Assembly: GCA_036655895.1 (NCBI GenBank)
Contig: JAVVPF010000017.1
Span: forward strand, 1 to 63,543
DNA from: Cloacibacillus sp.
Lineage (GTDB): Bacteria > Synergistota > Synergistia > Synergistales > Synergistaceae
DNA: 63,543 bases
Reading direction: 5' to 3'
This document shows, piece by piece, positions 1 to 63,543 of the stretch. Position 1 is the first letter of the stretch; the number at the start of each line of letters is the position of its first letter. The position numbers were made by a program, and so were the translations under genes. The notes beneath the pieces were generated by a model. That model was not told the origin of the DNA, did no database searches, and was given only the letters and a program-made list of their open reading frames with translations.

Positions 1-1608
1 CTGTGCGCTCAAAAATTCTATGTTCTTATCGCGGTGTCTTGTGGCCGCCTCTTCGTAGGTCGCCTGTGCTGTAAGGAGCGTTGCATGCGCCGCGGCTATG
101 GCCTCCGCGCTTGCTTCGTACCTGGCAAGCCGTGATTTAAGCGTCACAAGCTCTTCTTCCGCCGCCTTTGCGCATGAGGCTCGGTTGTGCGCGCGTTCAA
201 GAGCTAGCTCCGCGCCTCCTGCTTCAAGCGCCTCTTGTTTGAGTGCGAAAAGCGCCTTTTTTTCCTCTGCCATTAGGTTTTCAAGCCGTTCTTTTTCACG
301 CGCGCGCTCTCTTGCTCCCGCATCTGCCGTCTTTTGCTGTGCGGCAAGTTCTTCTCGCGCTTTTGTGAGCGCGCGCGCCTCCTCCGCAATTGCCGCGGCG
401 CGCGCCGCCTGCGCCTTTACTTCCGCAAGCTGCGCCTCTTTTGCCGCCTTTTGCGACGGAGCCTCTTTTAGTTCAAGCTCTTCTGCCTTCATCCCCTCAA
501 ACTCTTCGACTGTTTTTTCAATCCGCGCACGCAGCGCGTCGGCCGTTTTTTTATCGTCTTCGATTTCGCGCCTGGCTGCGCCGTGTTTTGCGCGAAGCTC
601 TTCGAGTTCGTCATAGGCTGGAAGTTCAGCCTTTATAGCCGATATTTCGGCGCTTAGCGCAAGGCGCTCCTCTGAACGCGCCTCTTCCGCAGCGCATAGG
701 GCGGAGCACCGCAGCAGCTCAGCGTCGGCCTCTTCAAGACGTTTTTGCGCCGCGCGGAGGTTTTGCAGCGTTCTTTCCCGCGCTTCGGCGCGCGCCTTGG
801 CGGCGTTCAATTCCGCAGTTTCGCCCTCTGCGGCCTCTATTTCGCACAGCAGCTGCCGCTCTGCTTCCTCGTCTTTTTTGATCAGTTCAAAGATCACAGA
901 AAGCGCCTCTTTAGCGGAGGCTGCGGCCGCTTCGCCCAGCGCCTTTTTCTGGCCTTCGCCTGCGGCCTCTACTCCGTTTATATACTGCGTCAGAGACTGC
1001 CTGTGCTGCGCGCACTCACGTTCGCAGAAAGCGGCCTCCTCTTTCAGCCGGTTCTGTAATTTCTGGTAGCGGGTTGTGTCAAGCAGCGTCGAAAGCAGCG
1101 CGCTCCGTTCGTCCGTTGTGGCAAGCAGCATCTTCAGGAACTCGCCCTGCGCTATCATCGCTATCTGTGAGAACTGGTCGCAGCCAAGCCCGAGCAGCTC
1201 TTTTACCGCGCTCGTCACCACGGTTGAGCCGCTTTTGACGGAGCCGTCCGGCAGGCGCAGTTCGGCGGAGGCGTTCTCCGCCGTGAAGCCTTCCCCGCGT
1301 TTTTTAGGCTTCATGAAAGCGGGGCTGCGCCGTACGGTGTACCGCGCCCCGTCGAAGAGAAAGACAAGCTCGGCAAACGTTGGCGTCGCAGCCTCCGCGT
1401 ACTTGCAGCGGAACATCTCGGCGCCGCGCGTCTTTCCGCTTGCCTCGCCGTACAGAGCGTAGGCTATCCCGTCGAAGATGGTCGTCTTTCCCGCGCCTGT
1501 GTCGCCGCAGATAAGATACACCCCGTCTTTGCCGAGCTTTTCCAGGTCTATGACGGTTCGCCCCTTAAACGGCCCGAAGGCCGAGAGCGTAAGTTTGAGC
1601 GGCCTCAC
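1..1608 (-). CDS. sbcC: SbcC exonuclease subunit, ATPase (C-terminal part beyond left edge)
   Basis: This is the N-terminal 536 codons of the SMC/Rad50-like subunit of the SbcCD nuclease, which cleaves DNA hairpins and trims double-strand ends. The frame is open to base 1, so the gene is cut by the window edge. The start is GTG at 1606-1608, overlapping the sbcD stop as GTGA. The first residues read RPLKLTLSAFGPFKG; the Walker A GDTGAGKTT follows near residue 35 and the Q-loop region FSQIAMIAQGEFLK near residue 145. The rest is rich in Ala, Glu, Lys and Arg, as expected for the start of the long coiled coil. The overlap implies translational coupling to sbcD. Identity is secure; the zinc hook and Walker B lie outside the window. 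Confidence 0.95.
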   Translation of the reverse strand, partial: MRPLKLTLSAFGPFKGRTVIDLEKLGKDGVYLICGDTGAGKTTIFDGIAYALYGEASGKTRGAEMFRCKYAEAATPTFAELVFLFDGARYTVRRSPAFMKPKKRGEGFTAENASAELRLPDGSVKSGSTVVTSAVKELLGLGCDQFSQIAMIAQGEFLKMLLATTDERSALLSTLLDTTRYQKLQNRLKEEAAFCERECAQHRQSLTQYINGVEAAGEGQKKALGEAAAASAKEALSVIFELIKKDEEAERQLLCEIEAAEGETAELNAAKARAEARERTLQNLRAAQKRLEEADAELLRCSALCAAEEARSEERLALSAEISAIKAELPAYDELEELRAKHGAARREIEDDKKTADALRARIEKTVEEFEGMKAEELELKEAPSQKAAKEAQLAEVKAQAARAAAIAEEARALTKAREELAAQQKTADAGARERAREKERLENLMAEEKKALFALKQEALEAGGAELALERAHNRASCAKAAEEELVTLKSRLARYEASAEAIAAAHATLLTAQATYEEAATRHRDKNIEFLSAQ

Positions 1609-2738
1609 AGCGCCTCACCCCACACTTCATCTATCAGTCCGGCAAGATATTTCGCCTGTTCTTCCGTTATTTCGGCGCCGTTTTGTTTTTGATAAAGCTC
1701 GCGGAAGAGTTCCACAGGGCTTTTGTCCGCCGCACGCCCTGGGCCTTCGCAGTCGTTTTCCGCGCGCGTGCGAAGGTTGTCGTAGTCAAGACGCATCAGG
1801 TTCGGATATATGACGCGAAGCTTTGCCGCGGCCTCAAAGACGTCCTCTTCGTCCGTAAGAGTGATGTGGAAGTAGTCGTTTCGCGCAAGCCCGCCGTAGA
1901 AGGAGCGTGCGGTGAGCTCTTCGTAGCTTCCGCGTATCTCGCGCATCTCCCGCATGGGCGAAAGCGGCTCCTCACGTATCACGAGCGAACCTTTTTCGCG
2001 CAGCTCCGCTATTGTGACGGATTTTTTGTGAGAGGCCTCCGAAAAGGAGTATTTGAGCGGCGAGCCGCAGTAGCGCACGCGGCCGCCGCAAAGCTGCTGC
2101 GGGCCGTGCAGATGGCCAAGCGCCGTGTAGTCGAAGCGGCTGAAAAGCGCAGCCTCCACGGCCTCTACGCCGCCTGCGGCCATATCCTCCGAGTCACAGC
2201 GCGCGCTTCCTGCGACAAAAAGGTGCGCGACGCAGACGCACCGTTCATTGCAGCAGGCCGCCTCTTTCAATATGCGCTCCGCAGCCTGCCGCGCGTCGTT
2301 TATTTCGTCGTCGGCAAATACCGCGCGCGCCTGCGCCGTCTTCACGAACGGGTACAGGTAAAAGCGCACCGCGCCGAACTCGTCTTCAAGAGTGACACAC
2401 GAAAGCTCCCCAGAAAATACAGGGGAGATATGCACACCGCCGCGAGGCAGGATGCTTGCGCCGAAGGCGAGCCGTTCCGGGCAGTCGTGGTTTCCGCTTA
2501 TTATGAGGACGGTCGTGCCCGTCTGCGAGAGCCTGCTAATGAAACGGTCAAAGAGCGTCACCGCCTCCGCTGGCGGCACAGTTTTATCGTAGACGTCGCC
2601 CGCTATGAGCACAGCCTGCGGCGCTTCGCGCTCTATGATTGCCGTTATCTGATCTAAAATATAACGCTGGTCTTCCAGCATGGAAAACTCGTTGACCCGT
2701 TTGCCGAGGTGAAGGTCTGAGAGATGTATTATTTTCAT
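1605..2738 (-). CDS. sbcD: SbcD exonuclease subunit, metallophosphoesterase
   Basis: Mre11-like nuclease partner of SbcC. The metal-binding motifs of the calcineurin-like phosphoesterase fold are in order: HLSDLHLG near the start, IAGDVYDKTVP near residue 52, ISGNHDCPE near 85 and GHLHGPQ near 210. Length is 377 residues, normal for bacterial SbcD. I place the start at the ATG at 2738 (MKIIHLSDLH), which has GGAGG six bases upstream; an in-frame start six codons earlier lacks that support. The gene is first of an sbcD-sbcC pair joined by a four-base overlap. Confidence 0.95.
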   Translation of the reverse strand: MKIIHLSDLHLGKRVNEFSMLEDQRYILDQITAIIEREAPQAVLIAGDVYDKTVPPAEAVTLFDRFISRLSQTGTTVLIISGNHDCPERLAFGASILPRGGVHISPVFSGELSCVTLEDEFGAVRFYLYPFVKTAQARAVFADDEINDARQAAERILKEAACCNERCVCVAHLFVAGSARCDSEDMAAGGVEAVEAALFSRFDYTALGHLHGPQQLCGGRVRYCGSPLKYSFSEASHKKSVTIAELREKGSLVIREEPLSPMREMREIRGSYEELTARSFYGGLARNDYFHITLTDEEDVFEAAAKLRVIYPNLMRLDYDNLRTRAENDCEGPGRAADKSPVELFRELYQKQNGAEITEEQAKYLAGLIDEVWGEAL

Positions 2739-2821
2739 GAGCGTCCTCCGTAGCAAAAATGCGAATCACAGCAATAAACTATCGCCTAGATTATAACGTA
2801 AACGAAAGCGTCGCGCCGCGC

Positions 2822-2858
2822 TGAAAAAGAGAGCCGCCCGTTGTCGGGCGGCTCCAAA
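2822..2858 (-). terminator. Intrinsic terminator after dctM
   Basis: A perfect 10-bp inverted repeat (2831-2840 with 2845-2854, loop TTGT) is followed on the minus strand by TCTTTTTC. It lies about 35 bases beyond the dctM stop and should end the TRAP transcript before sbcD. Confidence 0.8.
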
Positions 2859-2890
2859 GAGACTGATCGGTAATTATTGTGTGCGCAGGT

Positions 2891-4207
2891 CTACCACGGC
2901 ACGCCCAGTATGAAGTGCGGAAGAGCAAGCACTACCTTCGGGATGTACGCTGTGACGAGCAGCACAGGTATCCAGCAGAGCACCATGAGGGTGAGCGCCG
3001 GCTTCATTATCTCGTTGATAGGCGCGCCTCCGACGCGCCCGCTCAAATAGAGTACAGGGGCCGCCGGCGGCGTTATGCAGCCGAGCGCCGTGTTTACGCC
3101 TACAATGGCGGCGTAGTGGACGGGGTTGAAGCCGAGGTCAAGGATTATCGGCAGCAGTATCGGCGTGGTGAGCACGACGACGCTGATGTCGTCCATCAGC
3201 ATTCCCATCAGCACGAGGAATACGTTTATCATAAGCATGACCACGATTGGGTCTTTTGAAATTGCATAGAAAAGATGCAGCACGCGGCCGGGAAGGTCTT
3301 CAAGTATGTAGAGGCGTGAAAGCATCGAGACGGAGTAGAGCATTATCATTATGACGCCCGTCGTTATCGAGCATTCGACGACGATGTTGAATAGCCCCTT
3401 CCATGAAAGGCCCTTGTAGATGTAGAGCCCTATCGGTATGCAGTAAAGCACCGCGAGCGCCGAGGCCTCCGTCGTCGTCATGATGCCGCCGTAGATGCCG
3501 CCAAGCACCATGATAGGCATGATGAGCGCCGGTATAGCGAGACGGCCGCGTTTCATGAACATGTCCATGCGTTCTTTGCCGCTGCGTTTCTGCTCGACAA
3601 AGACCTCTTTATTGTTGCGGAGCATCCAGACGTTGATGAGGCTGAGCAGGATTATCGTGATTATTCCAGGTCCAATTGTGGAGAGGAAGCAGGCAAGCAC
3701 AGAGATGCCGCTTATCCACGCGAAGATGATGAGCGTCGCGTTCGGCGGTATGAGCAGTCCCAGCAGCGATGCGTTCGCCATCAGCGCGCAGGCGTGGCCC
3801 ATTGGGTAGCCGCCGGCGCGAAGACGCGGGAACATGATTGCGCCGATGCAGGAAAGCGTTGCGCAGGCCGCGCCGCATATAGAGCCGAAGACCGCGCAGG
3901 AGACGACGGCTACGATTCCGAGGCCGCCCTTTATGTGTCCTACGAAAACGTCCACCATGTCTATCAGTTTTTCAGCGATGCGTCCGCGCTCCATGATGCC
4001 GCCGGCCAGTATAAACATAGCGATGGCGATGAGCGAGACGGAATTCATCTGCGTGAAGCCGTACGGCAGCAGCTGCGACGGCGGGTAGCCAACGCCTCCC
4101 ACGCCTCCGAAGAATATAAGCCACGCGCATGAGGCCATGAAGCTTACCGGTACGGGAACTCCTATTGTGAGCGTCAGTATGAGAATCAGCAGGGCGATAT
4201 AGATCAT
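2891..4207 (-). CDS. dctM: TRAP transporter large membrane subunit (DctM family)
   Basis: The 12-helix channel subunit of a tripartite ATP-independent periplasmic transporter, which imports organic acids with sodium. It has 438 residues, almost all hydrophobic segments. Family features include the N-terminal IGVPVPVSFM, GGIMERGRIAEKLIDM near residue 68, FGSICGAACATLSCIGAIMFP in the 110-130 region, and VVLTTPILLPI with NTALGCITPPAAPVLYLSG near the C-terminus. Its ATG overlaps the dctQ stop by four bases. No DctP-type solute-binding protein is encoded beside it, so the substrate cannot be named from this window. Confidence 0.93.
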   Translation of the reverse strand: MIYIALLILILTLTIGVPVPVSFMASCAWLIFFGGVGGVGYPPSQLLPYGFTQMNSVSLIAIAMFILAGGIMERGRIAEKLIDMVDVFVGHIKGGLGIVAVVSCAVFGSICGAACATLSCIGAIMFPRLRAGGYPMGHACALMANASLLGLLIPPNATLIIFAWISGISVLACFLSTIGPGIITIILLSLINVWMLRNNKEVFVEQKRSGKERMDMFMKRGRLAIPALIMPIMVLGGIYGGIMTTTEASALAVLYCIPIGLYIYKGLSWKGLFNIVVECSITTGVIMIMLYSVSMLSRLYILEDLPGRVLHLFYAISKDPIVVMLMINVFLVLMGMLMDDISVVVLTTPILLPIILDLGFNPVHYAAIVGVNTALGCITPPAAPVLYLSGRVGGAPINEIMKPALTLMVLCWIPVLLVTAYIPKVVLALPHFILGVPW

Positions 4208-4794
4208 GCTGCTTCGCCTCCTTTAAAAAGTTTTTTGCCGGCGGAAATCATATCAAGCATGAAATACCAGCTCATTGAAAGCAGCCCGAGGAAAATCGAA
4301 AGATAAACGGTCCAGAGCGGGATGCGCCAGGCGACGGTCTTCGGCAGAGCGACAAAAGTCCCAAGCGGCCCCATGAAGCCGAAGATGAAAAACTCCCAGC
4401 CATACCATGTGAAGAGCAGCGTTACGCTGAAGGTGATAAAGGTGCGTACAAAGGTGAGGACCCTTTTTAAGGTTCCTTCTTTAAGATACGACTGCACGAG
4501 GTCGGCGGATACGTGCGTTCCGGCAAAGGCCCCGTAGCCGGCTCCCATGAAGTATAGCCAGAAGGCGAAGATCTTTATCCATTCCTCATAACCGTAGAGG
4601 TCCATCTCAAACGCGTAGCGCATGATGGTAGCGGCGCTGATGATAATCACCAGAAGCATCGCCATTACAAAACATACTATTGAATAGAAGCTTATCACAA
4701 CTTTGTCAAAGAGATTCGACGGGCGTCTGAGAGAGATAGTCTCTTCCTCTGCAAGCAGCTCCATCATCTCGATGCGTTCTGTAGTTTCAGCCAT
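4204..4794 (-). CDS. dctQ: TRAP transporter small membrane subunit (DctQ family)
   Basis: The four-helix partner of DctM, 196 residues. A cytoplasmic N-terminus of about 28 residues is followed by four hydrophobic segments near residues 30-55, 68-88, 108-130 and 150-175. The motif YGYEEWIKIFAFWLYFMGAG near residue 68 matches the conserved E-W-x(4)-W pattern of DctQ. AAAGGGG precedes the ATG by eight bases. It overlaps dctM by four bases. A weak hairpin (4834-4857) lies between it and the small gene upstream and could attenuate read-through. Confidence 0.9.
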   Translation of the reverse strand: MAETTERIEMMELLAEEETISLRRPSNLFDKVVISFYSIVCFVMAMLLVIIISAATIMRYAFEMDLYGYEEWIKIFAFWLYFMGAGYGAFAGTHVSADLVQSYLKEGTLKRVLTFVRTFITFSVTLLFTWYGWEFFIFGFMGPLGTFVALPKTVAWRIPLWTVYLSIFLGLLSMSWYFMLDMISAGKKLFKGGEAA

Positions 4795-4833
4795 TATAAA
4801 GGCCCCTTTCTTTTAAAAAGACAGTTGGATACA

Positions 4834-4857
4834 GAGGCTGTGAAAATACACAGTCTC
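4834..4857 (-). promoter_or_regulatory. Possible attenuator hairpin upstream of dctQ
   Basis: The arms GAG-x-CTGTG and CACAG-x-CTC enclose a six-base loop. On the minus strand a TCTTTTT run begins roughly 15 bases later. The distance is too long for a standard terminator, so I treat it as possible. Confidence 0.3.
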
Positions 4858-4887
4858 CCTTACGGATAGCCGTCTTTTTCCGGGGCT

Positions 4888-5259
4888 TTATTCCAGTTTT
4901 TTGATTGTGTCGAGGTGGAGTTCTTCCTGAAGATTGTTGGTTGAGAGCGACGAAAGCCGCAGACAGGCGTAGATTTTAGGCGCGTCTGCGCAGAACGAGT
5001 CGGGAAGGAAAAGCCCCGCGCCGTCCTTTGACGCGCGCCGTCCGGCCTGAGCCAGAAAACTGAGCGCGGAGAGTGCAAAGGGAGAATTTTTTTCTAAAAC
5101 GGAAGAAATTGAGGCGGTGGATTCTATCCTTACATCGCCAAAATTAAAGTCGGTGCGGATGTCGTTTAGGCCGTCGAAGCCGGCGACAATGGAGAGAAAT
5201 ATTACGGATACGAGAAGGCAGAGCGCTGATGTCTTAAGAAATCTGGTTTGATGTACCAT
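4888..5259 (-). CDS. Small membrane-anchored protein of unknown function
   Basis: I do not recognise this 123-residue protein. It has a short basic start (MVHQTRFLK), then a hydrophobic stretch at about residues 10-27 that could be a signal anchor or uncleaved signal, and a mixed remainder with no obvious motif and only two cysteines outside the leader. Coding is supported by GAGGGG before the ATG and by a good promoter 70 bases upstream (5329-5357). It precedes dctQ on the same strand, with about 93 bases between, so it may be co-transcribed with the TRAP genes. It is far too short for a DctP binding protein. An accessory role in transport is only a guess from position. Confidence 0.55.
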   Translation of the reverse strand: MVHQTRFLKTSALCLLVSVIFLSIVAGFDGLNDIRTDFNFGDVRIESTASISSVLEKNSPFALSALSFLAQAGRRASKDGAGLFLPDSFCADAPKIYACLRLSSLSTNNLQEELHLDTIKKLE

Positions 5260-5286
5260 TGCCGCATCCCCTCTCTATCCATTTTT

Positions 5287-5303
5287 GGACAACTGATATA
5301 TTA
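5287..5303 (-). promoter_or_regulatory. Motif GGACAACTGATATATTA, copy 1
   Basis: A 17-base word that recurs with one change at 9506-9522. Here it lies in the 5' leader between the 5329-5357 promoter and the unknown 123-residue gene. It forms part of an inverted repeat AACTG...CAGTT (5291-5311). It could be a regulator site; this is inference. Confidence 0.35.
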
Positions 5304-5328
5304 CAACAGTTTCCCTCTTTTGTGTAGG

Positions 5329-5357
5329 ATTATATCCTCTAGGAAGTTGAGTGTAAA
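5329..5357 (-). promoter_or_regulatory. Sigma-70 type promoter for the 123-residue gene (and perhaps dctQM)
   Basis: Read on the minus strand: TTTACA (5352-5357), a 17-base spacer, then a perfect TATAAT (5329-5334). This is one mismatch from consensus with ideal spacing. Confidence 0.65.
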
Positions 5358-5490
5358 GCGAACTTTAATGTATTGCCATTTATGAATTATTGTTATGAAC
5401 GCCCGATAAAAAGTTAAATAGGATTTTTGCGGCTTCGCTGCGATTTTTGCCTCCGCGCGCGGGAGCGTCGCGCGTTACGCGGCGAAGCTG

Positions 5491-6774
5491 TCACAGCGAG
5501 AGCTTCGCCCATTCTGTGCCGCTGACAAAACCGTTTTCCCACAGCGCCGCCATCGTCTCCATGATTCCCCTTTTAAAGCAGTAGGGCTGCGACTTGCCTT
5601 CGTGATAACGCGACATGGAGGAGGCGCCAAGCCACCTGCTGTTTGGGACGGAAGTTGCGCCGGGCGCCGCAAGCACGCGGTGGACGCCAAACTCCACAGC
5701 CAAAGCGCCGCCCTCTTCGCACTGCGCGCGCGCCGCACAAAGCGCCAAATCAAAACGAACGGCGCAGCGGCAGTGCGCCGCGCGCCAACGCGGAGACGAG
5801 GCGTCGCCCGCTTCCAGCGGGCGGCCGTCCAGCGACGAATAGACGGGGCAGAAAGGCGGAGAAAGCTTTGGGAAGGCAAGTTTTTTTATGCCGCTGAGCG
5901 CAGGCTCCATTACGCAGGAGTGCGCCGCGTTAGGCACTCTGAGGCGGTGGTGCGCAATTTTTGCCATCTCCATATCGCGTTCAGCCTTTATCATGGCCTC
6001 CGTTTTGCCGGAGAGGACTACTGAGGTGCCGCTGTTCACCGCGGCTACGGAGAGGCCTTCGTAACGCGCCGCAAGCTGCATGGCACAGCTATAAGAGGCC
6101 TCCATTGCAGTCATGACGCCCCTTTCTTTTATAGCGTCTATTAGCGCCGCGCGGCGGCAGACGAAGCGCAGGATGTCTTCAAAGCATGCCATTTTGGAGA
6201 CGGCCATAGCAGTCAGCTCGCCCAGCGAGTGGGGCAGCATCATATCTGGCGCGGCGCCCCACGCCATATACTGAAAGGCCGCAGCCGCTCCGTAGACGAA
6301 GACGGCTATCTGTTCGTCGGCGCTCGTTCTTGCGCGCCCTCGCGCAAGAAGCGGATAGATCGAAAGCTCCGCCGCGGCGGGTTCTGATGAGACGACCGCC
6401 TCCGCCCTTGTCAGATATTCGCAAAAGACGGGCATGACGCGCGCCAGTTCGCGCGCCGGGACGGGGCCCGATGCGCCCTGCCCTGGAAAGGCGAATATCA
6501 GCGTTGAGGCCCGTGCCGTGGGCTGCGGTTCTTTTAAAAGCAGCGCCGCCTCGCGCGCGCTTGATGAGACTATGGCGCGCCGTAATTTTTTTGCCGGAAC
6601 AAGCAGGCTGTTTTTAGAGATTTCAGAAAGCGAGCGCCGTCCCGAAAGCAGAAGTTCGGCCGCCTCAAAGCAGACTCTTTGAAGTTCAAACGGGCTTTCC
6701 GCCGAAAGCGTCACCGCAAGCGGCGGACTTTCCGTATTATTTTCCGACGCAGAAATTTCCGAATACTTTGTCAA
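5491..6774 (-). CDS. Stand-alone acyltransferase-domain protein (PKS/FabD-like)
   Basis: A 427-residue protein resembling the acyltransferase domain of polyketide synthases, which load malonyl-type units onto a carrier protein. After about 95 residues resembling the linker before PKS acyltransferases comes FAFPGQGAS, then the nucleophile elbow PHSLGE (Ser183; the usual first Gly is Pro), an Arg in FVCRRAALI, and HS at residues 285-286 in VPNAAHSCVMEP, the usual catalytic His context. So the Ser, Arg and His appear intact. The start is TTG at 6774 with GGAGG just upstream, inside the end of mnmE (38-base overlap), suggesting translational coupling. No ketosynthase or carrier protein is nearby. 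Its true substrate is unknown. Assignment to the fold is firm; function is not. Confidence 0.8.
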   Translation of the reverse strand: MTKYSEISASENNTESPPLAVTLSAESPFELQRVCFEAAELLLSGRRSLSEISKNSLLVPAKKLRRAIVSSSAREAALLLKEPQPTARASTLIFAFPGQGASGPVPARELARVMPVFCEYLTRAEAVVSSEPAAAELSIYPLLARGRARTSADEQIAVFVYGAAAAFQYMAWGAAPDMMLPHSLGELTAMAVSKMACFEDILRFVCRRAALIDAIKERGVMTAMEASYSCAMQLAARYEGLSVAAVNSGTSVVLSGKTEAMIKAERDMEMAKIAHHRLRVPNAAHSCVMEPALSGIKKLAFPKLSPPFCPVYSSLDGRPLEAGDASSPRWRAAHCRCAVRFDLALCAARAQCEEGGALAVEFGVHRVLAAPGATSVPNSRWLGASSMSRYHEGKSQPYCFKRGIMETMAALWENGFVSGTEWAKLSL

Positions 6775-8098
6775 GAAGCTCCTCCGCGGCGTCCAGTCCG
6801 AGCAGCGAGGCGAGGTGTCCGCGCGCCTCGGCGAGGCACGAGAGAACGAGGTCGCCGCCCGCCTGAGCCGTAAGCGCGGCCGCCGCCTCTGTCAGCGCGG
6901 ATGCTGCGTTTATCAGGCATTCCATCTGACGGGCGGTTACGGCGCAGCCGCCCGAGAGGCTCTCGCCGCCCGAGACGGAGGCGATGATGAGTTCCTTCAT
7001 CTCCTCTATGCCTGAGCCGGTTGCGGCAGAGACGGATATGACGGGGCTTTTCGGAAATTTCAAGCGCAGGCTCTCTTCGCAGACGACCTGCGGAAGGTCG
7101 CTTTTGTTGAGGACGATCACATGATTTTTGCCGGTGGGCAGCAGCTCCGCGCCGTTTTCTGAAAACGGCTCAGAGCCGTCCAGTATCCAGAGCACTACGT
7201 CCGCCTCCTCCATTGATTTCAGCGAGCGGCGCACGCCCATGGCCTCTATCTCGTCGTCAGTTGCGCGAATGCCAGCCGTGTCTATTATCCTGATCGGCAG
7301 TCCTTTGTGGATGAAGGTCTCTTCGATGCTGTCGCGCGTCGTTCCAGGGGTGGCGGTGACGATGGCGCGGTTTTCGCAAAGCAGCGCGTTCAGCAGCGAG
7401 GATTTTCCAACGTTCGGCCGGCCTATTATCGCGGCGCGCACGCCTTCGCGCAGCAGCATCCCGCTGCGGCAGCGCTGGATGAGCGCGGCGCAGTCGCTAG
7501 AAAGCGCCGTTAGGCGCAAGAGGCTCTCGTCCTTTGTGATGAAGCCTTCGCCCTCCTCGGGAAAATCAAGATCCACCTCAAGCGCGGCGGTGAGTTCCGT
7601 CAGCGCCTCCATGAAATTTTTTATCTCCGAGGTTAGGCTGCCTTGCAGCGAGCGCGCGGAGGCTTTAAGCGCCTCGTCGCTCCTTGCCTTGATTATCCCA
7701 AGCACGGCCTCCGCCTGCGCCAGGTCCATGCGCCCGTTTATGAAGGCGCGGCGCGTGAACTCTCCCGGCAGCGCAAGCCGCGCGCCAAGCCGGCACAGCT
7801 CCGCCACACAGCGCTGCGCCGCTATCAGCCCTCCGTGGCACTGTATCTCCGCGCTCTCCTCGCCAGTGTAGCTCCCGCCGCGCTCAAAACGGACGGCAAG
7901 CGCTTCGTCAAAGGGCTCGCCGTCCGCGCCGCAAAGCGAAACGAGCGTCATATACCTCGCGGGCTGGCTCTCAAAGGGCCGCTTTGATTTGAACATTTTG
8001 CCGGCAAGCGCGGACGACCCGCAGCCGGAGACTCTGACTATTGAAATACCGCTTTCGCCCCAAGCGGTGGCGACGGCGGCTATGATATCTTCTCTCAT
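6737..8098 (-). CDS. mnmE: tRNA uridine-5-carboxymethylaminomethyl modification GTPase MnmE
   Basis: A GTPase that, with MnmG, modifies U34 of certain tRNAs. It is 453 residues long, the usual size. The N-terminal folate-binding domain begins MREDIIAAVATAWGESGISI; the G domain has GRPNVGKSSLLNALL (G1), the DTAG motif and NKSD (G4); and the protein ends in FCVGK, the C-terminal Cys-x-Gly-Lys signature. GGAGCGAG lies upstream of the ATG. mnmG is not in the window. The acyltransferase-like gene starts within its last codons. Confidence 0.97.
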   Translation of the reverse strand: MREDIIAAVATAWGESGISIVRVSGCGSSALAGKMFKSKRPFESQPARYMTLVSLCGADGEPFDEALAVRFERGGSYTGEESAEIQCHGGLIAAQRCVAELCRLGARLALPGEFTRRAFINGRMDLAQAEAVLGIIKARSDEALKASARSLQGSLTSEIKNFMEALTELTAALEVDLDFPEEGEGFITKDESLLRLTALSSDCAALIQRCRSGMLLREGVRAAIIGRPNVGKSSLLNALLCENRAIVTATPGTTRDSIEETFIHKGLPIRIIDTAGIRATDDEIEAMGVRRSLKSMEEADVVLWILDGSEPFSENGAELLPTGKNHVIVLNKSDLPQVVCEESLRLKFPKSPVISVSAATGSGIEEMKELIIASVSGGESLSGGCAVTARQMECLINAASALTEAAAALTAQAGGDLVLSCLAEARGHLASLLGLDAAEELLDKVFGNFCVGK

Positions 8099-8165
8099 GG
8101 ATCTCGCTCCGATTTATATAAAAGTCACTTAATGATAAACCATACGACGCGCGCGGTAAATCAGT

Positions 8166-8200
8166 GAAAAGAAAAAGCCGGAGGCGAGAGCCCCCGGCTT
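8166..8200 (-). terminator. Intrinsic terminator after the aminotransferase gene
   Basis: An 11-bp stem with one G-T pair and a TCTC loop (8175-8200) is followed on the minus strand by TTTTTCTTTT. It sits about 30 bases past the aminotransferase stop and separates it from mnmE. Confidence 0.85.
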
Positions 8201-8229
8201 TGAAAATTTTATTTGGTCGCGCGGATGTT

Positions 8230-9441
8230 TTACAGCGACTTTATAGCCTCTGCGAGACGCTTTGCGCCCTCGTCTATCTCTTGTGGCTGTGCGAAGGTGA
8301 AACAGGTGCGCATGAAGTCGAGCCCCGTGTTTGGCTCCGCGTAGAAGGCGGGGCCGGTGACGAAGGCAACGCCGTGTTCTATCGCCTTCATAAAGAGCTT
8401 CTGGGAATCAATGCCGGGAACCTGGAGCCAGAAGAAGAAACCGCCCTCCGGCGTGTGATAGGTGGTGTTGGCCGGCAGATATTTTTTGAAGGCCGCGTCC
8501 ATAGCGTCGCGTTTTTTTCCGTAATGCGCGATTATCTTCGGCAGGAAGCCGTCCAGATGGCCGAGGCGGCAGTATTCGTAGACGAGCGCCTGTGATACGA
8601 CGCTTGTGCAGAGGTTGGTGCCCTGCTTTATCATCACCATCTTCTGGATGAGCGCGGGGTCGCCCACTATCCACGCCACGCGCGTGCCTGGGGCCAGTAT
8701 CTTTGAGAAGGAGCAGGCGTAGACGACGCGTCCGCTGTTCTTTTTGTCGAGCGAGAATATTGTGGGGACGTGCTCGCCGTTGTAGCGCAGATGTCCGTAA
8801 GGGTCGTCTTCAAAGATCACGAGGTCGTACTTTTCGGCGATCTCAAGCAGCTTTTCGCGGCGTTCGAGCGAGAGCGTAGCGCCCGACGGGTTCTGGAAGT
8901 TTACGATAGTGTAGATGAATTTGATTTTATGCCCGTCCTTGATGCCCTGTTCGATGACGCCGGGCAGCAGGTCGACGCAAAGGCCGTCCTTGTCGCATGG
9001 CACGGAGAGAAAACGCGCGCCGCGGTTGCGCATCGCGTGAAGCGCGCCGGGATAGGTGGGGCCTTCGGCGATTATGGTATCTCCGTCGTTGAGCAGCACG
9101 GAGCAGAGAAGGTCCATGCCCTCCTGTGAGCCGGTGGTGATGAGCATCTCGTTGGCGCCGGTCTCACGGCCCATGCGAGGCGCCATCCATTTTGCGATGT
9201 ATCCCTTGAGAGGTTCATAGCCGTCGGTCGCGCCGTACTGAAGAATATCCTTTCCCTCGCGCGTCAGGATCTGCGCGGCCTCTGCGAATTCAGCTACGGG
9301 AAAGACTGCGGGGTCTGGGTTGCCGCCCGCGAAGGAGATGACTCCGGGCGTCTTCGTATATTTTAGAAGCGCGCGAATTGGAGAAGGCTTAACATTTAAC
9401 GCTATCTCTGAAAGTTTTGAATCCCAATTGATCGTGCCCAT
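8230..9441 (-). CDS. PLP-dependent aminotransferase (LysN / MocR-like class I, probable 2-aminoadipate or aromatic type)
   Basis: Fold-type I aminotransferase of 403 residues. Seen are SFAGGNPDPAVFP near residue 35, the NPSGATLS loop with VNFQNPSG, FEDDPYGHLRY (the Asp that contacts the pyridine nitrogen) and ACSFSKILAPGTR, which holds the Schiff-base lysine. This arrangement is typical of the 2-aminoadipate / multi-substrate branch. I place the start at the ATG at 9441 (MGTINWDSKL), with GGAGGG eight bases upstream; a TTG five codons earlier would overlap that ribosome site. The gene stands alone with its own terminator. In an amino-acid fermenter it may deaminate branched or aromatic amino acids; substrate is not determined. 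Confidence 0.88.
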   Translation of the reverse strand: MGTINWDSKLSEIALNVKPSPIRALLKYTKTPGVISFAGGNPDPAVFPVAEFAEAAQILTREGKDILQYGATDGYEPLKGYIAKWMAPRMGRETGANEMLITTGSQEGMDLLCSVLLNDGDTIIAEGPTYPGALHAMRNRGARFLSVPCDKDGLCVDLLPGVIEQGIKDGHKIKFIYTIVNFQNPSGATLSLERREKLLEIAEKYDLVIFEDDPYGHLRYNGEHVPTIFSLDKKNSGRVVYACSFSKILAPGTRVAWIVGDPALIQKMVMIKQGTNLCTSVVSQALVYEYCRLGHLDGFLPKIIAHYGKKRDAMDAAFKKYLPANTTYHTPEGGFFFWLQVPGIDSQKLFMKAIEHGVAFVTGPAFYAEPNTGLDFMRTCFTFAQPQEIDEGAKRLAEAIKSL

Positions 9442-9473
9442 AAAAAATCCCTCCAAAATTAAGGTTTAATCGT

Positions 9474-9479
9474 ATTATA
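9474..9479 (-). promoter_or_regulatory. Probable -10 box of the aminotransferase gene
   Basis: A perfect TATAAT on the minus strand about 33 bases upstream of the ATG. No good -35 box lies at 16-18 bases; the 9505-9530 inverted repeat lies just upstream, where an activator could bind. Confidence 0.4.
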
Positions 9480-9504
9480 CACGTTTTCCCAAAACTAGGC
9501 GGCA

Positions 9505-9530
9505 CGGACAACTGATGTATTAATTGTCCG
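9505..9530. promoter_or_regulatory. Inverted repeat with motif copy 2 (GGACAACTGATGTATTA)
   Basis: Seven-base perfect arms CGGACAA (9505-9511) and TTGTCCG (9524-9530) separated by 12 bases. Bases 9506-9522 match the 17-base word at 5287-5303 with one change. It lies between the divergent aminotransferase and yhaM genes. A dyad operator is plausible but unproven. Confidence 0.4.
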
Positions 9531-9627
9531 CACCACGGCGTTCATCTTGCAAATAAGCGGCTCATAACGCGTACTTTTTTCAAGCCTTCATGAGAAAAAG
9601 ATGTTATTATAAGCACGGCGGTTCTAT

Positions 9628-9674
9628 AAAAGCTATAATTAAAAGCGAGAAAAGGCTATAAAAAAGGCTATAAA
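9628..9674 (+). repeat. Short direct repeats AAAAGGCTATAA ahead of yhaM
   Basis: One degenerate copy (AAAAGCTATAA at 9628-9638) and two exact copies of AAAAGGCTATAAA (9650-9662 and 9662-9674) lie immediately upstream of the yhaM ribosome site. The first contains TATAAT (9634-9639), a possible -10 box with no good -35. Confidence 0.5.
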
Positions 9675-9692
9675 CGGAAGGAAGACAAAACA

Positions 9693-10706
9693 ATGAATGC
9701 AAACCTCCTGCTCAACAGCCAAGATCTGCGAAAACTCAAAGACGGCAACATATTCAAAGCCATCTTCGTAGTGAGCGCGCTTGCCCAGAAGAGCGATAAA
9801 AACGGAAAAACATATTATGACATAACGGTCTCGGATTCTTTTGGAAGCGTAGAGGCCAAGGTGTGGTCCGACGGACAGTGGCTCGATAAATCAGAGTCCT
9901 TGCCGCAGAACGAGGACGACAGGCTCGACGCGGATAAAATATTGCAGCTTATCGGCAAAAGCGTCGGCGTCAACGGGAAGGTGACGGAATACCGCGGGCT
10001 GCCTCAGTTCAACTTCACGAAGCTGACGCTGCTCAATCAGGAAAAATATACGCCGGCCTCCTATATGCCGCGCTCTCCGATCCCGGTCGAAGAGCTGCTT
10101 GCGCGCTTTGAGAAATTAAAGTCCGAGTGCGGAGGAGAGGCGGGGGAGTTCATAGCAAAGGTATTCGAGGGGGAGCTGTGGAACCGTTTCCGCGACTGGC
10201 CCGCCGCCGTCAGCCACCATCACGCCTACGCAAACGGCCTGCTTGAGCACACGCTCTCCGTCGCCGAGTGCGCGCGCGCCATGGCTTTTTCCATGCGGGA
10301 GGCCGGTTACGACGTCGACACGGACGTCGTAATAGCGGGCGCTCTGCTGCACGACATCGGCAAACTTGATTCCTACAAGATGATCTCCGTGCCTGAGATA
10401 ACGATAGAGGGCGCGCTGCTCGACCATGTGGCGCAGGGCTACATGCGCTTCACGGAGCTTGCCGCGCGCTACGGCCTCGGCGACAAAACGCGTCTGCACC
10501 TCGCGCACATCATCCTGAGCCACCACGGACAGCGCGAATACGGCTCGCCCGTCGTTCCGGCCACGCCGGAGGCGATGATCGTCTCTTCATCCGACGAGCT
10601 GGATTTCAGGATGTTCTGCTGGAACGACTCCGTCAAGAACCTGAGCGACGAGCAGCCAATCTCCGCGTGGAACAACTCGACGCAGCGCAGGTTCTGGAAA
10701 AAGTAA
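9693..10706 (+). CDS. YhaM-type 3'-5' exoribonuclease (OB fold + HD domain)
   Basis: Resembles the YhaM family of Firmicutes, which degrade RNA and single-stranded DNA from the 3' end. Residues about 18-110 form an OB-fold nucleic-acid-binding segment (YYDITVSDSFGSVEAKVW). The HD metal-dependent hydrolase domain follows, with SHHHAYANGLLEHTLSVAE near residue 170 and GALLHDIGKLD near residue 215, which supply the metal-binding His and Asp residues. Length is 337 residues against about 314 in B. subtilis. GGAAGGAAG precedes the ATG. The pseudouridine synthase gene starts two bases after its stop, so the two are likely co-translated RNA-processing functions. Confidence 0.88.
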   Translation: MNANLLLNSQDLRKLKDGNIFKAIFVVSALAQKSDKNGKTYYDITVSDSFGSVEAKVWSDGQWLDKSESLPQNEDDRLDADKILQLIGKSVGVNGKVTEYRGLPQFNFTKLTLLNQEKYTPASYMPRSPIPVEELLARFEKLKSECGGEAGEFIAKVFEGELWNRFRDWPAAVSHHHAYANGLLEHTLSVAECARAMAFSMREAGYDVDTDVVIAGALLHDIGKLDSYKMISVPEITIEGALLDHVAQGYMRFTELAARYGLGDKTRLHLAHIILSHHGQREYGSPVVPATPEAMIVSSSDELDFRMFCWNDSVKNLSDEQPISAWNNSTQRRFWKK

Positions 10707-10707
10707 A

Positions 10708-11604
10708 ATGTCGAAGGAGCTCGTCATCTCCGCCGATAACGATGGACGCCGCGTAGACCGCGTGCTGCGCGTGCTCTGGCCACAGGTGCCGCTCGGCGCG
10801 ATAATGAAGGCGATACGCACCGGCGAGGTGCGTCTTAACGGCAAAAAGACAAAGCAGGAGGCGCGCCTCTCTGAAGGAGACCGGCTGTCGCTGCCGTGGA
10901 GCGACGAGATGCGCGACGCCCCAGCCGCGCCAGCGCACGCCGCGCGGGAATATCCTCCGCTTGAGACGCTCTACAAAGACGATAAGATTTGGATAGTCAA
11001 CAAGCCGGCAGGGCTGCTCACCCAGCCAGACGTGAAGGGCGGAGACTCTCTCATCACGCGCGCGCTTGCCGAGCTTAAATGGAGCCGCGCCGACTACAGC
11101 CCCGCAACTGTGCAGAGGCTTGACAGAAACACAAGCGGCGCGGTCGTCATAGCGCTGACCGGAGCCTCCCAGAGAGGCCTTGCCGAGCTTATAAGGCTCC
11201 ACAAGATACGCAAGATCTATCACGCCGTCGTCGAAGGGCAGACGGAGCCCGAGGGGCGCATAGAGCTGCCTCTGCTCAAAGAAAACTCGACAAACACGGT
11301 AAAGCCCGACGTAAGCGGCCAGCCGGCTCTTACGCTCTATAAAAAAATATCAAGCGCCGGCTCAAACTGCGTAGTCGAGGCGGAGCTGGTGACGGGGCGT
11401 CCGCATCAGGCGCGCGTACACCTTGCGGCGATAGGACATCCGATAGTCGGAGATACGAAATACGGCAAAGGTTCCGGCGCGAAAAGGCCGCTGCTGCACG
11501 CCTACAAACTCATCTTCCCAGACGACGCGTCGCTTCCGGCTGAACTCAGGAAAAAAACGATAACGGCGCCGCTGCCGCCCGATATCTTAAAATACGAAAA
11601 CTGA
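10708..11604 (+). CDS. RluA-family 23S rRNA/tRNA pseudouridine synthase
   Basis: Converts uridine to pseudouridine in structured RNA. An S4-type RNA-binding domain occupies about residues 1-70 (GRRVDRVLRVLW and IRTGEVRLNGKKTK), then the catalytic domain with RLDRNTSG, whose Asp139 is the expected nucleophile, and GRPHQARVHLAAIGHPIVGDTKYG, a motif typical of RluC/RluD. It has 298 residues. The exact target uridines cannot be told from sequence alone. The start lies one base after the yhaM stop. Confidence 0.92.
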   Translation: MSKELVISADNDGRRVDRVLRVLWPQVPLGAIMKAIRTGEVRLNGKKTKQEARLSEGDRLSLPWSDEMRDAPAAPAHAAREYPPLETLYKDDKIWIVNKPAGLLTQPDVKGGDSLITRALAELKWSRADYSPATVQRLDRNTSGAVVIALTGASQRGLAELIRLHKIRKIYHAVVEGQTEPEGRIELPLLKENSTNTVKPDVSGQPALTLYKKISSAGSNCVVEAELVTGRPHQARVHLAAIGHPIVGDTKYGKGSGAKRPLLHAYKLIFPDDASLPAELRKKTITAPLPPDILKYEN

Positions 11605-11652
11605 CCGCACCCATGGCTTCGGGCCGGCCTGAATGTAAGGAAAGTGCTGCCA

Positions 11653-12246
11653 ATGAGATGTGACCTGTGTAAAGAAAAACCGTGCGGCGAGGGGACGCCC
11701 TGTTCTGTTTGCGACGCCTCCTCGCTGTACGCGGACAGCGAGGAACACCGCGTCATGCGCGCCGCCTCAGAGGTTGAGGCGGAATACTATGGCGAGAAGA
11801 ACCGCATAGAAGAAATAATAATCTTCGCGCAGAAGATGGGATATAAAAAAATCGGAGTCGCCTTCTGCAAAGCCTTTTCGGAAGAGGCGGAGAAGCTCTG
11901 CGCGGTGCTTTCAAAATATTTTGAAATAGAAACGGTCAACTGCAAAGTCTGCGGAATACCCAAGGCGGAGATAGGCGCGATGGAGAGCGACAGGATAGGC
12001 AAAATATCCTGCAACCCGATAGAGCAGGCGAAGGTGCTAGAAGCGGCCGGCACGGAGCTGAACCTCGTGCTCGGCCTGTGCGTCGGGCACGACGCGCTCT
12101 TTTTGAAACACTCGCACTGTCTTGCCGTCCCAGTCGCGGTAAAGGACAGAGTGATGGCCCACAACCCGATGGGCGCGCTCTACTGTTCCGCCATCTACAA
12201 AAGAATGTTGAAAAAGGCCTGTAAAGACAACGAATGCGATGATTAA
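11653..12246 (+). CDS. DUF1847 family cysteine-rich protein
   Basis: Probable metal-binding protein of unknown role, 197 residues. Cysteine clusters near the N-terminus (CDLCKEKPC and CSVCDASS), a central NCKVCGIPK, and later CVGHDALFLKHSHC fit the DUF1847 family found in anaerobes. No signal peptide or membrane segment is visible. I prefer the ATG at 11653, ten bases after AAGGA, over a GTG three codons earlier that lies only two bases after it. It is followed by a terminator, so it probably closes the yhaM-pseudouridine synthase transcript. Confidence 0.75.
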   Translation: MRCDLCKEKPCGEGTPCSVCDASSLYADSEEHRVMRAASEVEAEYYGEKNRIEEIIIFAQKMGYKKIGVAFCKAFSEEAEKLCAVLSKYFEIETVNCKVCGIPKAEIGAMESDRIGKISCNPIEQAKVLEAAGTELNLVLGLCVGHDALFLKHSHCLAVPVAVKDRVMAHNPMGALYCSAIYKRMLKKACKDNECDD

Positions 12247-12267
12247 GGACTAAAAAACATTAACAAT

Positions 12268-12310
12268 GCGCCATTGTAGGTGAGACTTCCACCGTGGCGC
12301 TTTTGTCTTT
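12268..12310 (+). terminator. Intrinsic terminator after the DUF1847 gene
   Basis: GCGCCA (12268-12273) pairs with TGGCGC ending at 12300, with an inner GGTG/CACC pairing, followed by TTTTGTCTTT. It lies 22 bases after the stop codon. Confidence 0.75.
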
Positions 12311-12434
12311 GCGGCCAGGATCCTATCGTTTTTTTGCCGTAAGCTCTGAAAGCTCTTTCATCTCCTTTGCGTAATTAAGCACCTTTACGTAAATGTTATA
12401 TAAAAATATAACACATACAGCAGGACAATGTTAT

Positions 12435-12440
12435 TATAAT
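12435..12440 (+). promoter_or_regulatory. Possible -10 box of the C1 protease gene
   Basis: A perfect TATAAT about 45 bases upstream of the ATG in an AT-rich stretch. No convincing -35 box is at the usual distance, so this is tentative. The rest of 12311-12484 shows nothing else I can name. Confidence 0.35.
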
Positions 12441-12484
12441 CTATGTTGAGAAGCACAATAATTTTAAACTGTAAGGATGATGTT

Positions 12485-14134
12485 ATGAAAAATTTTGTCA
12501 GAGCTTTTGCTTTTTTTGTCTTCGTGACGGCGCTTGCGCCTTTGGCTGCGCAGGAGGCGCTGGCCTCGTCTCCGCTTAAAGCTCAGGAGCCTTCCGCTGC
12601 CTTTACCAAGTGGAACGGAGCCGTCCACTCTAAAGCATCAGCCCGAGCCAAACCCCTTTCTAAGGCGACGGATTACGGCTACGCGCCTTCTCCAGTCAAC
12701 TGGAGCCATCTTGACAACGTAGCCTACGGCATCGGAGGCGCCGCCTCTTTGAAAAGGGCGGCCACGCTTCCTTCAAGCTATGATTTACGAGAGCGTATGC
12801 CCGCCGTGAGAAACCAGTATCCTTTTGGGAACTGCTGGACGCATTCTGCTATGTCGGCCACGGAATCCAACCTTATCACGAAAGGGCTTGCCAATTCTCA
12901 AGACGTTTTTCTCTCCGAATGGTATCTGACCTATTTTGGGTATAATCCTACCTCCGTTTTTCCCTCTTTTACCAATAGCAGTGGAGCCCCATATCACAGT
13001 GCGGGGGCCGACGACTGGAGGGCCGTTGCGCTTCTTTCCAGAGGCACAGGCGCTGTTTCTGAGGCGCTCTGCCCTACGCCTAAAGAACTCTCTGAGGTGT
13101 ATGTTCCAGCTGAGATGAACAGAGGCTACAAGCTCCTAAACGCGCTCTATCTCGGCAACCTCATGAAAACAGAGGTCTCTGTCGTTCTTACACCAGGAAG
13201 AAAAGAAATGCTCAAAGAGGCGCTTATGCGGTACGGCGCTCTTTCTGTCGGGCTACTATACGAAGACAGCGCCTATGATAAAAAGACCTGCGCATTTTAT
13301 TCCGGCGCACCCTATTCTAAGACGAACCACGCAGTGACTGTGGTAGGATGGGATGATGAGTATTCGTTTGATGCTGCGAGCCTTGATAAAAAGCCGGAAA
13401 AGCCGGGCGCGTGGATAGTGCGCAACAGCTGGGGCGCAGACTGGGGCCTTGACGGATATTTTTACGTCTCTTACGAGGAGCCGAGCCTGTGTGACGGCGT
13501 AGTCTACGACACCGCGCCGGCATTGTCAAAAGAGAATATCTATCAATATGACCCGCTTGGCACCGTCGGTTTTGTAGGGTACGGCGATAAAGCGAGCTTT
13601 GCCAATATGTTCACGGCAAAAGGGAACGAAGCGGTAACCTCAGTGGCCTTTTATACCTCCGCACCGGATCAGAAGTGCACGATACAGATATACACGAGGT
13701 GCGCCGCCTCTCCTGTGGACGGAAAGCTCGCTGCGACGCAAACTCTTTCTATAGGCGCTCCCGGCTATCATACGGTGGCCCTTGACACCCCCGTACGTGT
13801 GGCTAAAGGCTCGAAATTCTCAATAGTGGTACATACTTCGTCCGATAAGACGCCGTATCTTATACCGGCCGAATATGTGCTGGAGAATTACTCTGAAAGC
13901 GCCGCCGCAAACGCAGGCGAGGGGTGGATATCCCCCGACGGGGAAATTTTTGACGATATACTCTCAGACGACGGGATGGGAGCCGATTCCAAGGCAAGCG
14001 TCTGTCTCAAAGCCTTTACGGTGGACGACCCTGAGTCGTCAGGCGGCTGTTCCGCCGGAGCCTACGGCCTTATCTTGTTTGCCGCAGCAGTCCCGTTTGT
14101 CAGAAGACGCGGGCGCGGGAGGCCTATAAAATAA
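12485..14134 (+). CDS. Secreted papain-like (C1A) cysteine protease with lectin-like domain and Synergist-CTERM tail
   Basis: A 549-residue exported peptidase. The start at 12485 gives a clear signal peptide (MKNFVRAFAFFVFVTALAP, ending near AQEALAS) with AAGGA seven bases upstream. The C1A domain starts at LPSSYDLRERMPAVRNQ and shows the catalytic Cys117 in PFGNCWTHSA preceded by the oxyanion Gln, His282 in KTNHAVTVVGWDDE and Asn314 in VRNSWGADWG. A beta-rich segment of about 140 residues follows, as in lectin-like-domain C1 peptidases. The C-terminus, SSGGCSAGAYG, then a hydrophobic stretch and RRRGRGR, has the layout of the Synergist-CTERM sorting signal, implying processing and surface anchoring. 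It is monocistronic by position. It probably digests external protein for amino-acid fermentation. Confidence 0.88.
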   Translation: MKNFVRAFAFFVFVTALAPLAAQEALASSPLKAQEPSAAFTKWNGAVHSKASARAKPLSKATDYGYAPSPVNWSHLDNVAYGIGGAASLKRAATLPSSYDLRERMPAVRNQYPFGNCWTHSAMSATESNLITKGLANSQDVFLSEWYLTYFGYNPTSVFPSFTNSSGAPYHSAGADDWRAVALLSRGTGAVSEALCPTPKELSEVYVPAEMNRGYKLLNALYLGNLMKTEVSVVLTPGRKEMLKEALMRYGALSVGLLYEDSAYDKKTCAFYSGAPYSKTNHAVTVVGWDDEYSFDAASLDKKPEKPGAWIVRNSWGADWGLDGYFYVSYEEPSLCDGVVYDTAPALSKENIYQYDPLGTVGFVGYGDKASFANMFTAKGNEAVTSVAFYTSAPDQKCTIQIYTRCAASPVDGKLAATQTLSIGAPGYHTVALDTPVRVAKGSKFSIVVHTSSDKTPYLIPAEYVLENYSESAAANAGEGWISPDGEIFDDILSDDGMGADSKASVCLKAFTVDDPESSGGCSAGAYGLILFAAAVPFVRRRGRGRPIK

Positions 14135-14164
14135 GGCGGAATTGAAACGAAAGCGGAAAAGCCG

Positions 14165-14202
14165 GCCGCTTCTTGACAAAAAGCGGCTCTATGCCTCATA
14201 AT
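14165..14202 (+). promoter_or_regulatory. Upstream rpoB promoter (P1) with its -35 box in a hairpin loop
   Basis: TTGACA (14173-14178), an 18-base spacer, then CATAAT (14197-14202). The -35 box lies wholly in the nine-base loop of a perfect 7-bp hairpin, GCCGCTT (14165-14171) with AAGCGGC (14181-14187). Confidence 0.45.
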
Positions 14203-14257
14203 ACCGGTTGTCGGGAAACCGAACTTCTATTATATACTTCAAATAAATTAAAAACAG

Positions 14258-14291
14258 GCGATACCTGTCTATTGACAGTTGTCGCTTTTTT
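14258..14291 (+). terminator. Terminator-like hairpin overlapping the rpoB P2 promoter
   Basis: A 12-bp stem with one mismatch and one G-T pair (14258-14269 with 14274-14285), loop TATT, directly followed by six T residues (14286-14291). It has the form of an intrinsic terminator for transcripts from upstream, yet it contains the -35 box and most of the spacer of the next promoter. Confidence 0.55.
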
Positions 14292-14299
14292 GCTATAAT
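14272..14299 (+). promoter_or_regulatory. Main rpoBC promoter (P2), perfect consensus
   Basis: TTGACA (14272-14277), a 16-base spacer, then TATAAT (14294-14299), both boxes perfect. The expected start point is near 14306, giving a leader of about 50 bases before the rpoB ATG. Confidence 0.85.
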
Positions 14300-14355
14300 T
14301 TCCATTTGTACGATTGTACATTCTCATCAAATTCTGGAATGGGGAGGATGCTCCC

Positions 14356-17300
14356 ATGCAGGTTAGACAGACTTCGGGTAAAGCATTTGAACGGCGTGTT
14401 GTTTTTGGCAGGGAAAAGAATTTAATTGCACTGCCAGATCTGGTTGAGGTACAGCGCAACTCATACCGGTGGTTTTTTCAGGCGGAGACCGCGCCTGAAA
14501 AGCGTAATTCACAGGGGCTGCAGGAGCTTTTCGACGAAATATTCCCGATCGAAAGCTATGACGGCTCATTCGCGCTGGAATTAGTAAGTTATTACGTCGA
14601 TCCAGTTCCGATCAGCCTGGATGAAGCCCGCAGCAGGGACCTTACGTGGTCGAGACCGCTGCGTGCGAAGATCCGCCTGATCAACAAAAAGAGCGGCGAA
14701 ATAAAAGAAGAGGAAATCTATCTCGGCGATTTCCCCACAATGACGGATAGAGGAACATTCATCATCAACGGAACGGAACGCGTCGTGGTAAACCAGTTGG
14801 CCCGCTCGGCCGGCGTCTACTACAGCGCTGATCTCGGCATCCCCGGACAGGAGACCTTCGTAGCGAAGCTCATCCCTGACCGCGGCGCCTGGATAGAGTT
14901 TGACCTTGCGCCCGGAGAGCTGCTCTCCGTCAAGATAGACAACCGCAAGAAGATACCGGTCACTATGATGCTTAGAGCCTTCGGCATCCAGAGCACCGAC
15001 GAAATCATCTCTCTCTTCGACGGCAAGGAGATCGAAAAGGATCTCGTTGGCGACGACGTGCGCGGAATGCTGCTCGCAGAGGACATTCTCTCCGCGGACG
15101 GCTCCGGCGTGGTTGAGATACGCAAGAACACAAGGCTCTCAAAGGAACACATGGAGGTTCTGTGGAACCACGGCCGCACGAAGGTGTGGGTGTGGGACAT
15201 CGACCCCGCGCTTGCCGTCACCATCGAGCGCGACAACACCGACTCTCCCGACGCGGCTATGCTGGAACTCTTCCGCAAGCTGCGCCCCAACGAACCTGCG
15301 CGTATGGAAAACGCGCGCGAATATATCACGAGCATATTCTTCGACCAGCGCAGATACAACCTGGGCCGCGTGGGCCGCTACAAGATAAACCGCCGCCTGC
15401 AGCTTGACATTGCCAGCACGGAACGTCTTCTGACCGTTACGGACATCGTTTCAATAATAAAGGGCCTCATCCGTCTGCGTGACGGAGAGGAGCACATGGA
15501 CGACATCGACCATCTCGGCAACCGCCGTGTGCGCGCGGTGGGCGAACTGCTGCAAAATCAGGTGAGGATAGGTCTGCTCCGCATGGAGCGCATAGCGCGC
15601 GAACGTATGACGACCACGCCGGACCTTGCCGCCGCAATGGCGAAGGACCTCATCAACGTGCGACCGATTTCGGCCGCGCTGCGCGAGTTCTTCGGCTCCG
15701 GCCAGCTCTCGCAGTTCATGGACCAGACGAACCCGCTTGCCGAACTTACGCACAGACGCCGTCTGTCGGCGCTCGGCCCCGGCGGCCTCTCGCGCGAACG
15801 TGCGGGATTTGAAGCGCGCGACGTCCACCATACGCACTACGGACGCGTCTGCCCTATAGAAACGCCGGAAGGCCCGAACATAGGCCTTGTCACGTCGCTT
15901 GCGACCTTCGCGCGTATCAATGAATACGGCTTTCTCGTCTGCCCGCGCCGCGCGGTGGTAGACGGGCAAGTCACGGAGAAGATCGTATATCTCTCCGCCG
16001 ACGACGAGGACGAATACTACGTCGGACGCGCGGATATGCCGATGGACGACGATGGGCGCATCATCCCAAGCAGCACCGGCGGCATCTACGTGCGTCACCA
16101 TGACAACACGATAGAGATAAAGCCGGAGGAGCTTGACTACCTCGACATTTCGCCGAAGCAGATAGTCTCCATCTCGACGGCGCTCATTCCGTTCCTTGAA
16201 CACGACGACGCGAACCGCGCGCTGATGGGCTCCAACATGCAGCGTCAGGCCGTTCCGCTCGTATTCCCGGACTCGCCGATAGTAGGGACGGGCATTGAGC
16301 ACCGCATAGCGAAGGACTCAGGTTCCTGCGTAGTTTCAAGACGCGCCGGTACGGTCTCCTACGTCGACGCGGACAGGATCGAGATAGACACGGACGACGG
16401 CGGACACGACGAATACAAGATGCCGAAGTTCAGGCGCTCCAACCAGGGCACCGTCATCCATCAGCGTCCTATAGTCTATACAAACCAGCATGTCGACGCC
16501 AATGAGATCATCGGAGACGGACAGGCCTGCGAAGAGGGCGAACTCGCTCTCGGACGCAACGTCGTAGTCGCCTTCGTCTCATGGGAGGGCTACAACTTTG
16601 AAGACGCCATCCTGCTCTCGCAGAAGCTGGTAAAAGAAGATTTCTACACATCTATACATATAGAGGAATACGAGGTCGAAGCCCGCGACACGAAGCTTGG
16701 CCCCGAAGAGATCTCGCGCGACATCCCGAATGTCGGCGAAGACGCTCTTAAGAACCTCGACGAAGACGGCATTGTGCGCGTCGGCGCCGAGGTCAAGGCG
16801 GGAGACATTCTGGTAGGCAAGGTGACGCCCAAGGGCGAATCCGACCAGTCGCCGGAAGAGAAGCTGCTTCGCGCCATCTTCGGCGAAAAGGCGCGCGAGG
16901 TGCGCGACACCTCCCTGCGCGTGCCGCACGGCGAGGGCGGAAAGATAGTCGAGATAAAACGCCTTTCCCGCGAAAAGAACAGCGAAGACCTCAGCCCCGG
17001 CGTCAACGAGGTGGTGAAGGTCTACGTCGCCCAGTTCCGTAAGATAACGGAAGGCGACAAGATGGCCGGACGTCACGGAAACAAGGGCGTCGTCTCTCGG
17101 ATAATGGCGGAGGAGGATATGCCTTACCTTTCCGACGGTACGCCTGTCGACGTAGTGCTGAACCCGCTGGGCGTTCCGAGCCGAATGAATCTCGGGCAGG
17201 TGCTTGAAACTATGCTCGGCTTCGTCGCCATGCAGCGCGGATACAAGGTCGTAACGCCTGTCTTCGAGTCCGCTACGGCTGAGGACATAGCGCCCGACGT

Positions 17301-18042
17301 CAAGTGGATACAGGAGCACAAGTATCCCGAGATGCGCGACGACTGCAAGATCACCATCTTCGACGGACGCACCGGCGAGCCGATGGCAAATCAGGTCATG
17401 GTGGGCGTCATGTACATGCTGAAGCTGATCCACCTTGTAGACGACAAGATCCACGCGCGTTCAATAGGCCCGTACAGCCTTATCACCCAGCAGCCGCTGG
17501 GAGGAAAGACGCAGTTCGGAGGCCAGCGCTTCGGAGAAATGGAAGTCTGGGCGCTTGAAGGCTACGGCGCGGCTCACATGCTTCAGGAGATGCTGACGGT
17601 GAAGTCAGACGACATCCGCGGACGCCTAAAGACCTACGAACGTATCGTAAAGGGCGAGAACCTGGCGAAGCCCGGAGTGCCGGAATCGTTCCGAGTGCTC
17701 ATAAAGGAACTTCAGGGACTTGCGCTCGACGTGGAGATAAAATACGCGGACGGCAGCTTCGGCGAGCTTGTGCTCAACGATGATGACGACGATAAGAACG
17801 TGCGCCACGTCTCGTTCAAGCCGGACTCAACTGTGGACGACTTAGACGCGGCCTTTGCGCCCGAGATGGCGTCTCCGGCGAAGGCCGCGGCGGGTGCGGG
17901 CGACGACCTCTTCCACGAGAGCGCGGCGGAATACAGCGCATTTGAGCTGCACGAGACCGACGAAGAGAAGGACGCCGCGATTTTAGGCGACGATTTATTT
18001 GAAAGCGGAACAAAAACCGGTGAGCAGGGGGATGAATATTAA
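14356..18042 (+). CDS. rpoB: RNA polymerase beta subunit
   Basis: Catalytic beta subunit, 1228 residues. I place the start at ATG 14356 (MQVRQTSG) with GGGGAGG eight bases upstream; an in-frame TTG 14 codons earlier lacks one. The rifampicin pocket is easy to read: [15 protein letters not shown] from residue 447, with Asp456, His466 and Ser471 all in the susceptible form. The conserved [16 protein letters not shown], the [15 protein letters not shown] segment and the C-terminal [20 protein letters not shown] are present. An acidic tail of about 90 residues follows the last conserved block. Its stop overlaps the rpoC ATG by one base. No rplJ or rplL lies upstream. Confidence 0.98.
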
Positions 18043-21000
18043 TGGCAAACGCAGGACATGAAATTGCCGGAGTAAGAATGAAGCTCTCCTCTCCCGAGAG
18101 AGTAAGGGAACTTTCCAGCGGAGAGGTCAAAAAGCCGGAAACGATAAACTACAGGTCGCTCCGCCCCGAAAAGGACGGCCTATTCTGCGAGCGTATCTTT
18201 GGCCCCATCAGGAGCTATGAGTGCGCCTGCGGAAAATACAAGCGCAGCGGTCCCAAGTTCCGCGGCGTCGTCTGCGAGCGCTGCGGAGTCGAAGTCACCG
18301 ACAACCGCGTGCGCCGCGAAAAGATGGGCCACATCGAACTTGCGGCACCCGTTGTACATATATGGTACCTCCGCGGCATCCCGAGCCGCCTCAGCCTTCT
18401 GCTGGGCGCTTCTACGAAGGATCTTGAAAAGGTGGTCTACTTTGCGCCTACGCGCCGCAGGGAGAAGGTCTTCAAGGTCGTAAGCGAAGGCCGCAGGCCA
18501 GACCTCGCGCGCCGCGGCACGCTGATGACCGCCTCTGAGGAACGCATCCACCGCTTCTACGACCCTAAGTTCAAGGCTGAAGAGGCTTTCCGCGTCTCCA
18601 GAGTAGAAGAGGTGCCGGCTGAAGAGGGCGACATCGTAACGGCCGCTCAGGTGAGCCGTTTCCGCAGCGACTTCGGCGACGACCTCTTCAAGGTCGAGCC
18701 GGCCTACAGGATAATAAAAGACGACGCGGAGGACGGTTCTGCTGAGATAGTCTCCGATTCAAAGATGAAGGCCATGAAGGGCCGCGATCCCGAGCTTAGG
18801 GCGGAACGCGCAGTTCTCAACAATCAGGAGGCGTACATTGTAACGGCTGTCGTGCGCCTTCCGTTTGCGAAGAACGACGTCATCTCCGACACGGAGCTGC
18901 ACCTCTATTCGCAGAAATATCCGAAGCGCTTTCTGACGGCGGAGGAGACGGAGACGATAGAGGATCCGTGCTACATCGTCATAGAGGGCGGAGAATCGCC
19001 CTTTACGCGCGGAGATATCGTAATCGAGCGCGAAGAGGCGATATGCGCGGCCTACGACAAAGGCTTCCAGGCTGGCATAGGCGCAGAAGGCGTATTCACG
19101 CTGCTTCGTCAGATAGACATAGACACGCTGGTGGATCAGCTCCGCGAGGAGATCGCGGAGAGCTCCGGCCAGAAAAAACGCAAGCTGGTAAAGAGGCTCC
19201 AGGTAGCGGAGGATTTCCGCAAGAGCGACTCGCGTCCTGAGTGGATGGTGCTTTCCGTGCTTCCAGTCATCCCGCCCGACCTTCGTCCTATGGTCCAGCT
19301 GGACGGCGGACGCTTTGCAACCTCCGACCTGAACGACCTCTACCGCCGCGTCATAAACCGCAACAACCGTCTGCGCAAGCTTCAGGAGCTTAAGGCGCCT
19401 GAGATCATCGTGCGCAACGAAAAAAGAATGCTCCAGGAATCCGTTGACGCGCTCATCGACAACGGACGCCGCGGCAAGGCCGTCCTTGGTGCGGGAAACC
19501 GACCGCTCAAGAGCCTTACCGACCTGCTGCGCGGCAAGAAAGGCCGTTTCCGCCAGAACCTTCTCGGAAAGCGCGTCGACTATTCCGGCCGTTCAGTCAT
19601 CGTCATCGGGCCGTACCTGAAGATATACCAGTGCGGACTTCCGAAGCAGATGGCGCTTGAACTCTTCAAGCCGTTCGTCATGCATAAGCTTGTTGAAAGC
19701 GGACTCGCCCCCAACGTAAAGAGCGCGCGCCGCTTCATCGAGCGCGGCCGCGACGAGGTATGGGGCATCCTTGAAGAGATAATCAAGGACCACCCAGTAA
19801 TGCTGAACCGCGCGCCTACGCTGCACCGTCTCGGCATCCAGGCCTTTGAGCCGGTCCTCATAGAAGGAAAGGCCATCCGTCTGCATCCGCTCGTCTGCAC
19901 CGCCTTCAACGCGGACTTCGACGGAGACCAGATGGCCGTCCACGTCCCGCTTTCTCTTGAGGCGCAGACCGAGGCAAGGGTGCTCATGCTCTCCTCCAAC
20001 AACCTGCTCTCTCCGGCAAGCGGCAAGCCGGTCGTCACTCCGACGCAGGACATCATCCTCGGCGTCTATTACCTTACGACGATAACCGACGGCATGAAGG
20101 GCGAGGGAATGCACTTCCGCAATTTTGAAGACGTATTCGCGGCGCTCGACCATGAACTGGTACACGTCAACACGAAGGTCTACCTCAAAAAGGCGCCTGA
20201 GTGGGAGTGCGAAACGATAGACGGAAAATGGATAGAGACATCGCCGGGCCGCGTGCTGTTCAACAACGCGCTGCACCCGGGCTTCCGTTATAAGAACGAA
20301 ACAATAAACAAGAAGGAAATGGGCAAGCTGCTCGACGACGCCTACGACAAGGTTGGGCAGACCGGAATGGTCAATATGCTCGACGCTTTGAAGACGCTAG
20401 GCTATCGCTGGTCCACAGTAAGCGGCATAAGCCTCGGCGTCGGCGACGTCATCGTGCCTAAGGAAAAGAAAGAGATACTTTCCAAGACGATGGACGTTGA
20501 AGAGGATCTCACGGCTCAGTTTGAAATGGGCATCCTCACCGAAGACGAATATATGCGCCAGAAAGACATACTCTGGTCCGACGCGGGACGCAACATCGCC
20601 GACAGGATCATGGACAGTATGGAGATGGGCAACCCTCTGCGCATCATGGTCGACTCTGGTGCTCGAGGCTCCCGCGGACAGGTGGCTCAGATGGCCGGCA
20701 TCCGCGGCCTCATGGCCGACCCGTCGGGACGCATCATACGCTACCCGATAGTCGCTAACTTCAAAGAGGGGCTCAACACGCTGGAATACTTCATTTCAAC
20801 GCACGGCGCCCGAAAGGGGCTTGCCGACACCGCCCTTCGTACCGCTAAGTCCGGCTACCTGACGCGCCGCCTCGTCGACGTCGCGCAGGACCTCATCGTC
20901 ATGGACGAGGACTGCGGCACGCATCACGGCGTCGAAATACGCCCGCTGCTCCAGCAGGACGGCAAGGCCACCATCTCAATGACGGAACGCCTCGCGGGAC

Positions 21001-23054
21001 GCATAAGCCTCGAAGATGTGAAACATCCCGAGACCGGCGAGCTGCTGCTTGAAAGAAACGAAGAGATCAGCGTCGAAAAGGCGAAATATATAGACTCCTT
21101 GGGCGTCACCTCGATATGGGTGCGCAGCCCGCTCACCTGCGGACTTCGCCACGGCATCTGCCGCACCTGCTACGGGCGCGACCTTGCCACCAGAAAGCGC
21201 GTCGCCATCGGAGAATCAGTAGGCGTAGTGGCGGCCCAGTCCATCGGAGAACCCGGCACGCAGCTTACGATGCGTACCTTCCACACAGGCGGCGTACGTC
21301 AGTTCACCGGAGAAGACATCACGCAGGGCCTTCCGAGGATCGAGCAGCTCTTTGAAGTTCGCCGTCCCAAAAAGGTCGCAATCTTGGCCGAAGATACAGG
21401 CACCCTGATAGAGATCCGCGAGATGGACGGAAAGCGCAAGCTGATACTGTCAAAGGAAAAGGAAGACGGCACGGAAGAGCGCGTATCATACAACATCCCC
21501 GCCTCCCAGAACCTCCTCTCCGGCATCGAAGAGGGCGCTCAGATAACGAAGGGCCAGCTGCTCACTGAGGGATACATCGACCCGCAGCAGCTCCTTGAAG
21601 TCGAAGGCCTTGAGGCCGTTCAGCACTATCTGCTTGACGGCATTCAGGAGGTCTATCGTTCACAGGGCGTCTCCATCAACGACAAGCATATAGAAACGAT
21701 CCTCCGCAAGGTCGCGCCGGTAAACAGAGTGCGCGTCCTCAAAGAGGGAGACAGCGCCTTCGTCTCTGGCGAGCTCGTCTGGAAAGAGGACCTTGAAAAG
21801 TCCATAGACGAGATATGCCGCGAGAACGAAGAATCGCTTGCCGTCTCATACAACTTCCTTAAGGACTTCAAGAGCCTTGACCTTCCCGGCGAAGGCGAGA
21901 CGGACCGCGGCGGCGTCATTAGCGGTTCTCTGAAAGCGGAACTTGAAACCATCCTCCAGTCCGGCGGCGCCGAGACTGAAATGGCGGGAGACGACGGACA
22001 TGGCCCCGTGCGCGTCATAATCGGCGAAGCCAACTTCCGCCGTATGCTTGACGGCATGGAGATAATCGGTGATTTCGTAGACGCCGAAAGCGGAGAAACT
22101 CTCGTTGCCGACGGCACGAAGCTCGCCTTTGCGGAGCTTTCGACAATAGTTTCTGCGAAGCCTGTTCCCATCCAGGCGCGCGACATGAAGCTGCTTGAAG
22201 AGTTCAAGGGCAAGGCGTGGTTTGCGGCGGACGTCGAAGACGGCGCGCGTATACTTATCAAGGCCGACATGCCCCTTGACGACGAAGCGGTCGCGCTGAT
22301 AAGAGAACACAACGTGCGCCAGATAAAACTCTGGAAGGCGCCCGAAGTGCTCAATATCACAGACGCGATGCACCACGTGCTCATTGAGCACTTCTTCGGC
22401 AAGCCGGTCACTCAGGCCTTCAACGCAGACGGCGAGATAATAACGGACATCCCGCACGTCATTGACGGTTCGGTTGTACGCGGCATCGTCGAAGGCGCGA
22501 TCTCCGGCGTCGAAAGCGAAGACCTCATCCTTACAAAGGAGCGCGTGGTCAAGCTTCTCCTTACAGAAAAGGCTCTCGGCAAGATCCTTCTTGAACCGGT
22601 ATACGGCAAGGACGGCAAACTTGCGGCCGACGCGGCGCAGGAGATAACCAGCTCCGTCATTGACAAGCTCGCGGCGTCCGGCGCTGAAAACGTCACGCTC
22701 CGCTCAAAGGCTGCCGCCTCGGAATACAAAAAACTGATACAGAGGCTCTCGTTCGTGCGCAGACTGCGCGAAGAACCGCAGTGGCGTCCCGTCGTACACG
22801 GCGTTACAAAGGCCGCGCTTGCGACAGACAGCTTCCTCTCCGCGGCGTCGTTCCAGCAGACGGCGCAGGTCCTTGCGGCAGCCGCCGTAAGAGGAGATGT
22901 GGACAGCCTCGTCGGCCTGAAAGAGAACGTCATCATCGGACTTCTCATTCCCGCCGGAACCGGCATCGAACGTCACCGCCGTGTAGAGATCACCGAAGTG
23001 GCCGACACTCCGGCCGCAGAAGACGAAGCGCTCGCAGTCTCCTTCAAGGGGTAA
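18042..23054 (+). CDS. rpoC: RNA polymerase beta' subunit with two large inserts
   Basis: Catalytic beta' subunit, 1670 residues, far longer than the roughly 1200 of Bacillus. The zinc ribbon [10 protein letters not shown]...CERCGVEV lies near residue 65, the catalytic NADFDGD is at 623-629, and a second zinc site [11 protein letters not shown] lies near residue 1033. The trigger-loop stretch ending [10 protein letters not shown] is not interrupted by an E. coli-type SI3. Extra length lies in two places: about 205 residues between VVYFA (131-135) and [10 protein letters not shown] (341), where Bacillus has about 45, and about 330 residues between GELVW (1243-1247) and PQWRPVVHG (1579), where about 30 are usual. 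The second insert holds units resembling the conserved segment at 995-1029. The frame is intact throughout. Confidence 0.97.
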
Positions 23055-23119
23055 AAAAGCAAAGAAGCGACCGCGGATGCTTAATTTTTAAAAAATAGAA
23101 ATATTTAAAAAATACAATG

Positions 23120-23158
23120 GCGGAAGACGCGTGTTTTATTGACACATGCGTCCTCCGC
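23120..23158 (+). promoter_or_regulatory. Hairpin between rpoC and the L7Ae gene
   Basis: Arms 23120-23134 and 23144-23158 form 15 base pairs with one mismatch and one G-T pair around a nine-base loop. TGTTATTATATAT follows, so it may act as a weak rpoC terminator. The loop and first arm base contain the TTGACA of the next promoter. Confidence 0.55.
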
Positions 23159-23167
23159 TGTTATTAT
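23139..23167 (+). promoter_or_regulatory. Promoter for the L7Ae-str-S10 run
   Basis: TTGACA (23139-23144), a 17-base spacer, then TATTAT (23162-23167): eleven of twelve consensus positions. It could drive the L7Ae gene and the downstream ribosomal protein genes independently of rpoBC. Confidence 0.7.
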
Positions 23168-23200
23168 ATATCGGTGCGACTTTGCACAGGAGGTGTTCGT

Positions 23201-23449
23201 GTGCCTTTAAGTGAATTATCCTCCTCTCCGAGAAGCGCGGGTTTGAGCAGCGTCCTGCGGAAGCTCTCGAGAGGCGAAGTTACAAAGGTCTTTATCGCGC
23301 AGGACATCGACGAGAAACTTGCGGCAACGATAAAAATCGCGCTATCGGAAAAGAATATCCCCGTGGAGTACGCGGAGAGTTCACAAATGTTGGGAAGAGC
23401 CTGCGCGCTCAGTCGAAAGACGGCGGTAGCGGCAATTCTAAAAAAGTAA
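23201..23449 (+). CDS. L7Ae/YbxF-like kink-turn RNA-binding protein
   Basis: An 82-residue protein of the L7Ae/L30e/S12e/Gadd45 fold, which binds kink-turn RNA. VTKVFIAQDIDEKLAATIKI, NIPVEYAESSQMLGRACALS and a closing TAVAAILKK match the family's strand-helix pattern. GTG at 23201 is preceded by AGGAGGTG at five bases; the earlier in-frame ATG lies inside the promoter hairpin and would add a cysteine-rich leader foreign to the family. It stands between rpoC and rpsL, the place held by ybxF in Bacillus. Its cellular role is unclear even in model species; binding to rRNA or a leader RNA is inference. Confidence 0.85.
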   Translation: MPLSELSSSPRSAGLSSVLRKLSRGEVTKVFIAQDIDEKLAATIKIALSEKNIPVEYAESSQMLGRACALSRKTAVAAILKK

Positions 23450-23482
23450 AAATAGTCATTACTAGGGAAAGGAGGGAGCTAT

Positions 23483-23854
23483 TTGCCAACAATTAGCCAG
23501 CTTATTCGCAATGGCAGAGAAGAAAAGAGACGCACATCAAGCGCGCCTGCTCTTCAGGAGAATCCGCAGCGCCGCGGTGTTTGCACCCGCGTCTATACAG
23601 TGACGCCTAAGAAGCCTAACTCTGCTCTTCGTAAGGTCGCCCGTGTGCGCCTTACAAACGGAATCGAAGTTACAGCTTATATTCCGGGCGTCGGTCACAA
23701 CCTTCAGGAGCACTCTGTAGTGCTTGTACGCGGAGGCCGTGTAAAGGACCTGCCTGGTGTCCGTTATCACATCATCAGAGGCACGCTTGACTGCGGCGGA
23801 GTTGAAAACCGTCGTCAGAGCCGTTCGTGCTATGGGGCCCGCAAGCCGAAGTAA
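23483..23854 (+). CDS. rpsL: 30S ribosomal protein S12
   Basis: Decoding-centre protein of 123 residues, starting at TTG 23483 (GGAGGG upstream). [12 protein letters not shown] holds Lys43 and [13 protein letters not shown] holds Lys88, the streptomycin-resistance positions, both in the susceptible form; Asp89 is the site methylthiolated by RimO in other bacteria. First ribosomal gene of the run, 33 bases after the L7Ae gene. Confidence 0.98.
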
Positions 23855-23882
23855 TAAGATATTTAATGGGAGGTAGTTTTTT

Positions 23883-24353
23883 ATGCCGCGTAAAGGACAT
23901 GTAAAAAAACGCATCACACCGCCCGATTCAGTCTATGCGAACCCCGCAATAGCAAAATTCATCAACTGCCTTATGCTCGGCGGTAAAAAGAGCACAGCAG
24001 AAAGAATTTTGTACGGAGCACTGGATCTGGCCGGAAGCAGACTCAGCATTGAGCCTGCCGAAGTATTCGATAAAGCGATGACCAACGTTCGTCCGCTGGT
24101 AGAGGTTCGTCCTCGCCGCGTAGGCGGAGCCACCTATCAGGTACCTGTAGAAGTAAAGCCCGAAAGAGCTCAGGCCCTGGCCATTCGCTGGATAATCAAT
24201 TTCTCCCGTTCACGTAAAGGCATCCCCATGGTGGAACGCCTCGCCCGCGAACTTGGAGACGCCTGCAAAGGCGAAGGCGGTTCTGTAAAGAAGCGCGAAG
24301 ATACGCACCGCATGGCGGAAGCCAACCGTGCGTTTGCACATTACCGTTGGTAG
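23883..24353 (+). CDS. rpsG: 30S ribosomal protein S7
   Basis: Primary assembly protein of the 30S head and contact of E-site tRNA, 156 residues. The family opening PRKGHVKKR and the [16 protein letters not shown] and [15 protein letters not shown] blocks are clear. GGGAGGT lies upstream of the ATG. Between rpsL and fusA in the classic str order. Confidence 0.98.
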
Positions 24354-24396
24354 TGGCAAGTAATATAAATTCTGATTTAGTTTGGTGGTGTTGACG

Positions 24397-26463
24397 ATGC
24401 AGGGCATCGACTTAAGTAAAGTGCGCAATATCGGAATAGCTGCGCATATAGATGCAGGTAAGACGACGACTACAGAGCGTATCTTATTCTATACAGGACG
24501 TAAGCACAAACTCGGCGAAACACACGAGGGCGCGGCTACAATGGACTGGATGGAACAGGAGCGCGAGCGTGGTATTACTATCACATCGGCGGCAACTACC
24601 TGTTTCTGGGACGATTGCCTTGTTAACATAATTGATACGCCCGGGCACGTAGACTTTACAGTTGAAGTAGAGCGTTCAATGCGTGTCCTTGACGGCGCTG
24701 TCTCCGTTTTCTGTGCTGTCGGCGGCGTTGAGCCGCAGTCAGAGACAGTCTGGCGTCAGGCCGACAAATACGGTGTTCCAAGAATAGCTTTCGTCAACAA
24801 AATGGACAGGGTAGGAGCCGATTTCTTTGCCGTTGTAGACCAGATGCGCAAGCGTCTTGGCGCAAAGGCAGTTCCAATTCAGATCCCCATCGGAGTGGAA
24901 GACGGCTTCGCAGGAATGATCGACCTCGTACACAAAAAGGCGATCATTTACGATGACAGCCTCGGTACGGAGTTCCATAACGCGGTCATCCCTCCTCAGC
25001 TTGAGGAAGAGGCTGACATTGCGAGAATGGAAATGATTGAGCTGCTCGCCGATTACGACGACGAAATGATGGAGTATTATCTCGAAGGCAAAGAAGTTTC
25101 CCTCGAAATGATAAAGCGCACCATCAGAAAGGCTACAATAAACCTTGACATCGTCCCAGTAATGTGCGGCTCGGCCTTCAAGAACAAGGGCGTTCAGCCC
25201 CTCCTTGACGCCGTCGTCTGGTATCTCCCCAGTCCGCTGGATATGCCCCCCGTCGTCGCAGTGGATCCCGACGACATAACGAAGGAAGTAGAGGTCAAAG
25301 CCTCCGCCGAAGCGCCGTTCGCGGCCCTTGCCTTCAAAATAATGGTCGACCCGTTCGTTGGAAGGATTGCCTTCTGCCGAGTCTATTCAGGGACGCTCAC
25401 AAACGGTATGTCCATATATAATTCAACCACGCACAAGCGTGAGCGCGTAGGACGCATCCTGCGTATGCACGCCAACAAGCGCGAAGAACTCGAAAGCGCC
25501 CAGGCCGGACTCATCATAGCGATACCCGGACTGAAGCAGGTTCGCACGGGCGATACGCTCTGCGACGAAAAGCATCCCGTTCTTCTCGAAAACCTCATCT
25601 TCCCCGAGACGGTCATATCGCTCTCAGTTGAGCCTATGAGCAAGGCGGATCAGATAAAACTTGCAAAGGGCCTCGAAGCCCTCTCCGAGGAAGATCCGAC
25701 CTTCCGCGTCTCCGTCAACGAAGACACCGGCCAGACGATCATCAGCGGTATGGGAGAGCTTCATCTTGAAATAATCGTAGACCGTCTGCGCAGAGAGTTC
25801 AGCGTCGAAGTTAAAGTTGGACGCCCGCAGGTCGCCTATCGTGAAGCCATCCGCAAACCCGCAAGAGCTCAGGGCAAGTTTGTCCGTCAGTCCGGCGGTA
25901 AGGGACAGTACGGCGACGTCGTCCTTGAGGTCGAGCCGATCGCCGAAGGCAGCGGCTTTATCTGGGAAGATAAAATAGTCGGAGGCGTTGTGCCGAAGGA
26001 ATACATCCCAGCGGCACAGAAGGGCGTCGAAGAGGCCCTCAACAACGGCATTCTCGGCGGATACCCCGTCATCGGCATCAAAGTCGCCATAGTCGACGGC
26101 AGCTACCATGAGGTCGACAGCTCTGAAATGGCCTTCCGCATCGCGGGTTCAATGGCTATCAAAGACGCCATCCGCAAGGCGGACCCCGTTCTTATGGAGC
26201 CCATAATGAACGTGGAAGTCGTAGTTCCCGAAGAATATATGGGCGACGTCATAGGCGACCTTTCCTCACGCAGAGGCAGGGTGGCGGAGATGGGCGTCCG
26301 CGCGAACGCGCGCATCGTCAAATCATTCGTTCCGCTCGCATCAATGTTCGGTTACGCGACAGACCTCAGAAGCAAATCATCAGGGCGCGCATCGTTTACA
26401 ATGAGCTTCGACCATTACGAAGAAGTTCCGCGTAATGTCGCCGAAGAGCTTCTTAAGAATTAA
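24397..26463 (+). CDS. fusA: Elongation factor G
   Basis: Translocase GTPase of 688 residues. G motifs [10 protein letters not shown] (G1), DTPGHVDF (G3) and NKMD (G4) are intact, followed by domains II-V, with [15 protein letters not shown] in domain III and the C-terminal [18 protein letters not shown] choose the ATG at 24397 ([14 protein letters not shown]), preceded by a weak GGTGGTG; in-frame TTG and GTG codons just before it are less likely. One copy is seen here. Confidence 0.97.
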
Positions 26464-26498
26464 ATATATAGAATTACATCAAGGAGGTTGGATTTAAA

Positions 26499-27689
26499 AT
26501 GGCAAAAGAGCATTTTCAGCGTAATAAGCCCCATCTTAACATAGGCACCATCGGCCATATCGACCACGGCAAGACGACGCTGACAGCGGCGATCACGAAG
26601 ACCCTGGCCCGCCACGGCGGAGCGGACTTCACGCCGTTCGACATGATCGACAAGGCCCCCGAAGAGAGGGAGCGCGGCATAACGATCAACATCTCACATG
26701 TTGAATACCAGACAGAAGCGCGCCACTACGCGCACATCGACTGCCCCGGACATGCCGACTATATCAAGAACATGATAACAGGCGCGGCGCAGATGGACGG
26801 AGCCATCCTCGTCGTATCAGCGGCCGACGGCCCGATGCCCCAGACCCGCGAACACGTTCTTCTCGCGCGTCAGGTCAACGTCCCCGCCCTCGTAGTCTTC
26901 ATGAACAAATGCGACATGGTAGACGACCCCGAACTTCTCGACCTCGTTGAAATGGAAATTCGCGACCTTCTCAACAAATACGAATTCCCCGGAGACGACA
27001 TCCCCATCGTTCGCGGCAGCGCTCTGAAAGCCCTTGAATCAGAAGCCGACAACGACTGGACGCAGAGCATCCTCGACCTCATGCAGGCATGCGACGACTA
27101 CATCCCGGCTCCTGAGCGCGAAGTCAACTTCCCGTTCCTCATGCCCATTGAAGACGTCTTCACCATCACCGGCCGCGGCACAGTCGTAACCGGCCGTGTA
27201 GAAAAAGGCATAGTCAAGCCTGGAGACGAAGTAGAGATCGTAGGCATCAAAGAGACGCGCAAGACAGTCGCCACGAGCCTTGAAATGTTCCGCAAGATCC
27301 TTGACGACGCGGAAGCCGGAGACAACGTAGGCATCCTTCTTCGCGGCATAGGCAAAGAAGACGTCGAACGCGGACAGGTCCTCGCGAAGCCGGGCAGCAT
27401 CAAGCCGCACACGCACTTCAAAGGCGAAGTCTACGTTCTTAAGAAAGAAGAAGGCGGACGCCACACCCCGTTCTTCAGCGGATACAAACCGCAGTTCTAC
27501 TTCCGCACCACCGACATCACAGGCGAGATCAAACTTCCTGACGGAGTCGAAATGGTAATGCCGGGAGACAACAGCACATTTGAAGTCAACCTCATCGCGC
27601 CGATAGCGATGCAGGAAGGGCTCCGTTTCGCAGTCCGCGAAGGCGGCCGCACAGTCGGCGCCGGCGTCGTAACTGAGATCATCGCATAG
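26499..27689 (+). CDS. tuf: Elongation factor Tu
   Basis: GTPase delivering aminoacyl-tRNA, 396 residues. [17 protein letters not shown] and NKCD mark the G domain; domain II has [13 protein letters not shown] and domain [26 protein letters not shown] precedes the ATG. It is 35 bases after fusA and 20 before rpsJ, linking str and S10 clusters. Codon use is strongly biased to C-ending codons, as for a highly expressed gene. Confidence 0.98.
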
Positions 27690-27709
27690 AGCCCCGGGAG
27701 GGTAATATT

Positions 27710-28015
27710 TTGGCAAAGAAAATCCGCATAAAACTGAAGGCATTCGACCACCGCGTACTTGACGCCTCCGCGACTCAGATCGCGGACACGGCGCAGCGTA
27801 CCGGAGCCAGAGTATCCGGCCCCGTGCCCCTTCCGACAGAGGTAAACCGCTTTTGCGTGCTAACCTCACCGCATGTCGACAAGGACGCGCGTGACCAGTA
27901 CGAGATCAGGACGCATAAGCGCCTGATCGATATAATCGACCCAACGCAGAAGACAATGGAGGCTCTTATGGAGCTGAATCTGCCCTCTGGTGTTGATATA
28001 CAGATCAAGCTCTAA
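27710..28015 (+). CDS. rpsJ: 30S ribosomal protein S10
   Basis: S10 (NusE), 101 residues, in the 30S head and also a transcription antitermination partner of NusB. It starts at TTG 27710 with GGAGGG upstream. Family blocks [29 protein letters not shown] and [15 protein letters not shown] are intact. First gene of the S10 cluster; no separate promoter is visible before it. Confidence 0.97.
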
Positions 28016-28045
28016 GCTTAAGATCTAAGAAGGAGTGAAACGTTA

Positions 28046-28672
28046 ATGAGTATGGGGATTCTGGGCCGCAAGGTAGGGATGACCCAGGTCTTCGACGAAA
28101 ACGGCAAGGCGATACCTGTGACAGTAGTAGAAGCAGGGCCCTGCACGATCGTTGAAATCCGGACACCTGAAAAAAACAGTTACAGCGCAGTGCAGCTCGG
28201 TCTCGGAGATGTGAAGCCCGTCAGGCTGACAAAGCCGATGAAGGGTTACTTCGAGAAACAGAGCGTAGCGCCCAGGCGCTGGCTGAGGGAGTTCCGCGTG
28301 GATGACACGAAGGACTACCAGGTGGGACAGGAGATCACCGTTTCTCTGTTCCAGAATGGTGACGTTATCGACGTCACCGGCGTAAGCAAAGGTAAGGGAT
28401 ACGCGGGCGTTATCAAGCGCCATGGCTTCGGCGGGACACCGGCGAGCCACGGACACTCGGTTACGCATCGTCACCCCGGTTCAATAGGATGCAGCAGCTT
28501 CCCCGGCCGTGTAATGAAGGGCCGGAGGATGGCGGGTCACATGGGCAGCGAGCGCGTCACCACCAAGAACCTCAAAGTTTTTGGTATTGACGAAGAGAAC
28601 AACCTTCTTCTCATCGAAGGTCCCGTTCCCGGCGCTAAAGACGGCCTTGTGATGATCCGCAAGACTGCTTAA
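28046..28672 (+). CDS. rplC: 50S ribosomal protein L3
   Basis: Early 50S assembly protein near the peptidyl-transferase centre, 208 residues. GILGRKVGMTQVF at the start and GFGGTPASHGHSVTHRHPGS, the loop reaching the active site, with GHMGSERVT after it. AAGAAGGAG precedes the ATG; a second ATG two codons on is an alternative start. Confidence 0.97.
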   Translation: MSMGILGRKVGMTQVFDENGKAIPVTVVEAGPCTIVEIRTPEKNSYSAVQLGLGDVKPVRLTKPMKGYFEKQSVAPRRWLREFRVDDTKDYQVGQEITVSLFQNGDVIDVTGVSKGKGYAGVIKRHGFGGTPASHGHSVTHRHPGSIGCSSFPGRVMKGRRMAGHMGSERVTTKNLKVFGIDEENNLLLIEGPVPGAKDGLVMIRKTA

Positions 28673-28689
28673 TAGGGAGGCAGAAGACA

Positions 28690-29313
28690 ATGCCTGTAAT
28701 TAAAGAGGTAAATTTTAAAGGCGAAGTTATCGGAGAGATGACTCTTTCCGATGCGGTCTTCGGAGCCCCGGTCCATGTGCCGGCCATGCACCAAGTTGTG
28801 GTCGCGCATCTGGCTAACTGCCGTGTTGGAACTCACAACACGAAAGACCGCGGAGATGTCCGCGGCGGCGGTAAAAAGCCCTGGAGACAGAAGCATACAG
28901 GTCGTGCCCGCGCCGGCAGCTCACGCTCGCCGATTTGGGTAGGCGGCGGAGTGGCCCACGGTCCTCACCCGCGCGATTACCACCAGAAGGTCAATAAAAA
29001 GGTTCGCCGCATCGCGCTTCGCAGCGCGCTGACGCTCAAGGCTCAGGCGGACAACATGCTGATCATCGAAAGCTTCGGAATCGAAGCCCCGAAGACAAAG
29101 ACGATGCTTGAATTCCTCTCTGCAGTGCAGAGCGGCAAAAAGCCCCTTCTTGTCCTTCACGAGACGAACATGCCTGTCGTAAAGTCAGCCGCGAACATTC
29201 CCGGCGTCTATGTGCAGCATGTCGACAGCGTAAACGTTTACGACCTTCTTAATCACGATCAGTTGATTGCAACTCCGGAAGCAATTAAGAAGCTCGAGGA
29301 GGTATTTGCATAA
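28690..29313 (+). CDS. rplD: 50S ribosomal protein L4
   Basis: Exit-tunnel protein, 207 residues. RGGGKKPWRQKHTGRARAGS is the tunnel loop where macrolide-resistance changes arise; it looks like the normal form. RIALRSALTLKA and the C-terminal domain are present. In E. coli L4 represses the S10 operon, but no matching leader is recognisable here. Its stop overlaps the rplW ATG by one base. Confidence 0.97.
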   Translation: MPVIKEVNFKGEVIGEMTLSDAVFGAPVHVPAMHQVVVAHLANCRVGTHNTKDRGDVRGGGKKPWRQKHTGRARAGSSRSPIWVGGGVAHGPHPRDYHQKVNKKVRRIALRSALTLKAQADNMLIIESFGIEAPKTKTMLEFLSAVQSGKKPLLVLHETNMPVVKSAANIPGVYVQHVDSVNVYDLLNHDQLIATPEAIKKLEEVFA

Positions 29314-29609
29314 TGAACGCGATCGCATATGATATAATAGTCCGGCCCGTCATAACGGAGAAGACAAGCCGTCAGATGGAAATGGGACAGTATACCTTTG
29401 AAGTGCTCCCGAAGGCCAATAAGATCGAGATCCGCAAGGCCGTCGAAGAAGTATTCAAAGTCAAGGTTGTCAAGGTAAATACGATCCAGGTCCGTTCAAA
29501 ACCGAAACGGATGGGCGCCTTTTTGGGTCGTTCTCGCTCTTGGAAGAAAGCAGTCGTAACGCTCGCAGCGGGCGAAAAGATAGCATTCTTCGAAGGCGCG
29601 GGCGCCTAG
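29313..29609 (+). CDS. rplW: 50S ribosomal protein L23
   Basis: Protein at the tunnel exit that docks trigger factor and SRP, 98 residues. IIVRPVITEKTSRQME at the start and the loop KPKRMGAFLGRSRSWKKAVV are typical. Coupled to rplD through a TAATG overlap. Confidence 0.97.
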   Translation: MNAIAYDIIVRPVITEKTSRQMEMGQYTFEVLPKANKIEIRKAVEEVFKVKVVKVNTIQVRSKPKRMGAFLGRSRSWKKAVVTLAAGEKIAFFEGAGA

Positions 29610-29630
29610 GCAGAAAGGGGAAACATCTAA

Positions 29631-30455
29631 ATGGGAATTAAGAAATTTCGTCCCACTACGCCCAGCCGCCGTCAGATGGCGACGCCCGATTTCTCTGAGA
29701 TCACAAAGGCGAAGCCGGAACGCAGCCTGGTAGCATCGCTGTCGCAGTCAGCGGGACGCAACAACAACGGGCGCGTCACAATGCGCCACCGCGGCGGTCG
29801 CGGAAGGATCAAATACCGCATAGTCGATTTCAAGCGTGACAAGTTCGGAGTGCCCGGCAAGGTCGCGGCGATCGAATACGATCCCAACCGTTCAGCACGC
29901 ATCGCGCTCATTTCCTACAAAGACGGTGAGAAGAGATATATCCTTGCTCCCATCGGCCTTAACGTAGGTGATTCAATAGTAGCCGGAGAAGGTTCGGACA
30001 TCCGCCCCGGAAACGCCCTTAAACTTAAGGACATTCCCGTCGGTACGGTCATCCACAACGTGGAGCTCGAACCCGGACGCGGCGGAGTATTGGTCCGTTC
30101 AGCAGGCGTTTCAGCTCAGCTCATGGCCAAAGAGGGCAAATATGCCTTCGTGCGTATGCCTTCAGGCGAACTTCGTCTCATCCTGCTTGAGTGCATGGCG
30201 ACGGTAGGCCAGGTAGGCAACGAAGAGCATGAAAACGTCGTCTTCGGTAAAGCGGGCAGAACTCGCTGGCTCGGGATTCGTCCGCATATTCGCGGTATGA
30301 TTCAGAACCCTGTCGACCATCCTATGGGCGGAGGCGAAGGCAAGAGCAAGTCGCACAAGCATCCTGTCTCACCGTGGGGTACTCCGGCAAAGGGTTACCG
30401 TACCCGCAAGCGTAAGCCGTCGGATAAGTTCATCGTCCGCCGCCGCAAGAAGTAG
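29631..30455 (+). CDS. rplB: 50S ribosomal protein L2
   Basis: Largest primary-binding 50S protein, needed for subunit joining, 274 residues. [32 protein letters not shown] and the conserved C-terminal [20 protein letters not shown] around the histidine near the peptidyl-transferase centre are all present. GGGGAAA lies upstream of the ATG. Confidence 0.98.
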
Positions 30456-30480
30456 CCCGGATCTGTAGGAGGTAAATCAG

Positions 30481-30765
30481 ATGGCTCGTTCACTAAAAAA
30501 AGGACCCTACGTAGACGCGAAGCTTCTTCGCAGGGTAGAGAACATGAACGACTCAGGCAAGAAGATCGTTATAAAGAGCTGGGCCCGCGCCTGCTCGATC
30601 ACGCCTGAAATGGTCGGACACACAATAGCTGTGCACAACGGCCGCATTCATGTTCCTGTTTACATCAGCGACAATATGATAGGACATAAGCTCGGTGAGT
30701 TTGCGCCTACCCGTAAGTTCGGCGGACACGCCGGACAGGAACGCTCCACAAAGGTAAAGAAGTAG
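30481..30765 (+). CDS. rpsS: 30S ribosomal protein S19
   Basis: 30S head protein contacting S13 and tRNA, 94 residues. [16 protein letters not shown], the [22 protein letters not shown] block and RKFGGHAG are typical. TAGGAGGT precedes the ATG. Confidence 0.98.
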
Positions 30766-30778
30766 GAGGCCGCGAGGG

Positions 30779-31111
30779 ATGGAAGTAAAAGCATCGGCAA
30801 AGCAGATCCGTATTTCTGCAAACAAAGTCCGCAGAGTCCTTGCGCTCGTCAGAGGTAAAAGCGCCTCTGAAGCGCTCTTGATTCTTAAATATACTCCGAA
30901 TAAGCCGGCAAAATATGCTGAGAAGGTCCTGCAGAGCGCGGTAGCGAATGCAGAGCACAATCACGGCCTTGACATGGATAAGCTCATCGTCAAGACAGCC
31001 ACGGCTGATCAGGGAGCGTACATGAAGCGTTTCCGCCCCGTATCAATGGGCCGCGCTCATGCGTTCAGACATCACACGTGCCATATAACTATGGTCGTGT
31101 GTGAAAAGTAA
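30779..31111 (+). CDS. rplV: 50S ribosomal protein L22
   Basis: Exit-tunnel protein opposite L4, 110 residues. [20 protein letters not shown] at the start and the tunnel loop [21 protein letters not shown] are intact, so no macrolide-resistance deletion is visible. Thirteen bases after rpsS. Confidence 0.97.
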
Positions 31112-31125
31112 GGAGGGGTGACACG

Positions 31126-31800
31126 GTGGGTCAGAAAGTTCACCCGGTAGGTTATAGACTTGGCGTTATCTACGATTGGGAATCCCGCTGGTACGCTGAC
31201 GGAAAGAAATATGCGAAGTATCTGCACAAAGACCTCGAGCTCAGAAACTGGATCAAAAAGCGTTGGGCTCAGGCGGGCGTAAGCCGTGTAGAGATAGAGC
31301 GTATTGGCGATGTCATGCGTTTCACAGTTTGGACCGCCCGGCCTGGTGTTGTAATTGGCAAGCAGGGAGCAGAGATACAGGCAGTTCGTGAAGAACTTCA
31401 GGCGATGACCGGCAACCGGGTAATGATAAATATCCAGGAAATGAAGAACCCGGACGTTGAGGCGCAGGTAGTTGCCGAAGGCGTTGCATCTTCACTGGAG
31501 CGCAGAATCAGCTTCCGTCGCGCAATGAAGCAGTCAATCTTCCGCGCGATGAAATCAGGAGCGAAGGGCATCAAGATCCAGTGCGCAGGCCGCTTAGGCG
31601 GTGCTGAAATCGCGCGCACGGAGTGGTACCTTGAAGGCCAGCTCCCCCTGTCAACACTGAGAGCCGACATCGACTACGGCTTCGCAGAGGCTCATACCAT
31701 CTACGGAGTTATCGGCATCAAGGTGTGGATATACAAAGGCGAGGTAATGGAGCGCAAACCGATCTTCGACACCGAGCCCGCAGCAAAGGAGAGGGGGTAA
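31126..31800 (+). CDS. rpsC: 30S ribosomal protein S3
   Basis: mRNA entry-channel protein with helicase activity, 224 residues. It starts at GTG 31126. [12 protein letters not shown] at the N-terminus, a KH domain with [14 protein letters not shown], and the C-terminal [29 protein letters not shown] lies upstream. Confidence 0.97.
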
Positions 31801-31806
31801 CATCTG

Positions 31807-32226
31807 ATGCTTGCACCGAAAAGAGTAAAATACCGCAAGCCTCACCTTACAGCTCTCCGCGGTTACAGCAAAGGCGCCGTTAAGGTAGATTTCGGCGAGT
31901 TCGGCCTTCAGGCCTGCGAAAACGGATGGATCTCAGCGCGTCAGATCGAGGCAGTCCGTGTAGCGATAAGCCGTAAGATGAAAAAAGGCGGAAAAATCTG
32001 GATAAGAATTTTCCCTGACCGTCCGGTCACGGAGAAGCCGCTTGAAACACGTATGGGTAAAGGAAAAGGAAACGTGGAATACTGGACAGCAGCGGTAAAG
32101 CGCGGCCGCGTCATGTTTGAAATAGCAGGCGTACCCCGTGATGTTGCTGAACAGGCATTCCGTACTGCATCGTTCAAACTGCCCATCAAGGTAAAAATGT
32201 TAACCCGAGAGGGAGCAGGTGAATAG
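31807..32226 (+). CDS. rplP: 50S ribosomal protein L16
   Basis: A-site protein of the 50S subunit, 139 residues. [13 protein letters not shown] at the start; [22 protein letters not shown] is the loop reaching the A-site tRNA and includes the arginine hydroxylated in some bacteria. Six bases after rpsC. Confidence 0.97.
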
Positions 32227-32228
32227 TG

Positions 32229-32444
32229 ATGGATCCCAAGGAACTTCGAGATCTCAGCGTATCTGAGCTAAAAGATAAGCACAAGCAGTTTAAGGAAGAG
32301 CTGTTCAACCTCCGTTTCCAGAATGCGATCGGACAGCTTAAAAATTCAGGAAGAATCAAAGACGTCAAAAAGACAATCGCCCGCATCCTTACGGTCATCA
32401 CCGAAAAAGAGATGGGCATTGATAACTCAGGAGCAAGGAGGTAA
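32229..32444 (+). CDS. rpmC: 50S ribosomal protein L29
   Basis: Small helical tunnel-exit protein, 71 residues. DPKELRDLSVSELKDKHKQF and LFNLRFQNAIGQLKNSGRIK are the family blocks. A GTG directly before the ATG is an alternative start; the gene follows the rplP stop with two bases between. Confidence 0.95.
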   Translation: MDPKELRDLSVSELKDKHKQFKEELFNLRFQNAIGQLKNSGRIKDVKKTIARILTVITEKEMGIDNSGARR

Positions 32445-32450
32445 CCGGCG

Positions 32451-32741
32451 ATGGAAGAGCGCAAAGCACATCGTAAAGTCCGTACCGGAATAGTGGTCAG
32501 CGACAAGATGGAAAAGACCATCGTCGTTCGCCTGGACCGTATGGCAAAGCATGGCCTCTACGGCAAGCCTGTTCTTCGTTCAAAGAAGTTCATGGCTCAC
32601 GACGAGAGCAACAACTGCCGTATCGGGGACAAAGTAATGATAGGTGAGACCCGCCCCCTGAGCGCCAACAAGTGCTGGGAAGTCCTCGAGATAATCGAGA
32701 GAGCCCCGATACTCGGCGCAACGGAAGAGGAGGACCAGTAG
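32451..32741 (+). CDS. rpsQ: 30S ribosomal protein S17
   Basis: OB-fold 16S rRNA-binding protein, 96 residues. [19 protein letters not shown] and the later [21 protein letters not shown] are typical. AAGGAGG precedes the ATG by eight bases, inside the end of rpmC. Confidence 0.97.
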
Positions 32742-32742
32742 T

Positions 32743-33111
32743 ATGATACAGCTGCGTACAGTACTTAACGTAGCCGACAACTCCGGCGCGAAAAAGATCC
32801 TCTGCGTACAGGTCAGAGGCGGCAGCTTCCGTAAGGTCGGCACCATCGGCGACGTAATCGTAGGCGCCGTGCGTGAAGCGGCCCCTAACGGAAACATCAA
32901 GAAGGGCGACGTCGTAAAGGCCGTCATCGTAAGGACGAAAAAGGAGATCCGCCGCAAGGATGGCTCCTATGTCCGCTTCGACGACAATGCGGCCGTAGTC
33001 ATTGACGCCAACGGCGACCCCAAGGGAACACGTATTTTTGGCCCTGTGGCCAGGGAACTGAGAGAAAAGAAATATATGCGAATCGTCTCTCTGGCGCCCG
33101 AAGTTGTATAG
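32743..33111 (+). CDS. rplN: 50S ribosomal protein L14
   Basis: Subunit-interface protein and binding site of RsfS, 122 residues. [32 protein letters not shown] and [13 protein letters not shown] are the family signatures. One base lies between it and rpsQ. Confidence 0.98.
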
Positions 33112-33123
33112 GGGGAAAACGCC

Positions 33124-33450
33124 ATGTCTAAAATGAGAATCAAAAAGGGAGACCGCGTACGCGTCATCTCCGGAAAAGACGCCGGTAAAGAGGGAAAGAT
33201 CTTAAGCCGCGACGTTCAGAAGGACAGAGTAGTAGTTGAGAAGGTAAACTTTGTCACAAAGAGCGTCAAGCCGACACAGAAGGATCCCCGCGGCGGCCTC
33301 GTCAAGAAGGAAGCAGCTATCGCCGCTTCAAAGGTAATGCTTGTCTGCCCGAAGTGCGGCAAAGCGACCCGCGTTTCACGCGCCTTCCTTGACGACGGCA
33401 AGAAAGTCCGTATCTGCAAACAGTGCGGCGAAATCATTGATAAGGCATAA
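33124..33450 (+). CDS. rplX: 50S ribosomal protein L24 with zinc-ribbon tail
   Basis: Assembly initiator, 108 residues. A KOW motif (KKGDRVRVISGKDAGKEGKI) opens the protein. The C-terminus has CPKCGKATRVSRAFL and CKQCGEIIDKA, a Cys4 set able to bind zinc. Thirteen bases after rplN. Confidence 0.97.
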   Translation: MSKMRIKKGDRVRVISGKDAGKEGKILSRDVQKDRVVVEKVNFVTKSVKPTQKDPRGGLVKKEAAIAASKVMLVCPKCGKATRVSRAFLDDGKKVRICKQCGEIIDKA

Positions 33451-33465
33451 GGAGGAGGGACTGAT

Positions 33466-34008
33466 ATGACTCCGCGTCTTTTAACGAAATACACAGAAGA
33501 AGTCCTTCCCCGTTTGAACGATCAGTTCAAATATAAGAACGTCATGGAAATGCCCCGTCTCGTCAAAGTTGTCATCAACATTGGCGTAAACGAAGCAAAG
33601 CTTGACCAGAAATATATGGACGCCTCCATCAACGAGCTGACCATAATTTCAGGACAGAAGCCCATGATGAAGCGCGCAAAGAAATCCATAGCCGGATTTA
33701 AGGTTCGCGAAGGAATGCCGGTTGCATGTGCGGTAACCCTGAGAAGCGACAGAATGTGGGAATTTGTGGATCGCCTTTTCAGCGTAGCGCTTCCCCGTAT
33801 CAAGGACTTCCAGGGGATCTCGCCCAGAGGATTTGACGGCCGCGGTAACTTCAACCTCGGTCTGAGAGAGCAGCTCCTCTTCCCTGAGATCGACTACGAT
33901 AAGGTCATCCGTCAGCGCGGCATGAACATCACATTTGTTACTACCGCGAAGACCGATGAGGAAGCCCAGGCCCTTTTAAAAGAGCTGGGCATGCCCTTCG
34001 CCCGTTAG
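33466..34008 (+). CDS. rplE: 50S ribosomal protein L5
   Basis: 5S rRNA-binding protein, 180 residues. [17 protein letters not shown], the [19 protein letters not shown] block and [17 protein letters not shown] are clear. AAGGAGG precedes the ATG. Confidence 0.98.
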
Positions 34009-34021
34009 GAAGGAGACGCTA

Positions 34022-34207
34022 ATGGCCCGTAAAAGTATGGTGAACAAGGCGGCAACAGAGCCTAAGTTCAAAGTGAGAAAGTACAATCGTTGCCCTCTCT
34101 GTGGGCGTCCCCACGGATATATGCGCAAATTTGATATGTGCCGCTGCTGCTTCCGCAAGCTTGCGCGCGAGGGAAAAATCCCTGGCGTAGTCAAGGCTAG
34201 CTGGTAA
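34022..34207 (+). CDS. rpsZ: 30S ribosomal protein S14, zinc-binding type Z
   Basis: Short (61-residue) S14 form with the zinc motif CPLC...CRCC in [19 protein letters not shown] and [12 protein letters not shown]. The longer zinc-free paralogue is not in the window. Thirteen bases after rplE. Confidence 0.97.
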
Positions 34208-34224
34208 GAAGGGAGGATCCTTTT

Positions 34225-34629
34225 ATGCATATTACAGATCCTGTCGCGGATATGCTCACACGCATCAGAAATGCGAACGTGGTCTATCATGAGATGGTAG
34301 ATATGCCTCTTTCCAAGCTGCGCCTCGAACTTGCGCGCATCTTGAAAGAGGAAGGTTATATCCGCAACTACAAGACAATTACAGACGCGAAACAGCCCAT
34401 GCCGATCCTTAGGCTGACCATGAACTATGGTCCGCAGAAGGAAAGAGTCATCCAGGGCCTTCGCAGGATAAGCAAGCCGGGGCGTCGTATCTACGTCGCC
34501 AAAGATGAACTCCCGAAGGTCATGGGAGGACTTGGCATTGCGATAATCTCCACATCAGCAGGACTTATGACTGACGCCGCAGCCCGTAAAAGCGGACTTG
34601 GCGGAGAAGTCGTCTGCTATGTGTGGTAA
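34225..34629 (+). CDS. rpsH: 30S ribosomal protein S8
   Basis: Primary 16S rRNA-binding protein of the platform, 134 residues. [16 protein letters not shown] at the start and [20 protein letters not shown] at the end are typical. In E. coli S8 represses the spc operon; no matching target site could be identified by eye. Confidence 0.98.
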
Positions 34630-34644
34630 TGGAGGCGCTTACAA

Positions 34645-35187
34645 ATGTCTAGAATAGGACGTAAAGTTATAGCGCTTCCGAAGGGCGTCGAAGTTAAGAT
34701 AGACGGCCAGCATGTGACGGTCAACGGGCCCAAGGGCTCGCTTGAGATGGATGTGATGCCCAAGATCGCAGTCGTGATCGAAGATGGACTCCTCCAGGTC
34801 ACACGCGAAAATGACGACAAGCAGGTCCGCGCAGCTCACGGAATGACCCGCGCACTTATCAACAACATGGTGAACGGCGTATCCGAGGGTTTCCAGAAGA
34901 CGCTTGAGATCATAGGCGTAGGCTATCGCGCTCAGATGCAGGGCAAGAACCTCGTTCTCAGCCTTGGCTTCTCACACCCGGTCGAGGTCGTGCCTCCGGC
35001 AGGAATCGAATTCGCGTGTGACAGCCCCATCAAAATTGCAGTTCGCGGCATTGACAGACAGCTCGTCGGCCAGGTCGCGGCAAACGTTCGCGGGTATCGC
35101 CCGCCTGAACCCTATAAGGGCAAGGGCATCAGATACACCGGCGAATATGTTATCCGCAAGGCCGGTAAGGCCGGCGCCAAGAAGTAA
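34645..35187 (+). CDS. rplF: 50S ribosomal protein L6
   Basis: GTPase-centre protein, 180 residues. SRIGRKVIALPKGVEVKI and the C-terminal RPPEPYKGKGIRYTGEYV are family signatures. Ribosome site GGAGG upstream. Confidence 0.98.
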   Translation: MSRIGRKVIALPKGVEVKIDGQHVTVNGPKGSLEMDVMPKIAVVIEDGLLQVTRENDDKQVRAAHGMTRALINNMVNGVSEGFQKTLEIIGVGYRAQMQGKNLVLSLGFSHPVEVVPPAGIEFACDSPIKIAVRGIDRQLVGQVAANVRGYRPPEPYKGKGIRYTGEYVIRKAGKAGAKK

Positions 35188-35203
35188 GGCGAGGTGAAGG
35201 ACG

Positions 35204-35569
35204 TTGATTAATAATCGCAGTCGTAATGAAATGCGGGAGCTTCGCCATCGTCGCCTCAGGAAACAGCTTTCAGGCACCGGTGCGCGTCCCCGTCTTGCAG
35301 TCTTCGGCAGCCTGAAGCACATCGTAGCTCAGGTGATAGATGACGAGAAGGCCTGTACATTGGTATCGGCCTCTACAACACAGGACAAGTTTGAAGAAGT
35401 TAAGGGCACTGGCAACATTGAAGCTGCAAAGGCTGTAGGCAAGCTCATTGCAGAGCGCGCCCTTGCGCACGGAATCACGGAAGTAGTCTTCGACAGAGGC
35501 GGCCATGTTTATCACGGCAGAGTCAAAGCCCTGGCAGACGCAGCCCGTGAAGCCGGACTGAAGTTCTAA
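35204..35569 (+). CDS. rplR: 50S ribosomal protein L18
   Basis: 5S rRNA-binding protein, 121 residues, beginning at a TTG (35204) after [32 protein letters not shown] and [20 protein letters not shown] are typical. Confidence 0.96.
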
Positions 35570-35585
35570 GAGGAGGCGCAATAAA

Positions 35586-36107
35586 GTGGCGAAAGAGACA
35601 CAGAATCAGAAAACCTACAGCAGCAGAGGCCTTGAGCTTTCTGAACGCATAGTTTCCATCAACCGCGTCAGCAAAGTCGTAAAAGGCGGTAAGCGCTTCC
35701 GCTTCAGCGTACTGGTCATCGTCGGCGACGGCGTGAGCCAGGTCGGTCTCGGAATGGGCAAAGCGAAAGAAATTTCGGTTGCCATGAAGAAGGGCATCGA
35801 GCACGCGAAGAAGAACCTTATCGACCTCAAGAAGACGGGACATACGCTTCCGCATCCCATCATCGGCAAGTTCGGAGCGGCAGAAGTGCTCCTCCGTCCC
35901 GCCGCCCCTGGAACCGGTGTTCTCGCCGGCTCCTCCGTGCGCCCGATCATGGAACTCGGCGGAGTGAAGGACATCATCGCGAAGGTAACAGGAAGAACTT
36001 CCAACCCCATCAACATTGCGTACGCAACGATGGACGCTGTGAAGCGCCTCCGCACCCCCGATGAGATCTACCGTCTGCGCGGCAAAGACCGCAGCAAAGA
36101 AGCCTAG
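35586..36107 (+). CDS. rpsE: 30S ribosomal protein S5
   Basis: Accuracy protein of the 30S subunit, 173 residues, beginning at GTG 35586 with AGAGGAGG upstream. The double-stranded-RNA-binding-like N-domain has ERIVSINRVSKVVKGGKRF, the spectinomycin-site loop looks normal, and GTGVLAGSSVRPIMELGGV is in the C-domain. Confidence 0.97.
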   Translation: MAKETQNQKTYSSRGLELSERIVSINRVSKVVKGGKRFRFSVLVIVGDGVSQVGLGMGKAKEISVAMKKGIEHAKKNLIDLKKTGHTLPHPIIGKFGAAEVLLRPAAPGTGVLAGSSVRPIMELGGVKDIIAKVTGRTSNPINIAYATMDAVKRLRTPDEIYRLRGKDRSKEA

Positions 36108-36121
36108 GAAGGAGACAGACT

Positions 36122-36304
36122 ATGGCGAAACTTCGTATAACATGGAAGAAGAGCACAATAGGACGTCCTCCGCAGCAGGAGAGAGTCATAAAGGCTCTTG
36201 GCCTTCACAGGCTCAACGAAACAGTTTATCACCAGGACACTCCGCAGGTACGCGGCATGATCAACAAGATCGGCCACCTGCTGGAATGGTCTGTTGAGGA
36301 ATAA
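36122..36304 (+). CDS. rpmD: 50S ribosomal protein L30
   Basis: Small 50S protein, 60 residues. LRITWKKSTIGRPPQQERV and LGLHRLNETVYH match the bacterial family. Between rpsE and rplO, spacing 14 and 12 bases. Confidence 0.96.
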   Translation: MAKLRITWKKSTIGRPPQQERVIKALGLHRLNETVYHQDTPQVRGMINKIGHLLEWSVEE

Positions 36305-36316
36305 GGAGGTACTGCC

Positions 36317-36763
36317 ATGAAACTTCATGAACTGTCCCCCGTACCGGGATCACGCAAGACAAAAAAACGCCTCGGGCAGGGGCTTGGCAGCGGCCAGGGA
36401 AAGACTGCAGGCAAAGGGCACAAGGGTCAGAAGGCCCGTAAGAGCCCCGACATCAAAGCCAACTTTGAAGGCGGCCAGATGCCGCTTGCACGCCGCATCC
36501 CGAAACGTGGATTCAGCAACTTCCGTTTTGCCGTCAAATATTCGATAGTGAATATCGCGGACCTGGAAGAGAGATTTGAAGCGGGTACAGAGGTCACAGC
36601 AAAAGAACTCTACGAACTCCGTCTCATCTCCGACGCTGGAAAACCCGTCAAGGTGCTTGGCGTAGGCGAACTCTCAAAGAGCCTCAACGTTAAGGCGAAT
36701 GCCTATAGTTCATCGGCCGCAAAGAAAATCGAAGCGGCCGGCGGCAAGGCAGAGGTAATATAA
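36317..36763 (+). CDS. rplO: 50S ribosomal protein L15
   Basis: Late-assembly 50S protein, 148 residues. MKLHELSPVPGSRKTKKRLG, the glycine-rich GSGQGKTAGKGHKGQKAR and FEGGQMPLARRIPKRGF are typical. secY begins two bases after its stop. Confidence 0.98.
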   Translation: MKLHELSPVPGSRKTKKRLGQGLGSGQGKTAGKGHKGQKARKSPDIKANFEGGQMPLARRIPKRGFSNFRFAVKYSIVNIADLEERFEAGTEVTAKELYELRLISDAGKPVKVLGVGELSKSLNVKANAYSSSAAKKIEAAGGKAEVI

Positions 36764-36764
36764 C

Positions 36765-38060
36765 ATGCTGGATTCCTTCCGGGACTCATTTCGGCTTCCC
36801 GATTTGAAGCGCCGCATACTCTTCACACTTGCAGCGCTCTTCGTATACCGTCTGGGTGCGCACGTACCCACTCCCGGAGTGGATGCAGCAGCCCTCGGAA
36901 AACTTTTTGACCAGGGCTCCCTTCTGGGATTCCTGGATCTTTTCGCGGGCGGCGCGCTCAGCCGGTTCAGCATCTTTGCGCTGGGCGTGACGCCTTACAT
37001 CAACTCAAGCATTGTCATGCAGCTGCTCGCAGTCGTCGTGCCAAGCATTGAGAAGATGCAGAAAGAGGGAGAAGAGGGGCGTAAGAAGATCGTCCAGTGG
37101 ACGCGTTACGGCACGATCGCCTTCGCCTTTATTCAGGCAGTTGGCATGACAGGCTGGCTGAGAGGGCTTGGAATCTATTCCGGCAGTTTCTTTGACATAA
37201 TCCTCGTCTCGCTTACACTGACAACAGGCGCCGTAGCAGTCATGTGGATCGGAGAGATCATGACGGACCACGGCATCGGAAACGGAATATCGCTGCTCAT
37301 CTTCGCGGGTATAGTAGTAAGGATACCCGAGGCGATCGTCCGCACGGCCTCTATGGTGAGGCTTGGCGAGATGAACTTCCTCGTGCTCATCATAGCGATA
37401 GCTATAATGCTGGGCGTAATAGCAGGATGCGTCATGCTCCAGGAGGGACAGCGCAGACTCCCCGTACAATATGCTAAACGCATGGTCGGCAACAAAATGT
37501 ACGGCGGCCAGTCAAGCTTCATCCCGCTTAGAGTGAACACGGCAGGCGTTATACCGATAATCTTCGCCTCCTCGATCCTGCTCTTCCCCTACACCATCGC
37601 CGGTCTTTTCCAGCACAGCGTGGCTAGGATGATACAGCAGGCGATGAGCCCGAGCAGCCCGATATACATGATACTTTATGTGGCGCTCATCATCTTCTTC
37701 TCATATTTCTACACGGCGGTCGTCTTCAAGCCTGAAGACATCTCCAACAATATGAAGAAGAACGGCGGGTTCATACTGGGCATACGCCCGGGCAGACCGA
37801 CGACAGATTATATTGAAAAGGTCATGGGCCGCATCACGCTCGGCGGCGCGGTAGCGCTTGCCGTAATCGCGGTCGTTCCTACCATAATGACTGGGATCAT
37901 GAACATCAATACGTTCTACTTTGGCGGAACTGCTGTTATAATTGTCGTCGGCGTTGCGCTCGACACTGTCCATCAGATAGAGGGGCAGCTCCTTATGCGC
38001 CATTACGAGGGTATCCTCAAACGCCGCGGCGGTAAAAACGGCGGTCTCTTAAGACTGTAG
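36765..38060 (+). CDS. secY: SecY protein translocase channel
   Basis: Central subunit of SecYEG, 431 residues with ten predicted membrane helices. LGAHVPTPGVD, FALGVTPYINSSIVMQLL and IFFSYFYTAVVFKPEDIS with NMKKNGGFILGIRPG, the cytoplasmic loop that meets SecA and the ribosome, are clear. In the usual place after rplO. Confidence 0.98.
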   Translation: MLDSFRDSFRLPDLKRRILFTLAALFVYRLGAHVPTPGVDAAALGKLFDQGSLLGFLDLFAGGALSRFSIFALGVTPYINSSIVMQLLAVVVPSIEKMQKEGEEGRKKIVQWTRYGTIAFAFIQAVGMTGWLRGLGIYSGSFFDIILVSLTLTTGAVAVMWIGEIMTDHGIGNGISLLIFAGIVVRIPEAIVRTASMVRLGEMNFLVLIIAIAIMLGVIAGCVMLQEGQRRLPVQYAKRMVGNKMYGGQSSFIPLRVNTAGVIPIIFASSILLFPYTIAGLFQHSVARMIQQAMSPSSPIYMILYVALIIFFSYFYTAVVFKPEDISNNMKKNGGFILGIRPGRPTTDYIEKVMGRITLGGAVALAVIAVVPTIMTGIMNINTFYFGGTAVIIVVGVALDTVHQIEGQLLMRHYEGILKRRGGKNGGLLRL

Positions 38061-38080
38061 TCCAAAAGAGGCGAAGCACA

Positions 38081-38722
38081 ATGAGGATCATTCTTCTTGG
38101 AGCACCTGGCGCAGGCAAGGGAACGCAGGCCGAAAGCATCAAAGCCAAATACCCTATAGCGCATATATCAACGGGCGACATCCTCCGCGCCAACGTCAAG
38201 GCGGGGACGGAGCTCGGCAAGAGCGCGAAAGAATATATGGATGCAGGCAAACTTGTGCCTGATGATGTTATCATCGGCATGATGGAGACTCGTCTTCAGG
38301 AGCCCGACTGCAAAGAGGGCTTCATGCTCGACGGTTTCCCGCGCACCATAGGTCAGGCGGAAGCGCTTGACGGTATGCTCAAAAAGTTAGGCATCGCGCT
38401 CGACGCGGTAGTGAGCCTCAACATCGGCGACGATACCGTCGTCACGAGGCTCACGGCCAGAAGAGTCTGCAAAAAGTGCGGCGAAATATACAACACCGTG
38501 CTGAAGCCTGAAAAAACGGCTGGCCTCTGCGACAAATGCGGCGGAGAGGTAGTCCAGAGGGACGACGACAAAGAAAGCGTCATACGCAATCGTCTTGCCG
38601 TCTTCCATCAGCAGACGCAGCCCCTTATTGAGTATTACGAGAAACAGGGCCTTTTGATCCCCGTAGACGCGTCTGGCAAAAAAGACGCGGTGCTCAATAT
38701 CCTTGAGCGGACGAAAGGTTAA
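38081..38722 (+). CDS. adk: Adenylate kinase with zinc-type lid
   Basis: Interconverts AMP, ADP and ATP, 213 residues. P-loop GAPGAGKGTQ at the start, GFPRTIGQAEALD in the core. The lid is the long form with four cysteines (CKKCGEIYNT and CDKCGGEV), so it likely binds structural zinc. Located between secY and map as in many bacteria. Confidence 0.98.
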   Translation: MRIILLGAPGAGKGTQAESIKAKYPIAHISTGDILRANVKAGTELGKSAKEYMDAGKLVPDDVIIGMMETRLQEPDCKEGFMLDGFPRTIGQAEALDGMLKKLGIALDAVVSLNIGDDTVVTRLTARRVCKKCGEIYNTVLKPEKTAGLCDKCGGEVVQRDDDKESVIRNRLAVFHQQTQPLIEYYEKQGLLIPVDASGKKDAVLNILERTKG

Positions 38723-38733
38723 GGCGCTTTTTA

Positions 38734-39504
38734 ATGATCACCTTTAAAAGCGACCGGGACATTGCGAAGATGCGCGTAGCAGGCCAGGTCGTAGCTGATA
38801 TCCTCAAATTGATGAGAGATATGGTAAAACCAGGAATAGATACTCTTACTCTTGACGAGGCGGCTGAAAATCTGGTAAAAAAATCAGGTGGCAAACCGGC
38901 CTTCAAAGGATACAAAGTACCATGGGAGCCTATTCCGTTTCCCGGCACGATCTGCGCGTCGATCAATGAAGAGGTCGTGCACGGGATCCCCTCAAGAAAC
39001 AGAGTTCTCAACGAGGGAGACATAATCAGTATCGACACCGGCGCCTCAATCGACGGCTTTTTCGGAGACGCATGCTGCACCTTTGCGGTGGGGAAAATCA
39101 GTGAGGATCGACAGCGGCTGCTCGACATCACTCTGGCATCCCTGCACGCGGGAGTCGCGGCTGTGAAACCGGGAGCAACGCTCGGAGACATCGGACATGC
39201 GGTAGAACAAGTTGTCACCCCTGCGGGCTACGGCCTCGTCAGGGACTACGCAGGCCACGGCATCGGACATAGGCTGCACGAGGCTCCACAGGTCCCCAAT
39301 TACGGGCGGCCCGGAAGCGGTATAACCGTCAAACCGCGGATGACCTTTTGTGTAGAGCCTATGGTGATGATCGGAGCGGAAGAGGTTACCCAGCGTCCTG
39401 GCGGATGGACCGTCGTCACAAAAGATGGAAGCGACGCGGCTCATTTTGAATTCAGCCTTCTGGTAACGGAAGACGGCGTGGAGATACTTACGCCATGGGA
39501 ATAA
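38734..39504 (+). CDS. map: Methionine aminopeptidase type I
   Basis: Removes N-terminal methionine from nascent proteins, 256 residues. VHGIPSRNRVLNEGDIISID, the metal ligands in DTGASIDGFFGDACC, DYAGHGIGHRLHEAPQVPNY, and the later glutamates of the pita-bread fold are present. It overlaps the next gene by ten bases. Confidence 0.97.
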   Translation: MITFKSDRDIAKMRVAGQVVADILKLMRDMVKPGIDTLTLDEAAENLVKKSGGKPAFKGYKVPWEPIPFPGTICASINEEVVHGIPSRNRVLNEGDIISIDTGASIDGFFGDACCTFAVGKISEDRQRLLDITLASLHAGVAAVKPGATLGDIGHAVEQVVTPAGYGLVRDYAGHGIGHRLHEAPQVPNYGRPGSGITVKPRMTFCVEPMVMIGAEEVTQRPGGWTVVTKDGSDAAHFEFSLLVTEDGVEILTPWE

Positions 39505-39842
39505 CCTCCCGCACACAGAAAGTAAGCTTCTGCGCAGGAGACGTCGTAGTCGTGCTCCGCGGAAAGTACGCGGGGAAACCATTTGCCGTTATGGGCACTG
39601 ACAACGAAAGAGTATTGATAGCAAACGGGGCGGAATTCAAAGCGGCTAAGCCCAAGAAGAAAAATGTTATTCACCTGCACCAAACGCACTATAATCTCGA
39701 AGATGTGGCTGGGCGTGTCGCTGGCGGGAAACCTCTAGACAATGGCTGGTTGATGCAAAAACTTTCCAACTTGTTGGAAAAAAGCAGCGGCGCATCTTGC
39801 AAACAGGAGGATGAAGCTGCCGAATGGCCAAAGAAGAGGTAA
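39495..39842 (+). CDS. KOW-domain (L14e-like) RNA-binding protein
   Basis: A 115-residue basic protein. The N-terminal half has a KOW motif ([20 protein letters not shown]) followed by [11 protein letters not shown], like the L14e-type KOW proteins that lie between map and infA in clostridia. The tail is charged and low in complexity. It overlaps map by 10 bases and infA by 19, implying tight coupling. Function unknown; a ribosome or translation role is inferred from fold and place. Confidence 0.8.
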
Positions 39843-40042
39843 TTGAAGTAAAAGGCAAGGTAGTGGAGCCGCTGCCGAACGCCATGTTCAGGGTAGAACT
39901 TGAAAATGGCCACAAGATACTGGCTCATGTCTCGGGAAAAATGCGTATGCATTTTATCAGGATCCTTCCGGGCGACAGAGTTCTATTGCAGCTTTCGCCC
40001 TACGACCTGACTCGCGGTAGGATAACATACAGATACAAGTAG
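39824..40042 (+). CDS. infA: Translation initiation factor IF-1
   Basis: OB-fold factor binding the A site during initiation, 72 residues. [39 protein letters not shown] and [16 protein letters not shown] are nearly invariant in bacteria. AGGAGG lies 13 bases before the ATG inside the KOW gene, longer than usual. Confidence 0.98.
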
Positions 40043-40098
40043 ATGAGATATAATTCTCAATTGGCAGAAACAAGTTCAGTCAAGGAGGTCTGCATTTA

Positions 40099-40224
40099 AT
40101 GAAAGTAAGACCGTCGGTCAAACCTATATGTGAATTTTGCAGAGTCATTAAGCGCCACGGTGTCGTGCGCATAATCTGCAGCAGAAACCCGCGCCATAAG
40201 CAGCGTCAGGGAGCAAGGAGGTAG
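40099..40224 (+). CDS. rpmJ: 50S ribosomal protein L36, zinc type
   Basis: A 41-codon gene, [20 protein letters not shown] at its start, with the Cys11, Cys14, Cys27 and His33 zinc set. The four C-terminal residues QGARR-like extension is slightly longer than the common 37-38 residue form. CAAGGAGG precedes the ATG; the end of the gene supplies the ribosome site (GGAGG) for rpsM. Confidence 0.95.
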
Positions 40225-40230
40225 CAGGGA

Positions 40231-40608
40231 ATGGCTCGTTTAGCCGGAGTAGACCTGCCGCGTGATAAAAGGATCGAAATAGCCCTTACCTATATTTTTG
40301 GGATCGGGCCGGCAGTTGCAGAGGATATCATAAAGATCACTGGAATCAACCCGGATACAAGGGTTAAGGATCTTTCGGAAGAAGAAGAGCAGAAGCTGCG
40401 CGCAGAGATTGAAAACAACCGTCTCGTAGAGGGCGACCTCCGCCGCGACATCGCGATGAACATCAAGCGTCTTATGGACATTGGCTGCTATCGCGGGATC
40501 AGACACCGTCTCGGCCTCCCTGTAAGGGGACAGAAAACCAAGACGAACGCCCGCACGCGTAAAGGTCCCAAGAGGGCCGTCGCGGGCAAGAAGAAAGTCA
40601 CCAAGTAA
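40231..40608 (+). CDS. rpsM: 30S ribosomal protein S13
   Basis: Head protein contacting P-site tRNA, 125 residues. [20 protein letters not shown], the IGPAVAEDI helix-hairpin-helix and [20 protein letters not shown] are typical. Six bases after rpmJ. Confidence 0.98.
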
Positions 40609-40631
40609 GGTTTCAGGGGAGGGAATAACAG

Positions 40632-41024
40632 TTGGCCAAACGCGTACAGCGCAGTCGCAAGCGCAAAGAAAGAAAGAATATCAGCTATGGTGTTGCTCAT
40701 ATATTCTCAACATTCAACAACACGATAGTGACTCTTACCGACAAACAGGGCAACGCCCTTTCATGGGCCTCCGGCGGCAACGTCGGATTCAAAGGAACCC
40801 GTAAATCGACGCCTTATGCAGCACAGATGTCCGCAGCACAGGCGGCGAAAGTTGCACAGGATCATGGCGTTACAGAGATCGATGTAGTTGTAAAGGGTCC
40901 CGGCCCGGGACGTGAATCTGCTATCCGTTCGCTTCAGGCGGCGGGGCTTCAGGTTAACGTTATCCGTGACGCAACGCCGATCCCGCACAATGGCTGCCGT
41001 CCGCCGAAACGGCGCCGCGTGTAG
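40632..41024 (+). CDS. rpsK: 30S ribosomal protein S11
   Basis: Platform protein lining the mRNA exit, 130 residues, starting at TTG 40632. [37 protein letters not shown] and the C-terminal [13 protein letters not shown] are family signatures. Confidence 0.98.
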
Positions 41025-41048
41025 TCTTTAAAGGAGGTACTTATAAGC

Positions 41049-41675
41049 ATGAGCAGATACACAGGACCTGTCTGCAGGCTCTGCCGCGCAGAGGGCGCCA
41101 AGCTCTTTTTAAAGGGAGACCGCTGCTATACAGAGAAATGCGGACTTTCCAAACGTAACTCAAAGCCCGGACAGCACGGCACGCGCCGCGGCAAAATGAG
41201 TGAATATGGAATCCGTCTCCGCGAGAAGCAGAAGCTTCGCCGCTTCTACAGCATCAACGAGACGCAGTTCAGCACAATATATGAAAAAGCCACAGGAATG
41301 GCGGGCCAGACCGGCCACAATTTCCTCCAGCTTCTTGAGCGCCGTCTTGACAACGTCGTATACCGCCTCGGCCTCGGCGTCAGCCGCAGCCAGGCCCGTC
41401 AGCTTATTTGCCACGGACACTTCACGGTAAACGGCCGCAAGCTCGACATCCCAAGCGCTCTTCTTAAGCCGGGCGACGTAGTCGCAGTGGCCGAAGGCAG
41501 CCGCGACATGGCCGCCCTCAAAGAAAACGCGGAAGCGGCTGCAGGACGCGGCATCCCCGCGTGGCTGGAATTTAACCCGGAATCAATGTCAGGCACGATT
41601 CTTACAGTACCGGTCCGCGAACAGATTGACGTACCTGTAAACGAACAGCTTGTTGTTGAATTCTATGCACGTTAG
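41049..41675 (+). CDS. rpsD: 30S ribosomal protein S4, zinc type
   Basis: Primary 16S rRNA-binding protein, 208 residues. The N-terminus carries CRLC and, later, CYTEKC, a four-cysteine zinc site; an S4 domain follows with RLDNVVYRLGLGVSRSQARQ. GGAGG upstream. In Bacillus and E. coli S4 represses its own mRNA; no matching structure could be assigned here. Confidence 0.98.
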   Translation: MSRYTGPVCRLCRAEGAKLFLKGDRCYTEKCGLSKRNSKPGQHGTRRGKMSEYGIRLREKQKLRRFYSINETQFSTIYEKATGMAGQTGHNFLQLLERRLDNVVYRLGLGVSRSQARQLICHGHFTVNGRKLDIPSALLKPGDVVAVAEGSRDMAALKENAEAAAGRGIPAWLEFNPESMSGTILTVPVREQIDVPVNEQLVVEFYAR

Positions 41676-41698
41676 TGCAGCGAAAGGTGGGGGAGTAT

Positions 41699-42775
41699 AT
41701 GGAGCATGATCGTCATGAGATCATTGTACAAGAATCCACCCCGTCTTACGGTAAGATTACCGTAGAGCCCCTTGAACGGGGTTACGGAGTAACGCTGGGC
41801 AATTCACTGCGCAGAGTTCTGCTGTCATCGATCAGCGGAGCCGCCGTTGTTGCGGCGCGCATTGACGGCGTGCTGCATGAATTCAGCACCATACCGGGAG
41901 TCAAAGAGGACGTAATTGAGCTTCTCGTCAACCTGAAGCACATACCGGTCCGCTGCCATTCAACAGCGGTGCGTACTCTCCACCTGGAGGCGAAGGGTCC
42001 TAAGGTCGTTACCGTATCTGACATAGACCCTGACAGCGAAGTGGAATTCCCAGATCCCGAGGCGTACGTCTGCACGCTTGAAGAGGGACACGCGGTATCT
42101 ATGGATATCTACGTGGCGACCGGCACAGGATACGCGCCGATCGACCGTCCGAGAGCCTCCTACCTTCCGGTGGACGCTCTTCAGACGGACGCTCTCTTCT
42201 CGCCCGTCGAACGCGTCAAATACGAGATACAGGACAAGCGTATGGGACAGCGTACCGACTACGACAGCCTTTCGCTCGAGATATGGACCAACGGCGTCGT
42301 TTCGCCGGAGAGCGCCGTCATTCAGGCAAGCCGCATCTTAAAGGGCTACTATGCCTCATTGGTGGACTCTCTTGCAGGCCCCGGCACCAGCGTTCTTGAC
42401 GAGATCATCAAGAACGACGAGGCCTCAAGGTCGGCGGCGCTTGCGGGCGGCAAGGGCTTTGAAGCCCACGCCGGTCTGCCGGGCTTCCCGATGGGCGAAA
42501 ATTCCATCTACTCGCGTCCGGTGAGGGATCTTGAACTCTCTGTGCGCAGTGAGAACTGCCTGCTTCGCGGCGGAGTACACATGATAGGCGAACTCGTCTC
42601 AAGGACGAGGGACGACCTTCTGAAAATCCGCAACCTCGGCAAAATCTCCCTTAAGGAGATCGAGGAGAAGCTGTCCAAGTTCGACCTTCATCTGAGCGGC
42701 GACATAAGCACGCCGATAGACACAGACGATGAAGACGACGCGGACATGAACGATCAGAATTTGAAGGAGGAATAA
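41699..42775 (+). CDS. rpoA: RNA polymerase alpha subunit
   Basis: Assembly and regulator-contact subunit, 358 residues from ATG 41699 (MEHDRHEIIVQES). The N-domain has GYGVTLGNSLRRVLLSSISG and IPGVKEDVIELLVNLKHI; the C-domain ELSVRSENCLLRGGVHMIGE and NLGKISLKEIEEKL form the DNA-contacting helix-hairpin-helix fold. An in-frame GTG eight codons upstream overlaps rpsD and is less likely. An acidic tail ends the protein. Confidence 0.97.
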   Translation: MEHDRHEIIVQESTPSYGKITVEPLERGYGVTLGNSLRRVLLSSISGAAVVAARIDGVLHEFSTIPGVKEDVIELLVNLKHIPVRCHSTAVRTLHLEAKGPKVVTVSDIDPDSEVEFPDPEAYVCTLEEGHAVSMDIYVATGTGYAPIDRPRASYLPVDALQTDALFSPVERVKYEIQDKRMGQRTDYDSLSLEIWTNGVVSPESAVIQASRILKGYYASLVDSLAGPGTSVLDEIIKNDEASRSAALAGGKGFEAHAGLPGFPMGENSIYSRPVRDLELSVRSENCLLRGGVHMIGELVSRTRDDLLKIRNLGKISLKEIEEKLSKFDLHLSGDISTPIDTDDEDDADMNDQNLKEE

Positions 42776-42778
42776 CCA

Positions 42779-43132
42779 ATGAGACACCGCATGAACACAA
42801 GGCGGTTGGGCCGCTGCAGCGCCCACAGGTGGGCCATGCTTGGAAACATGGCTGCCAGTCTCTTCATAGAGGAGAGCATCGTTACGACTGAGACAAGAGC
42901 GAAAGAGCTTCGCCGCGTTGCCGAGAAACTTATCACCAAGGCAAAGGCCGGCACCCTCAACGACCGCCGTCTCGTCATCGCCCGCATTCCTCACAAAGAG
43001 GCGGTAACGAAGCTCTTTGATGTGCTTGGCCCCAAATATGCCGAACGCAACGGCGGCTACACCAGAATAGTAAAGCTTGGCGCGAGAGTCGGAGACGCTT
43101 CGCCGATGGCGGTAATACAGCTGGTTGATTAA
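42779..43132 (+). CDS. rplQ: 50S ribosomal protein L17
   Basis: Tunnel-exit region protein, 117 residues. MRHRMNTRRLGRCSAHRWAM and LFIEESIVTTETRAKELRRV are typical. GGAGG lies at the end of rpoA. It is the last ribosomal gene of the run and is followed by a hairpin. Confidence 0.98.
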   Translation: MRHRMNTRRLGRCSAHRWAMLGNMAASLFIEESIVTTETRAKELRRVAEKLITKAKAGTLNDRRLVIARIPHKEAVTKLFDVLGPKYAERNGGYTRIVKLGARVGDASPMAVIQLVD

Positions 43133-43148
43133 TGGAACTTCAAAGGCC

Positions 43149-43186
43149 GATAACGAGAACTAATAATTCTCGTTATCACTTATTTT
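43149..43186 (+). terminator. Hairpin ending the ribosomal protein run
   Basis: A perfect 11-bp stem (43149-43159 with 43167-43177) around a seven-base loop, followed by ACTTATTTT. The T run is broken, so termination may be partial; the ecfA gene starts two bases later and may depend on read-through. Confidence 0.6.
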
Positions 43187-43188
43187 AA

Positions 43189-44022
43189 ATGACACAGGAA
43201 AAACAATTCATACTCAAAGGCGCGGAATTCTCCTATCCGTCGTCGCCGAAAACGGTGCTGCGGGGAATAGATATGGAGATCCGCGCCGGCGAGTGGGTTG
43301 CAGTTCTTGGTTCAAACGGTTCCGGCAAATCTACGCTGCTAAAACTTTTAAGCGCCCTGCTCTTTCCAACGCAGGGCCTTTGTTTTGTCGGCGCAAGTCC
43401 CTCCTCCGCGCTCACGCGTCAGCAGATGAGCCGAGCCGCCGCCATCGTCTTCCAAAACCCCGAAGACCAGATAGTGGCCTCAACGGTGGAGGAGGAGACG
43501 GCCTTTGGGCCTGAAAATTTAGGCCTGCCGCCGCGCGAGATAATTTCGCGCGTAGAAGAGGCTCTTGCGGCTACAGGGCTTTCCGGCTTTGAAAAACGCC
43601 TCGTTTCGTCGCTCTCCGGCGGCCAAAAGCAGCGCCTCGCTCTTGCCGGCGCACTTGCGATGAAGCCGCGGGCAATACTGCTTGACGAGGCCATGTCCAT
43701 GCTAGACCCTCAGTCGCGAGCTGACTTCACGCACCTGATAGCGGCGGAGCACAAAGAGGGCAAAACGATAGTCCAGGTTACGCACCGCCTTGAGGAAATA
43801 CGTCTCTCTGACAGAGTCGTCCTCCTGTGCGACGGCGTCGTCGCGCTTGATTTGCCAACCGGCGAATTTTTAAAAATGAGCGCGGCGGAACTGGCCCGGT
43901 TAAATTTGAACAAACCGCCTCTTGAACGGCTTGCCGAAGGGCTTGCCGGCATCGGGCTTTTTGATAAAGAAAGCGAAATATCCGTCGAAAGCATCACAAA
44001 CACACTATGCCGATCATTGTAG
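43189..44022 (+). CDS. ecfA1: ECF transporter ATPase (EcfA1/CbiO)
   Basis: One of two ATPases powering energy-coupling-factor vitamin or metal importers, 277 residues. Walker A LGSNGSGKST near residue 43, Q-loop VFQNPEDQIVA, signature LSGGQKQRLALAGAL and Walker B AILLDEAMSMLD are intact. I see no ribosome site before the ATG at 43189, which follows the hairpin directly. It overlaps the second ATPase gene by 16 bases. In Firmicutes the ecfA-ecfA-ecfT set occupies this same position after rplQ and serves many S components encoded elsewhere. Confidence 0.93.
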   Translation: MTQEKQFILKGAEFSYPSSPKTVLRGIDMEIRAGEWVAVLGSNGSGKSTLLKLLSALLFPTQGLCFVGASPSSALTRQQMSRAAAIVFQNPEDQIVASTVEEETAFGPENLGLPPREIISRVEEALAATGLSGFEKRLVSSLSGGQKQRLALAGALAMKPRAILLDEAMSMLDPQSRADFTHLIAAEHKEGKTIVQVTHRLEEIRLSDRVVLLCDGVVALDLPTGEFLKMSAAELARLNLNKPPLERLAEGLAGIGLFDKESEISVESITNTLCRSL

Positions 44023-44849
44023 AAAACCTCAGCCACTCATACGGACTTGGACTGCCCGGCGAACACCGCGCGCTTTGCGGCGTCTCGTTTCAGGCAGACC
44101 CCGGCTGCGTCACGGCCGTACTGGGACACACCGGAAGCGGAAAATCGACGCTCGCGCAGCATTTGAACGCGCTGATAACGCCGCAGAGCGGCACAGTCTC
44201 CGTGGACGGACTTACCACAGAGAGTGCGGACAAGCGCCGCTCCGTCCGAAAAAAGGTGGGGCTTGTCTTTCAATACCCGGAAGAACAGATATTCGCAGAA
44301 AACATACGTGAAGAGATAGCCTTTGCGCCACGCAACTGGGGCCTTTCGGAAGACGAAATAGAGGCCGTCATACCGGAGGCTATGGCCGCCGTAGGCCTAG
44401 ACCTTTCCATGCTTGACCTGTCGCCTTTTAACATATCCGGCGGCCAGCGCCGCCGCGTGGCGATAGCCTCGGTGATAGCTGCGCGCCCAGATTATCTGGT
44501 GCTGGATGAGCCGACGGCCGGCCTTGACGCCTCCTCCGCGCGGGAACTGTCGCGAATGCTCGCCTCCTTCGCCGAAGGCGGGATGGGCATAATACACATA
44601 ACGCACGACATAGAGCTTGCGCTCACAGAGGCCTCAAAAATACTGGTGCTTGAAGAGGGGCGCGTAGTCTCCTTCCAGCCCCCGGCGCAGACCGCGGAAA
44701 CGCTCTGTTGCTCACATATAAAGGGCCTTGTGCTGCCGGAGGTGCTGCGGATATCCGCGGCGCTCAAAGAGCGCGGGAAGACGGAGCGCCTTGCCTGGAC
44801 GCCGGAACAGCTCATAGAAGAGATACGGAGCGCTGGCCATGTCATTTGA
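44007..44849 (+). CDS. ecfA2: ECF transporter ATPase (EcfA2)
   Basis: Second ATPase of the ECF module, 280 residues. Walker A LGHTGSGKSTLAQHLNAL, Q-loop VFQYPEEQIFAENI, signature ISGGQRRRVAIASV and Walker B YLVLDEPTAGLD are intact. It overlaps its neighbours at both ends (16 and 11 bases), consistent with a fixed-ratio heterodimer with EcfA1. Confidence 0.94.
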   Translation: MPIIVENLSHSYGLGLPGEHRALCGVSFQADPGCVTAVLGHTGSGKSTLAQHLNALITPQSGTVSVDGLTTESADKRRSVRKKVGLVFQYPEEQIFAENIREEIAFAPRNWGLSEDEIEAVIPEAMAAVGLDLSMLDLSPFNISGGQRRRVAIASVIAARPDYLVLDEPTAGLDASSARELSRMLASFAEGGMGIIHITHDIELALTEASKILVLEEGRVVSFQPPAQTAETLCCSHIKGLVLPEVLRISAALKERGKTERLAWTPEQLIEEIRSAGHVI

Positions 44850-45648
44850 TAAAATAGCGCTCGGTCAATACGTGCCGGCGGAGTCGCCCGTACACGCGCT
44901 CGACCCGCGCCTTAAAATACTTATGACCATAACGGTGATGGCCGCAATATTCGCAACGTCCGGGCTTACCGGCTTTCTTCTGTGGGGAGCGGCGCTCGTC
45001 GCTTTCACGAAATTATCCAAGATACCATTCCGCGTCGTGCTCGCATCGGCGAAACCAGTCATCATCCTCGTCGTCTTCACCTCGCTGCTCCATCTTTTTA
45101 TAACGCCGGGCGCGCCCATAGTTCGCGCAGGCCCGCTTTCCATATCGCAGGAGGGGGCCGCAGCCGCAGTTAAAATGTCGCTTAGGCTGCTCTACCTCGT
45201 CATGTTCGCCTCGCTCCTGACTCTCACCACCACTCCGGCAAAAATATCAGACGGCCTTGAAAGCCTCCTTTCGCCGTTCAGGCGCGTGGGCCTTCCGGCG
45301 CACGAAATATCCATGATGATAACGATAGCGCTTCGCTTCATCCCCACGCTCTTTGAAGAGACGGGGCGCATAATCAAGGCGCAGAAATCCCGCGGCGCGG
45401 AATTTGAGACCGGCAGCCTCATAAAACGCGCAAAGGCCTACATCCCCGTTCTCATACCGCTCTTTGTAATAATATTCAAAAGAGCCGACAGCCTCGCCTC
45501 CGCGATGGAGGCGCGCGGTTATCACGGCGGCGCAGGCAGGACGAGAATGTACCCGCTTAAATATAACGGAGGTGACGCGGCCGCAGCCGCGCTCTTTATA
45601 GTCATTGTGGCGGCGGTACTTGCGGCAGACAGGATGGCCGGACTGTGA
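44839..45648 (+). CDS. ecfT: ECF transporter transmembrane subunit EcfT
   Basis: Scaffold coupling the ATPases to substrate-binding S proteins, 269 residues with several hydrophobic helices. The two Ala-Arg-Gly-type coupling motifs appear as KSRGAEFETG and MEARGYHGG. No S component is encoded beside it, as in group II ECF systems where one module is shared. Its stop overlaps the truA GTG. Confidence 0.94.
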   Translation: MSFDKIALGQYVPAESPVHALDPRLKILMTITVMAAIFATSGLTGFLLWGAALVAFTKLSKIPFRVVLASAKPVIILVVFTSLLHLFITPGAPIVRAGPLSISQEGAAAAVKMSLRLLYLVMFASLLTLTTTPAKISDGLESLLSPFRRVGLPAHEISMMITIALRFIPTLFEETGRIIKAQKSRGAEFETGSLIKRAKAYIPVLIPLFVIIFKRADSLASAMEARGYHGGAGRTRMYPLKYNGGDAAAAALFIVIVAAVLAADRMAGL

Positions 45649-46400
45649 CGCGGTACGCGGCTGAGGTGAGCTACGACGGCGGCAGGTTCAGCGGATGGCA
45701 GGTGCAGCCCGACCAGCCCTCCGTTCAGCAGGCCATTGAATCAGCGCTGTCGCTTTTAAACGGCGGCCCAACCTACGCGGCGGGCGCGGGCCGCACAGAC
45801 GCCGGGGTACATGCGAGGGCGCAGGTCTGTTCGTTTGACATGGCGCGCCAATGGGAGCCGCGAAAACTGACCCTTGCCGTAAACTCGAACCTTCCCGAAG
45901 GCGTCTCGTTCATAAGGACGGCGCAGGCGCCGGATGATTTTCACGCGAGATTCAGCGCTGTCGAAAGGGAGTACCGCTATTTTATATGGAACTCAAGCAC
46001 TATCTACCCACATCTGAAGGAGCGTGTCTTTTGGCTCAAATCCCCTGGGCGCGACTGGAAACTTGCCGCGCGCGCGGCGGCTGGACTGCTTGGGACCCAC
46101 GACTTCAAAAATTTCTGCCGCGCGGAGTCGTCTGACAAATCAACCGTGCGCACTATCTCCAAAATAAAATTGATGCACAGAGGCTCGCTTGTCGTATTTC
46201 AGATACGAGGCGACGGCTTTCTTCACAACATGGTGAGGATAATACTGGGCAACATCGAGCTTGCGGCGCGCGGTGAACTTGCGCCGGAGGCAGTGGCGGA
46301 GCTGCTTTCGCCGGAAAAAAGCCGAGAGGACGGCGGTCGGACATTTCCAGCCTGCGGCCTTTATCTTTGGGAGATAACCTACAACGAAAAATTATGGTAA
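45645..46400 (+). CDS. truA: tRNA pseudouridine(38-40) synthase TruA
   Basis: Modifies the anticodon arm, 251 residues, starting at GTG 45645 in a GTGA overlap with ecfT. VSYDGGRFSGWQVQP at the start, catalytic Asp52 in AGRTDAGVHARAQV, and FLHNMVRIILGN near the end are the family motifs. Confidence 0.96.
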   Translation: MTRYAAEVSYDGGRFSGWQVQPDQPSVQQAIESALSLLNGGPTYAAGAGRTDAGVHARAQVCSFDMARQWEPRKLTLAVNSNLPEGVSFIRTAQAPDDFHARFSAVEREYRYFIWNSSTIYPHLKERVFWLKSPGRDWKLAARAAAGLLGTHDFKNFCRAESSDKSTVRTISKIKLMHRGSLVVFQIRGDGFLHNMVRIILGNIELAARGELAPEAVAELLSPEKSREDGGRTFPACGLYLWEITYNEKLW

Positions 46401-46464
46401 AATTAACCCTTGAACTGCAAATAAAAAATTCGGAAGACCTCTAAAGAGAGGGAGGCATTTATAA

Positions 46465-47514
46465 ATGTGGAATAGAGATATTGGAATAGATCTTGGCACA
46501 GCGACCGTACTTGTATTCGTGAAGGGAAAGGGCGTCGTGCTGCGTGAGCCGTCAGTCGTCGCGATGGACCAGAGCACAGGCAAGATACTTTCAGTCGGCG
46601 AAGACGCGAAAATAATGATAGGTAAGACGCCGGGAAACGTAGTGGCCATTCGTCCGCTGCGCGACGGCGTTATTGCGGACTACACGATGACCGAGGTCAT
46701 GCTGCGCGAGTTCCTGAAAAAAGTGACCTCTGGCATGGAGCGCATCGTGCGCCACCGTCTGATGATAGGCGTCCCGGCCGGAGCCACGGACGTCGAGCGC
46801 AGGGCGGTGCTTGAAGCGGCGCTTGAAGTCGGCGCGAAAGAGGCCTACCTCATCGAAGAACCGATGGCGGCCGCTATAGGCGCAAACATGCCGGTCGGCG
46901 AAGCCGTAGGCAACATGGTGGTCGATATAGGCGGCGGCACCTCAGACATCGCCATAGTCTCGCTCGGAGGCCTCGTAGTCTTTGAGTCGCTTCGCGTGGG
47001 CGGAGATAAATTTGACGAAGCTATCGTCCGCTACATGCGCAAGCAGTACAACCTGGCCATCGGCGAGCAGACGGCGGAGGACGTAAAAAAGCAGATAGGC
47101 GCCTGCGACCCGCTCAAAGCCTCGCCCGATAAAACAATGGACATCCGCGGGCGCGACCTCGTACAGGGGCTGCCGCGTCAGGTGACCGTAAACAGCGTAG
47201 ACGTAGCGCAGGCGATTGAAGAGCCGGTCAACCAGATAATAGCGAGCATCAAGCGCGTCCTTGAAAAAACTCCGCCCGAACTTTCCGCGGACGTAATGGA
47301 CCGCGGCATAATCCTCACCGGCGGCGGCGCGTACCTGCGCGGCCTTGCCGAACTCATCATGGAAGAGACTGAGATAAACGCGCTCGTTGCCGAATCGGCG
47401 GGAGAATGCGTGGCGCTTGGCACAGGCATAGCGCTTGAATCGCTCGACAAACTCAAAGAAACTGGCGCAGTGTATCTTGCTACAAAAAGAGGCATCAAGG
47501 CAAACAGCAGATAA
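46465..47514 (+). CDS. mreB: Rod-shape protein MreB/Mbl
   Basis: Actin-like filament protein guiding lateral wall synthesis, 349 residues. The ATP-binding motifs are IGIDLGTATVLVFVKGKG (phosphate 1), VVDIGGGTSDIAIVSLGG (phosphate 2) and ILTGGGAYLRGLAE (adenosine). AGAGGGAGG lies 11 bases before the ATG. mreC and mreD are not adjacent, so it is separated from the usual mre operon, as are second copies (Mbl) in other species. It overlaps the next gene by one base (TAATG). Confidence 0.95.
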   Translation: MWNRDIGIDLGTATVLVFVKGKGVVLREPSVVAMDQSTGKILSVGEDAKIMIGKTPGNVVAIRPLRDGVIADYTMTEVMLREFLKKVTSGMERIVRHRLMIGVPAGATDVERRAVLEAALEVGAKEAYLIEEPMAAAIGANMPVGEAVGNMVVDIGGGTSDIAIVSLGGLVVFESLRVGGDKFDEAIVRYMRKQYNLAIGEQTAEDVKKQIGACDPLKASPDKTMDIRGRDLVQGLPRQVTVNSVDVAQAIEEPVNQIIASIKRVLEKTPPELSADVMDRGIILTGGGAYLRGLAELIMEETEINALVAESAGECVALGTGIALESLDKLKETGAVYLATKRGIKANSR

Positions 47515-47936
47515 TGGACTACTGGTGGAGCGAAAGCGGCCTCAGGTTTGAATGCGCCGCCTGCGGGCGATGCTGCGGCGGCTCTCCCGGCGTCGTTTGG
47601 ACGACGCCGGCGGAAAGAGCCAACATAGCGAAGGAACTCGGCATCGACGCGATGGCCTTTAGGGAAAAATATATGGTCAGGCTTGAAGGCAAATGCAGCC
47701 TTATTGAACTTGAAAACTACGACTGCATATTTCTTGAACGAAACTCAGCGAGGTGCAAAATTTACAAAGTACGGCCGCTACAGTGTCGTCTTTTTCCGTT
47801 TTGGCCCTCGCTGCTGACCGATCAAAATGGTTGGAATTATTACGCCAATTTTTGCCAAGGAATGAATCAAGGTAAATTATATTTGCCTGAAATATTGAAT
47901 AAATTCTTAAATTTGCCAGCTGCGCGGTACTTATAG
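47514..47936 (+). CDS. YkgJ-family cysteine-cluster protein
   Basis: A 140-residue putative Fe- or Zn-binding protein. The CAACGRCCGG cluster sits near residue 15, and CKIYKVRPLQCRLFPFW near residue 80 is the second half of the family signature. Role unknown. Its start is coupled to the mreB stop (TAATG). The last third is poorer in GC than its neighbours and runs into an AT-rich gap. Confidence 0.8.
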   Translation: MDYWWSESGLRFECAACGRCCGGSPGVVWTTPAERANIAKELGIDAMAFREKYMVRLEGKCSLIELENYDCIFLERNSARCKIYKVRPLQCRLFPFWPSLLTDQNGWNYYANFCQGMNQGKLYLPEILNKFLNLPAARYL

Positions 47937-48142
47937 CCGTTATTTGGGGTAAAGCTGCTCTTTTGTCAGAAAATATAATCTCCTATAGCTGATATATTAG
48001 ATAAATTAGACTAAATTGAGCGTTATATTCTTGAAATTGCATCTTGATTTTATTATGTACTAAGGTTAAACTTATATATGTAAAGAACTTTTAATTGAAC
48101 CAAAACCTTTATGGGGTTCACAAAATTGAGGAGGTTGTTCAA

Positions 48143-49507
48143 ATGCCATCAAATTGCTCAGTAGCACCGAAAGATGTATTCCCAACCATCGAAAAGCTTC
48201 TGCTTCGTGACGGTTTCGACATCGTCATCGACATGGAACAGTCAAAAGGAAGCCACATAGTTGATGCAGCCAGTGGTGCAAAATGGCTCGACTTCTACAC
48301 ATTCTTCGCGTCATCACCGTTTGGTATGAACCATCCCAAGCTTGACAACCCGGAATTTAAAGAAAAAATATTCCGCGCCGCGATCAATAAAGTCGCCAAC
48401 TCCGACATCTACACACAGGAGATGGCCGAGTTTGTAAAGACGTTCGGCGAAGTTGCAGTCCCCGAGGGATTCAACCACGTATTCTTCATCGACTACGGTA
48501 CGCTCGCAGTCGAGAACACTTTCAAGGTAGCCATGGACTGGAAAGTCCAGAAGCTGATGCAGAAGGGCAAAGTGACCCCCGGCGAAGCCTACAACGGACG
48601 CAAGGGCACAAAAATTATGCACTTCAACGAGGCGTTCCACGGCCGTTCAGGCTACACGCTCTCCGTCACCAACACCAACGACCCCAACAAACATCAGCGC
48701 TACGCCAAGTTCACAGAGTGGCCGCGCATCCTCAACCCGAAGGTCACATTCCCGCTCGAAGAGAACCTCGGACAGGTGGAATGGCTTGAAGCGCAGGCTG
48801 TCAAGCAGATAAAAGAAGCCCTCATGAACGATCCTGACGGACACGCGGCGATAATCCTCGAGACCATCCAGGGCGAAGGCGGCGACAACCACTTCCGCAC
48901 AGAGTTCATGCAGCAGCTCCGCGACATCTGCGACGAAAACGAAATGCTCCTTATTTTCGACGAAGTCCAGTGCGGCATGGGCATCACGGGCAAGATGTGG
49001 GCCTGGGAACATCACGCACCTGTAAAGCCTGACCTCTTCTCCTTCGGTAAGAAGGCGCAGATATGCGGACTCGTAGCCGGCCCGCGCGTCGACGAAGTCG
49101 AAAACAACTGCTTCAAGGTCTCCAGCCGCATCAACTCAACATGGGGCGGCACGCTCGTGGACATGGTCCGCGCGCAGAGATACCTTGAGATCTACCGCGA
49201 CGAAAAAGTCCTTGACTACGTCAGCAACGTTGCAGGCCCCGCGCTCTACGCCGGCCTCAAAGAGCTGGAGTCAGAATTCCCCGGATACATCCGCAACGTC
49301 CGCGGCAAGGGTCTTATGTGCGCATACGACATCTGCACGCCGGAGCTCCGCAACAAGTTCCTCGGCGAATGCCACAAAGAAAACATGCTCATCCTCGGCT
49401 GCGGCAGCAACACAGTCCGCTTCCGTCCCGCCCTCAACGTTCCTCTTGAGGACATCCAGAAGGGCATCGAGATCTCCCGCACAGCCGCAAAGAAAATATT
49501 CGGCTAA
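48143..49507 (+). CDS. lat: L-lysine 6-transaminase
   Basis: Class III PLP aminotransferase of 454 residues that moves the epsilon-amino group of lysine to 2-oxoglutarate, giving allysine (aminoadipate semialdehyde). The opening through DFYTFFASSPFGMNHPKL, IDYGTLAVENTFKVAMDWK, ILETIQGEGGDNHFR, the Asp of IFDEVQCGMG and FSFGKKAQICG (Lys303/304, one of them the PLP lysine) match the lysine-specific family. The ATG at 48143 has GAGGAGG upstream. The 205 bases before it are AT-rich and likely hold its promoter, but I could not settle on boxes. It stands alone and ends in a strong terminator; it probably starts lysine breakdown. Confidence 0.9.
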   Translation: MPSNCSVAPKDVFPTIEKLLLRDGFDIVIDMEQSKGSHIVDAASGAKWLDFYTFFASSPFGMNHPKLDNPEFKEKIFRAAINKVANSDIYTQEMAEFVKTFGEVAVPEGFNHVFFIDYGTLAVENTFKVAMDWKVQKLMQKGKVTPGEAYNGRKGTKIMHFNEAFHGRSGYTLSVTNTNDPNKHQRYAKFTEWPRILNPKVTFPLEENLGQVEWLEAQAVKQIKEALMNDPDGHAAIILETIQGEGGDNHFRTEFMQQLRDICDENEMLLIFDEVQCGMGITGKMWAWEHHAPVKPDLFSFGKKAQICGLVAGPRVDEVENNCFKVSSRINSTWGGTLVDMVRAQRYLEIYRDEKVLDYVSNVAGPALYAGLKELESEFPGYIRNVRGKGLMCAYDICTPELRNKFLGECHKENMLILGCGSNTVRFRPALNVPLEDIQKGIEISRTAAKKIFG

Positions 49508-49535
49508 TACCAACAATAAAACACTCCTTACAAAC

Positions 49536-49568
49536 AAAAAGCTCGGGGCCTTCGCCCCGAGCTTTTTT
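49536..49568. terminator. Two-way intrinsic terminator between lat and glgB
   Basis: A perfect 9-bp GC-rich stem (49541-49549 with 49554-49562), loop CTTC, flanked by AAAAA on the left and TTTTTT on the right, so it can end both the plus-strand lat and minus-strand glgB transcripts. Confidence 0.92.
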
Positions 49569-49581
49569 ATTTTCACAGTTT

Positions 49582-51483
49582 TTATTTCACAAAAATCACG
49601 CAGGCAAGAGGCGGCACGGTTATTTCGGCGGAGCTGTCCCTGTTGTGGAACGGGATATCCTGCGCCGTCACCGCGCCCATGTTGCCGACGCCGGAACCGC
49701 CGTATACACAGGCATCGCTGTTGAGCGCCTCTTTCCAGAGGCCGGGTTTTGGGAAGCCCATGCGGTAGCCGGTACGCGGCACTGGTGTGAAGTTCACGGC
49801 GGCGACAAGTTCGTTGCCCGCCTTGTCGCGCCTTATGAAGGAGACTATGCCGGCGTCTTTATCGGCGCAGTCTATCCATTGAAAGCCCTCCTGACTTGTG
49901 TCAAGCTCCCATAGCTCAGGGCGGCTTTTGTAGAAGTTGTTCAGGTCGGCCAGCCACTTTGCGGCGCCAGCGTGGAGCGGGTCTGCGAGCTCATGCCAGT
50001 CAAGGCTCTGGTCGTGGTTCCATTCGCGGCTCTGACCGAACTCGCCGCCCATAAAGAGCAGCTTCTTGCCGGGGTGCGCGAACATCCATCCGAACAAAAG
50101 CCGCAGGTTCGCCGCCTTCTGCCATGCGTCTCCCGGCATTTTTTCAAGCAGCGAGCATTTGCCGTAGACAACCTCGTCATGCGAGAAGGGCAGCACGAAG
50201 TTTTCGGCGTAGGCGTACCACATGCCGAAGGTGAGACGGTCGTGATAATATTTTCTGTATATCGGGTCCTTTGACATGTATGAGATGAAGTCGTTCATCC
50301 AGCCCATGTTCCATTTATAACCGAAGCCCAGGCCGCCGAGCCATACTGGTTTCGTCACCATAGGCCACGAGGTGGATTCCTCCGCCGTCATCTGTATGCC
50401 GGGAAAATCTTCGTAGAGCGCGCAGTTGAGCTCCTTTAGGAAATCTATCGCCTCAAGGTTTTCTTTGCCGCCGTATTTGTTCGGTATCCATTCGCCGCTG
50501 CGCCGCGAGTAGTCAAGGTAGAGCATAGAGGCTACCGCGTCTACGCGAAGGCCGTCTGCGTGGTATCGTTCGGCCCACATGTGCGCGGAGGAGATCAGAA
50601 AGCTGCGCACCTCGCCGCGCCCGTAGTTGAAGATGGCGCTCTTCCAGTCCGGGTGGAAGCCCTGACGCGGGTCCTGATGCTCGTATAGCGCGGTGCCGTC
50701 AAACTTTGAAAGGCCGAAGGCGTCGGTCGGAAAATGCGATGGCACCCAGTCGAGTATGACGGCTATCTGCGCTTCGTGAAGCGCGTCGACTAGCTCCATG
50801 AAATCTTCCGGCGCGCCGTAGCGCGAGGTGGGGGCGAAATATCCGGTCGTCTGGTATCCCCACGAGCCGTAGAAGGGGTGTTCCATTATCGGCATCAGCT
50901 CCACATGAGTGAAGCCGTTTTCCGTAAGATACTGCGGCAGCGTTTGCGCAAGCTCGCGCCATGTGAGAAAGCGGCCGCCCTCCGCGCGCCGCCAGGAACC
51001 GGCGTGCATCTCGTAGACGGACTGAGGCGCAGAGCAGTCGCTCTTTTGCGCGCGGGCCGCCATCCACTCCTCGTCGCGCCACGCGTGCATAGGCGCCGCC
51101 ACGACGGAGGCGGTGTCGGGAGGCGTTTCGCAGAAAAAGGCCATAGGGTCGCTCTTGTTAAAACGTTCTCCGTTTGCCGCAGTGATGCTGTATTTATATT
51201 TTTCGCCGGTTTTTGCGCCGGGCACGAAGCCCTCCCATACGCCGGAGGAGTCCCATCGCGGCGCAAGCGGCGCGCGCCCTGCGTCCCAGCCGTTGAAGTC
51301 GCCTATGACGCTTACCGCGCCCGCCGCGGGCGCCCATACGGCGAAATGAACGCCCTCACGGCCCTCGTGGCTATGCGGATGCGCGCCTAGGAAATCGTAG
51401 ACCCGCCTGTGAGTTCCCTCACGGAAGAGGTATATATCGTTTTCGGTGGCCAGCGTAGGCCCGTAAATAATGTCGCTGTTCAT
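49582..51483 (-). CDS. glgB: 1,4-alpha-glucan branching enzyme
   Basis: Makes alpha-1,6 branches in glycogen, 633 residues. A CBM48 domain (VHFAVWAPAAGAVSVIGDFN) precedes a GH13 barrel with DWVPSHFPTDAFGL, the nucleophile Asp in GLRVDAVASMLYLDYSR, the acid Glu in MTAEESTSW and the HD pair in LPFSHDEVVYGKCS. It lacks the extra N1 domain of E. coli GlgB. GGAGG lies nine bases before the ATG. glgA and glgC are not nearby. It is divergent from the FAD oxidoreductase, sharing a 63-base intergenic region. Confidence 0.95.
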   Translation of the reverse strand: MNSDIIYGPTLATENDIYLFREGTHRRVYDFLGAHPHSHEGREGVHFAVWAPAAGAVSVIGDFNGWDAGRAPLAPRWDSSGVWEGFVPGAKTGEKYKYSITAANGERFNKSDPMAFFCETPPDTASVVAAPMHAWRDEEWMAARAQKSDCSAPQSVYEMHAGSWRRAEGGRFLTWRELAQTLPQYLTENGFTHVELMPIMEHPFYGSWGYQTTGYFAPTSRYGAPEDFMELVDALHEAQIAVILDWVPSHFPTDAFGLSKFDGTALYEHQDPRQGFHPDWKSAIFNYGRGEVRSFLISSAHMWAERYHADGLRVDAVASMLYLDYSRRSGEWIPNKYGGKENLEAIDFLKELNCALYEDFPGIQMTAEESTSWPMVTKPVWLGGLGFGYKWNMGWMNDFISYMSKDPIYRKYYHDRLTFGMWYAYAENFVLPFSHDEVVYGKCSLLEKMPGDAWQKAANLRLLFGWMFAHPGKKLLFMGGEFGQSREWNHDQSLDWHELADPLHAGAAKWLADLNNFYKSRPELWELDTSQEGFQWIDCADKDAGIVSFIRRDKAGNELVAAVNFTPVPRTGYRMGFPKPGLWKEALNSDACVYGGSGVGNMGAVTAQDIPFHNRDSSAEITVPPLACVIFVK

Positions 51484-51546
51484 TGATAATCGCCTCCGCT
51501 CTTATTTATGATATTATATCCTGATAATGGTATCGGAGGTAGGATA

Positions 51547-52983
51547 ATGGACGCACTCTTTTCGTATAATAAGATAACCAATGAAGCTATAGATGAGATA
51601 GAGAAAAAAATCGGGGCCTGCAACGTCTGCCGCGACGAGGAAAAGGTAAAAACCTATTCGCGCGACGAGGTGCCGCAGAGCGCCTATGACAGAGAATATT
51701 GCGCGGAGCTGCTGGTATTCCCAGAGAGCACGGAGCACGTTTCGGCGGTCATGAAGATAGCGTGGGAACGTCGCATACCGGTTACGCCGCGCGGCGCCGG
51801 CACAGGGCTTTCCGGAGGCGCTATGCCGGTCTGCGGAGGCATCGTAATGAGCTTTGAGAAGATGAACAACATCCTGGAGCTTGACGAAGAAAACCTGACT
51901 CTGACCACCGAACCTGGCGTCGTCACTTCGGAGATTAGCCGCATGGCGGCGCAGCACGGGCTGCTTTACGCGGGCGACCCGTGCAGCGGGGACGCCTCGT
52001 ACATCGGCGGCAATATCGCGGAAAACGCCGGCGGCAACAAGGTGATAAAGTACGGCGCGACCGGCGCTCAGGTGCTGGCGCTGGAGGTGGTGCTGCCGGA
52101 CGGCTCCGTCACATGGTTTGGCGGCAAACGCCGCAAGGACGTAACGGGGCTTGACTTCGTGCATCTTATGGCCGGCTCTGAGGGCGTGCTTGGCGTCATC
52201 ACGAAGGCGGTGCTGAAGCTGCTGCCTCTGCCGCGCTTTTCTGTGGACTTGCTCGCCGCCTTTGACGACCCGCAGAGCGCGATAGATTTCGTCCCAAAGA
52301 TAATCACCGAAGGCGGGCTGATCCCCGCCTCGATAGAGTTTCTTGATAAAAAGGCGCTGGACCTCGCGCAGCGGTATCTGGGTTCTCCCGTTCCAGCTGG
52401 AGAGGCGGGTGCTGCGCTTATCATCCAGCTTGAAGAAAACGACGCGGCGAGGCTCGAGGCCCAGTTTGAAGAGATAGGCAAACTTTCGCAGCGCCACGGC
52501 GCCTACGAGGTCTACGTGGCGGATACGCGCAGCACGAAAGAGCGCATCTGGCAGGCGCGCAAGAGCGTCCCCGAGGCGGTCTCTTTTTTCTACAGCCGAT
52601 ACACGAAGGAGGACCTCGTAGTTCCCACCGCGCTTGTGCCGAAGCTGCTTGAAATGGTGCGCGAGACGGCGGAGGCCGACGGTCTGGAGTGGATAGCCTA
52701 CGGCCACGCGGGCGACGGAAACATGCACTGCACGATAATCTCGCCCGACTGCCCGAACTGGCACGACCGGCTCCACGCGGCGCAGGAGGATATCTACAAA
52801 AAAATAAAGAGGCTTGGAGGCACGCTATCCGGCGAGCACGGCATAGGATTCAAGCGCAAGGATTACATGAAATATTTTATAGACGAGGCGCAGCTTGAAC
52901 TGATAAAGCGCGTGAAGCTCGCCTTTGACCCGAGGAATATTTTGAATCCCGGAAAACTGGTTGACTGGAAGACCGGCGACTGA
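51547..52983 (+). CDS. FAD-linked 2-hydroxyacid dehydrogenase (GlcD / D-lactate dehydrogenase family)
   Basis: Flavoprotein of the VAO family, 478 residues, oxidising a 2-hydroxyacid such as glycolate or D-lactate. FAD-binding PCMH segment: VTPRGAGTGLSGGAMPV, AGDPCSGDASYIGGNIAENAG split over residues about 130-150, and GSEGVLGVITKAVL. The cap domain has YGHAGDGNMHC and LSGEHGIGFKRKDYM, with the usual metal-site histidines. I start at ATG 51547 (MDALFSYN), preceded by GGAGGTAGG. It overlaps malQ by one base. No electron-transfer flavoprotein or iron-sulfur partner is adjacent. Substrate not determined. Confidence 0.88.
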   Translation: MDALFSYNKITNEAIDEIEKKIGACNVCRDEEKVKTYSRDEVPQSAYDREYCAELLVFPESTEHVSAVMKIAWERRIPVTPRGAGTGLSGGAMPVCGGIVMSFEKMNNILELDEENLTLTTEPGVVTSEISRMAAQHGLLYAGDPCSGDASYIGGNIAENAGGNKVIKYGATGAQVLALEVVLPDGSVTWFGGKRRKDVTGLDFVHLMAGSEGVLGVITKAVLKLLPLPRFSVDLLAAFDDPQSAIDFVPKIITEGGLIPASIEFLDKKALDLAQRYLGSPVPAGEAGAALIIQLEENDAARLEAQFEEIGKLSQRHGAYEVYVADTRSTKERIWQARKSVPEAVSFFYSRYTKEDLVVPTALVPKLLEMVRETAEADGLEWIAYGHAGDGNMHCTIISPDCPNWHDRLHAAQEDIYKKIKRLGGTLSGEHGIGFKRKDYMKYFIDEAQLELIKRVKLAFDPRNILNPGKLVDWKTGD

Positions 52984-54524
52984 TGCCGCGCAGACGACAA
53001 AGCGGCCTTTTGATCCACATAACCTCGCTGCCGGGCGCCTATTCCGTGGGAGACATGGGGCCGGTGGCCGTTGACTTTGCCGGGCACATGAGCCGGCTTG
53101 GTTTTTCCGTGTGGCAGATGCTGCCGCTCACGCCGACCGCTGAAATTTTCGGCAACTCGCCTTACTGCGCGCCGTCCGCCTTCGCGGGCAACCTGCTTCT
53201 TGTAAGCCCGGATGCGCTTGCCCAGGAGGGGTTTGTGACGCAGGAGGAGCTTGCCGCGTGGTTTGCGCCATCGTTGGGCCGCGCCGATTTTGCTTCGGCG
53301 CACAGCTGCAAAAAATCGCTGCTTGCTCTTGCGTGGAGGCGTTTTTGCGCGGAGCCGGAAAAATTTGCAGACGTTCGCGGCGAATATGAGGCCTTTTGCG
53401 CCGAAGAAGATTCTTGGCTTCGCGATTATGCGCTCTTTACGCTGCTTAAGGAAAAATTCGACGGCGCGCCGTGGGCCGCGTGGCCCGCGCCGTATGCCGC
53501 GCATGATGAATCTGCGCTTGATTTGCTTCTTTGCGAAGAAAAAGAGGGCGTAGATTTCATCCGATTCTGCCAGTTTGTCTTTTACCGCCAGCTTCGCGCG
53601 CTCTCTTTGCGCTGCGCGGAATGCGGCGTCACGCTTATGGGCGACCTTCCCATATATATCGCCTGGGACAGCGCGGACGTATGGGCTTCGCGCGAGCTTT
53701 TCGACCTTGACGAGCAGGGCTTTCCGCGCGGCGTGGCCGGCGTGCCGCCCGACTATTTCAGCCCAACTGGGCAGAGGTGGGGCAACCCTCTTTATAACTG
53801 GGAGCGTATGCGCGCCGACGATTTTGCGTGGTGGCGCGCGCGCATCGCCCATACTCTTAAATATTTCGGGCTGCTTCGCATAGACCATTTCAGAGGACTC
53901 TGCGCCTTCTGGGCGATACCGGCCTCAGAGCCTACGGCGGTAAACGGAGAGTGGAGGCAGGCGCAAGGCAAAGAGATGCTGCGCGCCTTTTACAAGATTG
54001 ACTGGGCTGGGCGCGGGCCTCTGCCGTTTATTGCGGAAGACCTTGGCATAATTACGGACGACGTGCGCGATCTGATGCGCGAGCTTGGCCTGCCCGGCAT
54101 GAAGGTGCTTATGTTCGCCTTCGGCGGAGAGGTGGACAACCCGTATCTTCCGCACAACACGGAGCCGGCCTCCGTCGTCTACACCGGCACGCATGACAAC
54201 GACACAGCGGTTGGCTGGTGGCGCGCGGGTTCCTCGGTGCGTGAGAGGATAAATTTCAGCCTCTACAGCGGACGCGAGGTGACGCGCGAGAATGCGGCGG
54301 CCGTCATGACGCGCATGGCTCTTTCCTCCGCGGCGGAGCTGGCCGTCGTGCCTGTGCAGGACATCCTTGGGCTTGACGGCTCGTGCCGGATGAACGTCCC
54401 GTCGCAGGCATCTGGGAGCTGGCAGTGGCGCCTGACGCCGCAGCAGATGAAAAACATAGCGGAACCCGGCTGCGACTTTGTCGGCGTGCTGAAAGAGCTA
54501 AACAAGATATACGGCAGGATATAA
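52983..54524 (+). CDS. malQ: 4-alpha-glucanotransferase
   Basis: GH77 amylomaltase of 513 residues that moves maltosyl chains between glucans. Early motifs GLLIHITSLPG and LPLTPTAEIFGNSPY, then DLPIYIAWDSADVWA, GVPPDYFSPTGQRWGNPLY, nucleophile Asp in LRIDHFRG, acid Glu in FIAEDLGI and VYTGTHDNDT. It overlaps the FAD oxidoreductase gene (TGATG) and, with glgB nearby, points to storage-glucan metabolism. Confidence 0.95.
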   Translation: MPRRRQSGLLIHITSLPGAYSVGDMGPVAVDFAGHMSRLGFSVWQMLPLTPTAEIFGNSPYCAPSAFAGNLLLVSPDALAQEGFVTQEELAAWFAPSLGRADFASAHSCKKSLLALAWRRFCAEPEKFADVRGEYEAFCAEEDSWLRDYALFTLLKEKFDGAPWAAWPAPYAAHDESALDLLLCEEKEGVDFIRFCQFVFYRQLRALSLRCAECGVTLMGDLPIYIAWDSADVWASRELFDLDEQGFPRGVAGVPPDYFSPTGQRWGNPLYNWERMRADDFAWWRARIAHTLKYFGLLRIDHFRGLCAFWAIPASEPTAVNGEWRQAQGKEMLRAFYKIDWAGRGPLPFIAEDLGIITDDVRDLMRELGLPGMKVLMFAFGGEVDNPYLPHNTEPASVVYTGTHDNDTAVGWWRAGSSVRERINFSLYSGREVTRENAAAVMTRMALSSAAELAVVPVQDILGLDGSCRMNVPSQASGSWQWRLTPQQMKNIAEPGCDFVGVLKELNKIYGRI

Positions 54525-54566
54525 AATATAATATAAACAGATATAAAAATGAGAAAGGGCGTCAAA

Positions 54567-56471
54567 ATGGAACATGTAATGAACTCACGAGGAGCATATA
54601 CGCGCGCGCGCCGCGACTACAGGGAGCTGGTCTTTTTCGCCCTCCTCGTATGCGCGCTCTTCTTTAAATTTTACTTCCTCGAGTACGAGGTCTCGGGCGC
54701 CGTCACGCGGATGCCGCTGTCGATGGCGGCCTCTTTTGCCATAATCCTGCTCTTTGCGCTGCCGGTATCGCTCTTCTGGCGCAGGGGGCGCTTTGCGCTG
54801 GCGATTCTTTTCGACCTTGCTGTGACGGCGCTCGTCGTGACCGACCTGCTCCATATCCGCTATTATTCGGACCTGTTTTCGTTCCATAATATAGGCCTCT
54901 CCGCGCAGGTGGGGGAGATATCCGAATCGGTCTTCGCGCTCTTTTCCGTGAAGGATCTGCTTTACTTTGCGGACGTCCCCGTGCTTGCGGGCTATATGCT
55001 CTTCTTCAAAAAAGCCTCTGTACGCCCCTTCTTTCGCAGGATAACGCGCCGCAGGCTCCGCGTCACGCTTGTTTTCTTCTGCGCCGCGCTTGCTCTCTTT
55101 TCATACCGTATATACAGCTACAACGCAAAGGTGCCTGGCGTGCTGCGCGCGATGTGGGACAGGCCCGCCGTCTGCAACAACGTAGGCGCTCTTACCTACC
55201 ATCTCGTCGATACAAAAAACAGCCTCTTCGACGCCGCGTCTCGCAAGAAGCTCTCGCCGTTGGAGGTGGAGGCCGTTAAGGCCGCCTTCGGCGCGAAGAA
55301 CGCGAAAGAAAAGCTGCCGGAGGGAGTGTTCGGCGCGGCGAAGGGAAAAAATCTCATCGTCATACAGGTGGAGTCTCTGCAAAGCTTCGTCATAGGGCTC
55401 AAATACGACGGCAAATATGTGACGCCGCACCTCAACGCCTTTTTCAGGGAGGCGTCGCTTGCCTCGAACATTTACAACCAGACGGCGGCCGGCAACAGCT
55501 CCGACGCGGAATTTATAGCAAACACAGGCCTCTATCCGTCCGCCGCAGGCGTCGCCTACACGCGCTTCGCCGGCAACAGCTACCGCGCGATGCCGCAGAC
55601 GCTGCGCGACAGCGGCTATTCCACCTTCGGGCTGCACGGCGACCGCGCCGGCTTCTGGAACCGCGGCCACATGTACCCGGCGCTCGGCTTCGAGCGCTTC
55701 GTCAGCCGCAAGGACTTCGTCTATGACGAAGGAATAGGCATGGGGCTAAGCGACAAGAGCTTCTTCCGGCAGGCGCTGCCGATGATGAAAGCTGAAAAAA
55801 AGCCCTTCTACGCCTTCTTGGTGACGCTCTCGAGCCACTATCCGTTCAACTTTCCCGGCCTCGTCGAACAGTCCGGCTTTGACGCGGGGCCGCTCAAAGG
55901 AAGCGTCGTAGGCGACTACCTCGCCGCCATCCATTATTTTGACACTCAGTTCGGCGCCTTCATCGAAGGGCTGAAAAAAGACGGGCTTTACGATACAAGC
56001 GTCATCGTCGTCTACGGCGACCACAACGCCATCCCGAAATGGGACTCGCCTAACCTCTCAAAGCTGCTTGTCGTAGACCTTACGCGGGATCACAACTGGC
56101 GGCGCGTTTCAAGCGTCCCGATAATAATAAACGTGCCCGGGGTAAAGCGCCTCAAGTACAACAAAAAAACGGCGCTCGGCCTGGCGGGGCTGCCGCGCAC
56201 GCTCTGCGCGCTGCTTGGAGCAGACTTTAAATCCGGGCTCGGCGGAGATTATTTTGACATGGAAAACACAGACGCGCCCGTCATATTCAGAAACGGCTCA
56301 TACGTGACAGGCGGCGTCTTCGTTCAGCCGGCGAAAAAAAGCGCTGTCGACCTGCGCACTGGCGCGCCTCTTGATTACGGCAAGTATGACAGGACCACGA
56401 AAAACGCGGCGGAGATGCTTGACGTAAGCGACAAGATACTTGAATACGACCTGATGCCGGTAATTTTCTAA
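54567..56471 (+). CDS. LtaS/sulfatase-type membrane phosphoglycerol transferase homologue, copy 1
   Basis: A 634-residue membrane enzyme of the alkaline-phosphatase superfamily. About five hydrophobic helices fill the first 185 residues, followed by a large extracytoplasmic sulfatase-like domain. Metal-site residues: Glu269 in VIQVESLQSF, Ser311 in GNSSDAEF where LtaS has its Thr nucleophile, the GLHGDRAGFWNRGHMY block, and Asp485-His486 in VVYGDHNAI. In relatives the enzyme adds phosphoglycerol (LtaS) or modifies envelope glycans (OpgB, EptA-like). The start at 54567 has AAAGGG eight bases upstream; an ATG six codons earlier does not. It is followed 16 bases later by a paralogue. Substrate unknown. 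Confidence 0.82.
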   Translation: MEHVMNSRGAYTRARRDYRELVFFALLVCALFFKFYFLEYEVSGAVTRMPLSMAASFAIILLFALPVSLFWRRGRFALAILFDLAVTALVVTDLLHIRYYSDLFSFHNIGLSAQVGEISESVFALFSVKDLLYFADVPVLAGYMLFFKKASVRPFFRRITRRRLRVTLVFFCAALALFSYRIYSYNAKVPGVLRAMWDRPAVCNNVGALTYHLVDTKNSLFDAASRKKLSPLEVEAVKAAFGAKNAKEKLPEGVFGAAKGKNLIVIQVESLQSFVIGLKYDGKYVTPHLNAFFREASLASNIYNQTAAGNSSDAEFIANTGLYPSAAGVAYTRFAGNSYRAMPQTLRDSGYSTFGLHGDRAGFWNRGHMYPALGFERFVSRKDFVYDEGIGMGLSDKSFFRQALPMMKAEKKPFYAFLVTLSSHYPFNFPGLVEQSGFDAGPLKGSVVGDYLAAIHYFDTQFGAFIEGLKKDGLYDTSVIVVYGDHNAIPKWDSPNLSKLLVVDLTRDHNWRRVSSVPIIINVPGVKRLKYNKKTALGLAGLPRTLCALLGADFKSGLGGDYFDMENTDAPVIFRNGSYVTGGVFVQPAKKSAVDLRTGAPLDYGKYDRTTKNAAEMLDVSDKILEYDLMPVIF

Positions 56472-56487
56472 AAGGGTGAGTTTTGCG

Positions 56488-58410
56488 ATGAGGCAGGACA
56501 AGAGACAAACGGCGATCGTAATTCCCGGTTTCTGGCTTCCGATAATAGCCGCGTTTTTAGTCTGGCTAAAATTTTTCTCAGTCGATTTCGCGGCGGCGGG
56601 AGTGCTCAACTGGCCGGTCTTTGGAGTGGAAGAGGCGCTTGGCCCGCTGCGGCACGTAGTGCGCGCGGCGGCTGTCGCCCCTCCTTCGCTTGCCGCCGTC
56701 CTCTGCCTTTTTATACCGGCGGCCTTTTTGCCCGGCAGGTTTAAAGTAGGTGCTGCGCTTGCGCTTGATTTTCTGCTTTCCGTCCTTGTCGGGACAGACA
56801 GGCTCTTTATAAGATACTACGCGGATATTTTCATCTTTCACGACCTGACGCTCGTCTCGCAGACGGGGCTGATCGTAAAATCAATATGGGCGCTGCTCAA
56901 ACCGTGGGATTTTTTGGTCTTCGCCGACCTTCCGATAGCCCTCTGGCTGCTGCGCACTGGGCGCGTGCGCTTTGACTTTGCGGCGAAGGCACGTAGGGGG
57001 AGGGCTGTGCTTGTTTTGCTCTTTGCCGCCTCCCTTCTTGTGCAGGGCGCGGCTTTGTGGCATTTGAAGACGAGCCGTCCGAACATAATAAACGCCATGT
57101 ACGACAGGCTTTCCGTCTGCGCGTGGATAAGCTCCGGCACCTTCCACTGGTGGGACGCGATCAGCCTCGCGCACAAGACGCTCGCGCCGCGCGGTGTCCC
57201 CGCGGCTCAGACGGAGGAGATAGCGCGTTGGTTTGCCGCATCGGTCCCCGCGCCGCACGCGCGCACGAAGGCGGTCAACCTCGTGCTCGTGCAGTGCGAG
57301 TCGCTCCAGTATTTTGTGACAGACCTTGCGATAAACGGCGTCCCCGTGACGCCGAACCTCAATAAATTCAAAAACGAGTGCCTCTACTACCCGAACGCGT
57401 GGAGCCAGGCGGCTGGCGGCAACAGCTCCGACGCGGAGTTCATGGCAAACACGGGGCTCTTTCCCGCGCCCTTTGGAGCGGCCTACACCTTATACGCCAA
57501 CGACGACTACAACTCTCTTGCGCGCGTTATGCGCCAGCAGCGCGGCGCGCGCGCCGTCGTAGTGCAGGGGACGAAGAGCGCGTTCTGGAACTGCCACCGT
57601 ATGCACCCGAAGCTCTGGTTCCACAAGCAGTACAGCCAGAGCACCTACCCCGACGACGAGGCGATCGGCCTCGGCTTAAGCGACCGCGCCATCTTCACGC
57701 GCGTCCTTTCGCTCTTTGGGGAGATGGACGGCCCCTTCTACGGCTTCATCGTGACGCTGACGAGCCATCATCCGTTCGATTTTGAAGGCATACCGAAGGA
57801 CTCTCTGCCCCTGCCACCTGAGCTGCAAAATACGCTCATAGGAAATTATCTGCTCTCCGTAAATTATTTTGACAAACAATTCGGCCTCTTCATCGACGGC
57901 ATGAGAGAGCGCGGCCTTTTAGACAAAAGCCTCATCGTAGTCTACGGCGACCATCCGGCCGTCCCCATAGCCTACAGAGAGGACATGGAGCGGCTGCTTG
58001 GCAAAAGCCTGGAAGATGCGGCCGATTGGAAGGCGACGCGCCGCGTCACGCTGATGTTCCGCGTGCCGGAGTACGCGAAATCCCCGAAGGTCTTATATGA
58101 AAACGCGGGACACATGGACATCCTTCCAACCGCCGCGGGACTCATGGGGCTTAAAATAAAAACTGTTTTTGGGAACGACCTGCTATCGTCCGGCAAAAAA
58201 TCGCCCGTCGTCTTTAGGAACGGCAGCTACATAGACGGCGACACCTTCGTTGAGCCTGGAATCGGGCGCGCCTCAAACCTCAAAACCGGCGAGCGCCGGG
58301 ACGACGGAGAATTTGAAAAAGAAACGCAAGAGGCCGCGCTGCGTCTTAAATACAGCGACCTCATTCTGGAACACAATCTAATTGAAAAAATATTAAAAAT
58401 CACAAGATGA
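56488..58410 (+). CDS. LtaS/sulfatase-type membrane phosphoglycerol transferase homologue, copy 2
   Basis: Tandem paralogue of the preceding gene, 640 residues, with the same plan: about five N-terminal helices, then a sulfatase-like domain with Glu271 in LVQCESLQYF, Ser313 in GNSSDAEF, VQGTKSAFWNCHRMHP and Asp488-His489 in VVYGDHPAV. The C-terminal blocks (PVVFRNGSYIDGDTFVEPG) also align with copy 1. The start is ATG 56488 with AAGGGTGAG upstream; a GTG four codons earlier overlaps that site. The copies differ widely in the loops, so they may have different acceptors. Substrate unknown. Confidence 0.82.
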   Translation: MRQDKRQTAIVIPGFWLPIIAAFLVWLKFFSVDFAAAGVLNWPVFGVEEALGPLRHVVRAAAVAPPSLAAVLCLFIPAAFLPGRFKVGAALALDFLLSVLVGTDRLFIRYYADIFIFHDLTLVSQTGLIVKSIWALLKPWDFLVFADLPIALWLLRTGRVRFDFAAKARRGRAVLVLLFAASLLVQGAALWHLKTSRPNIINAMYDRLSVCAWISSGTFHWWDAISLAHKTLAPRGVPAAQTEEIARWFAASVPAPHARTKAVNLVLVQCESLQYFVTDLAINGVPVTPNLNKFKNECLYYPNAWSQAAGGNSSDAEFMANTGLFPAPFGAAYTLYANDDYNSLARVMRQQRGARAVVVQGTKSAFWNCHRMHPKLWFHKQYSQSTYPDDEAIGLGLSDRAIFTRVLSLFGEMDGPFYGFIVTLTSHHPFDFEGIPKDSLPLPPELQNTLIGNYLLSVNYFDKQFGLFIDGMRERGLLDKSLIVVYGDHPAVPIAYREDMERLLGKSLEDAADWKATRRVTLMFRVPEYAKSPKVLYENAGHMDILPTAAGLMGLKIKTVFGNDLLSSGKKSPVVFRNGSYIDGDTFVEPGIGRASNLKTGERRDDGEFEKETQEAALRLKYSDLILEHNLIEKILKITR

Positions 58411-58494
58411 GGCGGCGGCATTTGGCATTGTAATAACAGGCTATCGGATGTAAGATAGATAGGCCTATGAAATTAGAACGGGAGTGGCTTTATT

Positions 58495-59805
58495 ATGGAC
58501 AAGACGGAATTGTTTTACTGGGTGATTTGGTGGGGATGGTGGATAATCCAGTTTATCCTCTACACGCTTCTGGCCGGTCTCATGTGCGACGGCCTCTATC
58601 AGATTGCGGTGAGCCTCCGCGGCTTCTGGAGCCAGCAAAAGCTGCCTCAGGCAAAGCGCTACAGACGCTTTTGCGTGCTCGTGCCCGCTCACAACGAGGC
58701 TATGGTTATAACTCCGCTTCTTGACAGTTTGGCAAATCAAAATTATCCGAAGAACTGCTATAAAGTCTACGCCTCTTGCGACAACTGCTCTGACAATACG
58801 GCGGAGCTTGCTTCGCGTCACGGCGCGGTTGCGCTTGAACGCTTCGACAAAGAACACAACGGCAAGACATGGAACGTCCGCTGGGCGCTGACCAAGATCC
58901 CCTTTGACGAATACGACGCTCTTGCGATGTTTGACGCGGACAATCTGGCCGACAAAAACTTCCTGATGGCGATGAACAACTACATGGAGCTGCACCCGGA
59001 GGCCGAGGCCATCCAGGGAGTGCTTGACGTAAAGAACCCCGACGACAACTGGCTGACGCGTTCCTACGCGCTCGCCTACTGGTTCACCAACAGATTCTGG
59101 CAGCTTGCACGCGGCCTTTGGGGGCTTTCCTGCACGCTGGGCGGAACCGGCCTCGTCATCCGCACCGCGACGCTTGAACGCATCGGCTGGAACCTTCAGA
59201 GCCTCACGGAGGATCTTGAGATGTCGACGCGCCTCATCCTCTCCGGCAGCCGCGTCCACTGGAACGACGCGGCCGTCATCTACGACGAAAAGCCGCAGGA
59301 CATGGCCATCTCAAAACGTCAGCGCACGCGCTGGATGCAGGGCCATTACTGGGTCTTCTGGAACTACGGCTGGGACGCGCTGAAAGCCTTCTTCGTCACG
59401 CGCCGCCTCCAGTATCTCGACCTCTTCCTCTACCTGCTCGCCCCGGCGAAATCCTGCCTCGGCATCATCATAATGCTCGCCGGTATGGCCTTTACTCTTA
59501 TAAACAACATGGTGCTCTATCCGTCGTCCGACATCCCGCAGTCGATGATGGAATGGTCGCTCTTCTTCGGGCTGCCCATCTTCTCCATCATCGCCTTCTG
59601 CCTCATCTGCGCCATAGCGGGGCCGTCGATGCACGAAAAGAAATTCACCCTCAGATATGTGAAGGATACCTTCGCGTATTTCTGGTTCGGGCTCACATGG
59701 ATACCGATACTCTTCAAAGCCGCCTTCCTCGCGAAAGATCAGGGCAACTGGGTCAAGACGGAGCATACGCGCAGCATGTCCATTGACGAGTTGAAGTCCA
59801 AGTAG
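58495..59805 (+). CDS. Membrane glycosyltransferase family 2
   Basis: Processive-type GT2 enzyme of 436 residues. A membrane helix spans about residues 10-38, then the catalytic domain with CVLVPAHNEAMVITPLLDSL, DNCSD, FDADN (sugar-nucleotide/metal site), TEDLEMSTR (catalytic Asp) and QRTRWMQGHYWVF (the QxxRW motif of cellulose and chitin synthase-like enzymes). Three further hydrophobic segments lie after residue 300. It follows the two LtaS-like genes by 84 bases and precedes a transporter gene in the same frame. A role in making an envelope polysaccharide or glycolipid is likely; sugar unknown. Confidence 0.87.
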   Translation: MDKTELFYWVIWWGWWIIQFILYTLLAGLMCDGLYQIAVSLRGFWSQQKLPQAKRYRRFCVLVPAHNEAMVITPLLDSLANQNYPKNCYKVYASCDNCSDNTAELASRHGAVALERFDKEHNGKTWNVRWALTKIPFDEYDALAMFDADNLADKNFLMAMNNYMELHPEAEAIQGVLDVKNPDDNWLTRSYALAYWFTNRFWQLARGLWGLSCTLGGTGLVIRTATLERIGWNLQSLTEDLEMSTRLILSGSRVHWNDAAVIYDEKPQDMAISKRQRTRWMQGHYWVFWNYGWDALKAFFVTRRLQYLDLFLYLLAPAKSCLGIIIMLAGMAFTLINNMVLYPSSDIPQSMMEWSLFFGLPIFSIIAFCLICAIAGPSMHEKKFTLRYVKDTFAYFWFGLTWIPILFKAAFLAKDQGNWVKTEHTRSMSIDELKSK

Positions 59806-59817
59806 CGGGGGGAAGAG

Positions 59818-61104
59818 ATCATAAAAACACAGTTCGCACTATTTACGGAGCGCCGCTTCCTGCCGTTCTTCCTGACGCAGTTTCTCGGAGCCTTCAACGA
59901 CAACCTTTTTAAAAGCGCGCTTGTAACGCTGATAACTTTTCGGCTCGCAGCAGTCTATAATGTCAACGCCCCGATGCTCATAACAGTAGTAGCGGGGCTT
60001 TTTATTTTGCCCTTTTTTCTGTTTTCGTCGCTCGCGGGGCAGATATGCGACAAGTATGAAAAAAGCTTTCTTATCCGCATAATAAAATTTGTTGAGATAA
60101 TCCTCATGTGTCTGACGGCGGCGGCCTTTGAGATGATGCAGCTTTGGTGGCTCGTCTTTCTGCTCTTCTGCATGGGCACTCAGTCCACCTTCTTCGGCCC
60201 GCTCAAATACAGCATACTGCCGCAGCTTTTGACCGACGACGAACTTATCGCAGGCAACGGCCTTGTAAACGCCGGAACGAACGTGGCGATACTGACTGGC
60301 ACGCTCTGCGGAGGGCTGCTCATACTCTCCGCGTCAGGAAGGCACTACATCGCAATAGGCATAATCGGCGTGGCTATCGCAGGATACGCCGCCTCCCGCT
60401 TCATCCCCAACTCACCCGCAGCTGCGCCCGGTCTTAAGATAGACCGCAATCTCTTTCGTTCTACGTGGCAGATGCTCGCCTATCCCGTCGCAAACAAACG
60501 CGTCTTTACCGCGATACTCGGGATAAGCTGGTTCTGGTTCATCGGCTCCGTCTACCTGGCGCAGTTTCCGTCGTACGCAAAGGACGTCATAGGCGGAGAT
60601 GAGCAGGTATCGACATTGTTTCTAGTCATATTTTCAATAGGCGTGGGGCTTGGCGCCACCTGCTGCAACAAACTGCTGAAAGGCCGCGTCTCGGGAAAAT
60701 ACCTGCCGGCGAGCCTCGTCTGCATCAGCCTCTTCACAGCGCTGCTCTGCTACTTCAGCCGCGACCTCTTCCCCGGCCAACAACTGGGTTCGCTTGCCGT
60801 CTTTATAGGCTCGCCAGGCTCCGTTCCGATAATCCTATCAATGCTGCTGCTTGCGGTGGCGGGTGGCATATTCAGCGTTCCTATGTACGCCATAATGCAG
60901 CGGCTCACGCCGCCCACGCACATGGCGCGCGTAATAGCGTCGCTCAACATCTTCAACTCATTCTATATGGTGGTGGCCGCTTTGCTCTGCGCCGTCATGA
61001 TAGGCGCGGGAGCCTCCATCTTGTTCATCTTCATCTCTATGGCGGCGCTGAACTTTTTCATGCTGCCGTTAGCCTTTAAACTCTCGGGGGTAGATTATGA
61101 CTGA
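59818..61104 (+). CDS. LplT-like MFS transporter with no ordinary start codon
   Basis: A major-facilitator protein whose conserved opening, FLPFFLTQFLGAFNDNLFKS, lies upstream of the first in-frame ATG (59974). That ATG would remove the first helix. Between the GT2 stop (TAG 59803-59805) and 59974 there is no in-frame ATG, GTG or TTG. GGGGGGAAGAG (59807-59816) is followed by ATC (59818) and ATA (59821), either giving a start Met-(Ile)-Lys-Thr-Gln-Phe. I annotate from the ATC, giving 428 residues and about 12 helices. The gene is in the same frame as GT2, so UAG readthrough is also possible. Relatives (LplT) flip lysophospholipids. It overlaps the aldolase gene by eight bases. Confidence 0.75.
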   Translation: MIKTQFALFTERRFLPFFLTQFLGAFNDNLFKSALVTLITFRLAAVYNVNAPMLITVVAGLFILPFFLFSSLAGQICDKYEKSFLIRIIKFVEIILMCLTAAAFEMMQLWWLVFLLFCMGTQSTFFGPLKYSILPQLLTDDELIAGNGLVNAGTNVAILTGTLCGGLLILSASGRHYIAIGIIGVAIAGYAASRFIPNSPAAAPGLKIDRNLFRSTWQMLAYPVANKRVFTAILGISWFWFIGSVYLAQFPSYAKDVIGGDEQVSTLFLVIFSIGVGLGATCCNKLLKGRVSGKYLPASLVCISLFTALLCYFSRDLFPGQQLGSLAVFIGSPGSVPIILSMLLLAVAGGIFSVPMYAIMQRLTPPTHMARVIASLNIFNSFYMVVAALLCAVMIGAGASILFIFISMAALNFFMLPLAFKLSGVDYD

Positions 61105-61744
61105 TCGTCAAATGAGAAACGCGCTCATCCAGAGCGCCCGCGAAATGCTGGCCGCCGGACTCGTGCAGGGAACCGGCGGAAATTTCAGCCTGCGCTGCGA
61201 AGAGGGGCTTATCATCACGCCAAGCGGCATGGAGTACAACACGCTGACGCCGGAAGACCTGCCAAAGCTTGCGCTCGACGGCAGAGTGCTTGAAGGCAGA
61301 AGAGCGCCCTCTGTGGAAAACGGGCTGCACCGCGCCATCTATCGCGCGCGACGCGACGTGTTGGCCGTCGTGCACACCCATTCCGTCTGTGCTTCGGCCG
61401 CCTCCGCGCTTAGGCGTGCGCTTCCCGCGCTGCTTGACAATCAAGCGGTGCTTTTTGGCGGGGCTGTGCCCTGCGCAGCATACGCGCCTATCGGCACGCC
61501 GGAGCTTGCGGAAAACGCACTTTCGGCGCTGGGACGCGGTTTTGCCGTGCTTCTTGCGAACCACGGGGCGGTCTGCGTGGGAGCCACGCTGAAAGAGGCT
61601 GAGAGCCGCTGTTTTATGCTTGAACTTTTTGCAAAAGTATATTTTTTGACGGCGGGGGCCGGAGGGGCCGTCGCACTCACAGAGGCCGAAGCAAAAGACG
61701 AGGCTGAGGACATGGCAAGACGCTACGGCCAGCAGCAGAAATAA
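61097..61744 (+). CDS. Class II aldolase/adducin family protein
   Basis: A 215-residue zinc aldolase-fold protein like L-fuculose- or L-ribulose-phosphate enzymes. TGGNFSLRCEEGLIITPSG near residue 25, the Glu of SVENGLHRAIY near 74, the zinc histidines in VVHTHSV near 93, and the third histidine in LLANHGAVCVG near 155. Its ATG overlaps the end of the transporter gene. It may make or break a sugar-phosphate precursor, but nothing here fixes the substrate. Confidence 0.85.
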   Translation: MTDRQMRNALIQSAREMLAAGLVQGTGGNFSLRCEEGLIITPSGMEYNTLTPEDLPKLALDGRVLEGRRAPSVENGLHRAIYRARRDVLAVVHTHSVCASAASALRRALPALLDNQAVLFGGAVPCAAYAPIGTPELAENALSALGRGFAVLLANHGAVCVGATLKEAESRCFMLELFAKVYFLTAGAGGAVALTEAEAKDEAEDMARRYGQQQK

Positions 61745-61778
61745 TAATTAAAAATAAAACGCGCCGGGCGCAAGAAAT

Positions 61779-61820
61779 AAATAAGCGGGCCTTTCCTTTG
61801 AGGGGAAAAGCCCGCTTATT
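61779..61820. terminator. Hairpin terminator between the aldolase and ferredoxin genes
   Basis: AATAAGCGGGC (61779-61789) pairs with GCCCGCTTATT (61810-61820), extended inward by TTTCC/GGAAA across one mismatch. Runs of T follow on the minus strand (TTATTTATTTC), so it best suits the ferredoxin transcript and may also stop the plus strand. Confidence 0.75.
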
Positions 61821-61837
61821 GTCCTATTAAGGAAAAA

Positions 61838-62011
61838 CTACATAGAAATAGCGGATACCGGGCAGGTGGAGACGCATGAGCCGCATTCCACGCACGGGTC
61901 TGGGTCAACGTGGGCTTTGCCGTCCTGCATTGAGATAGCGGATACCGGGCACACGCCGACGCAGGCCTCGCAGCCTACGCATACATCCTGATCAACTGTT
62001 GCTTTAGCCAT
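61838..62011 (-). CDS. 2[4Fe-4S] ferredoxin
   Basis: A 57-residue clostridial-type electron carrier. Cys11, 14, 17 and 21 form the first CxxCxxCxxxCP cluster motif and Cys40, 43, 46 and 50 the second; the two halves end in the same PVSAISM, reflecting the internal duplication of this family. AGGAGG lies nine bases before the ATG. It likely serves oxidoreductases of amino-acid fermentation. It has its own promoter and terminator and is divergent from nhaC. Confidence 0.95.
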   Translation of the reverse strand: MAKATVDQDVCVGCEACVGVCPVSAISMQDGKAHVDPDPCVECGSCVSTCPVSAISM

Positions 62012-62053
62012 TGTAAGAAGTCCTCCTTAAGGTTTTTAGCTCTCATATTTTGA

Positions 62054-62074
62054 TACGGGGACAAGATCCCCGCA
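62054..62074 (-). promoter_or_regulatory. Stable 5' leader hairpin of the ferredoxin mRNA
   Basis: Perfect six-base GC-rich arms CGGGGA and TCCCCG (62056-62061, 62067-62072) with a five-base loop, falling a few bases after the predicted start point. It may protect the 5' end of the message. Confidence 0.45.
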
Positions 62075-62084
62075 TACGGTGACT

Positions 62085-62113
62085 ATTCTAGCGTGAAATG
62101 CCTCAAGCATCAA
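62085..62113 (-). promoter_or_regulatory. Ferredoxin promoter
   Basis: On the minus strand: TTGATG (62108-62113), a 17-base spacer, then TAGAAT (62085-62090). Confidence 0.6.
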
Positions 62114-62366
62114 CTGGTATTTTTAAAATAAATTATTGATAAATTTCATGTTCCAATAATACTATTCTAAGTAAAACTACAGAGCCGTCATCCTTAAATT
62201 AAGACTATAAATTACAGTAAGTTTGTTGCTGCAAAACTTTTAAATAAAAAATAAATATCGAAAAATTACATAGTTTACCAAAAGAAGGAGGTGCAATAAG
62301 AGCCATTGTTATCGCTTTTTTAAGTTCCGCAAATCTTCTAAATTTTGAAAGGAGAGTTGGTCGTTA
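62114..62366 (+). promoter_or_regulatory. AT-rich leader region of nhaC, with an unused strong ribosome site
   Basis: This 250-base gap is AT-rich and must hold the nhaC promoter, though no single pair of boxes stands out. AAGGAGGTG (62285-62293) is a near-perfect ribosome site. It is followed by an open stretch beginning at ATA 62296 that ends in a TAA (62365-62367) overlapping the nhaC ATG. No ATG, GTG or TTG starts that stretch in frame. Confidence 0.4.
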
Positions 62367-63543
62367 ATGGAACAGGAGAAAAAGAACATCCAGGAAAAAG
62401 AACCAAAAATTCCGTCGCTGCTGGTTTCACTTCTTATACTGCTTGCCGTTGCCGGAATGATAATGGCGGCCGTTTTGAAGTACGGCACAGACATCCACAT
62501 CGTGCTTATTTTAGGAGCTATACTTGCAGGCGCAGTAGGCGTATTTTATTTAGGCTTTAAATATGAAGCGATTGAAACAGGGATAATCGACGGTATCATG
62601 GTCGGTATGCAGGCATGCCTCATCCTCTACACGGTAGGCCCGCTCGTCGGCACTTGGATAAGCAGCGGAGTCGTCCCCAGCATGATCTACTACGGACTCT
62701 CCATCATCTCGCCTTCGATCTTCCTCTTTGCTACACTTATAATCTGCTCGGTCGTATCTCTCGCCACGGGTACCTCGTGGGGCACCTCCGGCACCGTCGG
62801 CATCGCGCTTCTTGGCATAGCTATAGGCCTTGGAGTCCCGGCGCCTCTCACCGTCGGCATAATAATCTCCGGAGCCTACTTCGGAGACAAGATGTCGCCT
62901 CTTTCTGACACTACGAACTTGGCCCCGGCAGTCTCCGGCACCTCGCTCTTCCAGCATATACGCGCCATGTGCTGGACGACCGGCCCGACCTACGTCATAG
63001 TAGTGGCCATCACGCTCTTCATAGGATTCAGATATTCAAGCGGCACGCTCGACTATACAAAGATCGAAGCGCTTCAGCTTCTGCTCGCAAAAGAATTCTG
63101 GATCAGCCCCATTTCCCTTATCGCACCTATCGCTGTCATCGGCCTCTCGGCAATGCGTAAGCCCGCCCTTCCGTCACTTTGGATAGGCATAGGCATCGCC
63201 GTTGGATTTGCCTTTGTACAGGGACACACCTTCGGCGACATCCTGAACATCATGCAGAACGGATACGTGCCTACGGTAACGGCGGACATCGCAAACACAG
63301 CGGAGGACCAGGCCGCTCTTGCAGCCATCCTTACGAAGAACGGCATTACAATGGATGCGAAAGTGGTGCTTGAAGCCGCCAAAGACATCGTGACGCTCAT
63401 GGAGCGCGGCGGCCTCCAGTCGATGAACTGGACGATCTCCCTCATCCTCTGCGCGTTCACCTTCGGGTCCACGATGAACATCTGCGGATTCCTCAAAGTC
63501 ATCCTTGAGGCCATCATGAAGCCGATAAGGACAGTCGGCGGCC
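62367..63543 (+). CDS. nhaC: NhaC-family Na+/H+ antiporter (cut by right edge)
   Basis: Sodium/proton antiporter of the NhaC family, with 392 codons visible and the C-terminus outside the window. After a charged start (MEQEKKNIQEKEPK) come repeated hydrophobic helices. SLATGTSWGTSGTVGIALLG near residue 135 and GAYFGDKMSPLSDTTNLAP near residue 173 are family signatures. The ATG at 62367 has GAAAGGAGAG ten bases upstream. Related proteins exchange malate/lactate or other solutes with sodium, so the exact substrate is open. Sodium cycling fits the sodium-coupled TRAP system in this window. Confidence 0.93.
   Translation, partial: MEQEKKNIQEKEPKIPSLLVSLLILLAVAGMIMAAVLKYGTDIHIVLILGAILAGAVGVFYLGFKYEAIETGIIDGIMVGMQACLILYTVGPLVGTWISSGVVPSMIYYGLSIISPSIFLFATLIICSVVSLATGTSWGTSGTVGIALLGIAIGLGVPAPLTVGIIISGAYFGDKMSPLSDTTNLAPAVSGTSLFQHIRAMCWTTGPTYVIVVAITLFIGFRYSSGTLDYTKIEALQLLLAKEFWISPISLIAPIAVIGLSAMRKPALPSLWIGIGIAVGFAFVQGHTFGDILNIMQNGYVPTVTADIANTAEDQAALAAILTKNGITMDAKVVLEAAKDIVTLMERGGLQSMNWTISLILCAFTFGSTMNICGFLKVILEAIMKPIRTVGG

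Follow-up and report, generated by a model that had tools for sequence, protein, structure and literature searches.

The window analysed here is a stretch of 63,543 nucleotides from Cloacibacillus sp. (contig JAVVPF010000017.1), in which a gene for a GT2 glycosyltransferase is followed by genes for an MFS transporter and a class II aldolase (Table 1). This gene order is retained in most relatives, and the aldolase gene, counted from its ATG, shares 8 nt with the 3' end of the transporter gene. Two tandem genes encoding LtaS-like phosphoglycerol transferases are found directly 5' of the GT2 gene, and suggest that the locus serves a glycerol-phosphate envelope polymer or lipid.

The transporter was assigned to the MFS by its Pfam MFS_1 score (62.8 bits versus a gathering score of 33.4, E 3.4e-17), the match starting at residue 22 of the translated frame (P0001). 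The best match of frame 59806-61101 was the MFS part of NCBIfam PRK06814 (acyl-ACP:phospholipid O-acyltransferase; E 2.2e-125), which remained under the curated cut-off. The LplT model PRK11195 matched more weakly (E 9.6e-25) and, since its score of 87.5 bits is under the curated cut-off of 297, the protein is called LplT-like only. A PDB sequence search returned no match.

Table 1. Features of the GT2-transporter-aldolase locus (positions in the window).
Feature	Position	Strand	Remarks
LtaS-like phosphoglycerol transferase gene (sulfatase family), first of the tandem	54549-56471		
LtaS-like phosphoglycerol transferase gene (sulfatase family), second of the tandem	56476-58410		
GT2 glycosyltransferase gene	58495..59805	+	Pfam Glyco_tranf_2_3, E 4.5e-28
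GT2 stop TAG	59803-59805	+	15 nt 5' of the AUA start
Shine-Dalgarno core GGGGG	59808..59812	+	-13 to -9 relative to AUA, 8-nt spacer
ATC codon, part of the spacer and not a start	59818..59820	+	column varies among relatives
AUA start codon of the transporter (very probable)	59821..59823	+	ATA 11, ATC 5, ACG 1 (17 genomes)
LplT-like MFS transporter gene, 427 aa counted from AUA	59821..61104	+	Pfam MFS_1, NCBIfam
Class II aldolase gene	61097..61744	+	Pfam Aldolase_II, E 3e-50; gene order conserved

In the GT2 frame, the TAG is followed by CGG GGG GAA GAG ATC ATA AAA ACA CAG TTC. As stated in the original prediction, the transporter frame holds no ATG, GTG or TTG from this TAG up to 59974, where an ATG is the earliest such codon. 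This ATG falls within the conserved transporter, and starting there costs 51 N-terminal residues. The first transmembrane segment is encoded 5' of 59974, as is the FLPFFLTQFLGAFNDN motif, which homologs, including proteobacterial ones, have in common. That a conserved MFS N-terminus directly follows the GT2 stop, as had been proposed, was borne out by the homolog from genome G015, which matches over residues 1-432 (72%), and by conservation in the 17 genomes described below.

A start at ATG 59974, which is the first canonical codon and the choice of an annotation program limited to ATG, GTG and TTG, would leave the conserved upstream stretch untranslated. The protein would then lack its first transmembrane segment as well as the FLPxFLTQFxGAFNDN motif of all homologs. 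Moreover, every relative conserves the upstream stretch at the protein level, and 33 of 39 residues are identical to those that G015 encodes before its first canonical codon. We consider a start at 59974 very unlikely.

The start column in related genomes

Homologs were searched in 53 genomes of the window's family, and the 17 genomes closest to the query (57-100% identity), which belong to nine genera, were aligned by frame as the comparison set. The alignment over 59818-59823, which had been put forward as a check, gave ATA, ATC or, in a single genome, ACG at the 59821 column (Table 1), and ATG, GTG or TTG in 0 of the 17 genomes. Two contrary outcomes, an ATG at the start site and an unconserved N-terminus, were looked for and neither was encountered. 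By contrast with the 59821 column, the 59818 column varies among relatives, where ATC, GTG, GGC, GAT, AAG, AAA, GGG and CAG are found. Strong residue conservation in the clade begins at the second or third codon, with Gln and Phe present three and four codons past the start in 17/17 genomes, whereas the residues 5' of the ATA are variable. Upstream of the start, a G-run with a GGGGG or GGAGGTG-like core keeps a fixed register from -13 to -9, G being present at these positions in 16, 14, 14, 17 and 15 of the 17 genomes, respectively.

In-frame stops are located 3, 5, 6 or 10 codons 5' of the start column in twelve cases, and the window and 11 further genomes (12/17) carry no canonical codon in the interval from the in-frame stop to the start column. 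At loci L085 and L087 the in-frame stop is followed only by ACA or ACC and GGC, then by ATA, so that no other near-cognate upstream codon is present. In the five remaining genomes, an in-frame canonical codon lies 1-5 codons upstream (GTG in L084, L089 and L090, TTG/GTG in L091, ATG/GTG in L095) and might be in use there. Since only the 59821 column is kept and L085 and L087 offer nothing else, we place the start at AUA 59821 and not at ATC 59818. The original prediction had left the choice between these two codons; its proposal of an AUA start with a suitably spaced purine-rich sequence upstream is thus retained, and AUC 59818 is discarded, its column being unconserved.

The only relative with ACG, L090 (genome G014), carries an in-frame TGA in its transporter frame; damage to this copy or a misassembly is possible. 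The ratio of ATA to ATC at the start was dropped as a sign of selection because it is uninformative alone, the internal Ile codons of the same transporter genes being similarly biased (49% ATA, 33% ATC). A role for RNA structure at the start site was likewise rejected, the predicted fold of 59771-59870 being no more stable than shuffled sequences (z -0.75).

The same alignment bears on two further explanations. It had been suggested that readthrough of the UAG could yield a GT2-transporter fusion protein, and in the window the TAG is indeed in frame with the transporter. However, the GT2 stop of the clade is TAG, TAA or TGA, lies 15-90 nt 5' of the start, and departs from the transporter frame in six relatives (L083, L085, L086, L087, L089 and L095). 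In addition, the stretch from this stop to the AUA varies in its residues and contains further in-frame stops. Because the frame of the GT2 stop varies, readthrough is not a conserved mechanism, and we regard it as extremely improbable. A sequencing or assembly error concealing an ATG could be imagined for the window's genome, a draft of 160 contigs, but the column is non-canonical in 17 genomes, including two single-contig assemblies of 3.59 and 3.49 Mb. This agreement excludes an error for practical purposes, the chance left to it being vanishingly small.

The infC gene and the rarity of non-canonical starts

The infC gene, which encodes IF3, starts with AUU, AUC or AUA and is autoregulated by IF3, acting through infC's own start codon. 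It was located in 47 of the 53 family genomes. In the window's genome and the clade members read, infC shows AGGAGGTG, then 7 nt, then ATA (ATA GCA or similar). In more distant family members ATT or ATA stands at this position, start readings being used from roughly half the remaining loci. Because infC of the window's own genome (L148; G000:C9, 7.3-7.8 kb, minus strand; relatives L149-L163) starts at AUA, the analogy with infC is closer than had been proposed.

To look for other genes of this kind, the window's genome (about 1.28 Mb of it) was surveyed against 1.2 Mb of G015, giving 347 ortholog pairs in coding frame, for conserved coding (mostly third-position differences) 5' of the first shared canonical start. 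Of the five candidates flagged, two were spurious frames and the others were the transporter, infC and an Rrf2-type regulator. The three genuine conserved non-canonical starts among 347 pairs are a lower bound, since the survey is blind where both genomes share a stray upstream canonical codon. With only three real cases, a genome-wide relaxation of initiation was ruled out. An altered initiator tRNA or a UAU initiator was also set aside: in the 44% of the window's genome examined, the CAU tRNAs look ordinary and no tRNA with a UAU anticodon was found. Judged from these sequences, non-canonical starts are rare and gene-specific in these genomes.

The Rrf2-type regulator, identified with Pfam (L219:10513-11052, that is G000:C6, about 29.5-30.05 kb; relatives L288-L307), follows a purine-rich Shine-Dalgarno sequence, and its start column reads CTG in 12 genomes, ATG in five and GTG in three. 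The presence of ATG or GTG in other genomes supports taking this column as the start.

As a side observation, an ArsC/Spx-like protein shows an in-frame TGA before STC or TTC (CYPQ-TGA-STC / CYPQ-TGA-TTC) in the window's genome (L222, G000:C7:19001-39000, minus strand) and in G015 (L194). This protein is a probable selenoprotein, and the window's genome has a predicted tRNA-Sec.

Origin of the AUH start and its possible control by IF3

On the transporter tree, the AUH state requires two changes, versus 12.4 for shuffled labels. Given that the outgroups lack AUH, this is most simply explained by a single origin and a single reversion to ATG, the latter in the lineage that holds L096-L098, L105 and L102; L102 and L105 are long branches of unsure placement. 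The Rrf2 regulator has canonical starts too (ATG, GTG, GTG) in the genus to which L096-L098 belong; in L296, from the same genome as L105, it retains CTG. Other genera carry the same operon with an ATG-started transporter, which shows that the weak start is not essential to the operon. Among 151 genomes of the order, transporter homologs were found in one further family only, and the single start read there (L107) is ATG.

The comparison of genomes establishes the start codon, its conservation, the register of the Shine-Dalgarno sequence and the parallel with infC. From these we conclude with good confidence that the transporter starts at AUA 59821, which is probably a weak, IF3-sensitive start. 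This codon would be read, like AUA or AUC in the relatives, by the ordinary initiator tRNA (anticodon CAU), placed by the G-rich Shine-Dalgarno sequence 8 nt upstream. The third-position mismatch would make initiation weak and sensitive to IF3, as at infC; IF3 is known to disfavour start codons whose third position pairs weakly with the initiator anticodon (PMC10158994). In S. aureus, AUA starts reach about 10% of AUG, and ccpN in rich medium reaches up to 30% (PMC13009471). The start of translation probably limits or regulates transporter output: it would stay below that of the operon neighbours, GT2 and aldolase, and would follow the IF3 level. By analogy we infer a reduced, IF3-dependent synthesis of the transporter. 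Ribosomes that have just terminated on GT2 may assist initiation at the AUA, re-initiation by these ribosomes being plausible because the GT2 stop and the AUA are closely spaced. Re-initiation in E. coli depends on initiator tRNA and IF2, and excess IF3 lowers it (PMC2268962).

Alternatively, the AUA or AUC codon could be genuine and near-neutral, a good Shine-Dalgarno sequence and coupling to GT2 making the codon unimportant, with no regulation by IF3. The short distance from the GT2 stop and several drifts from ATA to ATC are in line with this explanation. On the other hand, none of the 17 genomes has an ATG although a single transition would convert ATA to ATG, neighbouring lineages do use ATG, and AUG is normally favoured by selection (PMC5622118). 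As there are few independent codon changes, this avoidance of ATG is statistically modest. We hold a near-neutral codon to be the less likely alternative, though of appreciable probability, and favour the IF3-sensitive weak start. It is possible, and we propose it tentatively, that the infC (AUA), LplT-like transporter (AUA/AUC) and Rrf2 (CUG) genes form a small IF3-controlled set in this family that would link envelope-lipid transport and a transcriptional regulator to translation capacity through the IF3 level.

Relation to known non-canonical starts

To our knowledge, conserved non-NUG starts have been described for only a few bacterial genes, most of which encode regulators or are infC itself. 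The transporter resembles infC in its AUH start, its strong Shine-Dalgarno sequence and its conservation over a wide lineage, and infC has an AUA start in this very family. It differs in that there is no feedback on IF3 itself, because the product is a membrane transporter. Streptomyces sigR, which starts with GUC and is repressed by IF3 in experiment, likewise combines a non-canonical start in nearly all species of its lineage with a long Shine-Dalgarno sequence and is a target other than IF3 (PMC5472188). By contrast with the transporter, its codon is GUC and not AUH, it encodes a sigma factor heading a sigma/antisigma pair, and its repression by IF3 is experimental where that of the transporter is inferred. 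Non-canonical starts have also been described for ccpN of S. aureus and B. subtilis (AUA in S. aureus) and for staphylococcal cvfC1 (AUU) (PMC13009471). These share a conserved AUA or AUU start and an extended Shine-Dalgarno sequence with the transporter, but encode a regulator and a small protein, not an operon transporter, and their initiation was measured. In Borrelia burgdorferi, pncA starts with AUU (PMC13398362); as here, its product is not a regulator, and the database protein is truncated, as is probable for the transporter, although the codon is AUU, the product is a soluble enzyme and the case concerns one species. A survey of 36 genome triplets put start switches from AUG to CUG or AUU at around 1e-5 (PMC5622118).

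Conserved non-NUG starts were already known, and the transporter is a deeply conserved further member beside infC, sigR and ccpN. The open-access literature searched contained no operon transporter that starts with AUA or AUC across nine genera. The transporter protein is probably truncated in annotations restricted to ATG, GTG and TTG. The two-genome comparison recovered infC as a control together with two further genes without experiments, and is applicable to any genome pair. Taken together, an operon transporter starting with AUA or AUC across nine genera extends conserved non-NUG starts to structural genes, and its start offers a natural test of IF3 as a regulator beyond its own gene.
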